DNA from: Desulfotomaculum nigrificans DSM 574
Lineage (GTDB): Bacteria > Bacillota > Desulfotomaculia > Desulfotomaculales > Desulfotomaculaceae
Direction: 5' to 3'
DNA: 64,000 nt
Assembly (NCBI RefSeq): GCF_000189755.2
Contig: NZ_KI912183.1
Location: forward strand, 1,490,257 to 1,554,256
Below are positions 1 through 64,000 of this stretch, piece by piece (the stretch's first letter is position 1; the number at the start of each line of letters is the position of its first letter). The notes under the pieces are model-generated. The model was given only the letters and a program-made list of their open reading frames with translations, made no database searches and was not told the DNA's origin. Both the position numbers and the translations under genes were made by a program.

Positions 1-148
1 GGGGTGTTAAATTATATTCAGCCAGTTTTTCCTTAAAGCACAGAGAAAACCACTGGTGAGCTTTAGATATTAGGTACCCCAGGCTGTCTTCAATGTTAAA
101 CTGCCCTTGATTATCTTTACTTTGAACCGGGTTGCTGCACACCGACAT
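1..148 (-). CDS. MarR-family transcriptional regulator, N-terminal part (cut by window edge)
   Basis: Only the first 49 codons lie inside the window. The frame opens at an ATG three bases after a strong GGGGGAGGG ribosome site and overlaps the end of the efflux gene by about 30 nt. The stretch EDSLGYLISKAHQW followed by EYNLTP resembles the first helix and turn of MarR-type regulators, which bind palindromic operators as dimers and often control a neighbouring drug pump. The overlap implies translational coupling with that pump. The wing and ligand pocket are outside the window, so the family call rests on the N-terminus and context. Confidence 0.6.
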   Translation of the reverse strand, partial: MSVCSNPVQSKDNQGQFNIEDSLGYLISKAHQWFSLCFKEKLAEYNLTP

Positions 149-1520
149 TCGCCCTCCCCCTGGCCAGGGATGCAAATATTCCCCCGAAGCACATAACGGT
201 AAATACAATGAAAGCTGTCCTGGCACCTTTTATTAGCAACTCGGGATTTGCGGTATTTAAATTTACGTTACCTATAAAAATGCTTAAAAGCAAAGTCACA
301 ACGGCCATACTGATGGTCTGGCCGGTAAGTCGCATGGTGCCCAGGGTGGAAGAGGCCACTCCGTAAAATCTTTTTTCCACCGATCCCATCACCGAGTTGG
401 TATTGGGGGACGAAAACAGAGCAAATCCGATCCCCAGCAAACCCAAGTTGACCACCACCAACCAGATTGGTGTAGTTTTACTCAAGAAACAGAAAACTAA
501 CAGTCCCAATGTGGTGATGGCCATACCCCAGGAAGAAACTATCCGGGGGTCAACCCTATCTGAAATAGTTCCGGCCAAGGGTGACAGCAGGGCCATGATC
601 ACCGGCTGGGAAAGAAGTATCAAGCCGGCAGTTTGGGAGTTATAGCCCAATACCACCTGTAGGAACATGGACAGTAAAAAGCCCAAGGCGAAGGTGGCGC
701 TGTAGTTAATGAGGGCCGCCAGGTTGGAAAAGGCAAAGGTAACGTTTTTAGCAAATAGACTTAAATTTAATACAGGCTGCTCAACCCTCATTTCATACCG
801 AACAAACGCAATTAAAACCAGCAGGCCAACCACCATGATATACTTAGCCCATACAACAGAATCAATGGCCGAAATACCATACATGAAGGCCACTAATCCA
901 ACGGCATAGAGGATAGATCCCAGCAAATCAAAATTTTCGCCCCTGGCGCCGGCCCATTCACCCCTTAATTTTAAGACGGTAAACAATAAGACAGCAAATG
1001 CAATAAAAGCAGTCAGATAAAAAATGGAGGGCCATCCTAAATTATGGTTCATGGCTCCACCCAGCACCGGTCCCAGGGAAAGGCCGGTATATACCGTGGC
1101 GGCGTTAATGCCCAATACCTTACCCCGCTCCTGGGGCGGGAAAACTGAGGTCAATATGGCCATACCGGTGCCAAAGATCATGGCGCTACCGATACCCTGC
1201 AGGACCCGGAAAGCAATCAAGGACTCAATGGACCAGGCTAAACCACATAATACGGCGGACAAGCCAAAGGCAATAATCCCCAATAAAAATATCTTTTTTC
1301 TCCCCACAATATCCGCCAGCCTACCGAAAGGAACCAGAAAGGCGGCAGAGGCCAATATATAACTGGTGGCTACCCAACTGAGCAAAAAAGTGTTGCCGTG
1401 GAACTCTTTGCCAATGCTGGGAATAGCCAGGTTAACGGCACTGCCCATAAAGGGAGTCAAAAAGGAGGCCCCGCAGGACACCAGCAGCGTGTATCTTTTT
1501 AGTGAATCATTTGCTTCCAT
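117..1520 (-). CDS. MFS efflux transporter, DHA2 (EmrB/QacA-like) 14-TM type
   Basis: A 467-aa integral membrane protein with about 14 hydrophobic segments, the usual size for proton-driven drug efflux pumps of the DHA2 group. MFS motif A is seen as GRLADIVGRKK (residues ~66-76) and the antiporter motif C as GLSLGPVLGG (~146-155). The start was set at the ATG 9 nt inside the longest frame because the upstream GTG is part of the AGAGGGTG ribosome site; the spacing to the ATG is 6 nt. It overlaps a MarR-like gene downstream, the usual arrangement for a self-regulated efflux operon. The substrate cannot be inferred. Confidence 0.85.
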   Translation of the reverse strand: MEANDSLKRYTLLVSCGASFLTPFMGSAVNLAIPSIGKEFHGNTFLLSWVATSYILASAAFLVPFGRLADIVGRKKIFLLGIIAFGLSAVLCGLAWSIESLIAFRVLQGIGSAMIFGTGMAILTSVFPPQERGKVLGINAATVYTGLSLGPVLGGAMNHNLGWPSIFYLTAFIAFAVLLFTVLKLRGEWAGARGENFDLLGSILYAVGLVAFMYGISAIDSVVWAKYIMVVGLLVLIAFVRYEMRVEQPVLNLSLFAKNVTFAFSNLAALINYSATFALGFLLSMFLQVVLGYNSQTAGLILLSQPVIMALLSPLAGTISDRVDPRIVSSWGMAITTLGLLVFCFLSKTTPIWLVVVNLGLLGIGFALFSSPNTNSVMGSVEKRFYGVASSTLGTMRLTGQTISMAVVTLLLSIFIGNVNLNTANPELLIKGARTAFIVFTVMCFGGIFASLARGRANVGVQQPGSK

Positions 1521-1542
1521 CTTAATCACCCTCTACTTTTTT

Positions 1543-1584
1543 AGTATGCATTTATATTATCACAGTACTTATTGTATGTATACT
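1543..1584. promoter_or_regulatory. Possible operator upstream of the efflux gene
   Basis: The 195-bp divergent spacer between the efflux gene and the HD-GYP gene holds an imperfect inverted repeat: AGTATGCAT at 1543-1551 and ATGTATACT at 1576-1584, one mismatch. It sits 20-65 bp upstream of the efflux start, where a MarR-type repressor could act. The rest of the spacer is AT-rich and shows no clear promoter. Confidence 0.3.
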
Positions 1585-1715
1585 GAATTATTAAGGAAAA
1601 TTGCAACAATTTTACTTGTATCTTCCGCAATTATTTACTAAAATTTATATTTAAATAGTTATAAATTAACAATCTTAGGGCTGCATGAAGCTGACCGTTT
1701 ATCGGGGGTGTCGGA

Positions 1716-2795
1716 ATGCGCCTGGCCAGTGTAGCATCTCTTTGGCCCGGAATGAAAGTTGCCAGGAGTATTTACCGGGATGACGGTAAAGAAATTTTGC
1801 GAGCCGGAGAAATCCTCAGCAAAAGCAAAATTGAAAAACTGCTTTTGGTCGGAATACAATTTTTATGGGTGGAAGACGGCTATTTATCCAACACTGAATC
1901 GCAGGATGTGGTGGCTAAAGAAACCCGTGCCGCTGCCGTACGCCAGGTAAAAAGCATTTTATTGGAGACCAGGGAAACGGGTCGGCTGGTGATTGAACCA
2001 CAGACTCTATACTCCACTGTAAACCAATTTACCGACCAAATATTAGCCCAGGATAATTTAATATTTAACATGATTGACTTACGCAACCAGGATGATTACA
2101 CCTTTGCCCATTCCGTAAATGTATGTATTTTAGCATTAATGACAGGAATTACCATGGGTCTTAGCAGGCAGGAACTAACTGTGCTGGGAGCGGGAGCCCT
2201 GTTACATGATATTGGTAAAGTTAAAATCCCTGATCAAATTTTAAATAAGCCAGATTCCCTTGCCAAACAAGAATTTTTAATCATGCAACAACATCCTGTT
2301 TTGGGTTACCAGATTATTAAAGAATCAAAAAAATTAGGCGATGTGCCGGCAGTTATTGCCCTGCAGCACCATGAAAACTATGATGGTTCCGGATACCCCG
2401 CTGGATTGCGGGGAGATGCTTTCCATCTATATGCCCAAATCACTTCTATTGCGGATAGATTTGATGCCATAACGGCAAACCGGGTATACCGGAAGGCATT
2501 CCCACCTCATGAAGCATATGAGATGTGTGCTGCTTCCGGCAACTATTACTTTAATCAAGAGGTGGTCAAGGCATTTCTTTATAATATCGCTGCCTATCCC
2601 AAAGGGACTGTGGTAGAGCTAAATAATGGTATGATAGGTGTCGTTTTAGATACACCCAAGGGCTGTTCCCTCTTCCCTACTGTGCGGGTTTTCCTGGATG
2701 AAAAGCAACAACCAATATCAGAGCACTACGAAATCTCTCTTTTAGATAAAGCCGGTTTAAGTATTGTCAGGGTATTACAATACCCTGATGAATAG
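1716..2795 (+). CDS. HD-GYP domain protein, probable cyclic-di-GMP phosphodiesterase
   Basis: A soluble 359-aa protein. The N-terminal ~125 residues are a regulatory segment without a family I recognise. The HD-GYP domain follows: FAHSVNV (~130), LLHDIGK (~162-168) carrying the metal-binding His-Asp, and HHENYDGSGYP (~216-226) carrying the GYP signature. Enzymes with all these residues hydrolyse c-di-GMP and so bias cells towards motility. The ATG follows GGGGGTGTCGG at normal distance. The gene stands alone, divergent from the efflux pump and convergent with rarD. Function is inferred from the intact signature. Confidence 0.88.
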   Translation: MRLASVASLWPGMKVARSIYRDDGKEILRAGEILSKSKIEKLLLVGIQFLWVEDGYLSNTESQDVVAKETRAAAVRQVKSILLETRETGRLVIEPQTLYSTVNQFTDQILAQDNLIFNMIDLRNQDDYTFAHSVNVCILALMTGITMGLSRQELTVLGAGALLHDIGKVKIPDQILNKPDSLAKQEFLIMQQHPVLGYQIIKESKKLGDVPAVIALQHHENYDGSGYPAGLRGDAFHLYAQITSIADRFDAITANRVYRKAFPPHEAYEMCAASGNYYFNQEVVKAFLYNIAAYPKGTVVELNNGMIGVVLDTPKGCSLFPTVRVFLDEKQQPISEHYEISLLDKAGLSIVRVLQYPDE

Positions 2796-2801
2796 TGTGT
2801 A

Positions 2802-2831
2802 AATAGAGAAACACTAAAAGGTTTCTCTATT
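2802..2831. terminator. Bidirectional hairpin between the HD-GYP gene and rarD
   Basis: Perfect 11-bp arms AATAGAGAAAC (2802-2812) and GTTTCTCTATT (2821-2831) with an 8-nt loop lie between two convergent genes; the rarD stop codon is inside the hairpin. No long T-run follows on either strand, so it may act only as a weak or shared terminator. Confidence 0.6.
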
Positions 2832-3764
2832 CTTCACAGACATTTTTTTCATAAACATGTTTTCTATTTGCACCAATGGCCGGGTCCGGGCCAGTGAGAA
2901 AACGGTTAAAGCCGCCCAGATAAAGGCAAAGGAAACCAGATGCACACCGGTGAAACGTTCATGATATAGAAAGATGCCAATAAATAGTGAAATGGTCGGG
3001 GCAATATACTGTAAAAATCCTACCACATATAACGGCAGCCGGTTGGCGCCACTGGCAAATAACAGCAAGGGGACAGCCGTGGCCACCCCGGCACCCATTA
3101 AAAGGCCGGCCATGGTGGGCGAACTTAAACTGAAGGCCCCTGCGCCGGTTCTGTGCACATAAGTTAAAAAGAGCAAAGCAAAGGGAGTAATAATTAGGGT
3201 TTCCAGGGTAATGCCGGTGGCAGCCGTAACCTTAACAGTCTTTTTAGAGAGGCCGTATAAACCAAAAGTAATGGCCAAAATTAATGCCACCCAGGGAACC
3301 GCACCAAAATGCAGGGTCATGTTTAACACACCGATGATAGCCAGGCAAAAAGAAACAGTTTGCCAGAAGGAAAGCCTTTCTTTTAGTACAATAACCCCTA
3401 ACAAAACATTTATCAGAGGATTGATATAATACCCCAGGCTAGTTTCAATAATCCGATCACTGTTGACCGCCCAAATAAAAACACCCCAGTTAACACTGAT
3501 TAGTAGAGCAGCTATGACTACCCCAATAAGTGTTTTAGGTTGGGCAGTAATTTGTTTTAATTCCATACAAAAACCTTTTACGTTGCCGCTCACAACCAAA
3601 ACTAACACCATAAAGACGAAAGACCAGACAAACCGGTGAGCCAAAATTTGATTAGCCGGTACCTGGTCCATCAGTTTCCAATAAATTGGCAATACTCCCC
3701 AGATCAGATATGCCGCGGTGCCAAAGATAATTCCAGTTAGCTGTTCATTGGATTGCTGTTTCAT
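2814..3764 (-). CDS. rarD: RarD-like EamA/DMT-family permease
   Basis: A 316-aa membrane protein with ten predicted transmembrane helices in two EamA repeats. The opening GIIFGTAAYLIWGVLPIYWK and the later LGYYINPLINVLLGV match the RarD subgroup of the drug/metabolite transporter superfamily. RarD is named from chloramphenicol phenotypes, but its substrate is unknown. The start was moved 28 codons into the longest frame: GTGGGG lies 8 nt before this ATG, whereas the extra N-terminus is cysteine-rich and overlaps the fragment on the other strand. No operon partner is evident. Confidence 0.82.
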   Translation of the reverse strand: MKQQSNEQLTGIIFGTAAYLIWGVLPIYWKLMDQVPANQILAHRFVWSFVFMVLVLVVSGNVKGFCMELKQITAQPKTLIGVVIAALLISVNWGVFIWAVNSDRIIETSLGYYINPLINVLLGVIVLKERLSFWQTVSFCLAIIGVLNMTLHFGAVPWVALILAITFGLYGLSKKTVKVTAATGITLETLIITPFALLFLTYVHRTGAGAFSLSSPTMAGLLMGAGVATAVPLLLFASGANRLPLYVVGFLQYIAPTISLFIGIFLYHERFTGVHLVSFAFIWAALTVFSLARTRPLVQIENMFMKKMSVKNRETF

Positions 3765-3806
3765 ACTCATTACCCCACAAAAAATTTTGTACAAAAATAA
3801 TTGTAG

Positions 3807-4016
3807 GAACTTCTCCCGGGAAATGCAATAGCAGCAGGATATATTCATGCACCACGGTTGGACGATTTATTCCGGCGCGACAGTCATTATAAAAGGGTGT
3901 TAAACAAAATCATCCAGCAACAAATTGAAGAAAAGGGATTGCGCTTGATTAAAGAGTTTAAAGGCATCAGTGACGACAGGGATTTTTACTTGGCGGATGA
4001 TGCTCTGATGGTATAA
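3807..4016 (+). pseudogene. Decayed fragment of a DUF3298/RsiV-like C-terminal domain
   Basis: A 69-codon open stretch with no start codon, preceded by an in-frame TAG. It reads like the C-terminal half of a DUF3298 domain: LDDLFRRDSHYKRVLNKII, then FKGISDDRDFYLADDALMV, ending just where the family would continue with a conserved YF-x-YE block. Its 5' end overlaps the rarD upstream region and its 3' end abuts the agmatine deiminase gene, so both ends look deleted. RsiV-type proteins are membrane anti-sigma factors or secreted proteins; no function is expected here. Confidence 0.5.
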
Positions 4017-4026
4017 TTTAGCGGCT

Positions 4027-5220
4027 TTAATCCGGCATGTGCTGGGTGATACAGTGGATACCGCCGCCCCATCGGTTGACGTTTTCGGCGTTGATGCCAA
4101 TTATGCGGCGACCCGGGAATACCTGCTGCAGTGTATCTTTAACCTGACTTTCAGTGGTTTTAAGAATATCGGACCGGCCCGGCTGCCAATAGGTCTGCAT
4201 CAGTACCGCACCATTGGTGACCGCGTAATTTAAATAGCTGCGCACGGGTATTTGGCCTGTTTCGTCAGCTTCTCCGTAAAGAGTAGGCGGCATGGGAATT
4301 CTGATGATGCGGAATGGCTTGCCGTCCTGGTCGGTGGCATCACGTAGTATTTGGTAGTTCTCTTCCATACGCCGGTAAGATTCCTGAGATATGGCGTTGG
4401 TATACCTGTCCGCGGGCAGAATTTGGGCCAAAAGGATGGTATGGGGGTTCGCAAACCGGGCTATTTCATTAATGTGCCCGGTGGTGATATGGTCATCTTC
4501 CGCCAGTCCTTTTTTTAACCAGATCACTTTCTTAACCCCCAGCACCCGTTTATATTCCTTTTCTATTTGTTCTTTACTCATCTGGGGATTGCGTCTTAAG
4601 ACCACGGACTCGGTAACCATAATGGTGCCTCGGCCGTTAGACTCTATGGCACCGCCTTCGGAAATCAGGTTGGCCTTAATCACCGGCAGGTTAAGCTGCT
4701 CCGCGGCCAGTCTATCCACCTGACTTTCCACAGCAATGTAGTCCGGGTTGCCACCCCGGCTGTAGTTGTTGAAGCCGAAGTCTACTACATGGAGCTTATT
4801 TTGCGGACCTTTGACAAAAATCGGTCCCACATCCCGGGTCCAGATGGACATGTGGTTAATGATGTAGTAGTGCAGGTTGTGACCGGTACAGCCGCTATTT
4901 TTAAGCAGGTTTTTAATTTGATTAACTTCTTCCTGGCTCCGGACCATCAGATTAACCCTGATGTACGGGTCCAGGGCCTTGATGATATTGATGGTCACGG
5001 GATAAACCGGACGGTCACCGTTATATATCTCGGAGGGCCACTGCAGCCAAATGGCCTGCTGTCTGTCAAACTCACCGGGGAAAGTATAAGCCGCGGCGGC
5101 AGGCGTTTTGGGGCGAAGGTTTTCCGCTTTTCTATACACCCGGTGGTTAAATTCCCGGGCGGCCAGTATCACCAGCAGGCCAACAAAAGTAAGTATGATG
5201 AAGGAATATGGTCTTTTCAT
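4027..5220 (-). CDS. Agmatine deiminase / peptidyl-arginine deiminase family enzyme, membrane-anchored
   Basis: A 397-aa protein of the PAD_porph (PF04371) family, which hydrolyses guanidino groups, typically agmatine to N-carbamoylputrescine and ammonia. Visible family motifs are SIWTRDVGPIF (~125), EGGAIESNGRG (~185), DDHITTGHINE (~240, catalytic His) and a C-terminal GGGIHC whose Cys is the expected nucleophile. Unlike the usual cytosolic enzyme it starts with a hydrophobic helix (residues ~5-21), suggesting a membrane-bound outward-facing enzyme. The ATG follows AAAGGTAG. No putrescine genes adjoin it, so the substrate remains open. Confidence 0.85.
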   Translation of the reverse strand: MKRPYSFIILTFVGLLVILAAREFNHRVYRKAENLRPKTPAAAAYTFPGEFDRQQAIWLQWPSEIYNGDRPVYPVTINIIKALDPYIRVNLMVRSQEEVNQIKNLLKNSGCTGHNLHYYIINHMSIWTRDVGPIFVKGPQNKLHVVDFGFNNYSRGGNPDYIAVESQVDRLAAEQLNLPVIKANLISEGGAIESNGRGTIMVTESVVLRRNPQMSKEQIEKEYKRVLGVKKVIWLKKGLAEDDHITTGHINEIARFANPHTILLAQILPADRYTNAISQESYRRMEENYQILRDATDQDGKPFRIIRIPMPPTLYGEADETGQIPVRSYLNYAVTNGAVLMQTYWQPGRSDILKTTESQVKDTLQQVFPGRRIIGINAENVNRWGGGIHCITQHMPD

Positions 5221-5301
5221 GTCATATCTACCTTTAGTTTTTAAATTAATATACCCTATGGTAAAAGGATTATTACATTTTCTACAGGATGTGACACATA
5301 A

Positions 5302-5496
5302 TTAATGCAAAAGTTTAATTTCCACCTGCAGCGGAGAGTTACCCAAAAGGCGCAGCAGCTGGTTTTCGGTGGCAATCTTGGTGGGTACCCCCTGTGCCCG
5401 GACCCGTTTGTTAGATCCGGAAAACTTAATCAAAGGGGCCCGGGTTTCTACAGCCGACAAATTAATTGAAATGGCCGCAGAGTCCCAAGTTTTCAC
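5302..5496 (-). CDS. Small hypothetical protein, possibly a 5'-truncated gene
   Basis: A 64-codon frame starting at a GTG with only a weak AGAAG before it. Third-position use looks like real coding sequence (SAVETRAPLIKFSGSNKRV; PLQVEIKLL), yet a TAG lies two codons upstream. It sits between the deiminase gene and the left flank of the IS607 element, so it may be the surviving 3' part of a gene broken by that insertion. I recognise no family. Confidence 0.4.
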   Translation of the reverse strand: MKTWDSAAISINLSAVETRAPLIKFSGSNKRVRAQGVPTKIATENQLLRLLGNSPLQVEIKLLH

Positions 5497-5518
5497 CTTC
5501 TAGTGAACTAAAGCAACT

Positions 5519-5558
5519 AATAACGTGTGGCATACCAGACTGCACGTTATTTATTTTT
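5519..5558 (+). terminator. Rho-independent terminator on the plus strand
   Basis: Arms AATAACGTG (5519-5527) and CACGTTATT (5543-5551), perfect over 9 bp, are followed by TTATTTTT. No plus-strand gene lies upstream within 2.7 kb, so the terminator may be left from sequence displaced by the adjacent insertion or may shield the transposon from outside transcription. Confidence 0.55.
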
Positions 5559-5700
5559 CACATAAATTAAGTAAAATGTAAGAATCTTTTGCAGGGTTTT
5601 GAGGCTTATTTGGTTAACTTAAAAGGCAGGGAGGTTAGTAACAGCTACCTTATTTCCGACAAACCTTAACAAAACATGACAAATATAATATAATAAATTT

Positions 5701-6366
5701 ATGGAACTATTAACTATAAGCAAAGCGGCAAAGAAATTAGGTGTACATCCGAACAGCCTGCGCAACTGGGAGAAGCAAGGCTTGATTAAGCCTGTCCGTT
5801 TACCTGGCGGTCAGCGCCGGTACTCCATGGACGAACTCAACAGGCTTTTGCAGTCCGGTCAATTAACTGATAGTCAAGAAGCAGTTGTGCTTTACGCCCG
5901 GGTATCCACTAAAAAGCAGGCCGATGCGGGCAAGCTGGACCGGCAGATGGAACGGTTGCGCCAATATGCCCGAGAACGCAAATTTAACGTTAAAGCGGAA
6001 TTAACGGACGTAGCCAGCGGTTTAAACCAAAAACGCCGCGGTCTGACAAACGTGCTCAAGTTGGCCGAGCGGGGTGAGTACAAAAAACTAATTATCGAAT
6101 ATCCCGACCGGCTGGCCCGGTTCGGGTATTCGTACATTGAGCGGCATTTAAGGTACTGTGGCGTAGAGATCGTAGCCATAGCTGAAAAAGAGCCGGAAGA
6201 CGCACAATCCGAATTGGTCAGGGACTTATTGGCAATAGTCACGTCTTTTTCGGCCCGGCTGTATGGCGCCAGGGGCGGGAAGAAGGTCAGGCAGGGTTTT
6301 CGGGAACTGATAGCGGAGGCATCTCAAAGTGAAAAAACGGAAGAACAACAAGAAGAAGCCGACTAA
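5701..6366 (+). CDS. tnpA: IS607-family TnpA: MerR-like DNA-binding domain fused to serine recombinase
   Basis: A 221-aa transposase. Residues 1-55 are a MerR-type winged helix (ISKAAKKLGVHPNSLRNWEK, then GGQRRYS). The catalytic domain begins with VVLYARVST (~62-70), whose Ser is the nucleophile, and ends with a dimerisation helix (LVRDLLAIVTSFSARLYGAR). The N-terminal placement of the DNA-binding domain distinguishes IS607 enzymes from resolvases. Length is typical. The gene overlaps tnpB by 38 nt, implying coupled translation. Confidence 0.93.
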   Translation: MELLTISKAAKKLGVHPNSLRNWEKQGLIKPVRLPGGQRRYSMDELNRLLQSGQLTDSQEAVVLYARVSTKKQADAGKLDRQMERLRQYARERKFNVKAELTDVASGLNQKRRGLTNVLKLAERGEYKKLIIEYPDRLARFGYSYIERHLRYCGVEIVAIAEKEPEDAQSELVRDLLAIVTSFSARLYGARGGKKVRQGFRELIAEASQSEKTEEQQEEAD

Positions 6367-8038
6367 GACTGACAACGACATAAGCTGCACCGTCTGCGGC
6401 GAATTTTTTCCAGAGGTCTACCCTGCCTTCCGCTCTCAAAAGTGGAGCCGCGGGATGGAGGACCCATTAGACACCGAGATGCGGCTGTTCTGCTCCTGCA
6501 CCCGCTGGGCCTTCAACCGGTTACAGGAAGATAATTCCCGCGAAGAGCTAAAGAAGCAGGGTCAAGGAACATTCGGCATAAACTCCCGCTATTGCGACGA
6601 CGCCATACTGAAGGCCAAAGCCGTAATTGAATCGCAAAAAGAGCTGCTTGAATTGGAGATCGAAGAAACAGAAGCAAAGTTAGCCCGTGCCAAGAAAAAA
6701 CTCAGTTGGGCAGAAAAAGACCTGGACAGGGCTGTTAAAGCAAACAATCCGGCTAAAATCGAGGACTTTAAGCACACCGTACACGGCCGCAAAGCCAGGG
6801 TAAAAAAGCTGGCTGACAAGCTGGACGAGCTAAAGGTCCACCGGGACAACGGCACCATACCAAAAGTAATTTTCGGAGGCCGTTCTCTGTGGAAGCGAGT
6901 GTGCAGAGGTAGGGTTTCGAGAGAAGAATGGCGGCAGGCCCGGCAGGACAGGCTGTACGCCCGCGGCGACGAGACCAAAGGCGGCAACCCGAATCTCAAA
7001 ATAAGCTGGCATAATGGAGAGTTCACCCTGTCTGTGACCATCTCTCACCTGTCCGAGCAGAAAGGGACAGACAAGAAGGGTAGACCCATAATGACCAGGG
7101 CACCCCGGGTAACGGGCAAGCTCTGGCTGCCTGAGAAGCACCGGCAAAAAGTGCTGGAGTTGCTCTTATCAGGTGTGCCTTACACTGTGGAGCTAATCAA
7201 AGGTAGGGACAGCCGGGATAGGGTGCACATCACCTTTGCCGTTACAGCCCCCGTTTTAGTGACCAACCCCAACCAGGGTTACCTGGGTGCAGACACCAAC
7301 CCCGACGGAGCAGCGCTGGCCAACGTCGGTTACACCGGACAGCCCGCGCCCTGGCCGGAAGGTTTCACCGTACCCTATCCGAAAGCACTGCACAAATTCG
7401 CCGGGGAATTTCAGATAACCATGCACCCGAACGGGTTTCTTTACATCAAGGTACCCGAATTGTCCTACAGCCGGGGCTTCCGGCGCACGTACTTAATTGG
7501 CGTGCTTGCCAAAGTAGTGGTGGACATAGCTAAAACTTTAGGCAAACCCATCGCTTTAGAGAGCCTGGACTTCGGCAAAGACCGTTTTGACACCAACCGG
7601 AAATTCAACCGCATGGCGGCCAATTTTCCGTTCAAGAAGATGGTCGAGGCCGTCATCCGTAAAGCCTTCAAAGAAGGCGTCGGTGTAAAGCAAGTCTGGC
7701 CGGCGCACACGTCCACCATCGGCTATTACAAATACATGGAGCGTTACGGCATAACTATCCACCACGCCGCGGCATTGGTCGTCGCCCGCCGGGCAATCGG
7801 TTTCAAAGAGTACATAACCAAAGAGTTAAAGCAGAAAGTTCAGGCCGTCAAAGAGAAACTGAGTCAAAAGGTAAATTCCTTGCCTGGGGAAGGAAGAGGG
7901 ATGACCCGAAAGGTGAAGCAACTCTTCAAGCGGCTGGACGGGAAGATTTCTGTACACAACGGTTTGACCCGTTACAAACAGGAATCGTTTCACTCTGTCT
8001 GGCATGACTTGAAACACCTTGCTTTATCAAGTAGGTGA
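6329..8038 (+). CDS. tnpB: TnpB-like RuvC nuclease of an IS607 element, zinc finger absent
   Basis: A 569-aa protein, long for TnpB (usually 350-450 aa). A Cys motif (CTVCGEFF) lies near residue 20 and a coiled coil spans ~105-190. The RuvC core is visible as GADTNPDGAAL (RuvC-I Asp, ~313) and IALESLDFGK (RuvC-II Glu, ~411). The usual CxxC...CxxC finger between RuvC-II and -III is missing, and the RuvC-III position reads ITIHHAAALVVARRAIGF, with His where the canonical Asp stands. GTG start 9 nt after GGAGG. TnpB enzymes are RNA-guided nucleases; whether this one cuts is uncertain. Confidence 0.8.
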   Translation: MKKRKNNKKKPTKTDNDISCTVCGEFFPEVYPAFRSQKWSRGMEDPLDTEMRLFCSCTRWAFNRLQEDNSREELKKQGQGTFGINSRYCDDAILKAKAVIESQKELLELEIEETEAKLARAKKKLSWAEKDLDRAVKANNPAKIEDFKHTVHGRKARVKKLADKLDELKVHRDNGTIPKVIFGGRSLWKRVCRGRVSREEWRQARQDRLYARGDETKGGNPNLKISWHNGEFTLSVTISHLSEQKGTDKKGRPIMTRAPRVTGKLWLPEKHRQKVLELLLSGVPYTVELIKGRDSRDRVHITFAVTAPVLVTNPNQGYLGADTNPDGAALANVGYTGQPAPWPEGFTVPYPKALHKFAGEFQITMHPNGFLYIKVPELSYSRGFRRTYLIGVLAKVVVDIAKTLGKPIALESLDFGKDRFDTNRKFNRMAANFPFKKMVEAVIRKAFKEGVGVKQVWPAHTSTIGYYKYMERYGITIHHAAALVVARRAIGFKEYITKELKQKVQAVKEKLSQKVNSLPGEGRGMTRKVKQLFKRLDGKISVHNGLTRYKQESFHSVWHDLKHLALSSR

Positions 8039-8322
8039 CCCTGTTTAGCCGGAGTACGGGAACAACCGGTAGGCCGCATCTAACAGATCGCGGGAAGCAG
8101 AGCCGCAAGGCTTTTGCTGGACGGTCAACGCAAGACGGAACCCCCGTGGTTTTCCATATGGCCGCGTTTTGCGCCCGTAAAGCACTGTTTTTCCGTCCGG
8201 GTGAGACTCCCGGGGCCGAGGCCCCCTGTCACCCCAGGGAAAATTTTTCATGGAGGTGTAAAGCCTGGTCATGGGGGCCGGGTTTACAAAAATCTAACTT
8301 ATGTTAGGTATTGTGAACTTTT
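8039..8322 (+). other. GC-rich structured 3' flank of tnpB, candidate guide-RNA / right-end region
   Basis: 284 bp without a credible gene but with many short GC hairpins (for example GGGTGAGACTCCC and GGCCGAGGCCCC around 8200-8220). In TnpB transposons the guide RNA overlaps the 3' end of tnpB and the element end, so this is where it would lie. No covariation was tested. Confidence 0.35.
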
Positions 8323-8340
8323 TTGAACCAGGTGGATCAG

Positions 8341-8661
8341 ATGGAAGAGCGTTTATATTGCACTTTGATGATGGACCTGATGCCTGGTGAATGCGAGGTC
8401 AGAGGTCTAATCGAAGCGGGTTATTTAACGGAAAAATTACAGCATACTCAAAAGGCTAAAGATTTTATCAACTCTTTCCTTGATTCCAAAAAAGAGGCAG
8501 TGCTGGAGGCCATTAAGGAAGTGGGCCCGGAAGCCCGGCGCAGCCTTATCTTAGAAAAGGCCGGCATCCGGCAGTTAGGCGTCTTTAAAGACGTGGCCGA
8601 TCGACTGGTGACGGAAGGTAAATTGAAAAAGATTAACAAACGTTATTACCCGGTGGATTAA
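8341..8661 (+). CDS. Hypothetical protein with winged-helix-like C-terminus
   Basis: A 106-aa protein. The ATG at 8341 was preferred over an upstream TTG because AGGTGG lies 5 nt before it. The sequence is all-helical; the end (VFKDVADRLVTEGKLKKINKRYYPVD) has the helix-helix-strand pattern of a winged helix, with KRYYPV as the wing. I cannot name a family. The gene lies immediately right of the IS607 element, which may have separated it from its promoter. Confidence 0.6.
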   Translation: MEERLYCTLMMDLMPGECEVRGLIEAGYLTEKLQHTQKAKDFINSFLDSKKEAVLEAIKEVGPEARRSLILEKAGIRQLGVFKDVADRLVTEGKLKKINKRYYPVD

Positions 8662-8666
8662 AAACC

Positions 8667-8739
8667 AAGGAGGCTGACCCAAAAGGTCACTTAATGTGAT
8701 ACATAGATATCCTTGTGCACTGAAAAATCCCTCCTTTTT
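8667..8739 (+). terminator. Probable terminator after the hypothetical gene
   Basis: AAGGAGG (8667-8673) pairs with CCTCCTT (8730-8736), running into a T-rich tract. The long loop carries a second hairpin (TGACC / GGTCA). The large loop makes it weaker than a standard terminator. The rest of the 190-bp spacer to manA shows nothing else. Confidence 0.4.
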
Positions 8740-8851
8740 CTTTATTCGTTTATTATGTCTGTTTCATGCCGTCAGATTCGTCAGAGTCGGGTAAAAACAG
8801 TGCTTTTTCAGAGTGTTACAGATTATACTCCCATAAAAATGCGCCTGTCAC

Positions 8852-9952
8852 TCAGGCGCTGTAATTTTTCCGGAACGTTTTTGGGCAGGCGGCTAAACCT
8901 CCGATGTGATGACAGATATCATAAACGGAATACCCAGCCTTCCTTAAAGGCAGAATAACATTTCTTTCCAGATCGGGCAGATAAGATTTAACTGCTTTAA
9001 AATCCCCGTACAGTGTGTATGCCCCCAGGAAGGCCGGAACCAAGAAAGATTCTACCGCCCGAAAGGCCATCCTCTGGTTGCCGTTAAAGACTATTTCTCC
9101 TTCCCCTTCAATAACGGTATAAACAAAAAACCTTTCACCACCTGTATTTTCCTGCATACTACCCCGGACATCATACAGTTCTGCAGCAAAGCTCGAACAG
9201 GCTGCCAAATACCGGACCGTACACTTGTCTCCCTGTGCAATATGGAGTCCTTTAATTTTACCGGTTGGGCTTGCCTCTTCAAAATGCATGACTTCCAGGG
9301 CTCTCTCAATTTGCAGTGGTCTTTTGGTACCGTCTTCGCATACACGGTCATAATCATAAACACGGTATGTGATATTTGAGTTTTGCTGAATCTCCAGCAC
9401 CATGAGGCCTTCCCCCAGCGCATGCACGGTACCTGCAGGGATGTAGACAACATCCCCGGCAGACATCTGAACAGAACGAAGACATTTTGCCAACTCTCCG
9501 TCAGTAATGGCTTTTTCAAAGGCATCTCGGGTTACCCCCGGAGCCAGACCATAAATAATACCGGCGCCCGGTTTTGCCCTTAACACATACCACATTTCAT
9601 TCTTGCCGTATACTTCCCCTTCATGGGACCTGGCATAGTCATCATCCGGGTGCACCTGCACCGAAAGCCGGTCATTGGCATCAATGAGTTTAACCAGCAG
9701 GGGAAATTTAATAGCATACTTTTCTTCCAGGGCCGTTCCCAGCGCCCGTCTCTTGAACTTCTTAAGAAAATCAAGCAATGAAAGTCCTTTATAATCACCG
9801 TTGGCAATGGTGCTGAGTCCGCAAGGGTGGCAGGAAACCTCCCAACTTTCGGCAATTTTGCCATCGGGTAATTTTCTCCCCAAAAGTTCTAAATTTCTGC
9901 CTCCCCAGATATAATTTTTATAAACAGGTTCAAACTTCAAAGGATACAACAT
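8852..9952 (-). CDS. manA: Mannose-6-phosphate isomerase, class I
   Basis: A 366-aa cupin-type zinc enzyme interconverting fructose-6-phosphate and mannose-6-phosphate, the entry step to mannose nucleotides. Zinc ligands are visible: SVQVHPDD (Gln99, His101), KNEMWYV (Glu119) and AGTVHALGEG (His177), followed by QNSNITYRVYDYDR. It is about 40 residues longer than the Bacillus enzymes; the extra C-terminal tail contains an HH pair and three cysteines and is unexplained. Last gene of the minus-strand mannose operon, 126 nt after L25, with a terminator/antiterminator pair in between. The role fits GH130, phosphomannomutase and nucleotidyltransferase in the same operon. Confidence 0.93.
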   Translation of the reverse strand: MLYPLKFEPVYKNYIWGGRNLELLGRKLPDGKIAESWEVSCHPCGLSTIANGDYKGLSLLDFLKKFKRRALGTALEEKYAIKFPLLVKLIDANDRLSVQVHPDDDYARSHEGEVYGKNEMWYVLRAKPGAGIIYGLAPGVTRDAFEKAITDGELAKCLRSVQMSAGDVVYIPAGTVHALGEGLMVLEIQQNSNITYRVYDYDRVCEDGTKRPLQIERALEVMHFEEASPTGKIKGLHIAQGDKCTVRYLAACSSFAAELYDVRGSMQENTGGERFFVYTVIEGEGEIVFNGNQRMAFRAVESFLVPAFLGAYTLYGDFKAVKSYLPDLERNVILPLRKAGYSVYDICHHIGGLAACPKTFRKNYSA

Positions 9953-9980
9953 AGATACGCCTCCTTAAAAGTCCCTGTTT

Positions 9981-10086
9981 AAAACAAAAAAGAAACTAAA
10001 TCAAAGGCGTGTTTCCTTGCCAATGATTTAGTTTCTTATATTGTCTATTTCCAAAATATCACAAGCCAATTGACTAAATCATTGGC
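9981..10086 (-). promoter_or_regulatory. Terminator with competing antiterminator between L25 and manA
   Basis: Read on the minus strand, segment A (plus 10074-10086) pairs with segment B (10019-10031) over 13 bp. B extended (10024-10037) also pairs with segment C (9990-10003) over 14 perfect bp, and the B:C hairpin is followed by TTTTTTGTTTT, a standard terminator. A and C share GATTTAG, so the hairpins exclude each other. Segment A contains the L25 stop codon, so a terminating ribosome would cover A and favour the terminator. Confidence 0.6.
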
Positions 10087-10645
10087 TCGCAATATCCAGT
10101 TCTTTTCCAATGCTAACTACAGCCAGGATATCATCTTCTTCATTGAGAATCTTTATTTCATCATTAACCTTGAGGAGATCCCTCACTGTAATTTTATCCC
10201 CGAGTTCTTTGTTTTCTACATCCACAGTAATAAACTCAGGCAGCAAATTGACCTTGCCGGCCACCTCCACCTCCGGCAAGAACACCTGCAGCAGCAATTT
10301 CTTTTCTTCCAATCGGTTTTTGCCTTTAAACAAAACCGGTATTTTTACTCTGACAGTATCGTTGTCTGTCACTGTTTGCAAATCGATATGCAGAACCTTA
10401 CCGGTGATAGAATCCCGCTGGACCTCCTTAACGATACACTGCTTAATGTGCTCTCCAATTTTTACTTGTACTTTGGCGCCTTCCCGGTGGTTCTTCAAGA
10501 CCCGCAGTAATTTGTTCATTTCAAACTTTATACAAAGTCCCTCTGCCATTCCTTCTCCATAAATTACTCCCGGCGCAAAGCCTTTTCTCCGGGCCTTATT
10601 GGCTTTTTCCGTTCTTTCTATGGCTCTCAGAAGTAATTCACTCAT
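10079..10645 (-). CDS. rplY: 50S ribosomal protein L25 / general stress protein Ctc
   Basis: A 188-aa two-domain (CTC-type) L25: the 5S-rRNA-binding beta domain (residues ~1-90, with APGVIYGEG) and a TL5-type C-terminal domain (residues ~95-188). The longest frame was trimmed by 34 codons to the ATG preceded by AAAGGAG with 8-nt spacing. In Firmicutes Ctc binds 5S rRNA and is often stress-induced, which is notable because this operon begins at a CIRCE operator. It lies between phosphomannomutase and manA, an uncommon place for a ribosomal gene. Confidence 0.88.
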   Translation of the reverse strand: MSELLLRAIERTEKANKARRKGFAPGVIYGEGMAEGLCIKFEMNKLLRVLKNHREGAKVQVKIGEHIKQCIVKEVQRDSITGKVLHIDLQTVTDNDTVRVKIPVLFKGKNRLEEKKLLLQVFLPEVEVAGKVNLLPEFITVDVENKELGDKITVRDLLKVNDEIKILNEEDDILAVVSIGKELDIASQ

Positions 10646-10739
10646 ATCATCTACTCCTTTGTTTCTTTTTGTCCGTGCATCTAAACAACAAGAGTAAATG
10701 ATAACCGGTTTACGGTTAGGAATAAACGGTACAAAGGCA

Positions 10740-12101
10740 TCAGGCAACTTTTAACGGAGATATGGATCGGGCAATTTCCTGTTTGATGGTTTCCAATTGG
10801 TCCTGGCTGCCTGCTTCACAACGGATGATAAGTTCCGGGCCGGTATTGGAAGCCCGGACAAGCCCCCACCCGTTGGCAAATTGCACCCTGACGCCGTCCA
10901 CATCAATAAAGGGATAGCCCTTATCTTTGAAATATTTTTTGGCATGGCTGACATACTGATATTTCTTGTCTTCCTCGCAGGCAACCCGAATCTCGGGCGT
11001 ACAGTAGGTTTTTGGTACATCCGACAGCAGTTCACTCAAAGGTTTATCGCTGTGGGAAAGGATTCTCAGTAGTCTTGCAGCGGCGTAAAGGGCATCGTCA
11101 TAGCCGTAATATTCGTCTGCAAAAAACATATGCCCGGACATTTCACCTGTAAAAACCGCATTTATCTCCTTCATCTTGGCTTTAATCAATGAATGGCCTG
11201 TCTTATAAAAGAAGGGCTTGCCTCCCAGCCGTCGGATTTCATTAACAAGCAGGTCAGAACATTTAACCTCCACTATGGCATCGGCCCCGGGATATTTGGG
11301 CAGAATTTCCCTCCAGAAAAGGATCATCAACATATCTCCCCACAGGATGTTACCCTGCTCGTCAACCACGCCCAGCCGGTCGCCGTCCCCGTCGAAACCA
11401 ATACCCAGATCAGCCTTGTTTTCTTTAACTGCCGTAATCATATCCTTTAGATTTTCCGTTTTCACCGGGTCAGGGAAATGGTTGGGAAATGTCGGGTCCG
11501 ATTCGCAGTACAACGGAATCACATCACATCCCAGCTCCCGCATTACTGCGGGGGCAAAAAGGCCGGCGGTGCCATTGCCACAGTCCACCACCACCTTTAA
11601 CTTTCTGTCTCCCAGGACAATTTTCTCTTTCATCATGCTGATGTAGTCATCAACCGGCCACCGGCAGGTCAACCGACCGCTACCCTTCTCAAAAACTCCC
11701 CGGTTGGCCATTGCTTTTAATTGCTGCAATTCCTCCCCGTAGAGCGTTCTGCCGCCATACTGGACTTTAAACCCGTTATACTTCGCAGGGTTGTGACTGG
11801 CGGTGATCATGATGCCGGCATTGATTCCATACAGGTGGGTAGCATAGTAAAAGATGGGAGATATGACCACGCCAATGTCTATGACATCAACGCCGGTCTC
11901 CAGCAACCCCTTCACCAAATGTTCGTGGAGAACCGGAGAAGATTCTCTGTTGTCCCGGCCCACAATGGCCTTGGATTCACCTTTTTGTCTGAGAAAGGTA
12001 CCGAAGGCCCGACCAATCAAGGCCGCGTCTTGTACGGTTAAATCTTCGCCAAAAATTCCCCGGATGTCGTATTGTCGAAAAATGCGCTCGTTAACAGCCA
12101 T
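10740..12101 (-). CDS. Phosphomannomutase / phosphoglucomutase
   Basis: A 453-aa alpha-D-phosphohexomutase moving phosphate between C6 and C1 of mannose (or glucose). The four family signatures are present: TASHNP (phosphoserine Ser102), the metal loop FDGDGDR (Asp237/239/241), the sugar loop GEMSGH (~325) and the phosphate loop ending RASNTGPELIIR (~425). Length is normal. It supplies mannose-1-phosphate to the nucleotidyltransferase upstream in the operon. Mannose versus glucose preference is inferred from neighbours (ManA, GH130). Confidence 0.9.
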   Translation of the reverse strand: MAVNERIFRQYDIRGIFGEDLTVQDAALIGRAFGTFLRQKGESKAIVGRDNRESSPVLHEHLVKGLLETGVDVIDIGVVISPIFYYATHLYGINAGIMITASHNPAKYNGFKVQYGGRTLYGEELQQLKAMANRGVFEKGSGRLTCRWPVDDYISMMKEKIVLGDRKLKVVVDCGNGTAGLFAPAVMRELGCDVIPLYCESDPTFPNHFPDPVKTENLKDMITAVKENKADLGIGFDGDGDRLGVVDEQGNILWGDMLMILFWREILPKYPGADAIVEVKCSDLLVNEIRRLGGKPFFYKTGHSLIKAKMKEINAVFTGEMSGHMFFADEYYGYDDALYAAARLLRILSHSDKPLSELLSDVPKTYCTPEIRVACEEDKKYQYVSHAKKYFKDKGYPFIDVDGVRVQFANGWGLVRASNTGPELIIRCEAGSQDQLETIKQEIARSISPLKVA

Positions 12102-12126
12102 TCCGCTTCATTCCCCCTTGTCCGGA

Positions 12127-13140
12127 TTATTGATATACATCCAGAGCCAGGCAAGCAATAAAATATGAAATGATGCTTTCCGCTCCCTGATTTAGATTGA
12201 GGCCCTTTTCCGTAATGCCGTCGTAACAGCCATCGGTTTCCGGATCGATCAGGCACAGGCCCTTTGAATTGTCGCCATGGTACCATGCCAAACACTTGCG
12301 GGCCCTGTCCAAATACCGCTTGTGGCTGGTAATACGGTAGGCCTCCAAATAGGCCAGCAGCATTTCACTGGCCTCTAAGGGCTGCTCGTCATACTCCGCT
12401 CTTGGCTGACCTTTTAAGAACCAGCCGTGGCAACCCACCGGTTTAAAATACCCTTCGCCAAAAGTGATCCTTTCCAGAAAGGCCAGGCTTTCACTGGCGA
12501 TGTCCAGCAGTCTTTGTTCTCCTAAAACCCTGTATGCTGCCAGCAGGGACCACGGGAGTACCGCATTGCTGTATGTCAACCCGTCCTCAAACCAGTTCCA
12601 GTGGTCATCTCGATGCTCTTCATACTGTTTTGCCAGGGATTCAGCCAAATTCCGCACATGTTCCTCTGTTTCTTGCATATCCAAACAGGTGAGCCCAATG
12701 AGGGAATAGGCTTTGGCACGGGGCCAGCGGAGGCTTGCAACATGAGGAAGGGCTTTCTGCAGCAGGTACCTGCAGGTATCCTTGACATTACGTGGGGTTT
12801 TGGCGCTGGCCAAAGTATACCCTAGGGCCCACAGGCACCTGCCAAAACAATCTTCGGAACCTGACTCTTCCATAAAGTCCCGGTTATAACCCATGAAATT
12901 TTTAAACCGCCCCTCCCTGTTTTGGGCATTCAGTACAAAGGACAGGTATCGGTACACCAGAGCCAGGTATTTTTCCTGGCCAAACCTTTCATACAGCATC
13001 ACCGCCATAATCAAGGCCCTGGCGTTGTCATCGGTGGTGTAGCCCTTGGTGGGGTCAGGAACACCGTATTTAGCATGCTGGAACATCCCTGTATCATCGG
13101 TAAGCCGGAAGATGTGAGAGTCTTTCAAGGGCTGGCACAT
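12127..13140 (-). CDS. Glycosidase-like (alpha/alpha)-barrel protein of mannan clusters
   Basis: A 337-aa soluble protein with repeated helical hairpins rich in Trp, Tyr and acidic residues (KGYTTDDNARALIMAVMLYE; GSEDCFGRCLWALGYTLASA), typical of six-hairpin toroid glycosidases or epimerases. I do not recognise a named family. Its start overlaps the stop of the upstream glycosyltransferase (TAATG), so the two are translated together and probably act on the same glycan. Hydrolase, phosphorylase or non-catalytic partner cannot be told apart from sequence alone. Confidence 0.6.
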   Translation of the reverse strand: MCQPLKDSHIFRLTDDTGMFQHAKYGVPDPTKGYTTDDNARALIMAVMLYERFGQEKYLALVYRYLSFVLNAQNREGRFKNFMGYNRDFMEESGSEDCFGRCLWALGYTLASAKTPRNVKDTCRYLLQKALPHVASLRWPRAKAYSLIGLTCLDMQETEEHVRNLAESLAKQYEEHRDDHWNWFEDGLTYSNAVLPWSLLAAYRVLGEQRLLDIASESLAFLERITFGEGYFKPVGCHGWFLKGQPRAEYDEQPLEASEMLLAYLEAYRITSHKRYLDRARKCLAWYHGDNSKGLCLIDPETDGCYDGITEKGLNLNQGAESIISYFIACLALDVYQ

Positions 13141-14315
13141 TACACCGCAACCCCGGCTTTCTGGCTCTTTTCTATTATGTTAAGAAACAGTCTTGTATAC
13201 TGGTTGGCAATATTCCCCCACATCATGGTCTTACCGATGCTTAAGGTTTTCTGCTCCATTTCTTTCTTTTTATCCGGGTTCTCCAGTACAAACTTGATGC
13301 ATTTGGCCAGGGAATCGGCATCCGCAAACTCTGCCAGCAGCCCCCTGCCGTCGGCCAGCATTTCCCGGGCATAACTGTATGGAGTGGCTATAATCACCCT
13401 GCCGTACCCCACCGCATAGGCCAGGGTACCGCTGACCGCCTGGTCTTTGCCCAGGTAAGGGGTCATGTAGATGTCGGACAATTGGAGGTATTGAATGATT
13501 TCCTCCTTTGTCAGGTACTTATTCACGAACTGAACATGATCTCTGACACCGAGGCGCTCCACTAGGTCCAGCAGTCTTTCCCGGTAGGCTTCCCCGTATT
13601 CCCTTTTTACACAGGGGTGTGTCTGCCCAAGGATCAGGTAAAGGACATCCTTGTGTTCTCGGGCCACCCGGGCCACGGCTTCTATACCGTATTCCAGGCC
13701 CTTTCCCGGGCTGATCAGTCCAAAGGTACTGATCACCTGCCTGCCCTGCATACCGTACTTTTCTTTCAGTTTTTCTCTGGACTCCATTACCCTAAATGGT
13801 ACTCCGTGATGGATTACCTCAATTTTGTCTGGCTGTATTTCATAGACCTTCTTTAACAAGTCCACCGTGTTCCTGGCCATGGTTACAATCTTCTGACTCC
13901 TGGCGCCCAGAGTTTTAAGAATCTCACGTTGTTTCGGCAAGGGGTTCGGCAGTACGGTATGTACCGTGGTAATCAGCGGCACCTGCAGAGCATCAATGAG
14001 ATCCAGCAGGTACTCTCCGCATTCGCCGCCAAAGATACCGTACTCATGCTGGATAACCAGGAGTTCCAGCCCTGAACGGTTGATCTCCCGGGCGATGTCC
14101 CGGTAATTGTTGCGCTCATGCTGCTGAAGCTCCATCACGACTGGCTCATCATAGTTATACCGGGTATCACTAACGGCGATAACCTGCGGCCTGTGGAGAA
14201 GTCCTGCCCGGTCGATTTCACTCACAAGATCTTGAGTGAAGGTGGCCAGCCCGCACTCCCTGGGTGGATAGGTGCTGAGAAAGGCCACTTTCCCTATCCT
14301 ATTCCTTACAACCAT
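13140..14315 (-). CDS. Glycosyltransferase family 4 (GT-B fold)
   Basis: A 391-aa cytosolic enzyme. The N-terminal Rossmann half starts with KVAFLSTYPPRECGLATFT and contains IQHEYGIFGG; the C-terminal nucleotide-binding half contains ISTFGLISPGKGLEYGIEA and the donor-site block KDQAVSGTLAYAVGYGRVII. It is a retaining transferase of the mannosyltransferase-rich GT4 family. With a nucleotidyltransferase making the donor and a GH130 enzyme in the operon, transfer of mannose from GDP-mannose is the likeliest reaction. The acceptor is unknown. Good GGAGTG site before the ATG. Confidence 0.8.
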   Translation of the reverse strand: MVVRNRIGKVAFLSTYPPRECGLATFTQDLVSEIDRAGLLHRPQVIAVSDTRYNYDEPVVMELQQHERNNYRDIAREINRSGLELLVIQHEYGIFGGECGEYLLDLIDALQVPLITTVHTVLPNPLPKQREILKTLGARSQKIVTMARNTVDLLKKVYEIQPDKIEVIHHGVPFRVMESREKLKEKYGMQGRQVISTFGLISPGKGLEYGIEAVARVAREHKDVLYLILGQTHPCVKREYGEAYRERLLDLVERLGVRDHVQFVNKYLTKEEIIQYLQLSDIYMTPYLGKDQAVSGTLAYAVGYGRVIIATPYSYAREMLADGRGLLAEFADADSLAKCIKFVLENPDKKKEMEQKTLSIGKTMMWGNIANQYTRLFLNIIEKSQKAGVAV

Positions 14316-14336
14316 AACATCACACTCCTTAAACCG

Positions 14337-15380
14337 TTACATGGCCATCGGGTGACTTACCTGTTGGGTATAAACCGTTTTACAAAACTCCATATTCCTG
14401 TGAATCCGGCAGTTGTCAGCCACAATGGTATCAATCAATCTGGCGCCGCTGTCTACTGTTACTTTGTCCCAAACAATACTGCCGGCAACCTTGCTCCCCC
14501 TGCCAATCACACAATGATTCCCGATTACCGTGTAAGGACCGATGGTGGCAAATGCGCCGATTTCAGCATGTTCTCCAATGTACACCGGTCCGATAATCCG
14601 AGCATGGGGGTGAATCTTAGAGTTTTTCCCTGTAAAAATTATGTTGCTGGTATAGTCTGCTTCCGGAATTTTGCACCTGCCGCTTAAAATATCCTTATGG
14701 GCCTGCAGATACTTGGCCGGCGTACCGATATCCATCCAGTAGGAACCGCCCTTATAGACAGCGATTTGATAGCCCTTTTGCAGCAGTGAGGGGAAGACTT
14801 CCCGCTCCACCGAAACCGCCCTGCCGGAAGGGATTTCTCGCAGAACATCCGGTTCAAAAACATAGATACCTGCATTGATATAATTCGATGTAATCTCACT
14901 GGGATGGGGTTTTTCCTTAAAAGAAACAATATAGTCGTCCCGATCAAACTCTATAACCCCGTACATGGAAGGATTATCCACTTGTGTTACGGCGATGGTG
15001 GCAACGGCTGATTTGCTTCTATGAAATCTGATTAACTCTTCAATATTGATATCGCAGAGAATATCGGAATTGAACACAATGAAGGGCCCGTCGAAAAATT
15101 TTTCGGTATTTTTAATGGCGCCACCGGTTCCCAGGGGAATATCCTCCCGAATATACTCAATTTTAAGTCCCAAACGGCCCCCGTCGCCGAAATATTCCTC
15201 AATCTGCTGTGGTTGATAGCAAGTGCTCAAAACGATTTGTTCAATGCCATATCCTTTTAACTTGGTCATGGTTCTTTCCAGCAGAGGTCTTACCATGACA
15301 GGCACCATGGGCTTGGGAATTTGGTTGGTCAGGGGGCGAAGCCTTGTCCCCATGCCCCCTGCCAGAAATAACGCTTTCAT
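14337..15380 (-). CDS. Sugar-1-phosphate nucleotidyltransferase (mannose-1-P guanylyltransferase type)
   Basis: A 347-aa enzyme with the nucleotidyltransferase signature GGMGTRLRPLT (residues 8-18), catalytic LGTGGAIK (~83), the FNSDILCD metal site (~98) and NAGIYVFEP (~167). The C-terminal third is a left-handed beta-helix of hexapeptide repeats (IGEHAEIGAFATIGPYTVIG). Architecture fits GDP-mannose or ADP/UDP-glucose pyrophosphorylases; operon company favours mannose-1-phosphate. AAGGGGG lies at normal distance from the ATG. The spacer to GH130 is 143 nt without a clear terminator. Confidence 0.85.
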   Translation of the reverse strand: MKALFLAGGMGTRLRPLTNQIPKPMVPVMVRPLLERTMTKLKGYGIEQIVLSTCYQPQQIEEYFGDGGRLGLKIEYIREDIPLGTGGAIKNTEKFFDGPFIVFNSDILCDINIEELIRFHRSKSAVATIAVTQVDNPSMYGVIEFDRDDYIVSFKEKPHPSEITSNYINAGIYVFEPDVLREIPSGRAVSVEREVFPSLLQKGYQIAVYKGGSYWMDIGTPAKYLQAHKDILSGRCKIPEADYTSNIIFTGKNSKIHPHARIIGPVYIGEHAEIGAFATIGPYTVIGNHCVIGRGSKVAGSIVWDKVTVDSGARLIDTIVADNCRIHRNMEFCKTVYTQQVSHPMAM

Positions 15381-15523
15381 AATGCATTCCCCCTTAACAA
15401 GTTAACTTTGTTGCCGTAAAAACCGGCAGAAAAGCCAATTGTCAAAGGTTAAGCCCTGTGATCCCACTTCATGACAAACATCACTGCGCTGGCAGAAATG
15501 CTTTACAAGGGATTTGTTTGATG

Positions 15524-16525
15524 TTAAAACTCTTCCTCTTTAGGCTCCGGGCATCTTTTAATATACTCCAGGAGATCGCTCAGGGAAGCGGTAGCCAAGG
15601 CAATGCAGGTGTCCGCCCCGCCATAGTACATCTTGATCATCCCCGTCCGGTTGTCCAGTATCCAACCACAGGGAAACACCACATCATCTACGTCTCCTTC
15701 CCTTTCGTAATACTCGGAAGGTCCAAATACCCATTCATCACTTCTTCTTAACACCCGGAAAGGATTTTCTAAATCCAACAGGGCCAGCCCCAGGCGGTAA
15801 ATGGCGCCGGCGGCAGTTTTTCTGACGCCGTGATAAAGGATCAGCCATCCTTCCGGCGTCTCCAGCGGTTGTGCGGAAAGGCCCACCTTATTGGCATCCC
15901 ACCAGCCTCCCCGGCGGGCGTTAATTAAAATCTGGTGTTCGCCCCAGTATTTTAAGTCCTCGGATCGTGATATCCAGATATGGGCGCTGGGGGCGTGGCT
16001 GGCGGGGATCGGCCGGTGGATCATCACCCATTTGCCGTTAAACTTGCGGGGAAAAAGCGCTGCGTCTTTATCCTCCGGAGGCATGACCGCCCCCAGCTTT
16101 TCAAAGGTTTTAAAATCTTTGGTCAACGCCAGGGACACCAGAGGTCCTCCTCGGGAATAAGCGGTATAAGCCACAGCCCACTGGTTCAGTTCTTCCATCC
16201 AGGTAATCCTGGGATCTTCAATCCCCCATTCTTCCTCGGGAAAAAGATCCGGTTCAGGTATTAGTGTAGGGAAAGAGTCAATTTGCCAGTTGCTCACACC
16301 GTCTTCACTGATGGCTTTTGTGAGGTGAGAAAAACCGCGCCTGTCTTCCACCCTGGCCAGCAATAGCACCTTATTTTGATAAACCGTTGCCGCAGGGTTA
16401 AACACGGTATTGGCCGGGTAAGGCCAGTCTTTGGAAGTGAGGATAGGGTTGCGGGGATGTCTTTTAAAGAGTTCCCTGTATGTATTGTTTCCGCTTGTTA
16501 ACTTACTTTGAAAACCTTTACCCAT
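15524..16525 (-). CDS. GH130-family beta-mannoside phosphorylase-like enzyme
   Basis: A 333-aa five-bladed beta-propeller enzyme. The GH130 core motif appears as EEWGIEDPRITW (~100), with HRPIPASHAP, GLSAQPLETPEGWLILYHGV and WVFGPSEYYEREG further on. GH130 enzymes cleave beta-mannosides with phosphate, releasing mannose-1-phosphate, which would feed the same operon. The start was moved 14 codons inward to the ATG after AAGGAGG (11-nt spacing); the longer frame begins inside the leader. First gene of the operon, directly downstream of a CIRCE-controlled promoter. The linkage it attacks is not predictable here. Confidence 0.83.
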   Translation of the reverse strand: MGKGFQSKLTSGNNTYRELFKRHPRNPILTSKDWPYPANTVFNPAATVYQNKVLLLARVEDRRGFSHLTKAISEDGVSNWQIDSFPTLIPEPDLFPEEEWGIEDPRITWMEELNQWAVAYTAYSRGGPLVSLALTKDFKTFEKLGAVMPPEDKDAALFPRKFNGKWVMIHRPIPASHAPSAHIWISRSEDLKYWGEHQILINARRGGWWDANKVGLSAQPLETPEGWLILYHGVRKTAAGAIYRLGLALLDLENPFRVLRRSDEWVFGPSEYYEREGDVDDVVFPCGWILDNRTGMIKMYYGGADTCIALATASLSDLLEYIKRCPEPKEEEF

Positions 16526-16604
16526 AAATAAAAAAGCCTCCTTCAACCAATTAAAAATGCTGTGCATTTAAAATCAGTGGGAGCTTTTTTAATATGGTTT
16601 ATTG

Positions 16605-16668
16605 TTAGCACTCATTTTTAATGAGTGCTAGTAATTAAATACTATTTTATGATTTTGTTTCCTGTCAA
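16605..16668 (-). promoter_or_regulatory. Sigma-A promoter overlaid by a CIRCE (HrcA) operator
   Basis: On the minus strand a TTGACA -35 (plus 16663-16668), an 18-bp spacer and a TAGTAT -10 (16639-16644) are followed by the CIRCE inverted repeat: TTAGCACTC at 16605-16613 and GAGTGCTAG at 16623-16631 with a 9-bp gap, one base off the consensus arm. CIRCE just after the -10 is the classical HrcA position at groESL and dnaK, but here it precedes a mannose operon. Confidence 0.85.
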
Positions 16669-16960
16669 GGATTTTCTTGACTGATAAAGGCACAATCTGG
16701 TTAATGTAACTCAATTATTTCAAAAAATCCAGCGTTGGCTTTTTATTGCGTAAAAAATGTCTTTTGCTGTAAGCAGAAATATGAGTTGCAGAAAGGGATC
16801 TTCAAAGGCAGGAACAGCTATTCAAGAACTGACCAGGAAGCGCCTTCATGAGAATGAAAGAAGACAACTTTTAATTGGAAAAACTACTTTTGGGGCACCC
16901 TCTTTTTTGCCCCCAATTGCCTGCCCTCATTTAAATCCACTAATTACCAAAGGAGTCCCC

Positions 16961-17009
16961 TTGTTTTAAGCACATATGTTTGGTATAATTTCTTAAAACA
17001 TGTGTTTGG
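16961..17009 (+). promoter_or_regulatory. Promoter of the Y-family polymerase with two LexA-like boxes
   Basis: TTGTTT (16961-16966) and TATAAT (16984-16989) are 17 bp apart. Two related boxes, GCACATATGTTTGG (16970-16983) and AAACATGTGTTTGG (16996-17009), flank the -10; both resemble the Gram-positive SOS box built on GAAC-N4-GTTC but are imperfect. The remaining spacer from 16669 to 16960 holds no convincing gene. Confidence 0.5.
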
Positions 17010-17033
17010 TATTAAATCAGAGGGTAGGGGAAT

Positions 17034-18230
17034 ATGTCCAAAGTCATCTTGCTCTGTGATATAAATAGTTTTTTTGCCTCGGTACACCAGGCCATGGACC
17101 CGGCTTTAAGGGGCAAACCGGTGATTGTGGGAGGCGACCCGGCCAAACGTACGGGTATTGTTATTGCTGCCAGCATCGAGGCTAAAAGGCTTTACGGCAT
17201 TAAAACCGGTATGACCATTGCTGAGGCCAGAGCCCTTTGCCCCCAGGTTATCTGGGTGACACCTTCCCACCGGGACTATGCGGCCTTTTCGGCCAGGATT
17301 AATAACATCCTGAAAGATTTTACCGACCTGGTGGAGCCCTACTCCATTGACGAAAGTTTCATAGATGTGACCGGTTCTCTCCACCTTTTTGGTTCCCCGC
17401 TGGAGATAGCCAGGAAAATTCAGTACAGGATTAATCATGAGATAGGGGTAGGAGTTAATATCGGCATCGGGCCTTCCAAACTGGTGGCTAAAATGGCTGC
17501 CGAACTGGAGAAGCCCAACAAAATTATTTCCCTTAGCCTGGAGGACTGGCCCCGGGTTATCTGGCCGCTGCCAGTGCAGGAACTTTTCGGCGTGGGCCAT
17601 CGTATCGGCCGCTGGCTTAATCTAATTGGAGTGCGTACCATCGGTGACCTGGCCGCCTTGCCGGTGGAAAAGCTAAAACGCAGGTACGGCATTATTGGTG
17701 AAATCCTCCATTACTCCGCCAACGGTATTGACTATAGCCCGGTGGAACCGGGGACTTACGAAGTTATTAAAAGCATCGGTAACCAGATTACTTTGCCCAG
17801 GGATTATTATGGCTGGGAGCAGGTGCGGGTGGCAATTTTGGAATTGGCTGAAGAAGTGGGCCAGCGGACCAGAAAAGCCGGCTGCCTGGGTAACCGGGTA
17901 AGCCTGACTTTAAAAAACCCTCAGTTTATTTCCGAAACCCACTCCATGACATTACCGGCATATACCGATATTACCCAGGAAATTTATGAAGCCGGTGTGT
18001 TCTTGCTAAAAAAACACTGGGGTCCCGAAGTGGCGGTGCGTTTGGTGGGGTTATCCCTTGGGGGGTTGATTCAAGGCCAAGAAAAACAAATTGACCTGTT
18101 TGCTTGGCGGGAAAAAAATGAGAAACTGGACCGGGCAATGGATCAAATCAGGTCTAGGTGGGGTAATAACAGCATTAAGCGGGCCGTATCAATGACACAA
18201 TTGGGGGTTTACCATGAACGAAAGAGTTAA
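17034..18230 (+). CDS. Y-family DNA polymerase (UvrX/DinB-like, translesion synthesis)
   Basis: A 398-aa error-prone polymerase. Catalytic residues are in place: CDINSFFASV (Asp9) and YSIDESFID (Asp106, Glu107). A helix-hairpin-helix thumb (LFGVGHRIGRWLNLIGVRTI, ~185) and a little-finger domain follow. The long little finger and the ending QLGVYHERKS resemble the Bacillus UvrX/YqjW group more than DinB proper. No C-terminal beta-clamp motif is obvious, although QEKQIDLF (~345) could serve. The promoter carries SOS-like boxes, and the last 17 nt overlap a small cysteine protein gene. Confidence 0.87.
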   Translation: MSKVILLCDINSFFASVHQAMDPALRGKPVIVGGDPAKRTGIVIAASIEAKRLYGIKTGMTIAEARALCPQVIWVTPSHRDYAAFSARINNILKDFTDLVEPYSIDESFIDVTGSLHLFGSPLEIARKIQYRINHEIGVGVNIGIGPSKLVAKMAAELEKPNKIISLSLEDWPRVIWPLPVQELFGVGHRIGRWLNLIGVRTIGDLAALPVEKLKRRYGIIGEILHYSANGIDYSPVEPGTYEVIKSIGNQITLPRDYYGWEQVRVAILELAEEVGQRTRKAGCLGNRVSLTLKNPQFISETHSMTLPAYTDITQEIYEAGVFLLKKHWGPEVAVRLVGLSLGGLIQGQEKQIDLFAWREKNEKLDRAMDQIRSRWGNNSIKRAVSMTQLGVYHERKS

Positions 18231-18531
18231 AACCTATTATAAAAATAACTTCCTATATGCCGGGCACAGGATGGTGCTGCCCGATACCGGGGAAAAATTC
18301 CGCAACTCATGCCATAACTGTAAGTATTATGTTAATGTGATAGGTCAACATGAAACAAGGAAAATATGTTTAGCCGGAGTTAAGGTTTATAAGAGCGGGG
18401 CCAAAAGGGTGCCCCAAAGCATCGAAATTTTGGATTTAATTCTTTTGCTGGGAAAACAGGCCCTGTATAACATGCTGGAGGGAAATAAAGAACATCAGAT
18501 GGCCTGTGGGAGCTTTGAACCGGTACTATGA
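18214..18531 (+). CDS. Small cysteine-motif protein coupled to the Y-family polymerase
   Basis: A 105-aa protein with SCHNCKYY (~32), a KICLAG (~52) and a terminal MACGSF (~97): four cysteines spaced as if for one zinc or iron-sulfur site. It starts inside the polymerase gene, so it is made from the same message. In Bacillus the uvrX locus is also followed by a small partner (YolD-like), but this protein is not YolD. A polymerase accessory role is inference from coupling; no family recognised. Confidence 0.65.
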   Translation: MNERVKTYYKNNFLYAGHRMVLPDTGEKFRNSCHNCKYYVNVIGQHETRKICLAGVKVYKSGAKRVPQSIEILDLILLLGKQALYNMLEGNKEHQMACGSFEPVL

Positions 18532-18600
18532 ATAAAAGTTTATTATATAGGGAAATGTAAACCCGTAAAAATTATAACAATAATTAGGGGGTCGTAATAT

Positions 18601-19038
18601 ATGGCGTTAATTCCTTACGAACCATTCCGTCATCTGGACAACTTTAGGCGGGAGTTAGACCGTTTCTTCACGGGGGATTTCCCTTTGACCGGCTTTGGTC
18701 AAAGATTTGGTAATCCCAGTATTGATGTTTACGAAACCGACAATGAAGTTGTAGCTAAATGTGATATTCCTGGCTTGGAAAAGAAAGAAGATGTAAATAT
18801 CTATATTGACAATAACATCCTTACCATTAGCGGTGCTGTAAACAGAGTTAACGAAATCAAAGAAGAAAATATGCATAGACAGGAGCGTTTTTTCGGACGT
18901 TTTCAGCGTTCCGTCAGCTTGCCGGCCCGTGTTTCATCAGAAGATGTCAAGGCCACATACAAGAACGGTGTACTGGAAATTCGCATGCCTAAACTACAAG
19001 CTGAAACTAAAAAAAGAATCGACATCGAGTTTCATTAA
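18601..19038 (+). CDS. Small heat-shock protein, Hsp20/alpha-crystallin family
   Basis: A 145-aa ATP-independent holdase chaperone. The N-terminal arm (PYEPFRHLDNFRRELDRFF) is followed by the alpha-crystallin domain (residues ~40-130) with PSIDVYETDNEVVAKCDIPG and the conserved YKNGVLEIRMPK (~120-131). AGGGGG precedes the ATG by 10 nt. No CIRCE is visible in its 70-nt leader, in contrast to the nearby mannose operon. A strong terminator follows. Confidence 0.93.
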   Translation: MALIPYEPFRHLDNFRRELDRFFTGDFPLTGFGQRFGNPSIDVYETDNEVVAKCDIPGLEKKEDVNIYIDNNILTISGAVNRVNEIKEENMHRQERFFGRFQRSVSLPARVSSEDVKATYKNGVLEIRMPKLQAETKKRIDIEFH

Positions 19039-19091
19039 ACCGCTAATAATACACCCGGCGGGTAGGAACTATAAAAAATAAAAACTCCGGC

Positions 19092-19132
19092 CAAGACCCG
19101 GCCGTACATACGGACCCGGGTCTTGTTATTTA
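19092..19132 (+). terminator. Rho-independent terminator after hsp20
   Basis: Perfect 10-bp arms CAAGACCCGG (19092-19101) and CCGGGTCTTG (19116-19125), followed by TTATTTATT. Confidence 0.8.
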
Positions 19133-19155
19133 TTAATACTTTTCTGGGTGATGGG

Positions 19156-19671
19156 ATGATTTTTATATATAACTGTTTTGGCGGAACACATTCGTCTTCC
19201 CTGGCCTCTGCGGTTCATTTAAATAAACTTCCCCAAGATAGAATACCTACCAAAGATGAGATATTAAATACTGACTATTTTAATAAACTTTCTTACAAGG
19301 ATATGGGAAGGATTATATACAGGGGCACTGACGAAGAGGGAAATAAAGTCTTCAGCGTGGGCAGGGGGACATCAAGGGTATTACTGCCGTGCCTAAAAAA
19401 TCTCATTACCATGCTACATAACGAATGTGGTCTAAATGAAAAAATAGTGCTATCAAATATGACACCCACTGTTACCTTTCCAATGACCGTTGGGGGGTTC
19501 CTCTCCAGGGGGTTAGGAATAGATTTTCTAGGCGTGCCCATTTTGTTAATCGGGGCCCAACAGGCCTATAGGAACATTGTGGAAGTTGTAAAGTTTACCA
19601 AAGAGTCAGCCAAAACATTAAAAGATCCTGTACTGGTGCTTTTAAATAATAAGGGGGGACGTACCTACTAA
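19156..19671 (+). CDS. DUF3189-family protein
   Basis: A 171-aa protein opening IFIYNCFGGTHSSSLASAVHL, the hallmark of DUF3189, found almost only in spore-forming Firmicutes; function unknown. The ATG at 19156 was chosen because the longer frame begins at a TTG inside the hsp20 terminator; GGGTGATGG lies just before it. A glycine-rich start and the conserved CFGGTHS suggest a nucleotide or phosphate site, which is speculation. Confidence 0.75.
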   Translation: MIFIYNCFGGTHSSSLASAVHLNKLPQDRIPTKDEILNTDYFNKLSYKDMGRIIYRGTDEEGNKVFSVGRGTSRVLLPCLKNLITMLHNECGLNEKIVLSNMTPTVTFPMTVGGFLSRGLGIDFLGVPILLIGAQQAYRNIVEVVKFTKESAKTLKDPVLVLLNNKGGRTY

Positions 19672-19686
19672 CGTCTCCCAAAAACA

Positions 19687-19708
19687 AAACCGCCCCACCA
19701 GGCGGTTT
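19687..19708 (-). terminator. Terminator shared by DUF3189 and the YabG-like gene
   Basis: AAACCGCC (19687-19694) and GGCGGTTT (19701-19708) form an 8-bp hairpin between convergent genes; on the minus strand it runs into TTTTGTTTTT, so it is stronger in that direction. Confidence 0.65.
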
Positions 19709-19919
19709 AATGAACAAAATTTTGGGTTAAAGCAAATAGTTTTCTGGCCGAAACCGGGTTTAATTCCTGCACCGCTGCCTCAACAATTAAATTGGGATCC
19801 AATAACGCTAAAATAGCCACCTTCTCACCTGTTCGTTGATTGGTATAAAATCCCAGAACACAAAATTGCATGTCCTCGCCGTAAATTTTCCTGGTAACAA
19901 TATCACCAATTTTCACCAC
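19707..19919 (-). CDS. Stand-alone YabG N-terminal-like domain
   Basis: A 70-aa protein starting MVKIGDIVTRKIYGEDMQF, closely resembling the first ~60 residues of the sporulation protease YabG (a small beta-barrel before the peptidase). The peptidase part is absent and the gene ends in a proper stop and terminator, so this is either a domain-only paralogue or a truncated relic. YabG processes spore coat proteins; a binding role in sporulation is a guess. Confidence 0.6.
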   Translation of the reverse strand: MVKIGDIVTRKIYGEDMQFCVLGFYTNQRTGEKVAILALLDPNLIVEAAVQELNPVSARKLFALTQNFVH

Positions 19920-20159
19920 CCATTACCCCCTAGTACTACTAATCTAGCACATATCAGGGTAAATTACCCTGGTATCAATCCTACTTTAGGATATGATACC
20001 CACCAGAAAGGTGTGTATGACCACCAACGGTTCCTTGGATGGTGTATCTAGGGGAATAAACCAGGAATAGTCATCTTTTTAAATCAAAGAATTGACCAGC
20101 TTTAGTCATCTGCTTAGGGTCAAGGGGAGAGAAGATAATTTAATCTTTGTTTATTCAGG

Positions 20160-21587
20160 TTATATTCTTCTGATCCTTTTGATGCTGGGGTTATCATCCC
20201 CGTGGGCAGTGCCACCCACCACAATTTCCGGAATACGCATGGTGGGCTGGGCATCGGAAACCGGTGCCCCCTGACCGTCTTTGCCGCAGGTGCCGATGGT
20301 AAAGCCCAAATCTGACCCTACCATATCCACTATCTTTAATACCTCCGGCCCGTTACCGGTCAAAGTAGCCCCACGCACCATGGGACCAATTTCCCCGTCT
20401 TTAATTAAGTACCCCTCGGCCACATCAAAAACAAAATCGCCGGTGGTGGTATTCACTTGACCCCCACCCATTTTTTTGACCAAAAGACCGTGTTTGGTTT
20501 CCCGAATGATTTTATCCGGGTCAGTAGTGCCCGGGGCAATCATGGTATTACCCATGCGGGGAATAGGCTTATGCTGGTAGGATTCCCGGCGGCCATGGCC
20601 GTTGGATTCCCGGTTTTCTTTGGTGGCCGTCAGGTAATCATATAAATAATCCGTCAGGATACCCTTATCAATCAGGGTAACCTTGCGGGCCGGTACACCC
20701 TCATCATCAAAGCGATAGGAACCGTATTTATCCGGCAGGGTGGCATCATCCACCACTGTCACCAGTTCGGAAGCCACCGGTTGCCCTTTTTTGTTGGCAT
20801 ATACCGACAGGTTGCGCTGGGCCAGGTCCGCCTCCAGGCCGTGGCCGCAAGCCTCATGCACCATGGTTCCCCCCGCTTCACCTGCCATCACCACCGGCAT
20901 TTTGCCTGCCGGGGCCGGTTGCGCCGTTAACATATTAATGGCCCTGGTAGCCGCCTGGCGGGCCACCGTTTCGGGGTTATACCGTTCAAAGAGTTCAAAG
21001 CCACAAAGGCTGCCAACGGCTTCGTAACCGGTTTGGATGGTGTCACCGTCCGCTGCCACTGCATTAACCACCAGCCGGGTTCTAATTCTTTCATCCTCCA
21101 CATAGGCGCCATCACTGTTGGCAATGGTGACCTTTTGTACTGAATCCCCGTAACCGGCAATGACCTGTTTGATCTTCTGGCTGTCTGCGGCCCGGGCTGC
21201 CTTTTCAGCCGCCTTCACCACCGCCACCTTTTCTTCGGTCTTAACATCATCCGGCCGTTTTTTAAACTCAAAATTGACCAGCGGTTTTATGGATGTGAGG
21301 TCGATATTGACATCCTTTTTACCGCCTTTAGCCGCGTGGCTGGCTATTCTGGCTGCCTCCAGCAGACCTTCTTTGCTGATGTCGTTGGTGTAGGCATAGG
21401 CCGTGGCCTCACCGGAAAGCACCCGGATACCGGCCCCCACATCTAACCCGGAATTAACCCGTTCAATTCTACCGGCCTCCATGCCGATGCCGGTTACTTG
21501 TTTATGCTCCACAAAAATATCAGCAAAGTCGCCCCCGTTAGACAGTGCAACAGCCAATACTTCCTTCAATATTTGTTTATCAACCAA
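20160..21587 (-). CDS. tldD: TldD/PmbA-family metallopeptidase
   Basis: A ~475-aa zinc peptidase subunit. The TldD signature HEACGHGLEAD (HExxxH at ~244-249) lies in GGTMVHEACGHG. TldD pairs with TldE/PmbA to trim unfolded peptides such as microcin precursors and CcdA; no partner is adjacent. The start is probably the TTG three codons inside the longest frame, since GGAGGT lies 7 nt before it and the upstream GTG abuts that site. The 240-nt spacer on its 3' side holds only a short palindrome (CAGGGTAA/TTACCCTG, 19955-19973). Confidence 0.88.
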   Translation of the reverse strand: MVDKQILKEVLAVALSNGGDFADIFVEHKQVTGIGMEAGRIERVNSGLDVGAGIRVLSGEATAYAYTNDISKEGLLEAARIASHAAKGGKKDVNIDLTSIKPLVNFEFKKRPDDVKTEEKVAVVKAAEKAARAADSQKIKQVIAGYGDSVQKVTIANSDGAYVEDERIRTRLVVNAVAADGDTIQTGYEAVGSLCGFELFERYNPETVARQAATRAINMLTAQPAPAGKMPVVMAGEAGGTMVHEACGHGLEADLAQRNLSVYANKKGQPVASELVTVVDDATLPDKYGSYRFDDEGVPARKVTLIDKGILTDYLYDYLTATKENRESNGHGRRESYQHKPIPRMGNTMIAPGTTDPDKIIRETKHGLLVKKMGGGQVNTTTGDFVFDVAEGYLIKDGEIGPMVRGATLTGNGPEVLKIVDMVGSDLGFTIGTCGKDGQGAPVSDAQPTMRIPEIVVGGTAHGDDNPSIKRIRRI

Positions 21588-21734
21588 GCAAACCACCTCC
21601 GCAGAAAATCCTGGTAATATATTAGTCCTTTACCATTCTATTGTCTACTTAACAGCCCCGGCTTATGTAAATTTTGGTTAAATTATGTCAAAGTTTTATT
21701 AAATATATTTTTATCCTGTGATATATGGCAATTT

Positions 21735-21768
21735 ATAAAAACCCCACGGGGGCGATACTCCCGTGAGG
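21735..21768 (-). terminator. Terminator of the type IV pilus operon
   Basis: On the minus strand CCTCACGGG and CCCGTGGGG (plus 21760-21768 and 21742-21750) form a GC hairpin with one unpaired base, followed by TTTTTATAAAT, 17 nt past the pilO stop. Confidence 0.8.
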
Positions 21769-21784
21769 CCTGGTAAAAGATTTT

Positions 21785-22627
21785 TTAGTTCTTTGGTTCA
21801 GGAGCTGTGATAACAGGGCGATCTGGTGACCCGGCAGGGAAGTAATAGCCGGGTGGTAAAGAATATCCAATGGGATTACCGGTTCCCGGTTCAAAAACAA
21901 AACCAGGTAAGGTGGACTCAACACCGGGATAAGGTGACACCGGTTCTGGTTGTAGGAAAGTATTGTGTCTTCCCACAGCCCATTTACTGATTTCATTCAG
22001 TGCTAATAAAGATTTTGGATCGTGCTTGGTGTATACCATCAGGACAAAATCTGCCTCCACTTTTCCGTTTGCTTTTTTACCTGATCCCGTTATCGGTAAA
22101 ACGGTTCCTTCCCGGTTCTGTTCATTCTCTTTGGGCTTTGCTAGCTCTATTTTTAAATCCCTAATTTCTATCACGTTAGGAATAGCTTTTTGCTGTTCCA
22201 AGTTTTTAAAATAACCCAAAACGTTAACATAATCTCCTCGTAATTTGATACGAAACGGTACTTCATAATAGTACTTTTGATCCTGCACTGGTAACGGTTT
22301 AAACCCAATCAAAGTTACTTTATCATTTAGGGACTGCATAGCCAGTTTGACCAATCCAGCCCCGTCCCTTACCTCGGCTTCAAACTGACTTTGCAGTTGA
22401 CTTAATCTCTCTTCATTTTGACGGATCTGCTCGTTTAATTTATCCCCGGATTTAGAAAAGGTTTTGGCATTCTGTAATTCCAGCTTCGCTTGATCTAATC
22501 TTTGGGTCATTTCCTTATAGGCTTCAAGCTGGGGTGTCAATAAATATTTATAAAAACCAACTATCATTATTAACACCACTAATACTGCCAACATAATTTT
22601 TTCACGCTTACTTAGTTTTTGCAGCAT
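21785..22627 (-). CDS. pilO: Type IV pilus inner-membrane assembly protein PilO
   Basis: A 280-aa bitopic protein: a short cytoplasmic N-terminus, one membrane helix (residues ~11-30), a coiled coil (~30-80), then a ferredoxin-like PilO domain. The C-terminal ~75 residues are a proline- and glycine-rich tail (PGFVFEPGTGNPIGYSLPPG), longer than usual and probably exposed outside. It completes the PilM-PilN-PilO platform that links the cytoplasmic ATPases to the fibre. It overlaps pilN; the ATG follows AAAGAGAG by 8 nt. Confidence 0.85.
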   Translation of the reverse strand: MLQKLSKREKIMLAVLVVLIMIVGFYKYLLTPQLEAYKEMTQRLDQAKLELQNAKTFSKSGDKLNEQIRQNEERLSQLQSQFEAEVRDGAGLVKLAMQSLNDKVTLIGFKPLPVQDQKYYYEVPFRIKLRGDYVNVLGYFKNLEQQKAIPNVIEIRDLKIELAKPKENEQNREGTVLPITGSGKKANGKVEADFVLMVYTKHDPKSLLALNEISKWAVGRHNTFLQPEPVSPYPGVESTLPGFVFEPGTGNPIGYSLPPGYYFPAGSPDRPVITAPEPKN

Positions 22628-23354
22628 TAGTGTCACTCTCTTTCAGTACCGCAATAATAGTAAACTTAAAACCACCGTCATCGTTTTCTTCCATACTCTG
22701 TAAATTTACTGAAGAAAAATAATTGAGCCCAGTTAAATTCTTTTGAAATACCCCCACCGAGGGAGTAGTACCTGAAATACCTTCAAGAATCAATACATTA
22801 GGATGGTCGGGGATCAGTGTATCATCGGTCTTTGCCCCATTTACCGGCTGTCCCGGCGGTGGTGACTGGTTTGCTTGAGCAGTTGAGGGGTTCTGGTTCT
22901 GTGGTACCCCTTTGTTATCGACGGCAGTTTGACTGGCAGGCGCTGCCTGCTGTCCCGTTGGGATTGTTTGACCCGGGTAATTTTTATCGTTAACGATTTT
23001 AAGGCCGGTTAGCCAAATATCAACTGGCATATTTAGTCCGATGTCATCAAGCATGGCCCCCCATACTTGCTTCTCTTCTATTATTTTTTCAAAGGCTTGG
23101 ATGGTTTTAGCTGTCTCGTCCTTTTTCTCCTTCAATTGTTTAACCTGATCTGACTGCATTTTTAGTCCCGGCAGCCGGCTTTCTATAGCTTCCAGATCCT
23201 TACGGGTGGAATAAGCATGATATATAAAAGTACCGTAACTAATTAAAATAGTGGCAGTAATTATACTAACAAGCAGGATAACCACCAGCTGATGCTTGTC
23301 CACCTTTTTATTCCAACTCATTAACTCCGGGGGCAGTAAGTTAACTTTATACAT
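22608..23354 (-). CDS. pilN: Type IV pilus assembly protein PilN
   Basis: A 248-aa bitopic protein. The start MYKVNLLPPELM is the PilN signature for binding PilM; it was chosen over an upstream frame that reads into pilM. One membrane helix (~19-42) precedes a coiled coil and a PilN fold. A low-complexity insert rich in Gln, Pro and Asn (~130-165) interrupts the periplasmic-type domain. The ATG lies one base after the pilM stop, so translation is coupled. Confidence 0.87.
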   Translation of the reverse strand: MYKVNLLPPELMSWNKKVDKHQLVVILLVSIITATILISYGTFIYHAYSTRKDLEAIESRLPGLKMQSDQVKQLKEKKDETAKTIQAFEKIIEEKQVWGAMLDDIGLNMPVDIWLTGLKIVNDKNYPGQTIPTGQQAAPASQTAVDNKGVPQNQNPSTAQANQSPPPGQPVNGAKTDDTLIPDHPNVLILEGISGTTPSVGVFQKNLTGLNYFSSVNLQSMEENDDGGFKFTIIAVLKESDTNAAKTK

Positions 23355-23355
23355 G

Positions 23356-24522
23356 TTACTGCACCACCTCCCGCAGGGCCAAACCCAAGGCGGCGGCATA
23401 CGAAGGGTTCAGTTTTTCGTCCGGATTGTCTTTGATCGGCAGCTCAATAACTCCCAACTCAATCGGCATGTTAAGTTCCCTTGCCAGAAGTCTGTCAATT
23501 CCCACAAAATTGGCGGCACCACCTGTAACTATAATTCTTTTAACCGCATTCCTCCCCTGGGTACGGAAAAATTCCAAAGAACGGCGTACCTCCCTGGCAA
23601 AATCAGCAATACCTCCACCTAAAAACTCTTCTACCCCCATGGTGTTCTCGGCAACTGCCGCCACCTGCCGATTTACTTCAGGGATATTTAGCCTTCCGGA
23701 TTCCAAGGTTTCAACTATTTGTTGCATGTCGATATGAGTGCTTCTGACCAGAGAATCAAAGATAGTTCTGGCACCTATCGGCATCATCCTGGTAAAGACA
23801 ATCCTTCGATTTTGTACCACAACCATTTGACTACCGGTATAACCTATGTCGATGATGGCCGTTACTTCAGGCGGAAAATCAGGATTCAGGCCTACAAAAA
23901 CTCGCCAAATAGAAAAAGAGGCCAGATCAATCGCAGATATCTGGAGGTTGGCTAACCAGAAAGCATGGTGATATAACTTTACGTTGTCTCTGGTTATAGC
24001 TGCCAGTAAAATATGATTTTGCTTTATTCCTTCCTGATTTGACGGTTCCAGTATTACATGATCTAAAATAAGTTTATCCACAGGGATGGGAATATATTTT
24101 TCCGCTTCCCATTTAATAGCATTTGCCAGCTCTTTTGCCGGCATATCTGGCATATGAATATGCCTGGTAATAATTTTATTACTGCCAATAGTGATATTTA
24201 TTTTACACTTTTTTATGTCAACTGACTCTATGAGTTTTTCCAATTCCGCAGCCAACATCTCGGGTTGGAATTCATTTAACCAGATATCCTGAGGAGTTCT
24301 TATAGCAGCATAATGCTGAACCCGCAATCCCCTGGCAGACTTATCGATCTGCACAGCTTTAATAAACCGGGTACCTATATCAATCCCCATGTAAGACTGC
24401 TTTTTAGTGAGAAGGTTAAATTTCAGGTTAAAATTCTTTTTACCAGGTATTATTTGATTGTTTAGTAATTCGCTTTTCTTTTTAAATATTGTCAATGCAC
24501 CCGGAAGTTTAAGTTTCACCAT
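23356..24522 (-). CDS. pilM: Type IV pilus assembly ATPase-fold protein PilM
   Basis: A 388-aa actin/FtsA-like cytoplasmic protein. Nucleotide-binding elements are visible: GIDIGTRFIKAVQI (phosphate 1), AIIDIGYTGSQMVVV (phosphate 2, ~205) and IIVTGGAANFVGI (adenosine motif, ~330). It binds the N-terminal peptide of PilN. The longest frame was trimmed by nine codons to the ATG after GAGAGGGG. About 40 residues precede the actin core, a basic extension not usual in the family. Confidence 0.88.
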   Translation of the reverse strand: MVKLKLPGALTIFKKKSELLNNQIIPGKKNFNLKFNLLTKKQSYMGIDIGTRFIKAVQIDKSARGLRVQHYAAIRTPQDIWLNEFQPEMLAAELEKLIESVDIKKCKINITIGSNKIITRHIHMPDMPAKELANAIKWEAEKYIPIPVDKLILDHVILEPSNQEGIKQNHILLAAITRDNVKLYHHAFWLANLQISAIDLASFSIWRVFVGLNPDFPPEVTAIIDIGYTGSQMVVVQNRRIVFTRMMPIGARTIFDSLVRSTHIDMQQIVETLESGRLNIPEVNRQVAAVAENTMGVEEFLGGGIADFAREVRRSLEFFRTQGRNAVKRIIVTGGAANFVGIDRLLARELNMPIELGVIELPIKDNPDEKLNPSYAAALGLALREVVQ

Positions 24523-24532
24523 GCTGCCCCTC

Positions 24533-26326
24533 TCAAAATGGTGTAACAACGGGAAATTTCTCTTTCCTTATCACGGTAAATGGTGGTTTGGTTCTGCTGG
24601 CAAAATAAGGTAAGTTAACCAGTTTGTCATCATAATAAAAGGTAAGGGCCGCTTGAACATCCAAGTCTTTAGTTATAAGAGCCCCGTGGACTTCAGAACC
24701 CCACCTGATAGTCATGGTTTGGCTGGAATAGAGTAAAGCTCTAATATAAACATTACTGTAATCACCCAACGTCAAATTTCCATTGGCGATTAACGCCAGG
24801 CTGTCATTTTCGCCGCCGGTTAAATTACCGTTTACAATGATATTTCCCTTGGCAACAATTATCACATTGCCACTGTACCTGCCTTTAACATACACGGTAA
24901 AAGGAGTATTATCGACGGAATCAATAACATAAACCCCTCGCATATCAGGTAAGTAATAATCAACATTTTTTCCGTCACCAATAATCAGTGTTCTATCATT
25001 TCGCCCCAGGTGAATTTTGTGGTCATCCGGAGTACGGGCATAATACCAATCAAAGTTTTTAATAAAATCCGGGAACTTGGACGATACATTGGGATACCGT
25101 TCAATATAATTAAAATTATCTGAATAGGTATAACCTGTATAATTGCGATGCAGGCCCAAAAAGGAGACATTGTTCCCCACATTAATATTATTAATTGCGT
25201 AAAGATGCCCCTTAACTGTTGTCTTGTTCAGATCAATATTTTGGGCCCATACATTCCCGTTAACCACAGATCCGTTTTTCAAGGATATATTCCCAGCAGA
25301 GAACAGGCTGTTGGTGGTACTGCTATCAGTAATAATACTTCCTTTTCCCTTCACTTCACCCACCACGCTTACCTTAATATCAGCAGTATTGTGGGTGATA
25401 ATATTTCCAGCGGATGATGCTAAAACAGATACATTACCTTCGGTGCTAATACCCTTGACAACGGAGCCTCCGCTGATATTTACACCGTTTTTGCTGGTGA
25501 TATTACCGGTATTTGAAGGATAACTGCCAAATAACCAGTTGTGCTGAGTAACTTTCACAAAATCACCGCTATAGATGTCCCCGGTATTACATCCGTAGAC
25601 CTCTACCCGCCCGGGAGCAAAAACATTACCAAGGTAGGAAGGATACTGCAGTATGGGAGACCGTTCAATTAACATATTCCCTTTAGCCAGGGTAGTATTA
25701 CCGGTTACTTTAACTCCATATAGCTCTGCCTTATATTCTTCATCAGCACCGTTTCCGTCAATATTTAAATTGCCGTTAACGGTTAAGCGCAAAGCCGTAA
25801 TATTTCCTTTAACAGTTAAGTCTGAATTAAAGGTGACAAACAAGTCATCCCAAAATTTGGAGATATCGTATTTGTAGTCTCCTCCTATCCAGGCTCCCTT
25901 GGAAAAATCCATTTCATTATTAACTTGGATGATTGTCTCCAGATATTTGGTAATATTACCCATAGTACCGGTGGACTTAAATTTATATTGCCTGATGCCA
26001 ACCTTTTCAACCAGGACATTATAATGACCAATTTCTTTATTTTGGTCATTATAAAACTTGCCATTGAGATATGCTTTGCTATCACCAACGGACATGCTGT
26101 ACAGCTGGTCGTTGTTCCCGTTGAGTTCCGCCGTGGCCCTGGCCAAAGCATGCTCCAACCCGGATTCCGCTATATAATAACACTGCAATTGTTGCTGTTC
26201 CAGGATACCTGCTTTTTTGTTCTCAGCAGAAAGAGAAAAGGCTGCCGTGCCCAACAACACTGTAAAAGCTATTACCACCATAAGTAATAACATGGCATAG
26301 CCCTTTTCGTTTCTTACCGTTCCCAT
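24533..26326 (-). CDS. PilX-type prepilin-like protein with long repetitive beta-rich domain
   Basis: A 597-aa protein beginning like a minor pilin: RNEKG, then YAMLLLMVVIAF with cleavage expected after Gly9; it lacks the usual Glu at mature position 5. Residues ~160-560 are built from short glycine/asparagine/valine repeats (GNITALRLTVNGNLNIDGNG; KGNIIVNGNLTGG), the pattern of a right-handed beta-helix or bactofilin-like stack. This makes it three to four times longer than normal PilX and a candidate tip adhesin. ATG after AAGGGG. Lies between the minor pilins and pilM. Confidence 0.72.
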   Translation of the reverse strand: MGTVRNEKGYAMLLLMVVIAFTVLLGTAAFSLSAENKKAGILEQQQLQCYYIAESGLEHALARATAELNGNNDQLYSMSVGDSKAYLNGKFYNDQNKEIGHYNVLVEKVGIRQYKFKSTGTMGNITKYLETIIQVNNEMDFSKGAWIGGDYKYDISKFWDDLFVTFNSDLTVKGNITALRLTVNGNLNIDGNGADEEYKAELYGVKVTGNTTLAKGNMLIERSPILQYPSYLGNVFAPGRVEVYGCNTGDIYSGDFVKVTQHNWLFGSYPSNTGNITSKNGVNISGGSVVKGISTEGNVSVLASSAGNIITHNTADIKVSVVGEVKGKGSIITDSSTTNSLFSAGNISLKNGSVVNGNVWAQNIDLNKTTVKGHLYAINNINVGNNVSFLGLHRNYTGYTYSDNFNYIERYPNVSSKFPDFIKNFDWYYARTPDDHKIHLGRNDRTLIIGDGKNVDYYLPDMRGVYVIDSVDNTPFTVYVKGRYSGNVIIVAKGNIIVNGNLTGGENDSLALIANGNLTLGDYSNVYIRALLYSSQTMTIRWGSEVHGALITKDLDVQAALTFYYDDKLVNLPYFASRTKPPFTVIRKEKFPVVTPF

Positions 26327-26337
26327 AGGCAAACCCC

Positions 26338-26922
26338 TTAATAACGCACATCCCTTAGAGAGGGAATAGAAACTTCTGCACTCATCACAATATCACTCTT
26401 TAAAAACTTTGAGCCCCCGGTTAGAGTAATGCGCACCCTGGGTGCATACCAGGTACCCCCGGGGGCATTGGCATAATCGATTTTGTCATCAATTCGTTCA
26501 ATTTGCATCTGTTTTATAAAAAGACTCACCGGGTTGGCCACCACAGTTCCTCCTCCGGTAACCTTTCTGACAAGTTGCTGGGTGCTCTCATTGGTTATCT
26601 CGTTAGTGATTGCACTCAGGTAATACTCAATTACCACATCTTGACCGCTTTCATTGGTGGTTATAAATTTCAATGTTCCATTTTGGGCAGACTGCAGTTC
26701 TTTACAGGTCATTAACTCCCTGGTCATCCGATCTAAACTTATACGAAGGTTGTCTATTACTTCGGACCTGATATCATTTTGACGAAAAGAGCGCAGGCTT
26801 TGTTCGTAAATCATTAATACGCCTGACAACATAACTAGAAAAATTACCATTGAAATGGTAACTTCTATTAAAGTAAAACCCGGGTTAATCTGTTTACTAC
26901 ATTTGCTGTTCGGCAATTTCAT
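26338..26922 (-). CDS. Minor pilin, PilW-like
   Basis: A 194-aa prepilin with a type III signal, NPGFTLIEVTISMVIF: cleavage after Gly15, mature Phe1 and Glu5. The C-terminal domain is beta-rich (PRVRITLTGGSKFLKSDIVM). Minor pilins of this size prime pilus assembly together with PilV, PilX and GspH-like partners, which adjoin it. It overlaps the upstream pilV-like gene by 26 nt. Confidence 0.82.
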   Translation of the reverse strand: MKLPNSKCSKQINPGFTLIEVTISMVIFLVMLSGVLMIYEQSLRSFRQNDIRSEVIDNLRISLDRMTRELMTCKELQSAQNGTLKFITTNESGQDVVIEYYLSAITNEITNESTQQLVRKVTGGGTVVANPVSLFIKQMQIERIDDKIDYANAPGGTWYAPRVRITLTGGSKFLKSDIVMSAEVSIPSLRDVRY

Positions 26923-27301
26923 CTCGATTCGTCTTCTCCATGGTTAGACTAACCTGTTTGGTTACATTGCCCATCATATAAGAAACCACCACGGTGATGT
27001 GCTTAACCTGATAGCCATTTACATCCTCAGGCCCGTTAATTTTTACTGTATAGCGGTAACCCGGTCTGCCGTCATATTCCCGGTCGGATACAGGTTTAAT
27101 ATCATCAAATGGTTTATTTTTTAGTTCTTCCAAAACACTCTGGGCCAGATAAAGGGCTGTGGTAGATTTTTCGGCATCAACCGAATGCCAATTACTTTTG
27201 GCAAATATATCAAACAAAGGCACCAGGACAATGCCTAAAATTAATACTCCAATGATTACCTCAATAAATGTAAATCCGTCAGGTTTCTTTGGTTTAGACA
27301 A
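26897..27301 (-). CDS. Minor pilin, PilV-like
   Basis: A 134-aa prepilin; DGFTFIEVIIGVLILG shows cleavage after Gly9 and mature Glu5. PilV/GspI-type proteins are the shortest minor pilins and form the priming complex. TTG start preceded by AAGGAA; the end overlaps the PilW-like gene. Confidence 0.8.
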   Translation of the reverse strand: MSKPKKPDGFTFIEVIIGVLILGIVLVPLFDIFAKSNWHSVDAEKSTTALYLAQSVLEELKNKPFDDIKPVSDREYDGRPGYRYTVKINGPEDVNGYQVKHITVVVSYMMGNVTKQVSLTMEKTNRDEIAEQQM

Positions 27302-27318
27302 AATTCCTTCCCCCCGGA

Positions 27319-27843
27319 TTATTCACTGGCTGGTGTATTACTCACCCTAACCCTGCCGGAGCCGGTTAAAACAATGACATAAAGTTGTTTACCGGTTACC
27401 GTACTTTTTAATGAAATAGTTCCGCCACTACTTGTACCCCCGCTGCGGTTAAAAACCAGCATGTTATTAGTAAAATTTGTTAAAAAAATTTCAATACCCG
27501 ATGGTAAATTAACACTTCGCTGGATAACCTGAACATTATCACCCGTGGATGGTATAACCTCGTTAATCAAATATTTATTTTTTGAGCCAAACATTATATA
27601 GTTTGAGTAGTTATTATATTTGTCATCGGCCAAATTAATTGATTTTTGTTCTAAGGATCTGATATCTGTGGCCAACTGTCTGGCGGCTGTATATAATTTG
27701 TAATCGCTCAGGGGACGCCCGAAATTGGGCATAGACATAGCCGTGATAATCCCCAGTATCATAATAACCACCACTAACTCAACCAGAGTAAACCCCTTGT
27801 TTGTCTTGACAAGCTGGCCCAGGCTCTGCAAATAATTTTTCAT
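27319..27843 (-). CDS. Minor pilin, GspH/FimT-like
   Basis: A 174-aa prepilin; NKGFTLVELVVVIMILGIIT with cleavage after Gly17 and mature Glu5. The globular part (NNMLVFNRSGGTSSGGTISL then a TGSGRVRV end) is the GspH fold, which ends in a glycine-rich strand. Likely a tip subunit of the pilus. GAGG site 8 nt before the ATG. Confidence 0.84.
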   Translation of the reverse strand: MKNYLQSLGQLVKTNKGFTLVELVVVIMILGIITAMSMPNFGRPLSDYKLYTAARQLATDIRSLEQKSINLADDKYNNYSNYIMFGSKNKYLINEVIPSTGDNVQVIQRSVNLPSGIEIFLTNFTNNMLVFNRSGGTSSGGTISLKSTVTGKQLYVIVLTGSGRVRVSNTPASE

Positions 27844-27859
27844 TATGTAAACCTCTTAC

Positions 27860-28594
27860 TTAAAAGAGACTCATGTACCAATTTAAAATTTGTTCTCCCC
27901 ATAATAAAGTTATATATGAAGCTGCTGCAATGAAGGGGCCAAAGGGAATTATATCTTTACGGGACTTAATCTTAAGTAGAATTAAAAGTATTCCCACTAT
28001 ACCGGCTAAAAAGCAGGCTAAAAACATCGCCAGCAGTGCATTGGGCCAACCCAGGTACAGGCCGATTACTGCTGCCAGTTTAATATCCCCGCCTCCCATG
28101 CCGCCTTTGCTCAGCAGGGCTATAAAGAGGAGAAGCCCTCCTGCCGAAACTAATCCAATCAACGAGTTAATGTAGTTTATTGGTATAAATGGTATAAAGG
28201 CAACCCAGGCCACAATAAAAAAGAACAATATCTTATCAGGAATTATGTAGTGATCCAGGTCGATAAAAGAAATTACAATGAGGGTTGCAATAAATAGTAA
28301 TGCTCTGAGCAGGGCAGTAGACAACCCAAATTCATACCAGGCTATAGTAAATAAACATGCTGTTAAACTTTCTATGATGGGATAACGGGTACTAATGGGA
28401 TTACCACAATACCGGCACTTACCCCTTAATATTAAAAAACTAACCACCGGAACCAAATCCCCCGGAGCAAGCCTCGCCCCACAGTTGCGGCAAGACGATG
28501 GTGGAAAAACAATGGATTGGCCTTGCGGGATGCGATAAATACACACATTTAAGAAACTTCCTAAGATAAGACCAAAAACAAATATAATTATCAC
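27860..28594 (-). CDS. pilD: Prepilin peptidase / N-methyltransferase PilD
   Basis: A 244-aa polytopic membrane aspartyl protease that cuts the Gly-Phe bond of prepilins and methylates the new N-terminus. Two CxxC pairs (Cys35/38 and Cys60/63) form the zinc site of the methylase domain. Catalytic aspartates lie in ISFIDLDHYIIPD (Asp112 region) and GGGDIK (Asp170). GTG start. Sits between the major pilin and the minor pilins it processes. Confidence 0.93.
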   Translation of the reverse strand: MIIIFVFGLILGSFLNVCIYRIPQGQSIVFPPSSCRNCGARLAPGDLVPVVSFLILRGKCRYCGNPISTRYPIIESLTACLFTIAWYEFGLSTALLRALLFIATLIVISFIDLDHYIIPDKILFFFIVAWVAFIPFIPINYINSLIGLVSAGGLLLFIALLSKGGMGGGDIKLAAVIGLYLGWPNALLAMFLACFLAGIVGILLILLKIKSRKDIIPFGPFIAAASYITLLWGEQILNWYMSLF

Positions 28595-28650
28595 TTTGGT
28601 GATTATCCTTTTTATGTGGTAATTCTCTTTGGCATAATAAAAATTTATTT

Positions 28651-28684
28651 AAGGAGAGATAAGTTAACAGGCTTATCTCTCCTT
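28651..28684 (-). terminator. Terminator after the major pilin gene
   Basis: Perfect 13-bp arms AAGGAGAGATAAG (28651-28663) and CTTATCTCTCCTT (28672-28684). Placed right after pilA, it probably lets pilA be made in excess over the downstream assembly genes by partial termination. Confidence 0.75.
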
Positions 28685-28692
28685 AAAATTAT

Positions 28693-29214
28693 TTATTGAG
28701 TTCCATCACTTTTTACGCCTGTTATTGGTGAAACTTCACCTTTTTCCGGAGCCGATACACCCTCTGCATTTCCTGTAATTGTAATATTGCTGGGTTGACC
28801 GGCTGCCTTATCGGACCCATAGCAATATAAATAAAACTTTGTCACTTTACCGTTATCATCTGTTGTTGCATGATAAAAATATGGATTGTCCCAGGGATCT
28901 TTTATAGGGTTCTCGCTGTCAGCCCATTTTACCCCGCTGTCGTTCAATACTTTCCGGATGCTATCAGGATCAGTATCACTATTACTTTCTTTCGGATACT
29001 GGCCTTTTTCAGAATAATAGACATTAATAATGTTGGCCATAGATTTCATCTCTGCCTCGGCTCTGCCCATTTTGGCTTTATCAGCCTGTTTGGAAAATTG
29101 GGGTATGGCAATGGCTGCCAGAATCCCGATAATAACCACTACCACCATTAACTCCACCAGGGTAAAACCCTGCTGGTCACGGAACTTTTGAAGTAACCTC
29201 TTCAGCCGCTTCAT
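28693..29214 (-). CDS. pilA: Major type IV pilin PilA
   Basis: A 173-aa prepilin: QQGFTLVELMVVVVIIGILA gives cleavage after Gly16 and mature Phe1/Glu5, followed by AAIAIPQFSKQADKA. The C-domain has KDPWDNPYFYHA, the calcium/beta-strand block of GspG-like pilins, and a glycine/serine-rich tail. The strongest ribosome site in the operon (AAAGGAGGTGA) and its own terminator mark it as the abundant subunit. Confidence 0.92.
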   Translation of the reverse strand: MKRLKRLLQKFRDQQGFTLVELMVVVVIIGILAAIAIPQFSKQADKAKMGRAEAEMKSMANIINVYYSEKGQYPKESNSDTDPDSIRKVLNDSGVKWADSENPIKDPWDNPYFYHATTDDNGKVTKFYLYCYGSDKAAGQPSNITITGNAEGVSAPEKGEVSPITGVKSDGTQ

Positions 29215-29247
29215 TCAGTTCACCTCCTTTCACCAGTTAGTTAAAAG

Positions 29248-30477
29248 TTATTGTATACCTGCACCACTAAAAACTTTAAACATGGGCAGCAACATGGAAA
29301 TTACAATAAACCCGATAATCACACCCATAAAAACTATTAAAATTGGTTCCAACAGGGAGGACAACCTGGCCACCATATCATTGACGTCTCGCTCATAGAA
29401 AACAGCAATCCGTTCCAATAAAATATCCAGGGTACCGGTATCTTCCCCTATGGCCATCATCCTGGTGACCATGGGTGGAAATACCTTACTGCGTTCCAGG
29501 GGCTCGGCGATGCTTAAGCCTTCCCGCACACTTTCTTCTGCCTTTGTTAAGGCATTACTGATAACCTGGTTGCCGCAGGTTTTTTTTACCACTTCCAGGG
29601 CAGTGAGAATGGGTACCCCGGCATGCACCAGCGTGCTTAGCGTCCGGCAAAATCTTGAAATAATAACCTTCTGGGTTAATTTACCAAATACCGGTAATTT
29701 AAGCTTTATCCGGTCAATAATGAGTATACCCTGCTGGGTTTGGGTAAACTTCCGAAAAGCCAGGGCCAGAATAAGCATACCGGCTAAAGCAAAATACCAG
29801 CTGTGCTGCAAGAAGTTACTAACTGCAATAATAATTCTGGTGGGGAGGGGTAATTCCACATGCATATCGTTCAACATTTGAATAAACTTCGGCAACACAA
29901 AGGTAAGCAGGGCAGTTACAGCACAAATAGCCAAACAAATAATCAGTACAGGATAAGTCATGGCCGATTTAATCTTTTCCCGGATGTCATGTTCTTTTTC
30001 AAAGTGATCCGCCAGGCGGGTCAGTGCCTTATCCAGTACACCGCCTACTTCTCCTGCTTCAATCATACTAATAAAAATGTTCGGAAACACATCACGGTAA
30101 CGTTTAAGTGATTCCGCCAGTGTACGACCACTTTCCAGTTGTTCCACCACTCCGGTGATTGTCTCGCGCAGCCTTCTGCTTTCCGCTTGTCTAGCCAGAA
30201 TGTTTAAAGCTTGCAGAATTGGAATCCCTGCCGCAATAATTGTGGCAAACTGGCGGCAGAACACAGCCAGTTCTTTAATTTTTACTTTCTTTCGAAATAT
30301 CCCGCCGGCCCCGGTTAAGGATAATTCTCTTTTCTTTTCCGAGGCTGGTTTAATATCAATAATATACAAGTTACGTTCCCGTAACTGGGATGCCACCTCA
30401 GTTTCCCGGGGAGCCTCAATGAATCCTGTTTGCAGTTTACCTGTGTTGTCCCTGGCACGATAGGCATATTGTGGCAT
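29248..30477 (-). CDS. pilC: Type IV pilus inner-membrane platform protein PilC
   Basis: A 409-aa GspF/PilC protein: two repeats of a cytoplasmic helical bundle followed by membrane helices (~165-190, ~215-240, ~375-400). The family block LSSLLEPILIVFMGVIIGFI is at the C-terminus and PQYAYRARDNTGK at the start. The start was moved 11 codons in, to the ATG after ACGGAG. It couples PilB and PilT motors to fibre growth and retraction. Confidence 0.92.
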   Translation of the reverse strand: MPQYAYRARDNTGKLQTGFIEAPRETEVASQLRERNLYIIDIKPASEKKRELSLTGAGGIFRKKVKIKELAVFCRQFATIIAAGIPILQALNILARQAESRRLRETITGVVEQLESGRTLAESLKRYRDVFPNIFISMIEAGEVGGVLDKALTRLADHFEKEHDIREKIKSAMTYPVLIICLAICAVTALLTFVLPKFIQMLNDMHVELPLPTRIIIAVSNFLQHSWYFALAGMLILALAFRKFTQTQQGILIIDRIKLKLPVFGKLTQKVIISRFCRTLSTLVHAGVPILTALEVVKKTCGNQVISNALTKAEESVREGLSIAEPLERSKVFPPMVTRMMAIGEDTGTLDILLERIAVFYERDVNDMVARLSSLLEPILIVFMGVIIGFIVISMLLPMFKVFSGAGIQ

Positions 30478-30617
30478 ATCATACTCCGTTATTGTACCCA
30501 GAAGTTTCAACTTTCGTCAAAGCTTGCTAATGATTTTGTTATTTTCTTGATATTATTCTACAAACAGCCAAAACTTCCTTTATTGTATAGCATAGAATAA
30601 ATTACTAAATAATATTG

Positions 30618-31709
30618 TTAAATCAATCTTTTAAACGCTTCCACATCTGCGGCCCGTTCCAGGGCATCGTCCAATGAAATAAGACCCATTAAGTATAAGT
30701 TTTTTAACGAGGCATCCATTGTCTGCATCCCATATTTTGAACCGGTCTGTATTTGGGAGATAATCTGGTAAGTTTTACCCTCCCGAATCAGATTACGGAT
30801 GGCCGGGGTTGCCACCATAATCTCACAAGCCACCACTCTGCCTTTCATATCCAAACGAGGAATGAGTTGCTGGGAGACAACACCCTGTATAGTATTGGCT
30901 AATTGTACCCTTATTTGCTGCTGCTGGTGTGGGGGGAAGACATCTATGATCCGGTCAATGGTTTGGGCGGCACTGGAAGTATGCAGAGTAGCCATGACCA
31001 GGTGACCGGTTTCAGCCGCTGTGATGGCTGTAGCAATGGTTTCGGTATCCCTCATTTCACCTACCAGAATAACATCCGGGTCTTCCCGCATAGCTGCCCG
31101 CAGGGCCACAGAAAAGCTCTGTGAGTCCTGACCAATTTCCCGCTGGTTAATCAGGCATTTTTTATGCCGGTGTAAAAATTCAATGGGATCTTCTAAGGTA
31201 ATTATATGCTTCCGACTCTCATTATTCAGTAAATCAATCATGGCTGCTAAGGTGGTGGATTTACCACTACCGGTGGGGCCTGTCACCAAGACCAGACCTC
31301 TGGGCCGTCTAGCCAACTGAGAAATTACTTCAGGCAGGCCCAGTTCGGCAAAGGAAGGAATTCCCTGTCTCACCAATCGAATAGCCAGACCTGTACTGCC
31401 CCTTTGCTTATAAACATTAATCCGGAATCGACCACTCCCGGCAATTGAATACGAAAAGTCATGCTCACCAGTCTCAATAAATTTAGCATAATTCCGCTGG
31501 GTCATGATCCCTTTGGCAATGGCCTCGGTTTGATCAGGGGTCAGCTTTATTTTATATTCTTCCGGAATCGGCCTGTTACGATCAAACCATGCGTCATCAA
31601 CCGGTAACAACTGGCCGTTAATCCGAAAGACCGGAACGCTGGCAACAGTCAGGTGCACATCCGAGGCCCTGAGATCACAGGCTATTTTTAGGAGTTCATC
31701 AATTTGCAA
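30618..31709 (-). CDS. pilT: Pilus retraction ATPase PilT
   Basis: A 363-aa hexameric ATPase. Walker A GPTGSGKSTT (~147-156), Asp box and Walker B DPDVILVGEMRD (~218) and the His box TGHLVMATLHTSSAAQTIDR (~245) are intact. The N-terminal PAS-like domain begins ELLKIACDLRASDVHLTV. TTG start 8 nt after AAAGGAGG. Its presence predicts twitching motility or DNA uptake rather than static pili. Confidence 0.93.
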   Translation of the reverse strand: MQIDELLKIACDLRASDVHLTVASVPVFRINGQLLPVDDAWFDRNRPIPEEYKIKLTPDQTEAIAKGIMTQRNYAKFIETGEHDFSYSIAGSGRFRINVYKQRGSTGLAIRLVRQGIPSFAELGLPEVISQLARRPRGLVLVTGPTGSGKSTTLAAMIDLLNNESRKHIITLEDPIEFLHRHKKCLINQREIGQDSQSFSVALRAAMREDPDVILVGEMRDTETIATAITAAETGHLVMATLHTSSAAQTIDRIIDVFPPHQQQQIRVQLANTIQGVVSQQLIPRLDMKGRVVACEIMVATPAIRNLIREGKTYQIISQIQTGSKYGMQTMDASLKNLYLMGLISLDDALERAADVEAFKRLI

Positions 31710-31724
31710 CTAAAATGCCTCCTT

Positions 31725-33416
31725 TTAATCCTCATCCGAATATGCCACACGCATAACCTCGGCTATGGTGGTTAAACCCTGTAAAGCCTTGGCAATCCCG
31801 TCCTCCTTCAGAGTAATCATGCCCTGGTTTAAGGCCACCATTTTTATCTCATCAGCTGATGCTTTTTCATTGACTAATTTTCTTATTTCTTTGGTAACAA
31901 TTAGTACTTCATGAATGGCCATACGTTCACGGTATCCTGTATTACCACATAGTGCACAACCATTTCCCCTGTATAACTTTACCTCTTGATCAGCACCAAT
32001 TCCCAAAAAGATCCTTTCCGGGCCGTCCGGAGCCGGAGTGTATTCCACACAGCAATGGGGGCATATTTTTCTGATTAAGCGCTGGGCTACCACTCCCATA
32101 ACTGAAGAGGATACCAGGAATGGCTCAATTTCCATATCAATTAAACGGGTAAGGGCACCAGCCGCGTCATTGGTGTGCAGGGTAGAAAGTACCAGGTGAC
32201 CGGTGGTGGCTGCCCTGATAGCGATTTCTGCTGTTTCTTTATCCCTGATCTCACCCACCATAATAATATCTGGATCCTGACGCAGCATAGAACGTAGTCC
32301 GGTAGCAAAATTAAGACCTGCTTTTGGGTTAACCTGAGTCTGGTTAATACCCTCGAGCATATATTCGACGGGATCCTCAATGGTAATAATATTTTTTTCC
32401 ATATTATTAAGTTCCAAAAGAGCAGAATAAAGAGTGGTGGTCTTGCCGCTACCCGTTGGCCCGGTAATTAAAAGCATACCATAGGTACTTTTTAATAGTT
32501 TCTCGACCCTTTGCCTGTTTATGTCGGAAAAACCCAACTGGTTGAGATTGGTTAACCTGTTTGTTTTATCAAGCAACCGGATGACCACTTTTTCACCAAA
32601 TATGGTGGGCATGGTGGAAACTCTTAAATCAATCTCCCGCTCACCATATTTAATTTGAATTCGGCCATCCTGGGGCACCCGTTTTTCCGCAATATTTAAC
32701 TGGGCCAGAATTTTAAAACGGGAGGCCAGAGAAGAACGTGACCTTTTGGGCAATACCATGGCTTCTCTTAGAATGCCATCGACGCGGAACCGGACTCGCA
32801 CACCGTTTTCATAGGGCTCAATATGAATGTCGCTTGCTTTATCATTGATCGCTTGTACAATGATTGAGTTAACTAACCGAACAATAGGCGCCTCATCCAT
32901 CATATCGTCCGGCTGTTCCAGTTGCAGGGCCTGGTTCTCCACCACTTCAAAATCTTGCAACTCCCGTTCCAAATCGGGCATGCCGTAGAACTTTTGAATG
33001 GCATTGTCTACATCTCGCTCCGAGGCTAATACCGTATCAATTTCCATGCCGGTAATTAAACGCAAGTCATCTATAGCCACAAGGTTCAGGGGATCCACCA
33101 TAGCCACTGTAAGAATATTCCCGTCTTTAGCCACCGGAATAGCCTTGTACCTGCGAACGATGTGTTCCGGTATTAGTTTCATTAACTCGGCATTCATCCA
33201 GTAACCAGGCGCCACCTGGGGAATACCCAGCTGGGCTTCTAACATATTGGTCAGGTCCCTTTCAGTAACATAACCTAAGTTTATTAGGATCTTACCCAAT
33301 CTTTCCCCAGTGGTTTGCTGGATTTTTAATGCCTCATTAAGTTGTTCCTGGGTAATTATTTTATTTTCTATTAAAATATTGCCTAACAGTTTCCTGGATT
33401 CCCTTGGTGTCGGCAT
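31725..33416 (-). CDS. pilB: Pilus extension ATPase PilB
   Basis: A 563-aa GspE/PilB ATPase. An N-terminal MshEN domain (residues ~1-150, repeated RLGKILINLGYVTERDL) often binds c-di-GMP. Then come Walker A ITGPTGSGKTTT (~316), Walker B DPDIIMVGEIRDKETAE (~380) and a tetracysteine zinc site (ICPHCC near 460 and CALCGNTGYRE near 500). First gene of the pilus operon. The HD-GYP protein encoded at 1.7 kb could modulate its c-di-GMP input. Confidence 0.93.
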   Translation of the reverse strand: MPTPRESRKLLGNILIENKIITQEQLNEALKIQQTTGERLGKILINLGYVTERDLTNMLEAQLGIPQVAPGYWMNAELMKLIPEHIVRRYKAIPVAKDGNILTVAMVDPLNLVAIDDLRLITGMEIDTVLASERDVDNAIQKFYGMPDLERELQDFEVVENQALQLEQPDDMMDEAPIVRLVNSIIVQAINDKASDIHIEPYENGVRVRFRVDGILREAMVLPKRSRSSLASRFKILAQLNIAEKRVPQDGRIQIKYGEREIDLRVSTMPTIFGEKVVIRLLDKTNRLTNLNQLGFSDINRQRVEKLLKSTYGMLLITGPTGSGKTTTLYSALLELNNMEKNIITIEDPVEYMLEGINQTQVNPKAGLNFATGLRSMLRQDPDIIMVGEIRDKETAEIAIRAATTGHLVLSTLHTNDAAGALTRLIDMEIEPFLVSSSVMGVVAQRLIRKICPHCCVEYTPAPDGPERIFLGIGADQEVKLYRGNGCALCGNTGYRERMAIHEVLIVTKEIRKLVNEKASADEIKMVALNQGMITLKEDGIAKALQGLTTIAEVMRVAYSDED

Positions 33417-33420
33417 TTAA

Positions 33421-34509
33421 TCACCCCTGTAAATTGGCTAAGGTCTTTGCTATTTCAGCTTCAGGGAACCCTTTAATTATTTTTACAGAACCGATACCTG
33501 TGGGCAGCACCAGTGTCAGGCTGCCGGAACTTACCTTTTTGTCATGATACATTAGCTTGATTAGTTCATTTATAGCAAGTTCAGGCGGCATTGTGGTGGG
33601 CAAACCGGCCGCATGAACTAACCCGGTAATACGTTGGCAATCACTTTCCTTCAGCATTCCCTGTGCTACTGCTAACCTGGCCGCGTATACCATGCCAATG
33701 GCCACCGCTTCACCATGTAGATAAGTGCGGTAATCAGTAATTGACTCTAGCGCATGCCCGATGGTATGGCCATAATTTAAAATGGCCCTGAGTCCTTGCT
33801 CAGTTTCATCCCTTGCCACCACAGCAGCTTTAATACTGCAGCATTTTTCCACAATATAATCCAGTACCTGTATATTCTTATTTAAGGCCGCATGGATATT
33901 TTCTTCCAGCCAGCGGAAAAAACTTGCGTCCCAAATAACCCCATATTTAATAACTTCTGCCAAGCCGGCTTTAAGATTCCGCCGGTCCAGTGTATCTAAG
34001 GTACCGGTATCAATCAGCACCAGTTTGGGCTGGTAAAAAGCCCCAATGATATTTTTCCCCCGGGGGTGATTAACGGCCACCTTGCCGCCAACACTGCTGT
34101 CCACCTGGGCCAACAGGGTGGTGGGCACCTGAATGAAGGGTACCCCCCGCATATAGGTGGCAGCCACAAAACCGGCCAGGTCACCCACTACGCCACCCCC
34201 CAGTGCCACCACCGGACAGTTTCGATCCAGCTCGTGATCAAAGGCAGCATCATAGAGCCTGGCTGCCTGTTCCAGGGATTTGGCCTTTTCCCCGGCCGGC
34301 ACCTGTACCATCGCCACCTGAAAACCGGCCCGGGTTAATATTTCCGTTACCCTGGCTCCGTAAACAGGCCCCACATTGGTATCCGTCACCAGCAGGGCTT
34401 TCCGGCCCAACCCTAACTCCCGCATTAACTCCCCCAATTGGTTCAGCAGGTGACTGCCAATCAGGATGTCATAACTTCTGCTGCCTAACTCTACATGGAC
34501 TGTTCTCAA
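33421..34509 (-). CDS. aroB: 3-dehydroquinate synthase
   Basis: A 362-aa NAD- and zinc-dependent enzyme of the shikimate pathway (DAHP to 3-dehydroquinate). Seen: PVVALGGGVVGDLAGFVAAT (~101-120), QVPTTLLAQVDSSVGGK (~127-143), and zinc ligands in NYGHTIGHALE (~246-256) plus HGEAVAIGM. TTG start overlapping the aroK stop, 8 nt after AAGGGG. Ends 4 nt before pilB, so the aro and pil genes are probably co-transcribed. Confidence 0.95.
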   Translation of the reverse strand: MRTVHVELGSRSYDILIGSHLLNQLGELMRELGLGRKALLVTDTNVGPVYGARVTEILTRAGFQVAMVQVPAGEKAKSLEQAARLYDAAFDHELDRNCPVVALGGGVVGDLAGFVAATYMRGVPFIQVPTTLLAQVDSSVGGKVAVNHPRGKNIIGAFYQPKLVLIDTGTLDTLDRRNLKAGLAEVIKYGVIWDASFFRWLEENIHAALNKNIQVLDYIVEKCCSIKAAVVARDETEQGLRAILNYGHTIGHALESITDYRTYLHGEAVAIGMVYAARLAVAQGMLKESDCQRITGLVHAAGLPTTMPPELAINELIKLMYHDKKVSSGSLTLVLPTGIGSVKIIKGFPEAEIAKTLANLQG

Positions 34510-35024
34510 CGCACATACCCCTTTTCTTTAAGGTAGTGGTATATTATGTCAACTATTTCCTCAGGAGTCAATTGGTCCACATCAACGCTAAATTCCGCCA
34601 CATCGTAGGCCGCCTGGCGCTCCCGCAGCAGCCTCTCCACATTTTCCCGTAAATTGCCTCTGGCTAACAGAGGGCGGGTCCTTTTATTTCTAACCCGGCT
34701 GCAAATGGTCTGGGCCGAAGCCTTAAGACCTATCAGCACCCCGTTTTGTTGTAACATGGCCACGTTTTCCGGTCGCAATACCAGGCCGCCGCCGGTGGCA
34801 ATAACCAGGTCTTGCTGGTGCATCAGCTTACTCACCAGTAAAGCCTCTTCCCCCCGGAATCGTTTGACCCCATGTTTGGCAAAGATTTGTGCCACCGTCA
34901 AGCCGGTAACCTGTTCAATCTCATAATCGGTGTCCACAAATTTGTATCCCAATCGGTGGGCCAATCTGCAGCCAACGGTACTTTTGCCGGAACCCATAAA
35001 ACCTATTAGTACAATATTCTTCAT
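34506..35024 (-). CDS. aroK: Shikimate kinase
   Basis: A 172-aa P-loop kinase phosphorylating shikimate at O3. Walker A GFMGSGKSTVG (8-18), shikimate-binding DTDYEIE and FRGEE, the GGG of IATGGGLV (~79) and the lid Arg region RPLLARG are present. Length normal. Lies tightly between aroC and aroB. Confidence 0.95.
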   Translation of the reverse strand: MKNIVLIGFMGSGKSTVGCRLAHRLGYKFVDTDYEIEQVTGLTVAQIFAKHGVKRFRGEEALLVSKLMHQQDLVIATGGGLVLRPENVAMLQQNGVLIGLKASAQTICSRVRNKRTRPLLARGNLRENVERLLRERQAAYDVAEFSVDVDQLTPEEIVDIIYHYLKEKGYVR

Positions 35025-35026
35025 TG

Positions 35027-36190
35027 CTACACCTGCCTAGCCCATTGCTGCCATTGATTAACCCGTTCCTTTAATTCTTTCAGGCTGTCTCCGCCGAACT
35101 TCTCCAACAGGGCCACCGCCAGTTCCCAAGCCACCACTGCTTCACCCACCACACAGGCGGCAGGTACAGCGCACACGTCTGATCTCTCCACCGACGCCAA
35201 AAAAGGTTCTTTAGTTTTTATATCCACGCTGCGCAGGGGCTGATAAAGGGTAGGAATGGGCTTCATGGCTGCCCGCACCACCACCGGTTCCCCGTTGCTG
35301 ATGCCCCCCTCAATACCTCCGGCCCGGTTGGTGGGGCGGTAATAGCCCTTATCCGGGTCATATAGAATTTCGTCATGAACCTGCGAGCCGGGTATGGCCG
35401 CCGCGGCAAAGCCCAAACCAATTTCTACCCCTTTAATGGCCTGCACCGACATCATGGCCCCGGCTAACCGACTGTCCAACTTGCGGTCCCACTGTACATG
35501 GCTGCCTAATCCAATGGGTAAACCGTATGCCCTGATTTCAAATACGCCGCCCAGGGAGTCCCCGCTTTCTCTGGCCTGGTCAATGGCCTTAACCATAGCC
35601 GCCTCGGCCTGGTTATCGGGGCACAACACTTGCGACTGCCCGGCCAGGTGTGCCAATACCTCCGGTGGTTGACTATCGTCCACCGCCGCCGCCACCGGTC
35701 CAATACGCCGGACAAAACCAACCAGCTTAATGCCCAGCTCCTCCAGCAAACGCCGGGCCAGGGTTCCCACCGCCACCCGGGCAGCAGTTTCCCGGGCACT
35801 GGACCTTTCTAATACATTGCGAATGTCCTGGTGGTTATATTTTATGGCTCCGGCCAGGTCAGCATGGCCAGGCCGGGGTCTGGTGACAACCCTTTGATCC
35901 AGCCGGGCTGCTGGTCCGGCAGACATAATCTCTTGCCAGTTAGTCCAGTCCTGGTTTAGTATTTGCATGGTAATGGGACTGCCGGTGGTTAATCCTCCCC
36001 GCACCCCGGACAGGAACTGCACCTCATCCTTTTCTATCTTCATGCGGCCGCCCCGGCCGTAACCCCCCTGGCGTTTGGCCAGCATACTGTTGATATAATC
36101 CGGCGTAACCGGCAGTCCCGCCACCATACCTTCCACAATGGCCGTCAGGGCCGGCCCATGGGACTCCCCGGCAGTAAGAAAACGTAACAT
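35027..36190 (-). CDS. aroC: Chorismate synthase
   Basis: A 387-aa FMN-dependent lyase (EPSP to chorismate). Signatures: [19 protein letters not shown] at the N-terminus, [20 protein letters not shown] (~107) and the C-terminal [20 protein letters not shown] (~300). The start was moved three codons in, to the ATG 8 nt after GAAGGGAG. Follows aroE with a 5-nt gap. Confidence 0.95.
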
Positions 36191-36195
36191 TAATG

Positions 36196-37077
36196 TCACT
36201 CCCTTCGTTCCGCTACCTGTTTAAGCAAAGCTTCTCTCATTACATCCACGGGAGCAGTTTGACCGGTCCATAGTTCAAAGGCCAGTACCCCCTGGTATAG
36301 CAACATACCCAGACCATTTAGTGTGGCGGCTCCCCTGGCCGCCGCGCCGCGTAAAAAAGCGGTTTGGTCGGGGTTATAAATTAAATCACAAACCAGTTGT
36401 CCGGCATGCAATGCCGTCAGAGGAAAGTCGGGGCATTGATCAATATGGGGAGACATGCCCATGGAGGTGGTTTGCACCACCAAGTCTACCTCCATCACTA
36501 TATCTGCTGGCAGGTCATGGCCCCAGGGCAGGGCTACTGCCTGGACTCCCGTTGTTCGGCTGACATGCTCAGCCAATTCTGCCGCCCTGGCCGGGGTACG
36601 ATTGGTAATATACAGGCCAGCTAACCCGGATAGGGCCAGTTGTACCGCCACCGCCCGGGCGGCACCGCCAGCTCCCAGGATCAAAGCAGTTTTATTTTTG
36701 GGGGCAAACCTTGCTCCCTCGATTAAAGATTTAACGAAACCACTGCCGTCCGTGTTGTAGCCCACCAACTTGCCATCAACGTTAACAATGGTATTTACCG
36801 CTCCGATCATTTGCGCTGCGGCATCAATTTGGTCCAACAGGGGCAGCACAGCCTGTTTGTGGGGCACTGTCACATTAACTCCGGCCAGTCCCAGGGCCCT
36901 AACGGCCTGCACCGCCTGGGGCAGACTGGCAGGATGAACATTAAAGGGTACATAGGTATAGTTTAAACTCAGCCTTTGATAAGCTGCGTTATGCATGGCC
37001 GGGGAAAAGGAATGTTCTACCGGCCAGCCAAACAAACCACAAACTTTGGTGTTGCCGTTAATGGCAGGAAAGCCCAT
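36196..37077 (-). CDS. aroE: Shikimate dehydrogenase
   Basis: A 293-aa NADPH enzyme (3-dehydroshikimate to shikimate). Substrate site [13 protein letters not shown] and the catalytic Lys in [14 protein letters not shown]; cofactor loop [16 protein letters not shown] with NRT (~155) typical for NADPH. The longest frame was trimmed by 13 codons to the ATG 7 nt after GGAGG. Heads the aroE-aroC-aroK-aroB run. Confidence 0.94.
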
Positions 37078-37150
37078 TTTAATCCCTCCAGGATGAAACA
37101 AAAGCTTGGCTCGCACGCCAAGCGAAAGTATTCATCATTCTTTAAGTACA

Positions 37151-37654
37151 TTAATTATGTTGTTGTCGCTTGATCCGCCAGAGCACCAATTTTTCCAATT
37201 GACGGTTTATTTTAGTACCAATGAACTCTTTACCCGCCATAGGGGTAACCAATATGGTGTATAACCCCAACCGGTTACCAGCCAGTACATCGGTAAAGAC
37301 TTGATCTCCCACCAGGGCGGTTTCCTCAATTTTGGCGTTCAGGATATTTAAGGCCTGACGCAAACCCCTGCGTCTGGGCTTACCCGCCTTGGATACTCCC
37401 GGTACATGTAAAAAAGAGGTCAGCGCCGCCACCCGGTTCTGATTGTTATTGGAAACAAAACAAACCTTGAAGCCCTGGTTAACCAGATTTCTAAACCAGG
37501 CCTCCACCTGGGGATCCAAATGGTCCCGATCCCAGGGAATTATGGTGTTGTCTATATCAAAAAGGATCGCCTTAATACCCCTTTTTTTTAGTTCCGCTAA
37601 ATTTATCTCGTATAGAGATGATACATAGGCATTTGGATATAACTTTTTGATCAT
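37151..37654 (-). CDS. yqeG: YqeG-family HAD phosphatase
   Basis: A 167-aa HAD-superfamily IIIA phosphatase. Motif I is AILFDIDNTIIPWD (~30-43), motif II CFVSNNNQ (~66) and motif III LVGDQVFTDVLAGNR (~115). YqeG members in Firmicutes include phosphatidylglycerophosphate phosphatase candidates; substrate here unproven. It stands before the aro operon with a 73-nt gap and is divergent from sigK. Confidence 0.88.
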   Translation of the reverse strand: MIKKLYPNAYVSSLYEINLAELKKRGIKAILFDIDNTIIPWDRDHLDPQVEAWFRNLVNQGFKVCFVSNNNQNRVAALTSFLHVPGVSKAGKPRRRGLRQALNILNAKIEETALVGDQVFTDVLAGNRLGLYTILVTPMAGKEFIGTKINRQLEKLVLWRIKRQQHN

Positions 37655-37852
37655 ACGCTACTCCACTAAGTTCATTAACTGTGCTTATTTTACCTGTAAT
37701 TAGTAATGTTAGTCAACTTATGTCGGCCTGCAAGTTATTGTCCGCCAAATTTTTTGACCGCATCATGAACATTTCCCTGAAGACAAACACCAAATCTGGC
37801 CTTCATCAATATCATGTATTGTTGACTGAATAGTTCGAGGGGGGATTACTTG

Positions 37853-38218
37853 ATGCTACCCGGCCTGTGGACGGTTACAGTCTTGTCGGTAGTCAATGGA
37901 GCACTGGCCCTGGTTTCGTACATTACCAATAACACCTTTCCGCAGCCCTTAACTGAAGAGGAAGAGGCCTACTACCTGGAGCAGTTGGCGAAAGGCGACG
38001 AGTCAGCTCGTAATGTGCTGGTGGAGAGGAATTTACGGTTGGTGGCTCACATTGTGAAAAAGTTTGACCAAACCGGGGAAGATGTGGATGATTTGATTTC
38101 CATTGGTGCCATTGGTTTGATCAAGGCCATAAACACCTTTAAAACCGACAAAGGAACCCGCCTGGCCACTTATGCAGCCCGCTGTATTGAAAACGAAATG
38201 TCGCTGACAAGAGTATAG
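37853..38218 (+). CDS. sigK: Pro-sigma-K, N-terminal part interrupted by a skin element
   Basis: Open for 121 codons. A hydrophobic pro-sequence (residues ~1-20, [20 protein letters not shown]) is followed by [21 protein letters not shown] and sigma region 2: [29 protein letters not shown] and [15 protein letters not shown]. Intact SigK continues EILMHLRALKK. Here, after the GAA at 38195, the frame runs into element DNA (MSLTRV, stop). This is the known break point of skin elements in Bacillus and clostridia. The ATG follows GAGGGGGG. SigK drives late mother-cell genes for coat and cortex; an intact gene would need excision. Confidence 0.93.
38195..38199 (+). other. Left attachment core of the skin element (GAAAT)
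   Basis: GAAAT at the point where sigK homology stops; the same five bases occur at 52715-52719 where homology resumes. Strand exchange anywhere in the five bases restores the sigK frame as ...IENE-ILMHLR. Confidence 0.8.
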
Positions 38219-38232
38219 CAAGCCCTGCGTGG

Positions 38233-39714
38233 CTAGGACGATATTTTTTGCTCGGGTATTTTGGCCAGTACGGTAACATTGATAAACCGCAACCCATTGC
38301 CTCCTGGTACCCCCCGGCCGGATACAATAACCTGCTTGACTAGGGCCCTGACCAAGGAACGCTTTTCAGTAAAAGCCAAATCATCTAACCTTCGTAAGAT
38401 GGACTCTGATATTTCCCTTATCTCATCAATTTTAGCAAATAACTCCTCACGTTGCCTGTATGCCAGAAGTAATTCCTCTTTTCTTTTTTCCAACTTCTCT
38501 TTGCGTCGTTTCAATTCAGCCAGTTTTTTCTCTATGCTGTCCATATGGTCAAGATACCCTTTGGCAATCACGTCAATTAACGCCTCCTGGCCTTTTTCTA
38601 TACTGGCCAGGTGCTTGTTAATAACCATGATCTGCTCCCTAGGGTCATTCTGCCCAACTATTTGGCCCATGGCCTCCCGGGCCAGACGGTCAGGATCCAT
38701 CAACCATGTTTGTATTTGGTTCCAAACAGCTTCTTCCAGGGCGTCTGCTAATATATATTTGACCGGTCTGCACCCTTCGTTTTTGTATCCCTGGCAAGTT
38801 TTATTACAAGTATATCTTCTTTCCCTCTTACCCCACCACCTGGCGTAAGCACCCGTCATTGTATTGCCGCAATCGGCGCAGGTAATTAGTCCGGACAAAA
38901 GATACCCATGCTTTTGTTTTCCCGCGTAAAGCCTGCGGACTTCTTTTAACTTTTCTTGAGCCCTATAAAATGTATTTTCATCTATTATCGGGGGTACTTT
39001 AATATACATACCTTTAAACCGCCACAAGCCAATATAGACAGTGTTTGCTAATATTTGTTTCACCACTTGACGGTGCCACCGTCCAGCCCGACGGCGGGTT
39101 GGTATACCGTTTTCATTCAGTCTTTTCGCTATACCATTTGCCCCTATATCTTCACTAGTAAACCAGTTAAATATATCAACTACAACCTTTTTTTCGTGTT
39201 CCAAATAGCTCACTTTTCCGGTTTCCGGGTCATATTGATACCCAAAAACGTCAAAATTTATTGGAATACCGCCTTGCCTTGCCTTTTGCTCTTTCCCTCT
39301 GCCCATGCGATCCCGAATTTTTTCCCTTTCATACTCGGCTATCGCACCTCGTATTGAGTAAAACAACCGTCCCTCTGGCGTATCCTTCCAGTCAAAATCA
39401 AGGAATTCCAGCTTAATACCGCATTTTTCTAATTCATCGGTAATAAGCAACTGGTGGGCCAGCTTTCGTGAAAGACGGTCGGGATCTCGCACAACCAGCA
39501 GCTGAAACCTTCCCTCCCGAGCAGCTTCCCTCATTTCGTTTAAGCCAGGGCGTTCCAGGGTACTTCCCGAAATTCCCTCATCGGAAAACACCGTCACTTC
39601 CTGGGCTCCTAATATACGGGCACGGCTACAGCAGGCCTCCCGTTGTTCGGCCAAACTGTAGCCGTGTTTCACCTGGTCATCTGTACTTACCCGGATATAG
39701 ACCGCCGCCCGCAA
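38233..39714 (-). CDS. spoIVCA: Large serine recombinase, SpoIVCA-type (skin excisionase)
   Basis: A 493-aa enzyme. Catalytic domain: VYIRVSTDDQ with Ser10 as nucleophile, DEGISGSTLERPGL (~44-57), VVRDPDRLSRK (~75) and YEREKIRDRMGRG (~128). The recombinase domain follows (~160-260), then a zinc ribbon (ITCADCGNTMTG ... CNKTC, ~280-310) and a long coiled coil (~360-430), which in large serine integrases controls directionality. TTG start 7 nt after CGGAGG. In Bacillus the homologue is made in the mother cell and excises skin to rebuild sigK. Position and orientation here are the same. Confidence 0.93.
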   Translation of the reverse strand: MRAAVYIRVSTDDQVKHGYSLAEQREACCSRARILGAQEVTVFSDEGISGSTLERPGLNEMREAAREGRFQLLVVRDPDRLSRKLAHQLLITDELEKCGIKLEFLDFDWKDTPEGRLFYSIRGAIAEYEREKIRDRMGRGKEQKARQGGIPINFDVFGYQYDPETGKVSYLEHEKKVVVDIFNWFTSEDIGANGIAKRLNENGIPTRRRAGRWHRQVVKQILANTVYIGLWRFKGMYIKVPPIIDENTFYRAQEKLKEVRRLYAGKQKHGYLLSGLITCADCGNTMTGAYARWWGKRERRYTCNKTCQGYKNEGCRPVKYILADALEEAVWNQIQTWLMDPDRLAREAMGQIVGQNDPREQIMVINKHLASIEKGQEALIDVIAKGYLDHMDSIEKKLAELKRRKEKLEKRKEELLLAYRQREELFAKIDEIREISESILRRLDDLAFTEKRSLVRALVKQVIVSGRGVPGGNGLRFINVTVLAKIPEQKISS

Positions 39715-39851
39715 ACTGCTAACCTCCGTTCCATAACCTTTTTGGCCAGTAGTTTGTATGCATCATTTAAACCTGCGCCATCTTGTGAATAACAAACCGT
39801 TAGTGAAATAACCGGCCGCCTGGAAATGGTATTGCTGCTGCTTTTTTTCAT
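39687..39851 (-). CDS. 54-aa basic protein overlapping the recombinase start, directionality-factor candidate
   Basis: A short frame from an ATG 8 nt after GGGGTG to a stop 28 nt inside the recombinase gene. The protein is basic (MKKSSSNTISRRPVISLTV ... AYKLLAKKVMERRL). The overlap implies co-expression with the recombinase, and the size and position recall directionality factors of large serine integrases such as SPbeta SprB (58 aa). No sequence similarity to one is visible, so the role is speculative; a leader regulating recombinase translation is an alternative. Confidence 0.55.
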   Translation of the reverse strand: MKKSSSNTISRRPVISLTVCYSQDGAGLNDAYKLLAKKVMERRLAVCGRRSISG

Positions 39852-40042
39852 AACTATATCACCCCTGTCATAGAATATGTTTATACGGTTTGTACACTTG
39901 CTTAAAAAACAAATCCCCTACAGCAACAGCCAAGGGGAAAATTATTGATATAAGATTTTTAGTTATGTATAATAAAAATATAAGTGGGAATACTGATAAC
40001 TAACTAAACGGCTCGCTTGCCTCAACTACCGAGGTTTTCGTC

Positions 40043-40081
40043 TTGAACCCTTAAACTGCTGCGAACAGTTTAAGGGTTCAA
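40043..40081. repeat. Isolated 16-bp perfect inverted repeat
   Basis: TTGAACCCTTAAACTG (40043-40058) and CAGTTTAAGGGTTCAA (40066-40081) around a 7-nt loop, in the 281-bp spacer between the small protein and the next gene. No T-run on either side, so a terminator is not proven; a protein-binding or recombination site is possible. The rest of the spacer holds the upstream region of the recombinase unit and nothing I can name. Confidence 0.5.
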
Positions 40082-40132
40082 CTACTACTAACGTTGTTTC
40101 TAAGGCAGTTGAAGCAGATCCGGGCTGGAAAT

Positions 40133-40516
40133 TTACTCTAATTTAAATCCTAGTATCTTAGTAAAAAAACTTACATCAACATAAATACGACCATTCTCCA
40201 AACTCGGTGCTAACCCAAGTTCGCCAACATAATTTCCAGCAGAATCATAAACTTTATTGCTACCTACATTTATTTCGTAGCTTTTTCCGCCAGTATTTAC
40301 GATCGCTTTGCCTTCAGACCAATGAACTTTATATCCGAGATTATGTGCAGACTGTCGTAAGGGATACATTACAACCTGGTTAGCGATATTGCTGCCGTTC
40401 TTATGCCATGTCACATAAGTTCCAGAAATTTCAAAGGTCTCTGCAAATGCAGACGATGGCAAAACAGATAACAGGCAGACAGCAACTAATACCGATGAAA
40501 TCAACTTTTTTATCAT
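40133..40516 (-). CDS. Secreted copper-amine-oxidase-N-like (PF07833) small protein
   Basis: A 127-aa protein with a Sec signal peptide (residues 1-25, ending SSAFA). The mature part resembles one PF07833 repeat (MYPLRQSAHNLGYKVHWSEG; GRIYVDVSFFTKILGFKLE), a domain common on cell surfaces of Peptococcaceae that is thought to bind the wall rather than to oxidise amines. GGAGG before the ATG. Last of three adjacent secreted proteins inside the skin element. Confidence 0.72.
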   Translation of the reverse strand: MIKKLISSVLVAVCLLSVLPSSAFAETFEISGTYVTWHKNGSNIANQVVMYPLRQSAHNLGYKVHWSEGKAIVNTGGKSYEINVGSNKVYDSAGNYVGELGLAPSLENGRIYVDVSFFTKILGFKLE

Positions 40517-40534
40517 AAATAATTACCTCCATTC

Positions 40535-41995
40535 TTATTCAGTTAAAATAGGACTATATCCAGGAATTGGTACCTCGCCTATCTTCACATCTTTTTGAGC
40601 TTGTCCAGACCATGAGCCGCACCAGGATGTTAGGTAACCCGTAGCCTTGATGTGGACCTGTGTATTCTGTCCCCATACGCCACTCCATGGAAAGGTGAAG
40701 GTAAAGGGAATGGGAGTTTCGTCTTCATATGGTACAGTTTTTGTACCGCTATAGGTTGGTTCAATGGGCACAATGTCCTGCTGGCCAGTGGAGTATTCAT
40801 AATGATCCCCTCTTAAACCACCGGTTGTGGTTACTGATATAGTGAGCTTCGGCGGCGGTGGTGGTTCACTGTCCGGACCCGGTGGTGGCGGGGCCGGTAT
40901 ATACGGCGGCTTCACCCACACTGTAAAGGCCCACGATTTAGGCAGTGGACTGTTGTTTACAGCTGTTGGGGCTTCAATCCACATGTTCAGGTCCCCACTT
41001 ACTGCTTCGGGATGGGGCAGCACGGTAACGGTGCAAGTTGCAATATTATCATCCCAAGTGCTTTCGGTTGGTGGCTTGGTATGATTATAGTTAACCTCTG
41101 CGGCAAAGGTTATGGTAGTCGGTTTTGACACATTAGGGGCAGTCATGGTGTAGGTGTTGCCCTGTGCGGAGATAACATCGAAATCGTTGTAGTCTTTGAC
41201 AACATTTCCGTCAACTTTCCAACGGAAATCGGTTATAACGTATTTCTTTAAGGTATTCTTTACCTCCGCAGTTACAGCAATTGGATCACCCGAATAAACC
41301 TGGGCGGGTGAATTTATGATCTTCACCGACAGGTTGTTTGGTAGATTATTGTCCGGAGGGTTATTGGTTCCACCGGGTGGTGGTGCGGCTTTCTGTACAC
41401 CATACCACTCGATCACGACCGGCAGGGTCCAGAGCATCGCTTCGGACTTACTGGCCCAGATGTCACCCCAAGTGGGGTCGTAGAAATAACCCGCATCGGG
41501 TTTACGAACATTTGCTGCTCTTTCCACTGGTGATAAATAAAAAGAATACTCATAATCTACTTTGCCGGTACTAAGATCATGAGTATCCTTTACGGTTAGA
41601 CCGTCTGGTGTTGGGTTAAGATAATACAATTGAAATTTATCCAAGGTGAGCCCGTCTCTCCAAACGTAGGTCTTTGTTTGATCGACTTTAGAACTATCAA
41701 ACATATCATTAGTTAACGAATTATTATTAGGAATAGATACTTTAATATCGGTTATGTCCCATTGCGATACGTCAAAGGGAGCTCCAGCCGACAGTTTAAC
41801 AGTTTTAAGCTGGTTTAGTGTGACTGGTTCGCCGTCGTTAGCAAACCATTTACTCCCCCCATCTGTATAGATGGCGTAGTAGCCACTGATAACACTACGA
41901 ATGATGAGTTGCCCCTCGGCAGCCATTGCTGAACGAGGGGCAAACATTGTAAGTAGCATTAAAGTAGAAAAGAGTAGACTAAGTATTCGCTTCAT
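40535..41995 (-). CDS. Secreted Ig-like/proline-rich protein
   Basis: A 486-aa protein with a signal peptide (1-25, ending SAMAA). Two low-complexity proline linkers (APPPGGTNNPPDNNLPNN near 205; PAPPPPGPDSEPPPPPK near 370) separate beta-rich modules; the middle module (INSPAQVYSGDPIAVTAEVK) looks like an Ig/CARDB-type fold. I do not recognise a precise family. It starts 2 nt after the upstream secreted protein ends and shares its operon, suggesting joint export and surface assembly. Confidence 0.6.
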   Translation of the reverse strand: MKRILSLLFSTLMLLTMFAPRSAMAAEGQLIIRSVISGYYAIYTDGGSKWFANDGEPVTLNQLKTVKLSAGAPFDVSQWDITDIKVSIPNNNSLTNDMFDSSKVDQTKTYVWRDGLTLDKFQLYYLNPTPDGLTVKDTHDLSTGKVDYEYSFYLSPVERAANVRKPDAGYFYDPTWGDIWASKSEAMLWTLPVVIEWYGVQKAAPPPGGTNNPPDNNLPNNLSVKIINSPAQVYSGDPIAVTAEVKNTLKKYVITDFRWKVDGNVVKDYNDFDVISAQGNTYTMTAPNVSKPTTITFAAEVNYNHTKPPTESTWDDNIATCTVTVLPHPEAVSGDLNMWIEAPTAVNNSPLPKSWAFTVWVKPPYIPAPPPPGPDSEPPPPPKLTISVTTTGGLRGDHYEYSTGQQDIVPIEPTYSGTKTVPYEDETPIPFTFTFPWSGVWGQNTQVHIKATGYLTSWCGSWSGQAQKDVKIGEVPIPGYSPILTE

Positions 41996-41996
41996 G

Positions 41997-43013
41997 CTAC
42001 TTACCTCCTTGATAGAGTGGGTTCTCTATAGCAAGGCAAGCGGCGGAGGAAGCAACTACAATGTATTTTACTTTAGATATATCGGCTTGCCTTTTTCCGT
42101 AATCGTAATGATTATCAACTACATCGTAAGTAAAGTCCCTGGGTACTCCGGGAGTGCCCATATCCCGGCGGAAGCCAGGTCTATAGTGGGTAAGTCCATC
42201 ATCGTCAACTAAATAAATAGGACAACCTGCTTGACCGGGAGTTATTTGGGATACAATAATAGTGTTTACTGTTACCTTTAACCCTGTAACCGTACTCTCA
42301 TTCTTGTAAATTTCGTAGGAATTTTTATTTAAATCGTCCATGTTAATAAAGACTATTTTATCCGCAAATCGAATATCTTTCCCCCAGGAATACTTAGATA
42401 ATGGCTCACCAGTTGTAGTCACATCCACCACGGACTTCTGACCAGGGGTTACGGATGTGCTATTAGTATTTAGGTAATCCTTAATTGCCGAAATATCCGG
42501 CTTTTCTGTCCCTGCTGGGTAGCAGACCACCAGGCCGTCGATGAAGTCCACCTGGTAGCCCAGGGCCTCGGCCACGAACCGGGCGGGGAGGAATGTCCGA
42601 CTACTCGTAATCTCTGGAGATACGTCAATCCCTGTTACTTTTTCATTGGTTATAATCTGCGGACGGCCAATAGTCATTTTGGCAACTGTATTACCAGCAT
42701 CGAGGGTCACAAGATTGTTGTCAAAGTCAATCTTCTCATTAGGTACGCCCAGGGCGTTGGCTAAAAATCTCACAGGCACAAAAGTCCTGCCTTGCTTGAT
42801 ATAAGGTGCCGCATCCATCTTCACGCCGGGTACTTTGTTGTCTACAAAGTATTCGCTCCTGCCAACCAAAAATACTACGCTTTTGACAAGGTTTTTGTTT
42901 TGATCTACGACATTAACCTGTTCCTTTTGTTCCGCCCCTGCCCCTGAAACCATGCACAGGGCCAGAGCGCCCGTAACAGCCGCAGTTAACAGTTTTTGTT
43001 TCATTTTTTTCAT
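41997..43013 (-). CDS. Secreted protein with PF07833 (copper amine oxidase N-like) domain
   Basis: A 338-aa protein with a signal peptide (1-27, ending SGAGA). Residues ~45-165 form a typical PF07833 module: VPGVKMDAAPYIKQGRTFVP, VRFLANALGV, then TFLPARFVAEALGYQV. The C-terminal half (~200-338) is of unknown type and contains two cysteines (near 265 and 328). Heads the secreted trio with a small cytoplasmic gene before it. Confidence 0.75.
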   Translation of the reverse strand: MKKMKQKLLTAAVTGALALCMVSGAGAEQKEQVNVVDQNKNLVKSVVFLVGRSEYFVDNKVPGVKMDAAPYIKQGRTFVPVRFLANALGVPNEKIDFDNNLVTLDAGNTVAKMTIGRPQIITNEKVTGIDVSPEITSSRTFLPARFVAEALGYQVDFIDGLVVCYPAGTEKPDISAIKDYLNTNSTSVTPGQKSVVDVTTTGEPLSKYSWGKDIRFADKIVFINMDDLNKNSYEIYKNESTVTGLKVTVNTIIVSQITPGQAGCPIYLVDDDGLTHYRPGFRRDMGTPGVPRDFTYDVVDNHYDYGKRQADISKVKYIVVASSAACLAIENPLYQGGK

Positions 43014-43019
43014 GAACTA

Positions 43020-43331
43020 TCACTCTCCTTTTTGAAAATATTTCAAAACATTCTTTGAATTCTGTTCAAATATTCTTTCCCGCTCCACCACCCCCGCTTT
43101 CCAGTTTTTGGCATCGCTAAAATGGTCTGTGAAAATGATGTCGTCAGTTCGCATAGCCCGACGTGGCGCTCGTAAACGAACTAGTGTTTGCACCAAGTTT
43201 GGACTGACCCATTCCCCTTTTCCTTTTATGACAAATTTTTCCGCTTTTTCTTTTGGCACGGAAAATTTTACTACCCCGTTTTCGTCAGCTATGTATACAA
43301 TGTCAGATTTTGGTATATCTGGAACAGGCAT
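43020..43331 (-). CDS. Hypothetical protein heading the secreted-protein operon
   Basis: A 103-aa soluble protein without signal peptide: DIVYIADENGVVKFSVPKE, then WVSPNLVQTLVRLRAPRRAM. Good GAGGG before the ATG, 6 nt from the next gene. No family recognised; the operon position is the only clue. Confidence 0.55.
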   Translation of the reverse strand: MPVPDIPKSDIVYIADENGVVKFSVPKEKAEKFVIKGKGEWVSPNLVQTLVRLRAPRRAMRTDDIIFTDHFSDAKNWKAGVVERERIFEQNSKNVLKYFQKGE

Positions 43332-43669
43332 ACTATTCCCTCCTCGAGAAAAATCGGCGGTTTAACCGGGCCGTTCCGGTTTAGGTTTAGGTTTATACAT
43401 AATACATATTTTGTATTATTTATAATAATATATTTGTTAACAAAATGCAATTCTTTTTTTTCCATAATTCTTCAAAGGAAAACAGTGTTTGTTGGAGAAT
43501 ATACAAGTGACTTCCCTCCTATTGGTGGTTTCGGTTTAGTCACTTGAAATCTTCTCCAATTGGGGGTGAAGTCCTTTTTTGTCGACTTCCTAACCCTTGA
43601 TTTTATAGGGATTTTTAAATTATGCAAAATGCTCATTTTGTGTAAAATAAGACCAGAGGAGGAATAATA
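43332..43669. other. Intergenic region with a two-part inverted repeat
   Basis: 338 bp between divergent genes, very AT-rich in the middle. TTGGAGAA (43492-43499) and CAAGTGAC (43504-43511) recur inverted as GTCACTTG (43539-43546) and TTCTCCAA (43552-43559), a large interrupted hairpin about 110 bp upstream of the next plus-strand gene. It may be an operator or an RNA leader element; it matches no riboswitch I know. Confidence 0.45.
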
Positions 43670-44575
43670 ATGTATTGGTTACGAACCGGAAGCATACTAG
43701 ACTTAACAGTAATTGCGACTAATAGCAATATCGCAGATATGGCTAAACTTCTTGACATACCCTATAGTACCCTAGTAGCCTACATAGCTGGCACTCGTTA
43801 TATACGAGAGTCAGCCGTCCCGGATTTTGGATGTCGTTGGGGTAAATATATAGATAAATTTTTAGGTAGTAACCTTTCTAAAAAAGAAATTATTCAAAGA
43901 AACAAAGAAAGTATTTTGAGCAAAGACCATGAAAACAATTATGACTATGATGACATAGAAGAGACAAGTCCACCAGAGTTAGAACCTGAAGTTATTTGGT
44001 CCCTTTATTTTACCGAAATGGCCACTGTTGAATACAATCTACGTTATATTGTTGAACATAAATCATGGTCAATTCCGTTCGGTTGTTGTGCAGCCCAAGT
44101 GCTGGCTCGATTTGAAGCTAGTCAACCGGAGTTGAGTAAACTAGAAACGTTTACTAAAGACGATGCTATTCATCTTCTTAAAATGTTATTTGCGCGGGTA
44201 AATGGAAGAACACTTACCAAAGAAAGTTACCAAGAAATGCTTAATCTAGCGCTACGATATATTCTCTGGCGCGTTAAGACAAGAGAATATTATAAGTTAG
44301 AAAAATTTTACCCAATCCCACGATGTATAGAAATTAGGGATGCAAGGCCTATTATTTTACTACAACAAAGAGAATGTGATTATGTACCTGATCACAGGCT
44401 CTATCATGGCGACTTTCAATTACCAGATACACCGTGTCTAAAAAAAGCAGCTACTTTAGATGTGCTAATGTTATGTCGTTCCGTGGAAGTTAAGATAGAT
44501 AATTCAGTATATCTGCCGAAGTACTACTGTTCATGTACTAGTCCCTCAAATGATTTTATATGTTTCGAGGCCTAA
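43670..44575 (+). CDS. Hypothetical 301-aa protein with HTH-like N-terminus
   Basis: GGAGGA precedes the ATG. The start region ATNSNIADMAKLLDIPYSTL looks like a Cro/C1-type helix-turn-helix reader, followed by a long helical body and a cysteine-containing C-terminus (CSCTSPSNDFICFEA). AT-rich relative to its neighbours and the only plus-strand gene in the element, consistent with separate acquisition. Candidate regulator of the element; no family recognised. Confidence 0.5.
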   Translation: MYWLRTGSILDLTVIATNSNIADMAKLLDIPYSTLVAYIAGTRYIRESAVPDFGCRWGKYIDKFLGSNLSKKEIIQRNKESILSKDHENNYDYDDIEETSPPELEPEVIWSLYFTEMATVEYNLRYIVEHKSWSIPFGCCAAQVLARFEASQPELSKLETFTKDDAIHLLKMLFARVNGRTLTKESYQEMLNLALRYILWRVKTREYYKLEKFYPIPRCIEIRDARPIILLQQRECDYVPDHRLYHGDFQLPDTPCLKKAATLDVLMLCRSVEVKIDNSVYLPKYYCSCTSPSNDFICFEA

Positions 44576-44799
44576 TCCAATGTGGCATTAATAAAACAGA
44601 TATGTTTATTCCGTACCCTTATATTTTTAAATCTGATATCATGTACTCTATAAGCAGATAATAGATTCACAACTTTAATCTGACCTAACATACCATCAAC
44701 TCCATATAACTCTTTAGCAATTTTATCTACCGGTACAGGATTACCATCTTTTAATGCTCTTAAAATTATGTTTTTCTTGCTCTTTGACCACCGTGCCAT
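44572..44799 (-). CDS. Small HTH-like hypothetical protein
   Basis: A 75-aa basic protein: WSKSKKNIILRALKDGNPVP then VDKIAKELYG, the pattern of a short winged or HTH DNA-binding domain. GGAGG 7 nt before the ATG. Convergent with and overlapping by 4 nt the 301-aa gene. Confidence 0.45.
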   Translation of the reverse strand: MARWSKSKKNIILRALKDGNPVPVDKIAKELYGVDGMLGQIKVVNLLSAYRVHDIRFKNIRVRNKHICFINATLD

Positions 44800-44910
44800 G
44801 CTTTCGCCTCCATAATAATATACTTATTTCCACTACGATAATGTACCCCTATTCTGGGCAGGAATTTTCTTTTCTAAAAAATGTCAGTTTTTTGATAACA
44901 CTTACTTCCA

Positions 44911-44936
44911 ATGCCCGGACATCCGGGCATTTTTTG
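44911..44936 (+). terminator. Rho-independent terminator
   Basis: ATGCCCGGA (44911-44919) and TCCGGGCAT (44922-44930) with a 2-nt loop, followed by TTTTTT. It lies 335 bp past the only plus-strand gene upstream. Confidence 0.7.
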
Positions 44937-44995
44937 CTTCATCATTTCCCGCCGGGCGCAACCTTTTCTTTTATTAGCCGATCCAATTAAAACTA

Positions 44996-45017
44996 AAAAC
45001 CGCTAGGCTGCGGTTTT
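44996..45017 (-). terminator. Terminator of the HEPN/MNT operon
   Basis: AAAACCGC (44996-45003) and GCGGTTTT (45010-45017); on the minus strand the hairpin overlaps the HEPN stop codon and runs into TTTTTAGTTTT. Confidence 0.7.
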
Positions 45018-45408
45018 AAAGAACTAAGATTTCATTTATCAACGTAAATATTTTTTCTGCCATATTAATTGCTTTTTGAGCGTCATCTCTTGTGGCCTCC
45101 GGGTAATCCCCTGGATAACGGCCCTCTGTTATCCAGTCGCTTAGCCATTCAACATCCATTTCTTCAAAAAGCCTTTGATGATCTGTCGGCAAAAGCTCAA
45201 CCAGGTATTCTAACTGGTGTTTATACAAAAACCTGATGTCCAACCAAATTAGTAGGGCTTTTAGACTTTTTTCAGCACACTGCTGAGATAAATAGCAAGC
45301 AAGACTATATTCAGGAACGCTATCATTAAAAGCCATTCGAGCAACCCTTAGATCACTTTTGGCCTTGTTAATCCACCGTTGGACTTCGAAACGCTTCTTA
45401 TTGCTCAT
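45016..45408 (-). CDS. HEPN-domain protein of a HEPN/MNT toxin-antitoxin pair
   Basis: A 130-aa helical protein starting RWINKAKSDLRVARMAF, with EYSLACYLSQQCAEKSLKAL, the HEPN signature, and YKHQLEYLVELL. HEPN partners of MNT enzymes can be RNases and act as toxins, but the Rx4-6H motif is not obvious here. The longest frame was trimmed by 22 codons to the ATG overlapping the MNT stop region. Probable role: stabilising the element. Confidence 0.82.
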   Translation of the reverse strand: MSNKKRFEVQRWINKAKSDLRVARMAFNDSVPEYSLACYLSQQCAEKSLKALLIWLDIRFLYKHQLEYLVELLPTDHQRLFEEMDVEWLSDWITEGRYPGDYPEATRDDAQKAINMAEKIFTLINEILVL

Positions 45409-45706
45409 AAAGCACCTTCCCTTCTTGCAGGGCGGGGTGGTAGACAGTCCACCAGGCATCCTTATATTCCTCAATATCTTCCGGCGTTGCTACCACTATG
45501 TCCTTGGGAACCTTGAATTTCCGCAGCTCTTTTCTTATGGCAACCTGCATATCTCTTTTTTTATCCCTTGTACAGTTAAGAATAACCAGTAAATCCACAT
45601 CACTGTCCGGCCCTGCTTCCCCTCTGGCCCAGGAACCAAAAACAATAACCTTTAATGGATTAAATTTACTGGCTATATCCCTGGCCATTAGCTCAATGAT
45701 TTCCAC
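45398..45706 (-). CDS. MNT-type nucleotidyltransferase (antitoxin of HEPN/MNT pair)
   Basis: About 102 aa from a GTG preceded by GGGGGTGG; an upstream ATG would add 17 residues. The catalytic motif is VIVFGSWARGEAGPDSDVDL (GSx10DxD), intact. In characterised pairs MNT proteins AMPylate the HEPN toxin on tyrosine. It overlaps the HEPN gene, as is usual. Confidence 0.85.
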   Translation of the reverse strand: MEIIELMARDIASKFNPLKVIVFGSWARGEAGPDSDVDLLVILNCTRDKKRDMQVAIRKELRKFKVPKDIVVATPEDIEEYKDAWWTVYHPALQEGKVLYEQ

Positions 45707-45792
45707 TAAGACCACCCCCTTATTACCTCCGTAACCTGAAAAATCCCTTGAAGCCATTATAAAACCTACAATAACTCAAGTCCATGATACTA

Positions 45793-46575
45793 TTAAGCAT
45801 TGTGAGTAGAATTCTTGAACCTGGCCAACTCTACCTCCAACACCGCCTTTTCTTCCCGGCACCGGGCCAAGGCCTCTTGCAGTTCCCTGATCTCCTGTAT
45901 CATTTCCCGCTGGGCCGCCAGCACCGCCTTTTCTTTATCCAATTCCGCCCGCTCTGCGGCCCGTTCCAGGGCCTCCTGGGCTTGCTTTAACTGCTGGGCC
46001 AGGCTGTCTCTTTCCTGCCGGTAGGCTGTCGCCTGGGCTGCCTGTTCCTCTAAGTTTTTCGCCCTGGTCTCGGCGGCCGCTGCGGCCTGCTCCGCCAAAC
46101 TGGCCAACCGGTTGGACTGTTCCCGCGCGTTCTCTGCCCTCTCCAGAGCTTCTTTCATCTCTGCCAGTTCCTTAGCCGTCTGCTCCCGCAAGAGGGCAAC
46201 CTGGGCTTCGGCCTGCTGTACCCGTTCATTGGCCGACTCAATAGCCGCTGCCGCCTGCTTTTCCTTCTCATGTGCCTCGGCCTTGGCCGCCTTGGCCTCC
46301 GCCTCCGCCCGGGCGATCCGCTCGGCATCCGCCTCCTGGCGGTCCTGGGCACCTTCGACCAGACTGATATAGATTTCCTCCACCCGCCCCAGGTGGTGCC
46401 TAAGTTGCTCCAACTCTTTTACCTGTGCCATGGTCTCCCGGACCTGGGCTGTTTGGTAGGAACTAATCAACCTGGCCATAAACTCACCGGCCGTCATATT
46501 TGAATTCTGAATGGCTTCTTGAAGCTGATCCCGAACATTCTCATCCACTTTCACTGAAAACGGTACTGTTGCCAC
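45793..46575 (-). CDS. RHH-like DNA-binding protein with long coiled coil, plasmid partition/segregation type
   Basis: A 260-aa protein. The first ~45 residues (VPFSVKVDENVRDQLQEAI, then MTAGEFMARLI) read as a ribbon-helix-helix domain; the rest is an unbroken Ala/Glu/Gln coiled coil (~55-250). The layout recalls KfrA-like plasmid proteins and RHH centromere binders. Its upstream region carries repeated GGTATACC boxes overlapping the GTG start, so autoregulation or centromere binding is likely. No ParA-type ATPase gene is next to it. Confidence 0.6.
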   Translation of the reverse strand: MATVPFSVKVDENVRDQLQEAIQNSNMTAGEFMARLISSYQTAQVRETMAQVKELEQLRHHLGRVEEIYISLVEGAQDRQEADAERIARAEAEAKAAKAEAHEKEKQAAAAIESANERVQQAEAQVALLREQTAKELAEMKEALERAENAREQSNRLASLAEQAAAAAETRAKNLEEQAAQATAYRQERDSLAQQLKQAQEALERAAERAELDKEKAVLAAQREMIQEIRELQEALARCREEKAVLEVELARFKNSTHNA

Positions 46576-46703
46576 GGTATACCCGGCCTCCTTGATTTGG
46601 CTTAGGTTTACTTTGGTAAACCGGTATACCTTTAGTATACCATAGGTATATTAAGTGTCAATGCGTTTTTTGTAAGGTTTACCAATCAAATCTAGGTATA
46701 CCT
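46576..46703. promoter_or_regulatory. Cluster of GGTATACC operator boxes upstream of the RHH coiled-coil gene
   Basis: GGTATACC occurs at 46576-46583, 46623-46630 and 46695-46702, with variants AGTATACC (46634-46641) and AGGTATAT (46644-46651), plus GGTTTAC/GTAAACC arms (46605-46611 and 46616-46622) and GGTTTACC (46676-46683). Repeated palindromes beside an RHH gene fit an operator that may double as a centromere. Confidence 0.6.
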
Positions 46704-47643
46704 CTATGTGCCCCATAGCCAGGACGAAAAACCTCATCGCGTCCTGGGCGATAACCGCCATTACCCTGCCACCGGCCCCGGTAGAAGTAGTTAAGCTGGC
46801 ATCGCCAGCATCACGTCATTCCCTCGCCTCTGGTTTACAGTAGAATAAACATATAGAATAAACTATCGTTTATTCCACTTAAATAATGTGTATATAATTA
46901 ATTACTTGTTTAAAAAGGGGCGCTAAGAAAAGAAAATGAGTGGAATAAACTTATTAGCCGACTTTTTACAGCATACCCGTTACTAAATCGGCCCTCGCAG
47001 GGCTGGAAAAAACAGCTGGCGATGGTGCAGGTCCACCGTGTCGGCACCGGCAGGCAGTGGGGACGGCACCAGACGCAGGGTCATGGCAGGAGGTTAACCT
47101 ATTATTAACATGTTAACCGAAGTTAACCCCAGTAAACTCAATACATGGATGTTAACACTGCCCGACACAGCAGCTGCCCAGCGTACCACTGCTGCACCTT
47201 CGGGCCATGGCCGCCACGCTGTATTAAAATCAGCGGAACGGCCCCGAGGCCAGGGGGTTTGGGGGACAGCGTCCCCCAAGTTTAATAAAAATAAAATATT
47301 TTTCCCGCCTTGACGGCCCGGCGGCGGCATGTACAATGGGAGAAGCGACGGACACCGCCCACTTAGATGTAAGGTGCTTCTCTATGTCAACAACCTTGCG
47401 GTTGGTAGCGTCTACGTCCGTCGGCGCGGCGAAAGAACACGCCGCCGCCGGGATGTCAAGGCCGCAGCGAAGCGAAGCCAAGGAAAAATATTTTATTCCT
47501 CTTATGGGCCCCAAAAACCAGCATGCACCCCGGGCAGTCTGCTGCCAAAGCCTGACCCGTAAGACATACATTCATTGCTTTGGCGGCAGTCTGCCCATTT
47601 CCTTCGTACCGGCGATGGCCCGTTAGGGCTATGGCCGGTACGT
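46704..47643. other. Non-coding, repeat-rich region; candidate replication origin
   Basis: 940 bp with no convincing gene. GAATAAAC repeats lie at 46843-46850, 46856-46863, 46868-46875 (inverted) and 46943-46950, next to AT-rich DNA. GTTAAC repeats lie at 47093, 47112, 47122 and 47151. Strong hairpins follow: TTGGGGGAC/GTCCCCCAA (47259-47279), a 19-bp inverted repeat with two mismatches (47535-47597), and GTACCGGC/GCCGGTAC near 47608-47642. Iterons, AT-rich DNA and hairpins together resemble a plasmid origin, unproven. Confidence 0.4.
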
Positions 47644-48279
47644 TCAATATTTCCATTTTGCCTTTAGCAACTTAACTCTTAGTCCACTGTCCCGCACGGC
47701 CCTGGCCACTGCGTTCCTTTTGGTGTCGTTAAAAACTAAAAAGACCACTGTTAAGCGGTCCTTTATGGCTGCCGGTAGTTTGCTGTAGGCAGCAGCTCTC
47801 TCGGATAAATACTTCGTAGAAAGCCCAAAATCGGCCACCAAGGCGTGCAAAATGTCATTCTGATAGTAAAACCTATCCTGCCCTTTTATAACCCGTTTTA
47901 GGGTATCGTAGGAGGCCTTGGAGAGCTCTTGAAAGGCCTGCCTGGTCGGTAGGTAACTAATGTTGCAGGCCTGGGCGTAATCGCACCAGACCAAATACTG
48001 CACCACCGTACTGTCTGAAGCACCCTTGAACATGCGGGAATACCACGGCAAATTTAATCCCGCCATCTCTGCCCCGGCGGGTAGTAGGTGGTAGTACATT
48101 TGCCCCCTGGCCAAACGGTGGGACTGGATATATCTGCCCTTACATAGCTGCAACAGCCTGTTGTAACACCGCTTGCGGCTGGTTTGAAAAATTTTAGCCT
48201 TAATAAACTGCTCTATGGTGGCAAACCGCCACTTGGCCAAAAATAACAACACCTGCTTGTCCCTCTCGGTTATGACCAC
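47644..48279 (-). CDS. Replication-relaxation-like (Replic_Relax) protein, second copy
   Basis: About 211 aa from a GTG 5 nt after GGAGG. N-terminal winged helix: ITERDKQVLLFLAKWRFATI then QTSRKRCYNRLLQLCKGRYI. The C-terminal part (LTVVFLVFNDTKRNAVARAV) matches the end of Replic_Relax proteins, which occur on plasmids and integrative elements and are thought to act in replication or relaxation. It overlaps no gene but follows the first copy by 30 nt. Confidence 0.65.
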   Translation of the reverse strand: MVITERDKQVLLFLAKWRFATIEQFIKAKIFQTSRKRCYNRLLQLCKGRYIQSHRLARGQMYYHLLPAGAEMAGLNLPWYSRMFKGASDSTVVQYLVWCDYAQACNISYLPTRQAFQELSKASYDTLKRVIKGQDRFYYQNDILHALVADFGLSTKYLSERAAAYSKLPAAIKDRLTVVFLVFNDTKRNAVARAVRDSGLRVKLLKAKWKY

Positions 48280-48308
48280 GATTTCCTCCCTCCGTTCGCC
48301 AACGCCTC

Positions 48309-48947
48309 CTAATAGGTTAAAAATTCTCCTGTGGCCCCGTGTTTTCTGAGGAAATTTTCCCTGTTTTGAGGGCAGACCCAAACCACTTTTTTGCCTAAAA
48401 AGCTGCTAACCTTTGACTTTACCTGCTTGCCGGTGTACTGGCCGGTATCGGCCTCCACATAAATTTCTTCTCCTTCGTCCGAAGTGTAGGCGGCGTCCGG
48501 TACCTCCGCTCCACCGGCCGCCCGGCGACCACCACCCCGTTCCTTTTCTAGCAAATCCCCAATTTTGTAGGTTTCCTTTTCGGTTTTTGACAACCGGAAA
48601 TACACCTGGTTGGTCCTAACCTGATGCAATATTTCATTCTGCTTGCCGTGGGTGATAAAAACGTTGTCTTTGTCCAACCCATCAGGCCCACAAACCTCCC
48701 GGCGGCCCTTATTATCCAGGCAAAAAACCTTCATATGAGTGCCGGGTTTCTCGGCCGAAATATCCAGGGACTTAAGGTAGCCGGACTTTTCCAGCCTGGC
48801 CAGGCGTTCCAGGCAGGTTCTCTCTTTGGCCTTTGGCCAGTATTCCTTTTTAATTTGCTCTAAAGAAAGTACCCGGCACCGGGCTAAATCTAACAAAATG
48901 CCCCTGTCCCGGTCAGTAAGCTGCTTTGCTCTGGTTATCTTAGCCAT
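48309..48947 (-). CDS. Replication-relaxation-like (Replic_Relax) protein, first copy
   Basis: A 212-aa protein with an N-terminal winged helix (LTDRDRGILLDLARCRVLSL) and a PF13814-like core: PDAAYTSDEGEEIYVEADTG followed by KVSSFLGKKVVWVCPQ. The PDA-x-Y...E-x-D pattern recalls restriction-endonuclease-like folds. GGGAGG before the ATG. Part of a run with the 107-aa gene and the coupling ATPase. Confidence 0.75.
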   Translation of the reverse strand: MAKITRAKQLTDRDRGILLDLARCRVLSLEQIKKEYWPKAKERTCLERLARLEKSGYLKSLDISAEKPGTHMKVFCLDNKGRREVCGPDGLDKDNVFITHGKQNEILHQVRTNQVYFRLSKTEKETYKIGDLLEKERGGGRRAAGGAEVPDAAYTSDEGEEIYVEADTGQYTGKQVKSKVSSFLGKKVVWVCPQNRENFLRKHGATGEFLTY

Positions 48948-49271
48948 TTATTCCTCCCTTTGATTGATAAACATGCTAAGCATAAACTTAATACCATCAT
49001 AAAAACCGAGTTTATAAGTATTTTTCTGGTGCTCGTAGACCGCCTCCGTGAGCAGGTCTTCTATCACTCTGAAATCTGTTATTTTTTCCACCGACAATTG
49101 GGGTAGAATTAAGAGGTCTATTTCATCAAACAACCGGTTTAACCTGCGGATAGCCTCGCTGGCTTCAGGAGGCAATGCAGCAGGGTTAAGGCTTTCCAGT
49201 CTCGTGCTAATAAAATCCTCCATATCTCGGGTAAAATCGCGGTCAAAATTAACAGCCACATTTAAATCCAT
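48948..49271 (-). CDS. Hypothetical acidic helical protein
   Basis: A 107-aa protein: FTRDMEDFISTRLESLNPAA, ending NTYKLGFYDGIKFMLSMFIN. This ending is common in small proteins of Firmicute plasmids and integrative elements. GGAGC precedes the ATG; the stop touches the next start, so it is co-translated with the first Replic_Relax gene. Function unknown. Confidence 0.55.
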   Translation of the reverse strand: MDLNVAVNFDRDFTRDMEDFISTRLESLNPAALPPEASEAIRRLNRLFDEIDLLILPQLSVEKITDFRVIEDLLTEAVYEHQKNTYKLGFYDGIKFMLSMFINQREE

Positions 49272-49786
49272 CTTTTATGCTCCTTTCAAAGATAAATTCA
49301 GGGGTCCAGGGGAATAAATTCCCCTGGTGGGGGTGGGGGGAGTTTAAGAGGGGCGGGGGCAAAGCCCCCGGCCCCCTCTTTGTGCCCCAGAGTGGAACCG
49401 GTAAATGATTCGGGCGGCAGCCCGAATCATTAGCAAAGCGGTACCGGTGTAACGTCGGGGCACCGAGCAGCCAGTCGAGCGCAGCGAGACCGGAGGCCGA
49501 AGGCGGCAGGGGCGAAGCCCCCTTGCCCGGCGCCAGCCGGGTGCCGCCGTAAGGCCGACGCCACGCCGTAGTGTTCCCCGAGCGAAGCGAGGATTGGAAC
49601 ACTTGGCGTGGTGGCTGCTCCTACTCCGTTGGGCCGCACCGTAATGGGGTTGCGGCTCAACGGGCCAAACCTTGCGGTGCAAGGTTTGGCTTGGTTTGCC
49701 GGGGCGTGCCCGGCGGCGGTATACATCCACCGTGACACGGCGGGAAGCCGGGGCACTGGGGGGATGCACTGCCGTAACCCGGCTGG
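49272..49786. other. GC-rich non-coding region packed with hairpins
   Basis: 515 bp between the coupling ATPase and the 107-aa gene. Perfect hairpins include arms CCAGGGGAAT/ATTCCCCTGG (49298-49325 area), GGGGGC/GCCCCC, AATGATTCGGGC/GCCCGAATCATT with a GGCA loop (49404-49431), and AAACCTTGC/GCAAGGTTT near 49668-49690. The frames crossing it have arginine/proline-rich non-protein-like translations. Possibilities are a transfer origin, a structured RNA or a hairpin repeat array. Confidence 0.45.
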
Positions 49787-51676
49787 TTAGAGTTCGATTT
49801 CCTCCTGCTGCAGCCCCTCTGCCGCCTGTTCACCGGCGGCCTTTCGGGCCGCTTCCTCTTCTCTCTTTTTGGCCAACTGCCTCTCGATGATCTTCCGCTT
49901 CTCCGCCTCGATGACTTCTCCCACGGTGATGCCGGTTTTGGTTTTGTGTACCAGAACCGGCTCCGGCCAGGGCCCTGTTTCCAACCGTTCTTTTTCTTCC
50001 CAGGTGAGGATGTGGGCATGATTGGTTAGGGTGGCCTGCTGGCGTCGGCGGAAGATGACGGATTTCTTTTCCGGCAGGCTCAGGAAAACGTTGGGGTGGA
50101 TGCGCGGTACTTCTTCTTCATGGACACTTTCACCGCTGCTGTGGCTGCCGAAGGAAAACATCCGACCGCCGGGTTTGCTTGTGCTTGTGCTTTCTGTTTT
50201 AGCCTTGACCAACACAGTACCCGCCCGGGCGGAAAAGTCTTGCACGTCCTTTGGGTCGTCCACGTGGAAAATGATCTTGGTTGCTGTGTTGGTGGCCACT
50301 TCGTTCACGAAAGCTGGCGACACCTTTTCCAAATTGCCTCTGGCCTGGTTGGCCAGCACCAAGGCGTAGTTAGCGGACCGCACTTTTGAGATTACGTTCT
50401 CAAAGGCCTGGCAGGCCATGTTCTGGAATTCGTCTATTGCTATCATGGTCAGTCGGGAACCAGGCGTACGGTAGACGGCCAACTCCTGCAGCTCCATGGC
50501 TATCATCTTGCCCAGGGCCGAAGCTATGCTGGGGGCGACGGCTGAGCGCAGGTCGAAATAGCATATGTCTCCGTCTTCCATGATTTGACGCAGGTTTATG
50601 TCCGCCGCCGGCTGGTTGATGATTTGCAAATCCGTGAACGGCTCCAGGGCGGCCGTCAGCCCCTTGAGCTGGTTTTTGTTCACCTCCTTTTCGTCGATCC
50701 CCAACAGGCTGGCCACCAGGGCTTCACTGCTGAGGATTCTGGCGATACCCTCCAGGGTGTATATGGCACCCTGGCTGTCCAGGGCCTTCACAATGGGGAT
50801 AAAGAAAGACTGCTGGACGTAGGTGTAGAATTTGGCCTGGCCTTCGAAGACCAGCTCCAAGGCGGTCATGATGCGTTCCACCTTGCTTAAAGCTGTACCG
50901 TGCTGCAGAGGGTTGTACGTGTTGCTGGGAATTTCTGGGTGTAAGGTAAAGAAATAAAATCGCTTTCCTGCCGCCCTAGCTTCCCTGGCCAGTAGCTTAA
51001 TTGCCTGTTCATCTCCCTTGAAATCAACGCAAACAACAGACATACCACGCCGGAAAGCCTGGATGCACAGGGGCAGCACAGCCAAACTGGTTTTACCGCT
51101 ACCACTGCCGCCGATAATATGAATATGTTCGGTCAGGCTCTTAACCGGCAATGTCACCGGCCGCCGCCGATCGTCCAGACCCAGGAAAATTTGGTCTCTT
51201 GGTATTCGGTTGATATAGTCTATGGCTTTGAAGTTTACTCTCTCAAAGCTGATTTTCTCAATATCCCTCCCGTCTTGTGCTGTCTGATGTTTTTTCGCAT
51301 GCCCGATTTTCCACCACATCCACCAGGCAATGCCTCCGGCGCACATTACCAGGTTCAGTATAAGCCACATGACCCTGACCCCGGGCTGGGATAACTCGGC
51401 ATTGGTGCGGGTAAGCCAGGCCCAGGCGGTGGAAAATGGATGCTGCCAGTAAAAGCTGACAGAATCAAAGGCATGCTTGGCTAACTCTTTCTGCTCTGGG
51501 TTAGCAAATATAGACATACCGGCAAACCACTTACTTGCCCCTAATATCCATGCCGCTAAAGTTCCCAAAAACCATACGTCTAGAAACAAAAATAAAACTA
51601 GCCCAGAGGCAACAATTATCCACCGGTAATTTTTACAAATGCACTTAATGTCCCTAACTAACTCAACAGTATTCAT
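49787..51676 (-). CDS. VirD4/TraG-type coupling ATPase
   Basis: A 629-aa membrane-anchored ATPase. Hydrophobic N-terminal segments (~18-48 and ~102-122) precede Walker A HIIGGSGSGKTSLAVLPL (~186-203), a KGDEQAIKLLARE block and Walker B LTMIAIDEFQNMA (~410). The C-terminal ~60 residues are charged and coiled. Coupling proteins bring relaxase-bound DNA to a type IV secretion channel. No channel genes are in the window, so mobilisation by a helper system is likelier than self-transfer. Confidence 0.82.
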   Translation of the reverse strand: MNTVELVRDIKCICKNYRWIIVASGLVLFLFLDVWFLGTLAAWILGASKWFAGMSIFANPEQKELAKHAFDSVSFYWQHPFSTAWAWLTRTNAELSQPGVRVMWLILNLVMCAGGIAWWMWWKIGHAKKHQTAQDGRDIEKISFERVNFKAIDYINRIPRDQIFLGLDDRRRPVTLPVKSLTEHIHIIGGSGSGKTSLAVLPLCIQAFRRGMSVVCVDFKGDEQAIKLLAREARAAGKRFYFFTLHPEIPSNTYNPLQHGTALSKVERIMTALELVFEGQAKFYTYVQQSFFIPIVKALDSQGAIYTLEGIARILSSEALVASLLGIDEKEVNKNQLKGLTAALEPFTDLQIINQPAADINLRQIMEDGDICYFDLRSAVAPSIASALGKMIAMELQELAVYRTPGSRLTMIAIDEFQNMACQAFENVISKVRSANYALVLANQARGNLEKVSPAFVNEVATNTATKIIFHVDDPKDVQDFSARAGTVLVKAKTESTSTSKPGGRMFSFGSHSSGESVHEEEVPRIHPNVFLSLPEKKSVIFRRRQQATLTNHAHILTWEEKERLETGPWPEPVLVHKTKTGITVGEVIEAEKRKIIERQLAKKREEEAARKAAGEQAAEGLQQEEIEL

Positions 51677-51693
51677 GCCCTATCACCATCCTT

Positions 51694-52605
51694 TCAGGAA
51701 TACATCGCCCTCATTAAAAGCTTTTTCTTTTCGTCAGCTTGTGCCCTGGTCACCTCTGCTGTTCCTGACGTGTTTCCTTTTTGACCAGGCTTCCAATTTT
51801 CCGCCAGTGCATCTGTTAAAAAACCCTCAACTGTTTTAATTACCGTTGTTTGTCTTAAGATCTCAACCTTTTCCAAGAAATACTCAACCCCTCCACGATC
51901 TGCATACCTAGCCAGGTTTTTTGCAATAAACCTCCTGTCAAGGTCTACCCCTTTGGCCTCTACTACAGCCTGCCAGCAGATTTCTATCGCCCTTTCATTT
52001 ACCGGTGGTTTCTGAACAACAACAACAGATTTTTTATCCGGGGTTCTAATTTGGGGTATGTCTTTCGGGTCCGTTGTTGTTGTTAAGTGGGTATTATTAA
52101 TATGGGTATTGTTACAGTCGCTGCTAGCAACTACCCCTAGTCGCTCACAGCCACTACCCTGGTCGCTGTCAGCTACTACCCCTGGTCGCTCACAGCCACT
52201 ACCCTGGTCGCTGTCAGCTACTACCCCCGGTTGCTCATAGCCACTACCATGGTTATTATCACAATCGCGATCGCGCTTCCTCGGATCTGGATTTTGGGGA
52301 GAAAAAACAGGCAGAAGTATATACTCATTAGAAGCCATGTTACCGTTGTTAGGGTCTTTACGCGCGTTTTTTTCCAACAATTCCTTTTCCACCAGCTTGG
52401 CCACAGCCCGTATGGCTGTATCTCTGCTAATACCGCAGTCTTGGGCGATGCGGGCGTAGCTCGGCCAGGCCCGGCTTTCACTGTCCGCCCGGCGGCAAAG
52501 GTAAAGGTAGACTAGTTTTTCATATGCAGATAAATCTTGACGGTCAAATATAGCGTTATCACCCATGAAGAAACCTGTTTCTCTGCGACGGATGGTATTG
52601 GTCAT
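51694..52605 (-). CDS. Plasmid replication-initiator-like helix-turn-helix protein
   Basis: A 303-aa protein. The N-terminal winged helix (LSAYEKLVYLYLCRRADSES, then YARIAQDCGISRDTAIRAVA) is the HTH_36/RepA-N-like type. The middle has three tandem 15-residue repeats (unit QGSGCERPGVVADSD; ~125-168) and the end resembles DnaD-like C-terminal helices. The start was moved in 21 codons to the ATG after GAGGAGG. It is the first gene of the long minus-strand run and is preceded by a terminator-like hairpin. Confidence 0.65.
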   Translation of the reverse strand: MTNTIRRRETGFFMGDNAIFDRQDLSAYEKLVYLYLCRRADSESRAWPSYARIAQDCGISRDTAIRAVAKLVEKELLEKNARKDPNNGNMASNEYILLPVFSPQNPDPRKRDRDCDNNHGSGYEQPGVVADSDQGSGCERPGVVADSDQGSGCERLGVVASSDCNNTHINNTHLTTTTDPKDIPQIRTPDKKSVVVVQKPPVNERAIEICWQAVVEAKGVDLDRRFIAKNLARYADRGGVEYFLEKVEILRQTTVIKTVEGFLTDALAENWKPGQKGNTSGTAEVTRAQADEKKKLLMRAMYS

Positions 52606-52617
52606 TTTGCAAAGCCT

Positions 52618-52652
52618 CCTCGATAAAAAAATAAAACCTTTGATAACAAGGT
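52618..52652 (-). terminator. Terminator-like leader hairpin before the replication-initiator-like gene
   Basis: On the minus strand AAACCTT and AAGGTTT (plus 52636-52652) pair around GTTATC and run into TATTTTTTTATC, then directly into the ribosome site of the gene. With no minus-strand gene upstream for 600 bp, it looks like a leader attenuator. Confidence 0.55.
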
Positions 52653-52714
52653 TTCTGGGGTAAAACAATATAGTTTGTCCTAGGGAGGCTTGCTATTTAC
52701 TAGTCAGTTAAATT

Positions 52715-52719
52715 GAAAT
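52715..52719 (+). other. Right attachment core of the skin element (GAAAT)
   Basis: GAAAT within the resumed sigK frame; matches 38195-38199. The circular junction after excision would place GTCAG and CTGAC arms 16 bp apart around the core, the partial palindrome expected of a serine integrase site. Confidence 0.75.
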
Positions 52720-52840
52720 TTTAATGCATTTGAGGTTTATCAAGAAAGTTAAAGCGGAGGTTTCTCTGTACGACCCCATTGGTGTAGACAAGGAAGGTAA
52801 TGAAATAACATTAACTGTTTATCTGTGTTTAATGCCTTAA
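52715..52840 (+). pseudogene. sigK: sigK C-terminal part, truncated after ~33 matching codons
   Basis: Reading GAA ATT TTA from 52715 gives [20 protein letters not shown], then [13 protein letters not shown]: sigma-K region 2.4 end and region 3. Expected continuation is an IDIL/IDVL segment and then region 4 with the second HTH (SRSYVSRIEKRAL). Instead the frame reads TVYLCLMP and stops at 52838-52840. After skin excision the product would be about 155 aa instead of roughly 230 and would lack the -35-binding domain. The missing part is not found elsewhere in the window. Confidence 0.85.
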
Positions 52841-53225
52841 CTTAATCTAGTAGGAGGGTTGACAGCAGCCTCCGGTACTAATTGAAGTTAGGTAAGGTTT
52901 AATTTCGAAAAATTTTTAAGCAAAAGTATTCAACTATTTTTGCGAAGGTTTTATAGAGAAAAGGGGGGATCTTTTTAGCACAATTTTTGAATACCCCGGG
53001 TTACATTTTGCTCGGGCACCTAACCCGGGGTGTTGTAGCTCTTGTGAGGGGGCAAGATTTAGAAATCGTTCAAGTTTTTGGCACTTATTAAGTCACAAGA
53101 CGCGTAAACGAGCACGTGGTAACCCTTTTACGCTGTATTGCATAGCAAAGCAATAACGGGTACAAGAACGGGCAGGTTGTTAAACTGCCCGTTCTTGTTA
53201 TGTATACCTTGCACAGGCTATAGCT
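52841..53225. other. Non-coding region after the sigK break
   Basis: 385 bp with no gene. Hairpins: CCCCGGGTTA/TAACCCGGGG (52995-53031 area) and a perfect 14-bp stem ACAAGAACGGGCAG/CTGCCCGTTCTTGT (53162-53175, 53185-53198). No inverted or direct repeat marks an obvious insertion end at 52813. Confidence 0.5.
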
Positions 53226-53876
53226 TTATATACAGGACGCTGAGCTTGCCTTTGGCCATAGGGAATCTTCGTTTTGGAACTGTATCAGTATATCCCGAAA
53301 CTCCTCATATCTCTCCCTGTTGAAATATTTTGTTTCCGGTTGATAAAGGTAACTTATAATGCGCTCAACCTCGGCCCGGCTGGTATAGTACAGAATACCA
53401 CTGACCTCAGATTTGTTTGTGGCCTTTTGAACCTTTTTGGGTAGGGCACCGACTTCGGCGCTTAATACCTCCGTGAGTTCTGACAGAAAATATTTGTTGC
53501 CATATATTCGAAGGCGTGGTTGTCTCTGTTTGCGGCCACGCTTGGTTATGGTTAAAATATCTATTCGGCCGTGGATATCTATATAGGCTCGCAAGAAATC
53601 TCTGTGTTCATAAATTTTGGGATAATCCCGTTGCTCCGAAAATCTTGGTTGCCAGCCCAGTTTTTCGATTCGAGCAAAGTCAAAACCAGTGACTTTAAGT
53701 TTGTATTGAGGTTTACCCTTGTGTTCAGCAACAAAGACACTGCTTTTTAATCCGAGTTCTTGGCGTACTACATCAAGATAGTATCGTTCTTTATGTCGGA
53801 GAAAGAAATACTTTGTTCCATTATCTACGCTGTAACGGCCAATGGCCCAGAAAATACCTAACACGTAATTATCCAT
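53226..53876 (-). CDS. LAGLIDADG homing endonuclease family protein
   Basis: About 216 aa from an ATG preceded by GGGTGATATTG; a longer frame would start at 53972. Two LAGLIDADG-like helices are seen: DNYVLGIFWAIGRYSV near the start and DFLRAYIDIHGRIDI about 110 residues later, the single-chain two-repeat layout. The second motif is less canonical. Such enzymes cut long specific sites and spread themselves or host introns. It is free-standing and lies 410 bp from the broken sigK end. Confidence 0.72.
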   Translation of the reverse strand: MDNYVLGIFWAIGRYSVDNGTKYFFLRHKERYYLDVVRQELGLKSSVFVAEHKGKPQYKLKVTGFDFARIEKLGWQPRFSEQRDYPKIYEHRDFLRAYIDIHGRIDILTITKRGRKQRQPRLRIYGNKYFLSELTEVLSAEVGALPKKVQKATNKSEVSGILYYTSRAEVERIISYLYQPETKYFNRERYEEFRDILIQFQNEDSLWPKASSASCI

Positions 53877-53985
53877 CAATATCACCCAGTATGGTATTTT
53901 CGGTGATTGAAGATCTAAATCCTCTTTGCTGGAGGCCATGACGCTAACCACAATGGTCGGCCCGAAAAACAAACTTTAAAGTGAA

Positions 53986-54012
53986 AGACCTGGCCCAATC
54001 ACAGCCAGGTCT
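53986..54012. terminator. Hairpin between the endonuclease gene and the sporulation peptide gene
   Basis: AGACCTGG (53986-53993) and CCAGGTCT (54005-54012), perfect 8 bp; no clear T-run, so weak evidence for termination. Confidence 0.4.
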
Positions 54013-54128
54013 AACGGAGAGTAGAATTTTTGCCACTAGGGCAATTTTATTTTCCCCCACCCCTGGCGTAACATTCATTAATCAGTTTCCATATGATGGA
54101 TTATAAAATTAAGAAAGGAGAATGCTCA

Positions 54129-54242
54129 ATGGGAGATTATTGTGGTGGCGGATATGGCTTCGGGAATAACTTTGCGTTTATCATCTTCTTAATTTTAATC
54201 CTGCTAATCTTCGGTCATGGTTTTGGTACCTACGACGCCTAA
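54129..54242 (+). CDS. YjcZ/SscA-type small sporulation peptide
   Basis: A 37-aa peptide, too short for ordinary ORF calling: MGDYCGGGYGFGNNFAFIIF, then LILILLIFGHGFGTYDA. A glycine/tyrosine-rich head and one hydrophobic helix are the marks of the YjcZ/SscA family, small spore-associated membrane or coat-assembly peptides. AAAGGAG lies 8 nt before the ATG and a strong terminator follows, so it is a complete single-gene unit. In Bacillus these genes are expressed late in the mother cell. Confidence 0.75.
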   Translation: MGDYCGGGYGFGNNFAFIIFLILILLIFGHGFGTYDA

Positions 54243-54278
54243 GTGGGTGTAATCCTCCCACCCACCAAAGCCTCAGAA

Positions 54279-54305
54279 AACCCCTGGTCATTTCGGCCAG
54301 GGGTT
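54279..54305 (+). terminator. Rho-independent terminator after the sporulation peptide gene
   Basis: AACCCCTGG (54279-54287) and CCAGGGGTT (54297-54305), perfect 9 bp, followed by ACTTATT. Confidence 0.7.
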
Positions 54306-54337
54306 ACTTATTCCGGGCCCGCTGGCGGTTATGTTTT

Positions 54338-54657
54338 TCACCCCAGTTGGTCGAGATACCATAGTTGGCGGTACCGCAGCTCCTTGAGACGGGCCTTTAT
54401 CCGTCGTTCCTCTCCCGGGTCAGTGGTGGTTTCGAGTTTATCCTTCAATTGGTATATATCGTCCTTGGTCTGGTCAATGGCTTGGCGGGTCTCTTCTTCG
54501 GTCGCTGGTTAGTCCACTCCCATATAGATAGAGTATAAGCAGTAATTGTACCAAGTATAATCTGGAGCCACTGCGGGACATAGCAGCGGTTTAGGATTCC
54601 GATGAGTATAGCTACCTCTGAAATTGTTAATATGCTGGAAATGATTATCTGTTTCAT
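54338..54657 (-). pseudogene. Small membrane protein with coiled-coil tail, frameshifted
   Basis: The frame from 54657 gives a start and two membrane helices (MKQIIISSILTISEVAILIG; IILGTITAYTLSIWEW). Near 54520 it runs into a basic non-protein-like tail, while another frame there becomes clearly coding: ATEEETRQAIDQTKDDIYQL, then EERRIKARLKELRYRQLWYL and a stop at 54338. That second frame has no start codon and follows a TAA. One base gained or lost would join both halves into a ~105-aa protein. Pseudogene, sequencing error or programmed shift cannot be separated here. Confidence 0.45.
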
Positions 54658-55039
54658 GAGGGATGTAATTCGCTGAAATAGCGGGGAGTGTTAAGGCCAA
54701 AATTCTGTGTCGGTAAACATGGAATTTTGGCTTAATTATTTGTCGTTAACATCAATAATAAGGTACGCGCAGGATAAGGAATACCACATGCAGCCGCCGA
54801 AGGTGTGCGGGGCGTGCCGTTGTGGAAAAGCTCTTTTAAGCCACACCCCAGAGGGCTTTTCCACATAAGGCACACACGCAGGCCTTTTGACTTGCCAAGG
54901 AAGGTAATGGATTATCTTCCGTAGAACTTTAACTGGGGTGATTTGTGTTTACAGTTCTTAAGCAAAATAAAATGAGCTTTCGGTACATCCGCCAAGACCC
55001 CCGAAAGCTCACAACCCACAGGAACTGTAAAGTCCTGCT
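54658..55039. other. Intergenic region with nested inverted repeats upstream of the DUF6431 transposon
   Basis: Four perfect inverted repeats: GCCAAAATTC/GAATTTTGGC (54696-54731), TGTGGAAAAGC/GCTTTTCCACA (54821-54831, 54855-54865), TTTACAGTTC/GAACTGTAAA (54948-54957, 55022-55031) enclosing GAGCTTTCGG/CCGAAAGCTC (54974-54983, 55001-55010). Some may be transposase-binding sites of the left transposon end; no gene seen. Confidence 0.45.
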
Positions 55040-55672
55040 ATGATTATGGTAACTTTCTTAGGGGCATCTGTCAAAGAGTATTTAGAACGTTACGGTAAAA
55101 AATCTCCTGAATTCAACTTCCCATGCCCAATCTGCGGAAACTGTCGACCACATAGACACGGCCATTACGAGCGCTGGGCAGTGGATTCTAACAGCGAGCA
55201 GCGAATCCCAATTTACCGTTATGAGTGCCAGTCTCAAGGACATGAGGAGAGGACTATTTCTCTTCTTCCGGATTTTCTATGGCCTTTTCGGAGTTTTATG
55301 GCTTCCTTCATAGAAAGAGCCATATGTGTTAGAGTAGAAGATTCTCTTTCATGGGGCGAATTACTTAACATGTTTAACCCGCATTCCCACGTGGTCTCTT
55401 TAAAAACACTCAAGCGTTGGATTAGGGTGATATCCAGCAGGGCGCAAAAAGTCACTACCGACCTTTTTAACCTGTTGCTTAACGTCTTCCCCGGGCTAAA
55501 ACTTCCACCCCAAAAGCTTACTTCTCGTACAGAATTTGCTGTAAAAGTCCTTTTGTCTTTGGTTCGTTTTCTGTGTCGCGCTCTCTCTTTAACCTTGAAG
55601 AATACCTATTTCACTTCCCTTCCGGCTTTTTCTCTGATCCATCGGATGTTTGGGGCGAAAGCCTTACTTTAA
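55040..55672 (+). CDS. DUF6431-domain transposon protein
   Basis: A 210-aa protein with an N-terminal zinc-finger-like block, FPCPICGNCRPHRHGHYERW, followed by a basic helical region (DSLSWGELLNMFNPHSHVV; LKTLKRWIRVISSRA). DUF6431 proteins usually precede a DDE transposase and ATPase as here; the finger suggests binding of transposon ends. No clear ribosome site precedes the ATG, so the start is uncertain. Confidence 0.7.
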   Translation: MIMVTFLGASVKEYLERYGKKSPEFNFPCPICGNCRPHRHGHYERWAVDSNSEQRIPIYRYECQSQGHEERTISLLPDFLWPFRSFMASFIERAICVRVEDSLSWGELLNMFNPHSHVVSLKTLKRWIRVISSRAQKVTTDLFNLLLNVFPGLKLPPQKLTSRTEFAVKVLLSLVRFLCRALSLTLKNTYFTSLPAFSLIHRMFGAKALL

Positions 55673-55754
55673 GCCCACAAAAGTTGTCCTCTCCCTGGGT
55701 TTAGGCCTTTTTCGGATAATAGATTTAAAACCATGGAAAGGAGAAAGACACATT

Positions 55755-57143
55755 ATGGATGAAGAAAAGCGCTTGGCCATAGCGAATTTTCGCTATGGGC
55801 TCATTGCCCCAATTGTCTGCCGCAAGCTTGAAAAAGGAGAACAGGCGGCACTGCTAAAAGATATTTCAGCTAAAGAGTATATTGATCCTGATGGACATAT
55901 TGTAAGACCGGGTCTTAGGACTCTGGAACGCTACCTTCAGGCCTACCGAACGCATGGCTTCGAAGGGCTAAAACCACAAAGCAGGAAGGATAACTCTACT
56001 CCAAGAGTCATCCCCCAACACATCCTCGAAAAAGCCATAGAGCTTAAAAAGGAACTTCCTTCACGAAGTGTTGAGCAGATCATTAGGATTTTGGAGCTAT
56101 CGCAAATTGCGCCCCCGGGTGTTTTAAAACGAACTACCTTAGGACGCTATCTGAAGGAAATATCCCGACAAATTAAATCTGAACCAAGTTCTTTTCGCCG
56201 GTTTTCGTACTCTAAACGCAATCAGTGTTGGCAGGGAGATACTCATGCTACTCTCTATCTGCCTCATCCCACTGAATCCGGGCGGAAAAAAGCAGTTAGA
56301 CTGGTTGCCTTTATTGACGATTTCAGCCGCTATATTACGCATGCCGAGTATTACTGGGATGAGAAGCTACCAAGACTCGAAGACTGTTTGAAAAAAGCAA
56401 TACTGCGCTGTGGGGTTCCGGAGAAACTTTATGTCGATAACGGTTCCGTTTACCGCGCTAGCCACCTTGCCAGAATCTGCGGCGAGTTAGGAATTCATTT
56501 AGTCCACTCCCGTCCTTACAAACCCCAGGGGCGAGGCAAAATTGAAGGCTTTTTCCGGTACTTAGACAGAAGCTTTCGTCCGGAAGCCCAAGCGCTCGTG
56601 GAACAGGGGAAGCTAATAACCTTAGATGACTTAAACAACTTCTTTTGGGCCTGGCTCGATTTGGCCTACCAGAAAAAGAAACATTCTTCAACATCGGTAA
56701 AACCCGTAAACCGCTTCAATAACTGTACTCATCCCATCCGTAAGGTTGATATTGCCGTACTCAACGAAATATTTCTTTGGCAGGAGCAACGTATTGTCGA
56801 TAAGGCCTGCTGTTTCTCGCTAGAGGGTAACACTTACGAAGTTGAACCAATACTGGCCGGCAAAAAGGTTACTCTCAAATTTGATCCGTATGACCTTTCC
56901 GTAATCCAGGTTTGGTTTGAAGGAAAACGATATCTCGATGCAAAGCCGCTAGATCTATCTAAGCCACGTCATCCAAAGGTTCCACTCGATCAGTTAACCG
57001 AAGTGCCTCCATCAAGTGGTCTCAATTACCTGGAACTTTTAAAAAAATCTTACGATGAAGAGTTAGCCAAAACCTTAGGTGGCCTTACCTATGCCAATCT
57101 TTCAGTTGGTGAACTAAAGCATACGGCTGGTGAGGCCCAGTGA
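55755..57143 (+). CDS. DDE-type transposase (Mu/TniA/Tn552-like integrase core)
   Basis: A 462-aa transposase from an ATG after AAAGGAG; the longer frame adds 35 unlikely residues. HTH domains occupy ~1-140 (AIANFRYGLIAPIV; RTLERYLQAYRTHGFEGLKP). The rve core carries the triad: WQGDTHATLYL (Asp, ~160), LYVDNGSVYRASH (Asp, ~228) and GRGKIEGFFRYLDR (Glu, ~263). A Mu-C-like beta barrel follows. The end overlaps the ATPase start by 4 nt. Confidence 0.88.
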   Translation: MDEEKRLAIANFRYGLIAPIVCRKLEKGEQAALLKDISAKEYIDPDGHIVRPGLRTLERYLQAYRTHGFEGLKPQSRKDNSTPRVIPQHILEKAIELKKELPSRSVEQIIRILELSQIAPPGVLKRTTLGRYLKEISRQIKSEPSSFRRFSYSKRNQCWQGDTHATLYLPHPTESGRKKAVRLVAFIDDFSRYITHAEYYWDEKLPRLEDCLKKAILRCGVPEKLYVDNGSVYRASHLARICGELGIHLVHSRPYKPQGRGKIEGFFRYLDRSFRPEAQALVEQGKLITLDDLNNFFWAWLDLAYQKKKHSSTSVKPVNRFNNCTHPIRKVDIAVLNEIFLWQEQRIVDKACCFSLEGNTYEVEPILAGKKVTLKFDPYDLSVIQVWFEGKRYLDAKPLDLSKPRHPKVPLDQLTEVPPSSGLNYLELLKKSYDEELAKTLGGLTYANLSVGELKHTAGEAQ

Positions 57144-57943
57144 TTCAAGAATACTTCGGCTTTACCAGTGAACCTTTTACAAAGGATATTTTGCCGGAAC
57201 ACCTTTTTCGTACACCGCGGTTTGAAGAGTTATTGGCAAGACTAGAGTATGGAGTGAAAAAACGTTATTTCTGTCTCGTTACAGGGGATATTGGAGCCGG
57301 AAAATCTACAGCCATTCGTTACTTAGCTAAAAACTTGGATGAAAACCGTTACAAACTGCTTTATCTTACTGACTCAGACTTAAAGCCCAGAGACTTTTAC
57401 CGCGAATTACTTTTTCAGCTGGGCTGTACCCCCGAGCACCAGCGTATCGACGCTAAGCGTCAGTTTATGCGCCTCATCCTTGACTTATTTGAGAACCAGA
57501 AGCTTACACCTGTTGTGGTTGTAGACGAAGCCCATCTTCTCTCCAATTCGATGCTGCACGAAATCCGTTTTCTGACTAACTTTAAGATGGACTCCCTTTC
57601 CCCAATGGCCCTAATTTTGGTTGGCCAGCCGGAGTTACGCGGTACTTTGGCTATGCAAATATTTCAGGCGATTACCCAGAGAATTCAAGTCCGTTACCAC
57701 TTAAGCGGCCTAACCTTAGAAGAAACGGGAGCTTACATTTCTCACCACTTGGAAGTGGTAAAAGCCAAGAGCCAAATCTTTAGTCCGGATGCAGTCAAAG
57801 AAATCTATGCTTACTCGAAAGGCATTCCAAGGGTGATTAACAACCTATGTACGGCCTGCCTTCTTGCTGCCCGAATGCAGTCTAGCTTTGTGGTCGATCG
57901 GGAAGCCGTCCTTCGGGTCATTGAGGATTTTCGTAAGTTTTAG
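57140..57943 (+). CDS. AAA ATPase, ExeA/TniB-like transposition partner
   Basis: A 267-aa ATPase: YFGFTSEPFTKDI opening, Walker A GDIGAGKSTAIRYL (~49), Walker B VVVVDEAHLLS (~128), sensor LILVGQPELR (~158) and the IPRVINNL C-motif (~232). Partners of this type (MuB, TnsC, TniB) select target DNA and activate the transposase. Start codon is inferred at the frame beginning, overlapping the transposase stop. Confidence 0.88.
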   Translation: MIQEYFGFTSEPFTKDILPEHLFRTPRFEELLARLEYGVKKRYFCLVTGDIGAGKSTAIRYLAKNLDENRYKLLYLTDSDLKPRDFYRELLFQLGCTPEHQRIDAKRQFMRLILDLFENQKLTPVVVVDEAHLLSNSMLHEIRFLTNFKMDSLSPMALILVGQPELRGTLAMQIFQAITQRIQVRYHLSGLTLEETGAYISHHLEVVKAKSQIFSPDAVKEIYAYSKGIPRVINNLCTACLLAARMQSSFVVDREAVLRVIEDFRKF

Positions 57944-57951
57944 AACAATAC

Positions 57952-57983
57952 ATGCTCACCGCCGATCAAGGTGAGCATTTTTG
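57952..57983 (+). terminator. Terminator after the transposition ATPase
   Basis: ATGCTCACC (57952-57960) and GGTGAGCAT (57970-57978) are perfect 9-bp arms followed by TTTTG. Confidence 0.75.
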
Positions 57984-57992
57984 TATTCCAAA

Positions 57993-58100
57993 TTTTTGAC
58001 AACCGTCAATGGCGGAAATGCCTAACTCTTAGGCAACTTTATTTGGCAGAGTAGGACTACCGTCAATGACGGTTGCCAAATGCCCGTCAAATAAAGTGGG
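57993..58100. repeat. Repeated boxes at the probable right transposon end
   Basis: ACCGTCAATGGCGG and ACCGTCAATGACGG recur about 63 bp apart (near 58001 and 58059) and CCGTCAAATAAAG appears near 58084, with GGCAACTTTATTTGGCA between them. Multiple short related boxes at one end are typical for Mu/Tn7-like transposases. Confidence 0.5.
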
Positions 58101-58184
58101 TTTCAACACGGGGAGTCCTGCTATTTATCCTCATTACATCCTATTACAACATTACAAAGCATAGAATATCTTGAGGTGGTTGAT

Positions 58185-58415
58185 TTGATTAAACACATTG
58201 AAAAGTTTAGCTCGAAATTTAATGAAAAAAATAGTAGAAAGAGTATTGCTAAAAATACACCTGTGCCTTGCCAATTCTTGCATGATTGTAAAATTTGTAA
58301 GGCTTTTGACAAGAAGAGGTATCAAGAGTGTGTAGAAAGTGGGTCATTTCCAGAAAATCAATCGGAATATGATTTGATAGTGAGTTCCATGTGGTGTGAA
58401 CTAGCCACCACTTAG
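58185..58415 (+). CDS. Small cysteine-containing protein, probably 3'-truncated by an IS insertion
   Basis: About 76 aa from a TTG 5 nt after GAGGTGG: LIKHIEKFSSKFNEKNSRKS, then CQFLHDCKICKAF and a later CVESG. The last codons (CELATT and the stop) lie in the hairpin end of the neighbouring IS605-type element, so the original C-terminus is lost. The CxxxxxCxxC spacing suggests metal binding. Not recognised. Confidence 0.45.
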   Translation: MIKHIEKFSSKFNEKNSRKSIAKNTPVPCQFLHDCKICKAFDKKRYQECVESGSFPENQSEYDLIVSSMWCELATT

Positions 58416-58530
58416 CCTGCCGGCTGGAAGTGGGGGCTTCCTGCTTCATAGACTACAGCCTGCTGTCGCAGGTCTTACATGATCTCCACAGGCGTCAATT
58501 CGGGTGGTCCCCACCCTATTGAAAGATCAT
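58400..58530 (-). ncRNA. Candidate guide (omega) RNA at the tnpB 3' end
   Basis: 131 nt between the tnpB stop and the element's right end, rich in short hairpins and ending exactly at the transposon border, where guide RNAs of IS605-type TnpB end and the flanking DNA serves as guide. Inferred from position and family knowledge only. Confidence 0.45.
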
Positions 58531-59619
58531 TTATGCAATCATAGCCAAACCCCGGCGTTCGATTAGTTTTGCTGATACCAAGTCCCTGGGTTGTACCAGG
58601 CCACAAACGTGACACTGATGAATACGAACACTCAGGTCTTTTGGTACACTAGCACCACAAAGGCATTCTTGAGAAGTACCCTGCGGCGGCACCTTTAGAA
58701 ATACTTTGCCTTTCTGGATAGCTTTGTACTCCAGAAAACTTCCAAACATAGACCAGCCGGCGTCATGAATAGACTTGGCCAGTTTCTTGTTTTTGGCCAT
58801 GTTTTTAACCTTCAAATCTTCTACAAAGATATACTTATACCGTTTTACAATACTCAGACTTGTCTTGTGCAGAAAGTCCTTTCGCTGGTTAGCTACCTTG
58901 GCGTGAAGTTTAGCTACTTTTGCTTTGGCCTTCCCTCGGTTGTTGGAACCTTTCACTTTGCGGGAAAGCTGCCGCTGTAGTTTAGCTAGTTTCTTCTCCA
59001 CCTTGCGGTAATGTTTAGGGGTTTCGATAAAAGTACCGTCTGACAGTACGGCGAAAAACTCCAGTCCCACGTCAATGCCAACCGAATTACCGATGGTATT
59101 TTTAATGGGCGGAGCTTCTACTTCTGCCGTCAGGTTAACGTACCATTTGCCACCGTGAAATTTTACATTGGCTCTGGAAATAAGGGACGGGATGAATTCA
59201 CGGTGAGCAGTCATCTTGACAAAACCTATCTTAGACAGGTAGATGTAACCAGGCTTAGAAAAGGTCTTCTTTACCTCATCCACCTGGGGGTAAGTGAAAG
59301 ATGTGTAGTGGTTACGGTCTTTGAACCTGGGATACCCAGCTTCTTTAGCAAAGAAACGCTGGTAAGCAAAATCTAACCGGTGCAGCACATCCTGCAACAC
59401 CTGACTCTGAATTCCTTTATATTCCTGGTGAGACTTCTTATAGATAGGGATAATGTTCTGCTGTTGGGTATAATTTAACCCTTTGCCGGTTTCTTTGTAG
59501 ACTCTTTGCCTTTCCGATAAGGCCCAGTTGTAAAGTTTCCGGCAGAGCTTTAGTGTGTGAAACATCTTTCTCTGCTGTTTATTTGTCGGGTGTATCGCAA
59601 AACGGTAGGTGATTTGCAT
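58531..59619 (-). CDS. tnpB: TnpB RNA-guided nuclease of IS200/IS605 element
   Basis: A 362-aa protein. RuvC-I VGIDVGLEFFAVL (Asp ~180), RuvC-II YIFVEDLKVKNM (Glu ~266), a reduced zinc finger (SQECLCGASV and CHVCGLVQ) and RuvC-III QPRDLVSAKLIERRG (Asp ~350). All three catalytic acids are present, in contrast to the IS607 TnpB in this window. Starts on the base where tnpA ends. Confidence 0.9.
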   Translation of the reverse strand: MQITYRFAIHPTNKQQRKMFHTLKLCRKLYNWALSERQRVYKETGKGLNYTQQQNIIPIYKKSHQEYKGIQSQVLQDVLHRLDFAYQRFFAKEAGYPRFKDRNHYTSFTYPQVDEVKKTFSKPGYIYLSKIGFVKMTAHREFIPSLISRANVKFHGGKWYVNLTAEVEAPPIKNTIGNSVGIDVGLEFFAVLSDGTFIETPKHYRKVEKKLAKLQRQLSRKVKGSNNRGKAKAKVAKLHAKVANQRKDFLHKTSLSIVKRYKYIFVEDLKVKNMAKNKKLAKSIHDAGWSMFGSFLEYKAIQKGKVFLKVPPQGTSQECLCGASVPKDLSVRIHQCHVCGLVQPRDLVSAKLIERRGLAMIA

Positions 59620-60026
59620 TAGTCTTTCCTCTTTTCACCTTGAGTTTCGATATATTTTTTAATAACTTCAATAGGTGCACCGCCGGTTGTCAAAAGGCAA
59701 AAACTTTGCGACCAAAAATACTCTTTCCAAAGGCAATTCCTAACTTCTGGATATTCCTTCTTAATAAGCCTGGATGATGCGCTTTTGAAAGCGTTGATAT
59801 ATTTAGAAATCTGGGAATTAGGATGAGCTTTGAAAAGAACGTGAATGTGGTCTTGGTCATGATTGTATTCAATGAAGGTGATGTTATAGTTTTGTCCGAT
59901 ATATTCTCCAATCTCTTTAATACGGTTAGCAATTCTGTCATCTATGACCTTTCTTCTGTATTTAACTACCATTACAAGATGGTAAGTAAGAAGAAAGACT
60001 GAATGACTATTTGTGTCTAATTTCAT
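59619..60026 (-). CDS. tnpA: IS200/IS605 Y1-type transposase
   Basis: A 135-aa HUH single-strand transposase: HDQDHIHVLFKAHP carries the His-x-His metal site (~57-70) and APIEVIKKYIETQG the catalytic Tyr (~125). Length and order are standard. Moves single-stranded DNA by peel-and-paste at replication forks. Confidence 0.93.
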   Translation of the reverse strand: MKLDTNSHSVFLLTYHLVMVVKYRRKVIDDRIANRIKEIGEYIGQNYNITFIEYNHDQDHIHVLFKAHPNSQISKYINAFKSASSRLIKKEYPEVRNCLWKEYFWSQSFCLLTTGGAPIEVIKKYIETQGEKRKD

Positions 60027-60240
60027 AGCAATAATCAGCCCTTTATGCTATTGCTGCTGATTATATTATACTAGAAATATTTTATTAGAGTACCAAAAAT
60101 CGGCAATTCATCCCACCACTTTAGAAGTGTGGGAATTCTTGCCGAATGATGTTAAAATATACTATAATAGAATAGCACACCCAGTGAGGCAAAAAGTACA
60201 ATGACTACCCGAAGTAAAACATCGTCTTCTTGCTAATTAA

Positions 60241-60783
60241 CTACCAAAAATATTTAACCATGAAACCATCACTTATTTTTTTATATCCAAGTTTTTGGTA
60301 GTGTTTCACCATTTTTTTCTGCATTTTTTTAAATTCCTCTGAATCATGATCTATTCCTAAAGGCCAAGGTTTTACAATTGCAATCTTGGCTTTATTTTTA
60401 AAATAATGTTCAATTCTTTCGGTAACTGCCGATGCTATTCCATTAGAGCGATATTGTTCTTTAACCGTTATTCGGTGCAAATAAAGGAAATTCGGAATAT
60501 TATTTTTTCCAAAGTACACACTTAGAGCCTTATAAAGGTCATAATATTCCTGGTCAATATCATCTAAAATAGGAAATATATCTTCTCCGTTTTTAATTGC
60601 ACTGTCATTATCAAAATAATCAAACTCAACTTCCCCAACTTCTACTAATTCTGGACTTTCTTCGGCGTCGGTTTCCCAATCGCTAAAAATAATTTTCCCG
60701 TAAAAAGATTGAAGATAATACGCTGGGAAGTCATTATTTAGTTCCATCTCGTGCGAAATTCGAACATTAATATCCTCTATCAT
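60241..60783 (-). CDS. GNAT-like acetyltransferase
   Basis: A 180-aa protein. LYLHRITVKEQYRSNGIASA followed by VTERIEHYF (~104-132) matches the acetyl-CoA-binding motif A (R/Q-x-x-G-x-A) of GNAT enzymes, and HYQKLGYKKISDGFMVKYFW ends like the last GNAT strand. The first 90 residues form an acidic insert. AT-rich, no partner genes; substrate unknown. AAAGGTG precedes the ATG. Confidence 0.6.
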   Translation of the reverse strand: MIEDINVRISHEMELNNDFPAYYLQSFYGKIIFSDWETDAEESPELVEVGEVEFDYFDNDSAIKNGEDIFPILDDIDQEYYDLYKALSVYFGKNNIPNFLYLHRITVKEQYRSNGIASAVTERIEHYFKNKAKIAIVKPWPLGIDHDSEEFKKMQKKMVKHYQKLGYKKISDGFMVKYFW

Positions 60784-60825
60784 TTTTAATCACCTTTCGT
60801 CAAAACTTTTAGAACTATTTCATGG

Positions 60826-61884
60826 TTATTTCTTTTTCTCCTTCCTCGGAACATACCGATAAGTAACCTCCACCCTGTTATGCCCAAGGTCCCGGGTTAA
60901 CCTTAGCCTGGCCACAACATCAACCACCTTATTTAGAGGGTCTTTGCATATACGTCTGGCCTTTTGCTCTGATATTGAAAATTCCTCAGCCAGTCTCTGC
61001 CAATCCTTGGCTTTGACCAGTTCATTTATTCTGCTTATATATTCCTTGTGCCGTTGCACGGCAAAGGTCTTCCGCATGCCGTGCAATCCACGACCACTAA
61101 AGCTACTTTTTTCTGCAATCATCTTAATCTGTGAATAAATGGTTTGTTGATTTACGCCGACAAAAATACCTCCATAGGAAGCTTCTTGAACTAATCTTTG
61201 CATAAGATTATGAAATTGTCCATCATATCTTACTTCCCTTACCTTCCCTCCCTTCTCAATTAGTGTCACCGTCCTTTTTTGAAGATTAATACGCTCTGCG
61301 GTAATAGCCTTGCTAAAATCCCTATAGGTTTTATTCCCTTTTTTCAAAGCGGTGCCAAAAATTGATTCGGCCCGGCAGCCGGTAGCCCGAATAAATTCTA
61401 AGGCATCCCCTGCTCTTGGGTTTATTTTCCTCAACTCCTGAATGAGCCGATCTGCTTCTTCCGGTGTATAGGCCGGCCCGCGCTGAACCGTAACATCCTC
61501 CCTACTTCGGCGGGGTCGTTCAAACTCGTCAATTTTCCAGGACACCCTGCCAAACCATTTATTTGTCATTTTCTCCAATTTTTCAAGGGCTGAAGAATAT
61601 TGATGTACCGTTTCTGGTCTTCGGATCTGCTTTATCCTTTCAAGAAAATTTCGCACTTCTTTAGAAGTTATGGAACATATTTGAAATTTTGTTGTCCCCC
61701 TTCTCTCCGCAAGGTCTTTGGCAAACCGCATACAAGCCGCCCGGTAGAGGTCGTATGTTGCAGCCCCAGTTATAGCTGCGTCCAGCTGACCGGCTTTTTT
61801 TAATTCCTTTTTCTTTTGCCCAAAACTTCTCGACATACTAAATAACTGGTCAATCTGCCGATATATAGTTTTAACCTTTGCCAT
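60826..61884 (-). CDS. Tyrosine recombinase (phage-integrase family)
   Basis: A 352-aa recombinase from the ATG after GGGATGGTGG; the longer frame starts inside the operator boxes. A core-binding SAM-like domain (~60-130) precedes the catalytic domain with FIRATGCRAES (Arg, ~180), GLHGMRKTFA (His-x-x-Arg, ~282) and LGHNRVEVTYRYV (His and nucleophile Tyr, ~343). A basic insert between ~300 and 330 separates the last two boxes. Directly upstream lie five paired TGTCCGGACA boxes, so expression or recombination is probably controlled there. Confidence 0.85.
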   Translation of the reverse strand: MAKVKTIYRQIDQLFSMSRSFGQKKKELKKAGQLDAAITGAATYDLYRAACMRFAKDLAERRGTTKFQICSITSKEVRNFLERIKQIRRPETVHQYSSALEKLEKMTNKWFGRVSWKIDEFERPRRSREDVTVQRGPAYTPEEADRLIQELRKINPRAGDALEFIRATGCRAESIFGTALKKGNKTYRDFSKAITAERINLQKRTVTLIEKGGKVREVRYDGQFHNLMQRLVQEASYGGIFVGVNQQTIYSQIKMIAEKSSFSGRGLHGMRKTFAVQRHKEYISRINELVKAKDWQRLAEEFSISEQKARRICKDPLNKVVDVVARLRLTRDLGHNRVEVTYRYVPRKEKKK

Positions 61885-61905
61885 GTTCCACCATCCCTTT
61901 TGTTC

Positions 61906-62160
61906 TGTCCGGACAGTGTCCGGATAAAACATTTAAAAATACCTTATGCCCGGACAATGCCCGAACAATTTTTATCCTGTTTTAGTTTTGTTTTTCAGAT
62001 TTGTCCGGAATGTGTCCGGACAAATTATTCTCCACGGTGTATTTCATTTCCAATTTTTTTTAAAAATACTATATCGTGTATTTTAAAATGGCTTATGTCC
62101 GGACATTTTCCGGATATTCATTACATGTTTCAGGTTTTATGTCCGGACAATATCCGGACA
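61906..62160. repeat. Five paired TGTCCGGACA-type boxes, 11 bp within each pair
   Basis: Pairs start at 61906/61917, 61947/61958, 62002/62013, 62096/62107 and 62140/62151; every pair has exactly 11-bp centre spacing, one helical turn. At least one box in most pairs is the perfect palindrome TGTCCGGACA; the partner varies at one to three bases. The fixed phasing points to a dimeric protein binding cooperatively on one DNA face. Confidence 0.85.
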
Positions 62161-62164
62161 TAAA

Positions 62165-62903
62165 TTAATTTTTTCGTATAGCTGCCGCAGGATAAAGTTA
62201 CCCCTGCCGGGGTTTTGACTGCCCTTACCAGGGCAGAAATCATTTCACTTCCTGATCATTTTTTTACCGGCCACTTACATTGCTGCCGCAATGCAAGCAG
62301 CACCTACCGGTGCTGTGGCACCCTGGGCTCCCGCCCAGGTGCTTAGCTTTGCTATTGCCTTGACACTACCGTTATCAAGGCAATAGCAAAGCTAAGGTTT
62401 GACGCCCCCTGCCAGGGTCGTTTATTTATACCTACCGGTCTAAATAAACGACCCTACGGGTCTTGGACGCAAACCTTCCTACCGGAAGCTTTGCAATATT
62501 CATCCGCCATTGGCCTGTTCCCATCAGCCCAACGGCTATGTATTTCTTACAGGTCTTTATTCGACCCATGCGACTCCCGTCGCTCTCGACCGGGTCCCTA
62601 AGCCGCCCTACCGGTCCGTCTCACCTACCGGTCATCGACGTTTAGACTCCATACATAGGAACGATCCCTATGATGGAAAATACTCATTTGGGAAAAATGA
62701 GCTGAGACAAGTGATTTAAGGCAGTTACCACTGCCGCAGGTTCTACCGAACTTATTTCCAATCAACCTGGTTTCCACCAGGTGAAATATAATCACATGTG
62801 CTGTAACCCCAGCACTTGGGACAAAATTGTTGCAAAGCTATTCCCCCGTCAGGGGATGGCCTGGCTTGCACCAGGCCAGAACAATTAACGTCACTATTTT
62901 GAC
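62165..62903. repeat. Non-coding array of hairpins with TACC/TGCC loops
   Basis: 739 bp with no credible gene. TACC or TGCC loops cap arms ACCCC/GGGGT (62200-62213), CTGCCCT/AGGGCAG (62219-62236), CATTGC/GCAATG (62278-62293), CAGCACC/GGTGCTG (62298-62315), CTTCC/GGAAG (62475-62488), GGCAGT/ACTGCC (62720-62735) and GTTC/GAAC (62740-62751). Two giants have perfect 22-bp (62342-62396) and 15-bp (62414-62455) stems, again topped by short TACC hairpins. Related loops: TTCC at 62765-62782. Confidence 0.75.
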
Positions 62904-63281
62904 TTAGATTCTTTCTACAATCAGTGCTTTTTTGCCGAACTTCCTCACATCAGCCTTAGCAATTTCCACTAAAGTATTTAAAAACTGATGGTTACGAAGG
63001 AGTTTATTAACACCTTCTTTTTGAAATATTTTTATCAACTGTTTTATCCGGTGTTTTGTCCACCTGTTCTCAAGAACTCGGCGGGCTTTCAGCATTTTTT
63101 CCATCTTTTCTGCAGAGATGCCGGCTTCACACCAGTAGCACAAATAGTCAGGGCCGCCGGGGAATCCTATATATGTCCCGTGCTCGCAGTGAGTAAGGCA
63201 GTAATCACATTCCTCGCTACCACCGTTGATGGAAGGGTAAAAAGGGTTACCACAGGTTTTGCAGATCTTTTCAACTAACAT
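62904..63281 (-). CDS. Zinc-ribbon hypothetical protein
   Basis: A 125-aa protein with KICKTCGNPFYP (~6-17), EECDYCLTHCEHG (~24-36) and LCYWCEAG (~47-54), enough cysteines for two zinc sites, then a basic helical half (ENRWTKHRIKQLIKIFQKEG). GGGAGGG before the ATG; 15 nt after the DUF6573 gene. Nucleic-acid binding is likely; no family recognised. Confidence 0.6.
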   Translation of the reverse strand: MLVEKICKTCGNPFYPSINGGSEECDYCLTHCEHGTYIGFPGGPDYLCYWCEAGISAEKMEKMLKARRVLENRWTKHRIKQLIKIFQKEGVNKLLRNHQFLNTLVEIAKADVRKFGKKALIVERI

Positions 63282-63296
63282 TTAAAAACCCTCCCT

Positions 63297-63683
63297 TTAA
63301 TCTTCATCCGGCAGCATGATGGTGACAACGGGCTCTCCCCTGTCACCCGGGTGGCACAGTGCTTTGAGCTTCACTGTTTCTCGGTGATTATCCCTTACCG
63401 CTTCAACACTAAACATGATCTGTGATTGTGCCCTGCTTCGTCTGGCGGCTAAGTAACACATCCAGAGGACATCCCAAAGCCGGCCGGTCTCTGATTGACC
63501 TTGGGTACGATCTGCTTCATCCGGAGTAATTAGTTCCGTCCACACAGCCTGGGTAACAGCTACAGGATATCTAAATCCTACTTCCATGGCAGTTTGAGAA
63601 ACATCAATTAACACACCGTCTTCAATAGCCTGTTGTCTGGTATAAGTGTAAATTACTTCCCCAAAATCTAATAAACTTTCCAT
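63297..63683 (-). CDS. DUF6573-family protein
   Basis: A 128-aa protein: VIYTYTRQQAIEDGVLIDVS, then GFRYPVAVTQAVW, the DUF6573 signature found on plasmids, phages and integrative elements; function unknown. The ATG lies unusually far from its AAAGGAGGGAGG site because a perfect 9-bp hairpin sits between them. Likely co-transcribed with the zinc-ribbon gene. Confidence 0.8.
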   Translation of the reverse strand: MESLLDFGEVIYTYTRQQAIEDGVLIDVSQTAMEVGFRYPVAVTQAVWTELITPDEADRTQGQSETGRLWDVLWMCYLAARRSRAQSQIMFSVEAVRDNHRETVKLKALCHPGDRGEPVVTIMLPDED

Positions 63684-63689
63684 GTTCTT

Positions 63690-63725
63690 GATACCGGCTG
63701 CCGCCGGTATCCTCCCTCCTTTCGG
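63690..63725 (-). promoter_or_regulatory. Ribosome site of the DUF6573 gene with an interposed hairpin
   Basis: GATACCGGC (63690-63698) and GCCGGTATC (63703-63711) around TGCC on the plus strand lie between the Shine-Dalgarno sequence (minus AAAGGAGGGAGG) and the ATG. If folded, the effective spacer is about 6 nt; if unfolded it is nearly 30 nt and initiation should be poor. Confidence 0.7.
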
Positions 63726-63768
63726 ATTGAATTTACCGGCCTGCAGCCTGGTATTTTCTTGCTACGCT

Positions 63769-63900
63769 ATGCTTGATTATCACCACAAAAAATGTATAAT
63801 TTAATCAAGCATACTCCTCTGTGAAGGAGGAGGCGTGTGGTTTTTTAATCGTGAACCTTTATTTATCTACGTTAGGTTTTAAACCTAACGCTTTTTCTTT
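63769..63900 (+). ncRNA. Compact ~100-nt transcription unit (promoter, operator, mini-ORF, terminator)
   Basis: TTGATT (63773-63778) and TATAAT (63795-63800), 16 bp apart, lie inside a perfect inverted repeat ATGCTTGATTA/TAATCAAGCAT (63769-63779, 63802-63812). GGAGGAGG follows, then a GTG-started 15-codon frame (63835-63882) ending inside the hairpin CGTTAGGTTT/AACCTAACG with CTTTTTCTTT after it. Could be a leader peptide or regulatory RNA. Confidence 0.5.
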
Positions 63901-63995
63901 CTCTTGCGGCTGACGCCAGCATGTTTAAGTTCAACCAGTTTCGTCAGCAGTGTAATGGCTGCTGACAGAACCTGGAGCAACTCAGTTATCGGCAT
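63885..63995 (-). CDS. Small basic hypothetical protein at the window edge
   Basis: 36 codons from an ATG at 63995 (possibly longer beyond the window) to TAG: MPITELLQVLSAAITLLTKL then VELKHAGVSRKRKKKR. One amphipathic or membrane helix and a very basic tail. Its 3' end is antisense to the terminator of the mini transcription unit. Start and ribosome site are at the edge, so support is modest. Confidence 0.4.
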   Translation of the reverse strand: MPITELLQVLSAAITLLTKLVELKHAGVSRKRKKKR

Positions 63996-64000
63996 GAGCG

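Follow-up and report, generated by a model that had tools for sequence, protein, structure and literature searches.

HrcA is usually described as a narrow regulator of chaperone genes, and from work on other bacteria its activity is tied to the titration of GroEL. The HrcA regulon predicted for C. acetobutylicum is given, in the regulon description of the source, as hrcA-grpE-dnaK-dnaJ, groESL, CAC2705 and htpG (PMC3828012). The locus analyzed here shares with the HrcA/CIRCE (class I heat shock) regulon of Firmicutes the operator sequence, the position of the operator at the promoter, the presence of further sites at hrcA and groESL in its genome and, from published C. thermocellum data, heat induction; it differs in its target, which is a glycan operon instead of chaperone genes. 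The second point of comparison is the GH130 beta-1,2-mannoside phosphorylases (Teth514_1788/1789, Lin0857 and Uhgb_MS), which have in common with the first protein of the operon a Glu that precedes the catalytic Asp, a Lys in the DKD motif and basic residues. The protein described here differs in scoring below both NCBIfam equivalog cut-offs and in having its best overall matches, which are also its nearest solved sequences, in TM1225, RaMP2 and Uhgb_MP.

Two reserve polymers are also close. Leishmania mannogen is a beta-1,2-mannan reserve involving GT108 enzymes, which have the same fold as GH130, and its intracellular cycle of beta-1,2-mannoside through mannose-1-phosphate is one that the present system would share (PMC8950772, PMC3900632); it differs in belonging to a eukaryote and to another enzyme family. 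Bacterial glycogen operons (glgC, glgA, glgP) likewise bring together a nucleotidyltransferase, a GT-B synthase and a phosphorylase, and the structural model of the GT4 enzyme here resembles glycogen synthase among others; the differences lie in the mannose enzymes, in GH130 replacing the glucan phosphorylase and in the heat-shock operator. Searches of the open-access literature listed no paper connecting HrcA or CIRCE with a mannoside operon. In several groups of anaerobes, the heat switch of the chaperone genes appears also to drive genes for the synthesis and recycling of mannose sugars. Placing a glycan pathway under an HrcA operator would tie the making of carbohydrate to protein-folding stress and would provide a concrete candidate for a sugar made on heating.

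In the window, that is, the whole 64,000-nucleotide stretch of DNA that was analyzed, a run of seven minus-strand genes lies behind CIRCE, encoding GH130, a nucleotidyltransferase, GT4, a barrel protein, a PGM/PMM mutase, bL25/Ctc and ManA. The features, in the order of transcription, are as follows.

16663..16668, minus strand: -35 hexamer TTGACA, from a consensus scan
16639..16644, minus strand: -10 hexamer TAGTAT, 18-nt spacer, from a consensus scan
16605..16631, no strand assigned: CIRCE (putative HrcA operator), 1 mismatch in 18, kept upstream of GH130 in relatives
16522..16597, minus strand: type B leader hairpin in a predicted fold, whose paired bases would include the Shine-Dalgarno sequence (about 16537-16543) and the ATG at 16525
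15524..16525, minus strand: GH130 mannoside phosphorylase family protein (PF04041, 189 bits; start revised from 16567)
14337..15380, minus strand: sugar-1-phosphate nucleotidyltransferase with hexapeptide repeats, GDP-mannose type likely (PF00483; NCBIfam model below cut-off)
13140..14315, minus strand: GT4 glycosyltransferase (PF00534, PF13439; model and fold search)
12127..13140, minus strand: (alpha/alpha)6-barrel protein with an epimerase-like fold (model pLDDT 87, fold matches)
10740..12101, minus strand: phosphoglucomutase/phosphomannomutase (four PGM_PMM domains; best model PgmG, below cut-off)
10079..10747, minus strand: ribosomal protein bL25/Ctc with TL5 C-terminal domain (TIGR00731, 94.8 bits, cut-off 73.1)
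8852..9952, minus strand: mannose-6-phosphate isomerase ManA, class I (TIGR00218, 159.9 bits, cut-off 116.2)
8841..8859, minus strand: terminator-like hairpin overlapping the end of manA (terminator scan; such sites are not above shuffles in the region)

The gaps in the operon are at most 143 nt as annotated, and two gene pairs overlap. Translation of GH130 probably starts at the ATG at 16525, not at 16567, because a GGAGG precedes that codon and translation of the orthologues in L009, L012 and L014 begins at the matching place. An earlier note on this DNA had the gene families right and missed the seventh gene (12127-13140, between GT4 and the mutase); its inclusion of L25/Ctc in the operon was backed by a separate copy of CIRCE and leader before L25 in another genome (G408). 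The genome that contains the window is complete and close to that of Desulforamulus putei, with GH130 99% identical and the other six operon proteins 88-97% identical. Farther along the window (6329-8038), a frame of 569 aa has, by eye, the look of a transposon-associated TnpB-type protein.

The CIRCE pattern was taken as a 9-9-9 inverted repeat, TTAGCACTC-N9-GAGTGCTAA, with 18 specified bases. At up to 3 mismatches it was matched in none of 100 shuffles. The genome of the window (3.05 Mb) contains three CIRCE at up to 1 mismatch, before hrcA, before groES-groEL and before the GH130 operon, so that the classical targets carry the same operator in the same genome, and the reversed pattern found no match in these 3.05 Mb. 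HrcA itself is encoded there (TIGR00331, 369 bits, equivalog cut-off 197). Twenty genomes had 2-7 CIRCE each, with no reversed-control match in any of the 20; seven further genomes had 3-5 each, and the reversed control gave one match in each of two of them. A chance origin of CIRCE was rejected on the absence of shuffle matches, the few sites per genome and the reversed controls close to zero. A site with 3 mismatches in the same genome as the window (L004), considered as a fourth operator, was rejected as it sits within an open frame.

The promoter-like pair TTGACA-N18-TAGTAT agrees with the consensus at 10 of 12 positions, in a region rich in such pairs (8.8 kb scanned, with 13 pairs vs 11.7 expected). 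Its -10 hexamer ends 7 nt before CIRCE, and transcription would therefore begin at the edge of CIRCE, the classical position for this operator. The CIRCE and promoter scans thus bear out the earlier proposal of a consensus-like promoter with CIRCE at the classical position. CIRCE is symmetrical and the next gene on the plus strand encodes DNA polymerase IV (17034), so that the operator might serve this divergent gene rather than GH130; the promoter hexamers face GH130, the polymerase gene starts about 400 nt off and a panel search of the other 77 loci turned up no such gene next to GH130. This assignment, to which we give hardly any weight, was set aside on the orientation of the hexamers and on the neighbors in relatives.

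CIRCE at up to 2 mismatches lies upstream of GH130 in 12 of 77 loci from named genomes, ending 37-321 nt before the GH130 match. These loci belong to D. putei, Clostridium sp. LS, Acetivibrio straminisolvens, Pseudobacteroides cellulosolvens, Thermoclostridium caenicola and Propionispora sp. 2/2-37, with MAGs making up the remaining six, and all 12 carry the GT4 of the operon on the same contig, 59-96% identical. G185, from the same order as the window, also has CIRCE before GH130. In the other 65 loci, nothing resembling CIRCE was found on the stretch examined when up to 4 mismatches were allowed; some of these contigs are short. Among these loci are Sporomusa, Pectinatus and Thermincola with the same GH130 and GT4, which counts against HrcA control; in their genomes (G414, G421, G419), and in that of a further locus (L016, G413), CIRCE stands only at hrcA, groESL and HtpG-like genes, where a family model confirms HtpG for L149 and L211 and other cases were read by eye.

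In a sample of the phylum, GH130 was found at E 1e-90 in 34 of 398 genomes; CIRCE was present in 5 of the 30 GH130 loci examined and absent from 25, and the five include the window together with near relatives of loci counted above. Within the family of the window only 2 of 10 genomes have GH130 (E 1e-20), its own included, and the operon is therefore dispensable; in the family of G155, GH130 is present in 1 of 3 genomes. The order of A. straminisolvens has a GH130 orthologue in 9 of 58 genomes, with CIRCE before GH130 in 6 of the 9, three of these 6 being P. cellulosolvens-like and not independent.

Of the remaining three genomes, G407 and G408 have the operon split, with CIRCE on the separate nucleotidyltransferase-GT4 part (L147 and L140); in G475 there is no CIRCE at GH130 within the stretch examined. 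G408 has a further CIRCE before L25 (L139). This distribution bears on the view that the operon serves to break down mannooligosaccharides from the environment, with CIRCE being incidental. Most characterized GH130 enzymes are catabolic mannoside phosphorylases according to the enzyme comparisons in the literature (PMC4599007, PMC8950772), which would agree with such a route. Against it, the split operons keep CIRCE with the synthetic part, the nucleotidyltransferase and GT4 point to synthesis, and no transporter, mannanase or sugar regulator is found among the seven genes; a catabolic role of this kind is thus improbable.

Several relatives place the glycan genes beside chaperone genes. In P. 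cellulosolvens (L012), CIRCE is followed in one direction by genes for GH130, the nucleotidyltransferase, GT4, the barrel protein, the mutase, GroES, GroEL, a PF06541 membrane protein and Hsp20. In T. caenicola (L013) groES-groEL come after the barrel gene in the same direction, in Propionispora (L019) groESL is divergent from the glycan genes with one CIRCE on each side, and in a MAG (L014) hrcA lies upstream on the same contig. The PF06541 membrane protein is a recurrent CIRCE target elsewhere (L154/L194, L192, L210); the P. cellulosolvens gene (L012:16914-17498) sits behind groESL. PF06541 is the family formerly named DUF1113, and the CIRCE-controlled PF06541 gene is probably Cthe_1851.

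Published expression data point in the same direction. In a microarray study of C. thermocellum shifted from 58 to 68 C, Table 2 presents the ten most heat-induced genes, with negative values meaning higher expression in heat (PMC3848806). These include Cthe_3112, "Glycosidase related protein" (-2.61 at 30 min), Cthe_3116, "Mannose-6-phosphate isomerase, class I" (-2.78), Cthe_1851, DUF1113 (-2.84), and Cthe_3125, Hsp20 (-4.07). The main text of the study treats Cthe_3116 as central carbon metabolism and does not contain the words "CIRCE" or "operator" (PMC3848806). Genome G434, probably that of C. thermocellum, has five perfect CIRCE, before htpG, hrcA, the PF06541 gene, groESL and the GH130 operon, which here consists of five genes (GH130, nucleotidyltransferase, GT4, barrel and manA), the same number as from Cthe_3112 to Cthe_3116. 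From gene count and annotation, Cthe_3112 and Cthe_3116 would be the ends of the CIRCE-bearing GH130 operon. The published microarray would thus already contain the induction signal, worded as central carbon metabolism, and the arrangement, which recurs among several clostridial lineages, would on present evidence also occur in C. thermocellum, a laboratory and industrial thermophile.

Considering these results, membership of the GH130 operon in the HrcA regulon is very probable, and HrcA control is the best explanation, well supported because of the comparison among genomes and the indirect expression data. The proposal of HrcA control in the earlier note has accordingly gained strong support from the conservation of CIRCE, the linkage to groESL and the heat induction in C. 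thermocellum (PMC3848806). We infer from this material that the Cthe genes are this operon, that HrcA would bind here and that the genes are co-transcribed, and likewise which sugars the enzymes use and that the product is a glycan serving for protection or as a reserve. Deletion of hrcA in T. kivui gave no growth phenotype at 72 C in the experiments presented there (PMC12044746), which counts against this explanation to an extent that depends on T. kivui having the operon.

The GH130 protein of the window keeps the catalytic Asp (D104), E103 (Glu in place of Tyr before it) and K153 (of the DKD motif) invariant in 15 sequences. K153 aligns with the Lys of Uhgb_MS, the position being Arg in the three beta-1,4 enzymes shown. 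Also among these 15 sequences, R171 and K213 are invariant and H232 nearly so; these are presumably the phosphate-binding residues. Conservation of basic residues at the presumed phosphate site argues for a phosphorylase, and a hydrolase was rejected on the same basis. A rule for beta-1,2 specificity calls for Lys for the linkage and Glu instead of Tyr before Asp (PMC4599007); K153 would correspond to Lys199 of BT3780. Scores against the two best NCBIfam equivalog models, both for mannobiose phosphorylases, were far below cut-off (231.7 of 550 and 188.4 of 450 bits). In alignment, the residues of GH130 follow the pattern seen in beta-1,2-mannoside phosphorylases.

The best NCBIfam model for the nucleotidyltransferase is mannose-1-phosphate guanylyltransferase, below cut-off, and its best solved relative is annotated as a uridylyltransferase. 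For GT4 (model pLDDT 85) the fold matches include MshA, PimB', glycogen synthase and PimA; the barrel protein (pLDDT 87) is nearest to 7tem, a structural-genomics protein (TM 0.81, 19% identity), and to cellobiose 2-epimerases. GT4-like frames of 729 aa (L028) and 779 aa (L029) have room for a fused barrel domain, and the latter has a weak match to C5-epimerase, as does the barrel protein. The mannose pathway read earlier from this DNA is supported insofar as the enzymes fit mannose metabolism, with a putative sugar-nucleotide specificity and product.

From their predicted functions, the genes likely make and recycle a mannose-containing glycan, with the synthesis and recycling of a beta-mannoside as our best guess. 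A stress-protective or storage glycan is a plausible reading, and the narrower view, modeled on Leishmania mannogen, that it is a beta-1,2-mannoside which protects the cell or serves as its reserve is a tentative guess. It is also conceivable, at a similarly modest probability, that HrcA control is real and that the pathway just tops up activated mannose for cell-envelope, S-layer or protein glycans in heat damage, in which case no storage or protective glycan would be made and GH130 would salvage fragments. The resemblance of GT4 to lipid-linked and small-molecule mannosyltransferases, PimA and PimB' among others, the general role of manA, mutase and nucleotidyltransferase as GDP-mannose enzymes and the absence of the GH130 gene from the CIRCE-controlled run in G453 are in line with such a supply role. 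It agrees less well with GH130 being the first gene in the window and in most relatives examined, with phosphorylase residues that fit an intracellular cycle through mannose-1-phosphate, and with the lack of a membrane export gene among the seven genes of the window.

The G453 locus (L214:5190-6136) consists of CIRCE and leader, about 950 AT-rich bases and then the nucleotidyltransferase, GT4 and barrel genes. It looks as though the GH130 gene was lost and its control region retained; a search of L214 for a remnant of GH130 found none.

We have proposed a plausible model for heat control and synthesis of a mannose glycan by this operon. At normal temperature, free GroEL would keep HrcA active, and HrcA, seated on CIRCE over the start site, would block transcription. 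On heating, unfolded protein would titrate GroEL, HrcA would be released and the seven genes would be turned on together with groESL and the hrcA operon. Through ManA and the mutase, fructose-6-phosphate would become mannose-1-phosphate, the nucleotidyltransferase would activate it, most likely as GDP-mannose, and GT4 with its barrel partner would build the glycan, which GH130 would recycle or extend through mannose-1-phosphate; L25/Ctc would be co-induced for the ribosome. The arrangement suggests that the glycan is part of the core heat-shock defense in those anaerobes. In its boldest and decidedly speculative form, the model would have anaerobes make a "bacterial mannogen", a beta-1,2 mannoside or mannan, within the core chaperone response, switched by HrcA with groESL, in some species on the same gene run, and tuned by a leader RNA that also stands before L25/Ctc and the PF06541 gene. 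If this were true, the folding state of cellular protein, via GroEL titration, would directly set the synthesis of a protective sugar.

The stretch between CIRCE and the first gene is itself conserved. In many relatives, about 105 nt behind CIRCE form, in predicted folds, one long conserved hairpin ending in a U tract (type A). Its folding energy lies at z -6.3 to -9.2 vs shuffles in six of the seven leaders that were aligned, the exception being L013 at -0.4. Five other leaders gave -3.7 (window), -3.9 (L079), -2.1 (L019, weak), -1.9 (L024, weak) and +0.5 (L027), and L180 has a weak excess stability. Across 11 type A sequences, 94% of the cells are paired vs 44-59% in slid versions; the covariation score is 0.230 vs 0.179 shuffled, reached by none of 500 shuffles, a score that relatedness can inflate. 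Pairs changed on both sides number 6, which is not above the slid versions (2-7).

A leader model built from six sequences (R1) matches type A in L011 and L016, both without CIRCE, and before separate nucleotidyltransferase-GT4 genes, L25 and a PF06541 gene; in the class of G155 it matches in 1 of 4 genomes. Within the order of A. straminisolvens, a second model (R2) matches in 12 genomes out of 58, and in the class of G406 it matches in 6 of 391; the leader is therefore not general. In the order of A. straminisolvens, counting the better strand per place, 14 of 16 R2 matches lie directly behind CIRCE. The genes downstream of the 16 are GH130 (6), a nucleotidyltransferase (4, one about 1 kb off), L25 (2), a PF06541-type gene (2, one by eye) and groESL (1, L181), with one further gene near a contig end. 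At hrcA, groESL and htpG sites, no leader was found among 40 loci, barring two matches of 21-22 bits (L149, at htpG, and L147) that overlap CIRCE itself; the other four CIRCE of G434 have no leader match.

Rfam models gave, on window positions 16300-17000, a best sub-threshold match of 29.1 bits vs a gathering score of 52, and such matches were set aside; on seven relatives they returned only tRNA, tmRNA and one c-di-GMP riboswitch, none of them in the leader. A conserved leader RNA without an Rfam family is an unexpected find and a possible second layer of control.

The type B hairpin of the window is unlike type A in sequence and is common to the window, D. putei and G185, more loosely to Propionispora; its covariation was drawn from four sequences, two of them near identical, and carries little weight. 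The predicted fold has -27.0 kcal/mol at 37 C (z = -3.7 for an 80-nt part), and its calculated energy comes to about 0 only near 76 C, which exceeds the growth range of D. putei. A simple thermometer melting in the physiological range was rejected for the window on this energy.

A second layer at the mRNA level, which would add to HrcA and not replace it, may exist at somewhat below an even chance, the leader hairpin attenuating transcription, protecting the mRNA end or, in the window, hiding the ribosome site and start until heat. The stability of type A (6/7), its pairing and covariation, the position of the R2 matches directly behind CIRCE and, in the window, the predicted pairing of Shine-Dalgarno sequence and AUG are consistent with such a layer. 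Set against these are the both-side pair changes within the slid range, the high temperature at which the window hairpin would open, the difference in sequence between the two hairpin types, the leaders with no excess stability (L013, L027) or a weak one (L180), the terminator scan, which flagged none of the leader hairpins, and a type A leader that precedes groESL (L181).

Further genes were noted behind CIRCE or near heat-shock genes. L25/Ctc stands alone behind CIRCE and a type A leader, or behind a leader and a weak CIRCE-like site with 3 mismatches, in G408 (L139, L188) and G470 (L206). Propionispora has an HtrA-like protease with trypsin and PDZ domains behind CIRCE (L165:775-1920). In P. 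cellulosolvens an exported-looking protein without a Pfam match (L151:1030-1788) follows CIRCE and a weak leader match (19.9 bits), and after it comes a second pair of nucleotidyltransferase-like and manA-like genes. The window has an Hsp20 gene on the opposite strand (18601-19038), 2 kb from the operon and without a CIRCE in the window. The hrcA operon of G000 carries between hrcA and grpE a thermosome-like chaperonin (Cpn60/TCP-1, archaeal-type or group III; L134:3186-4751), and similar thermosome-like genes follow hrcA in L157, L161 and L171.
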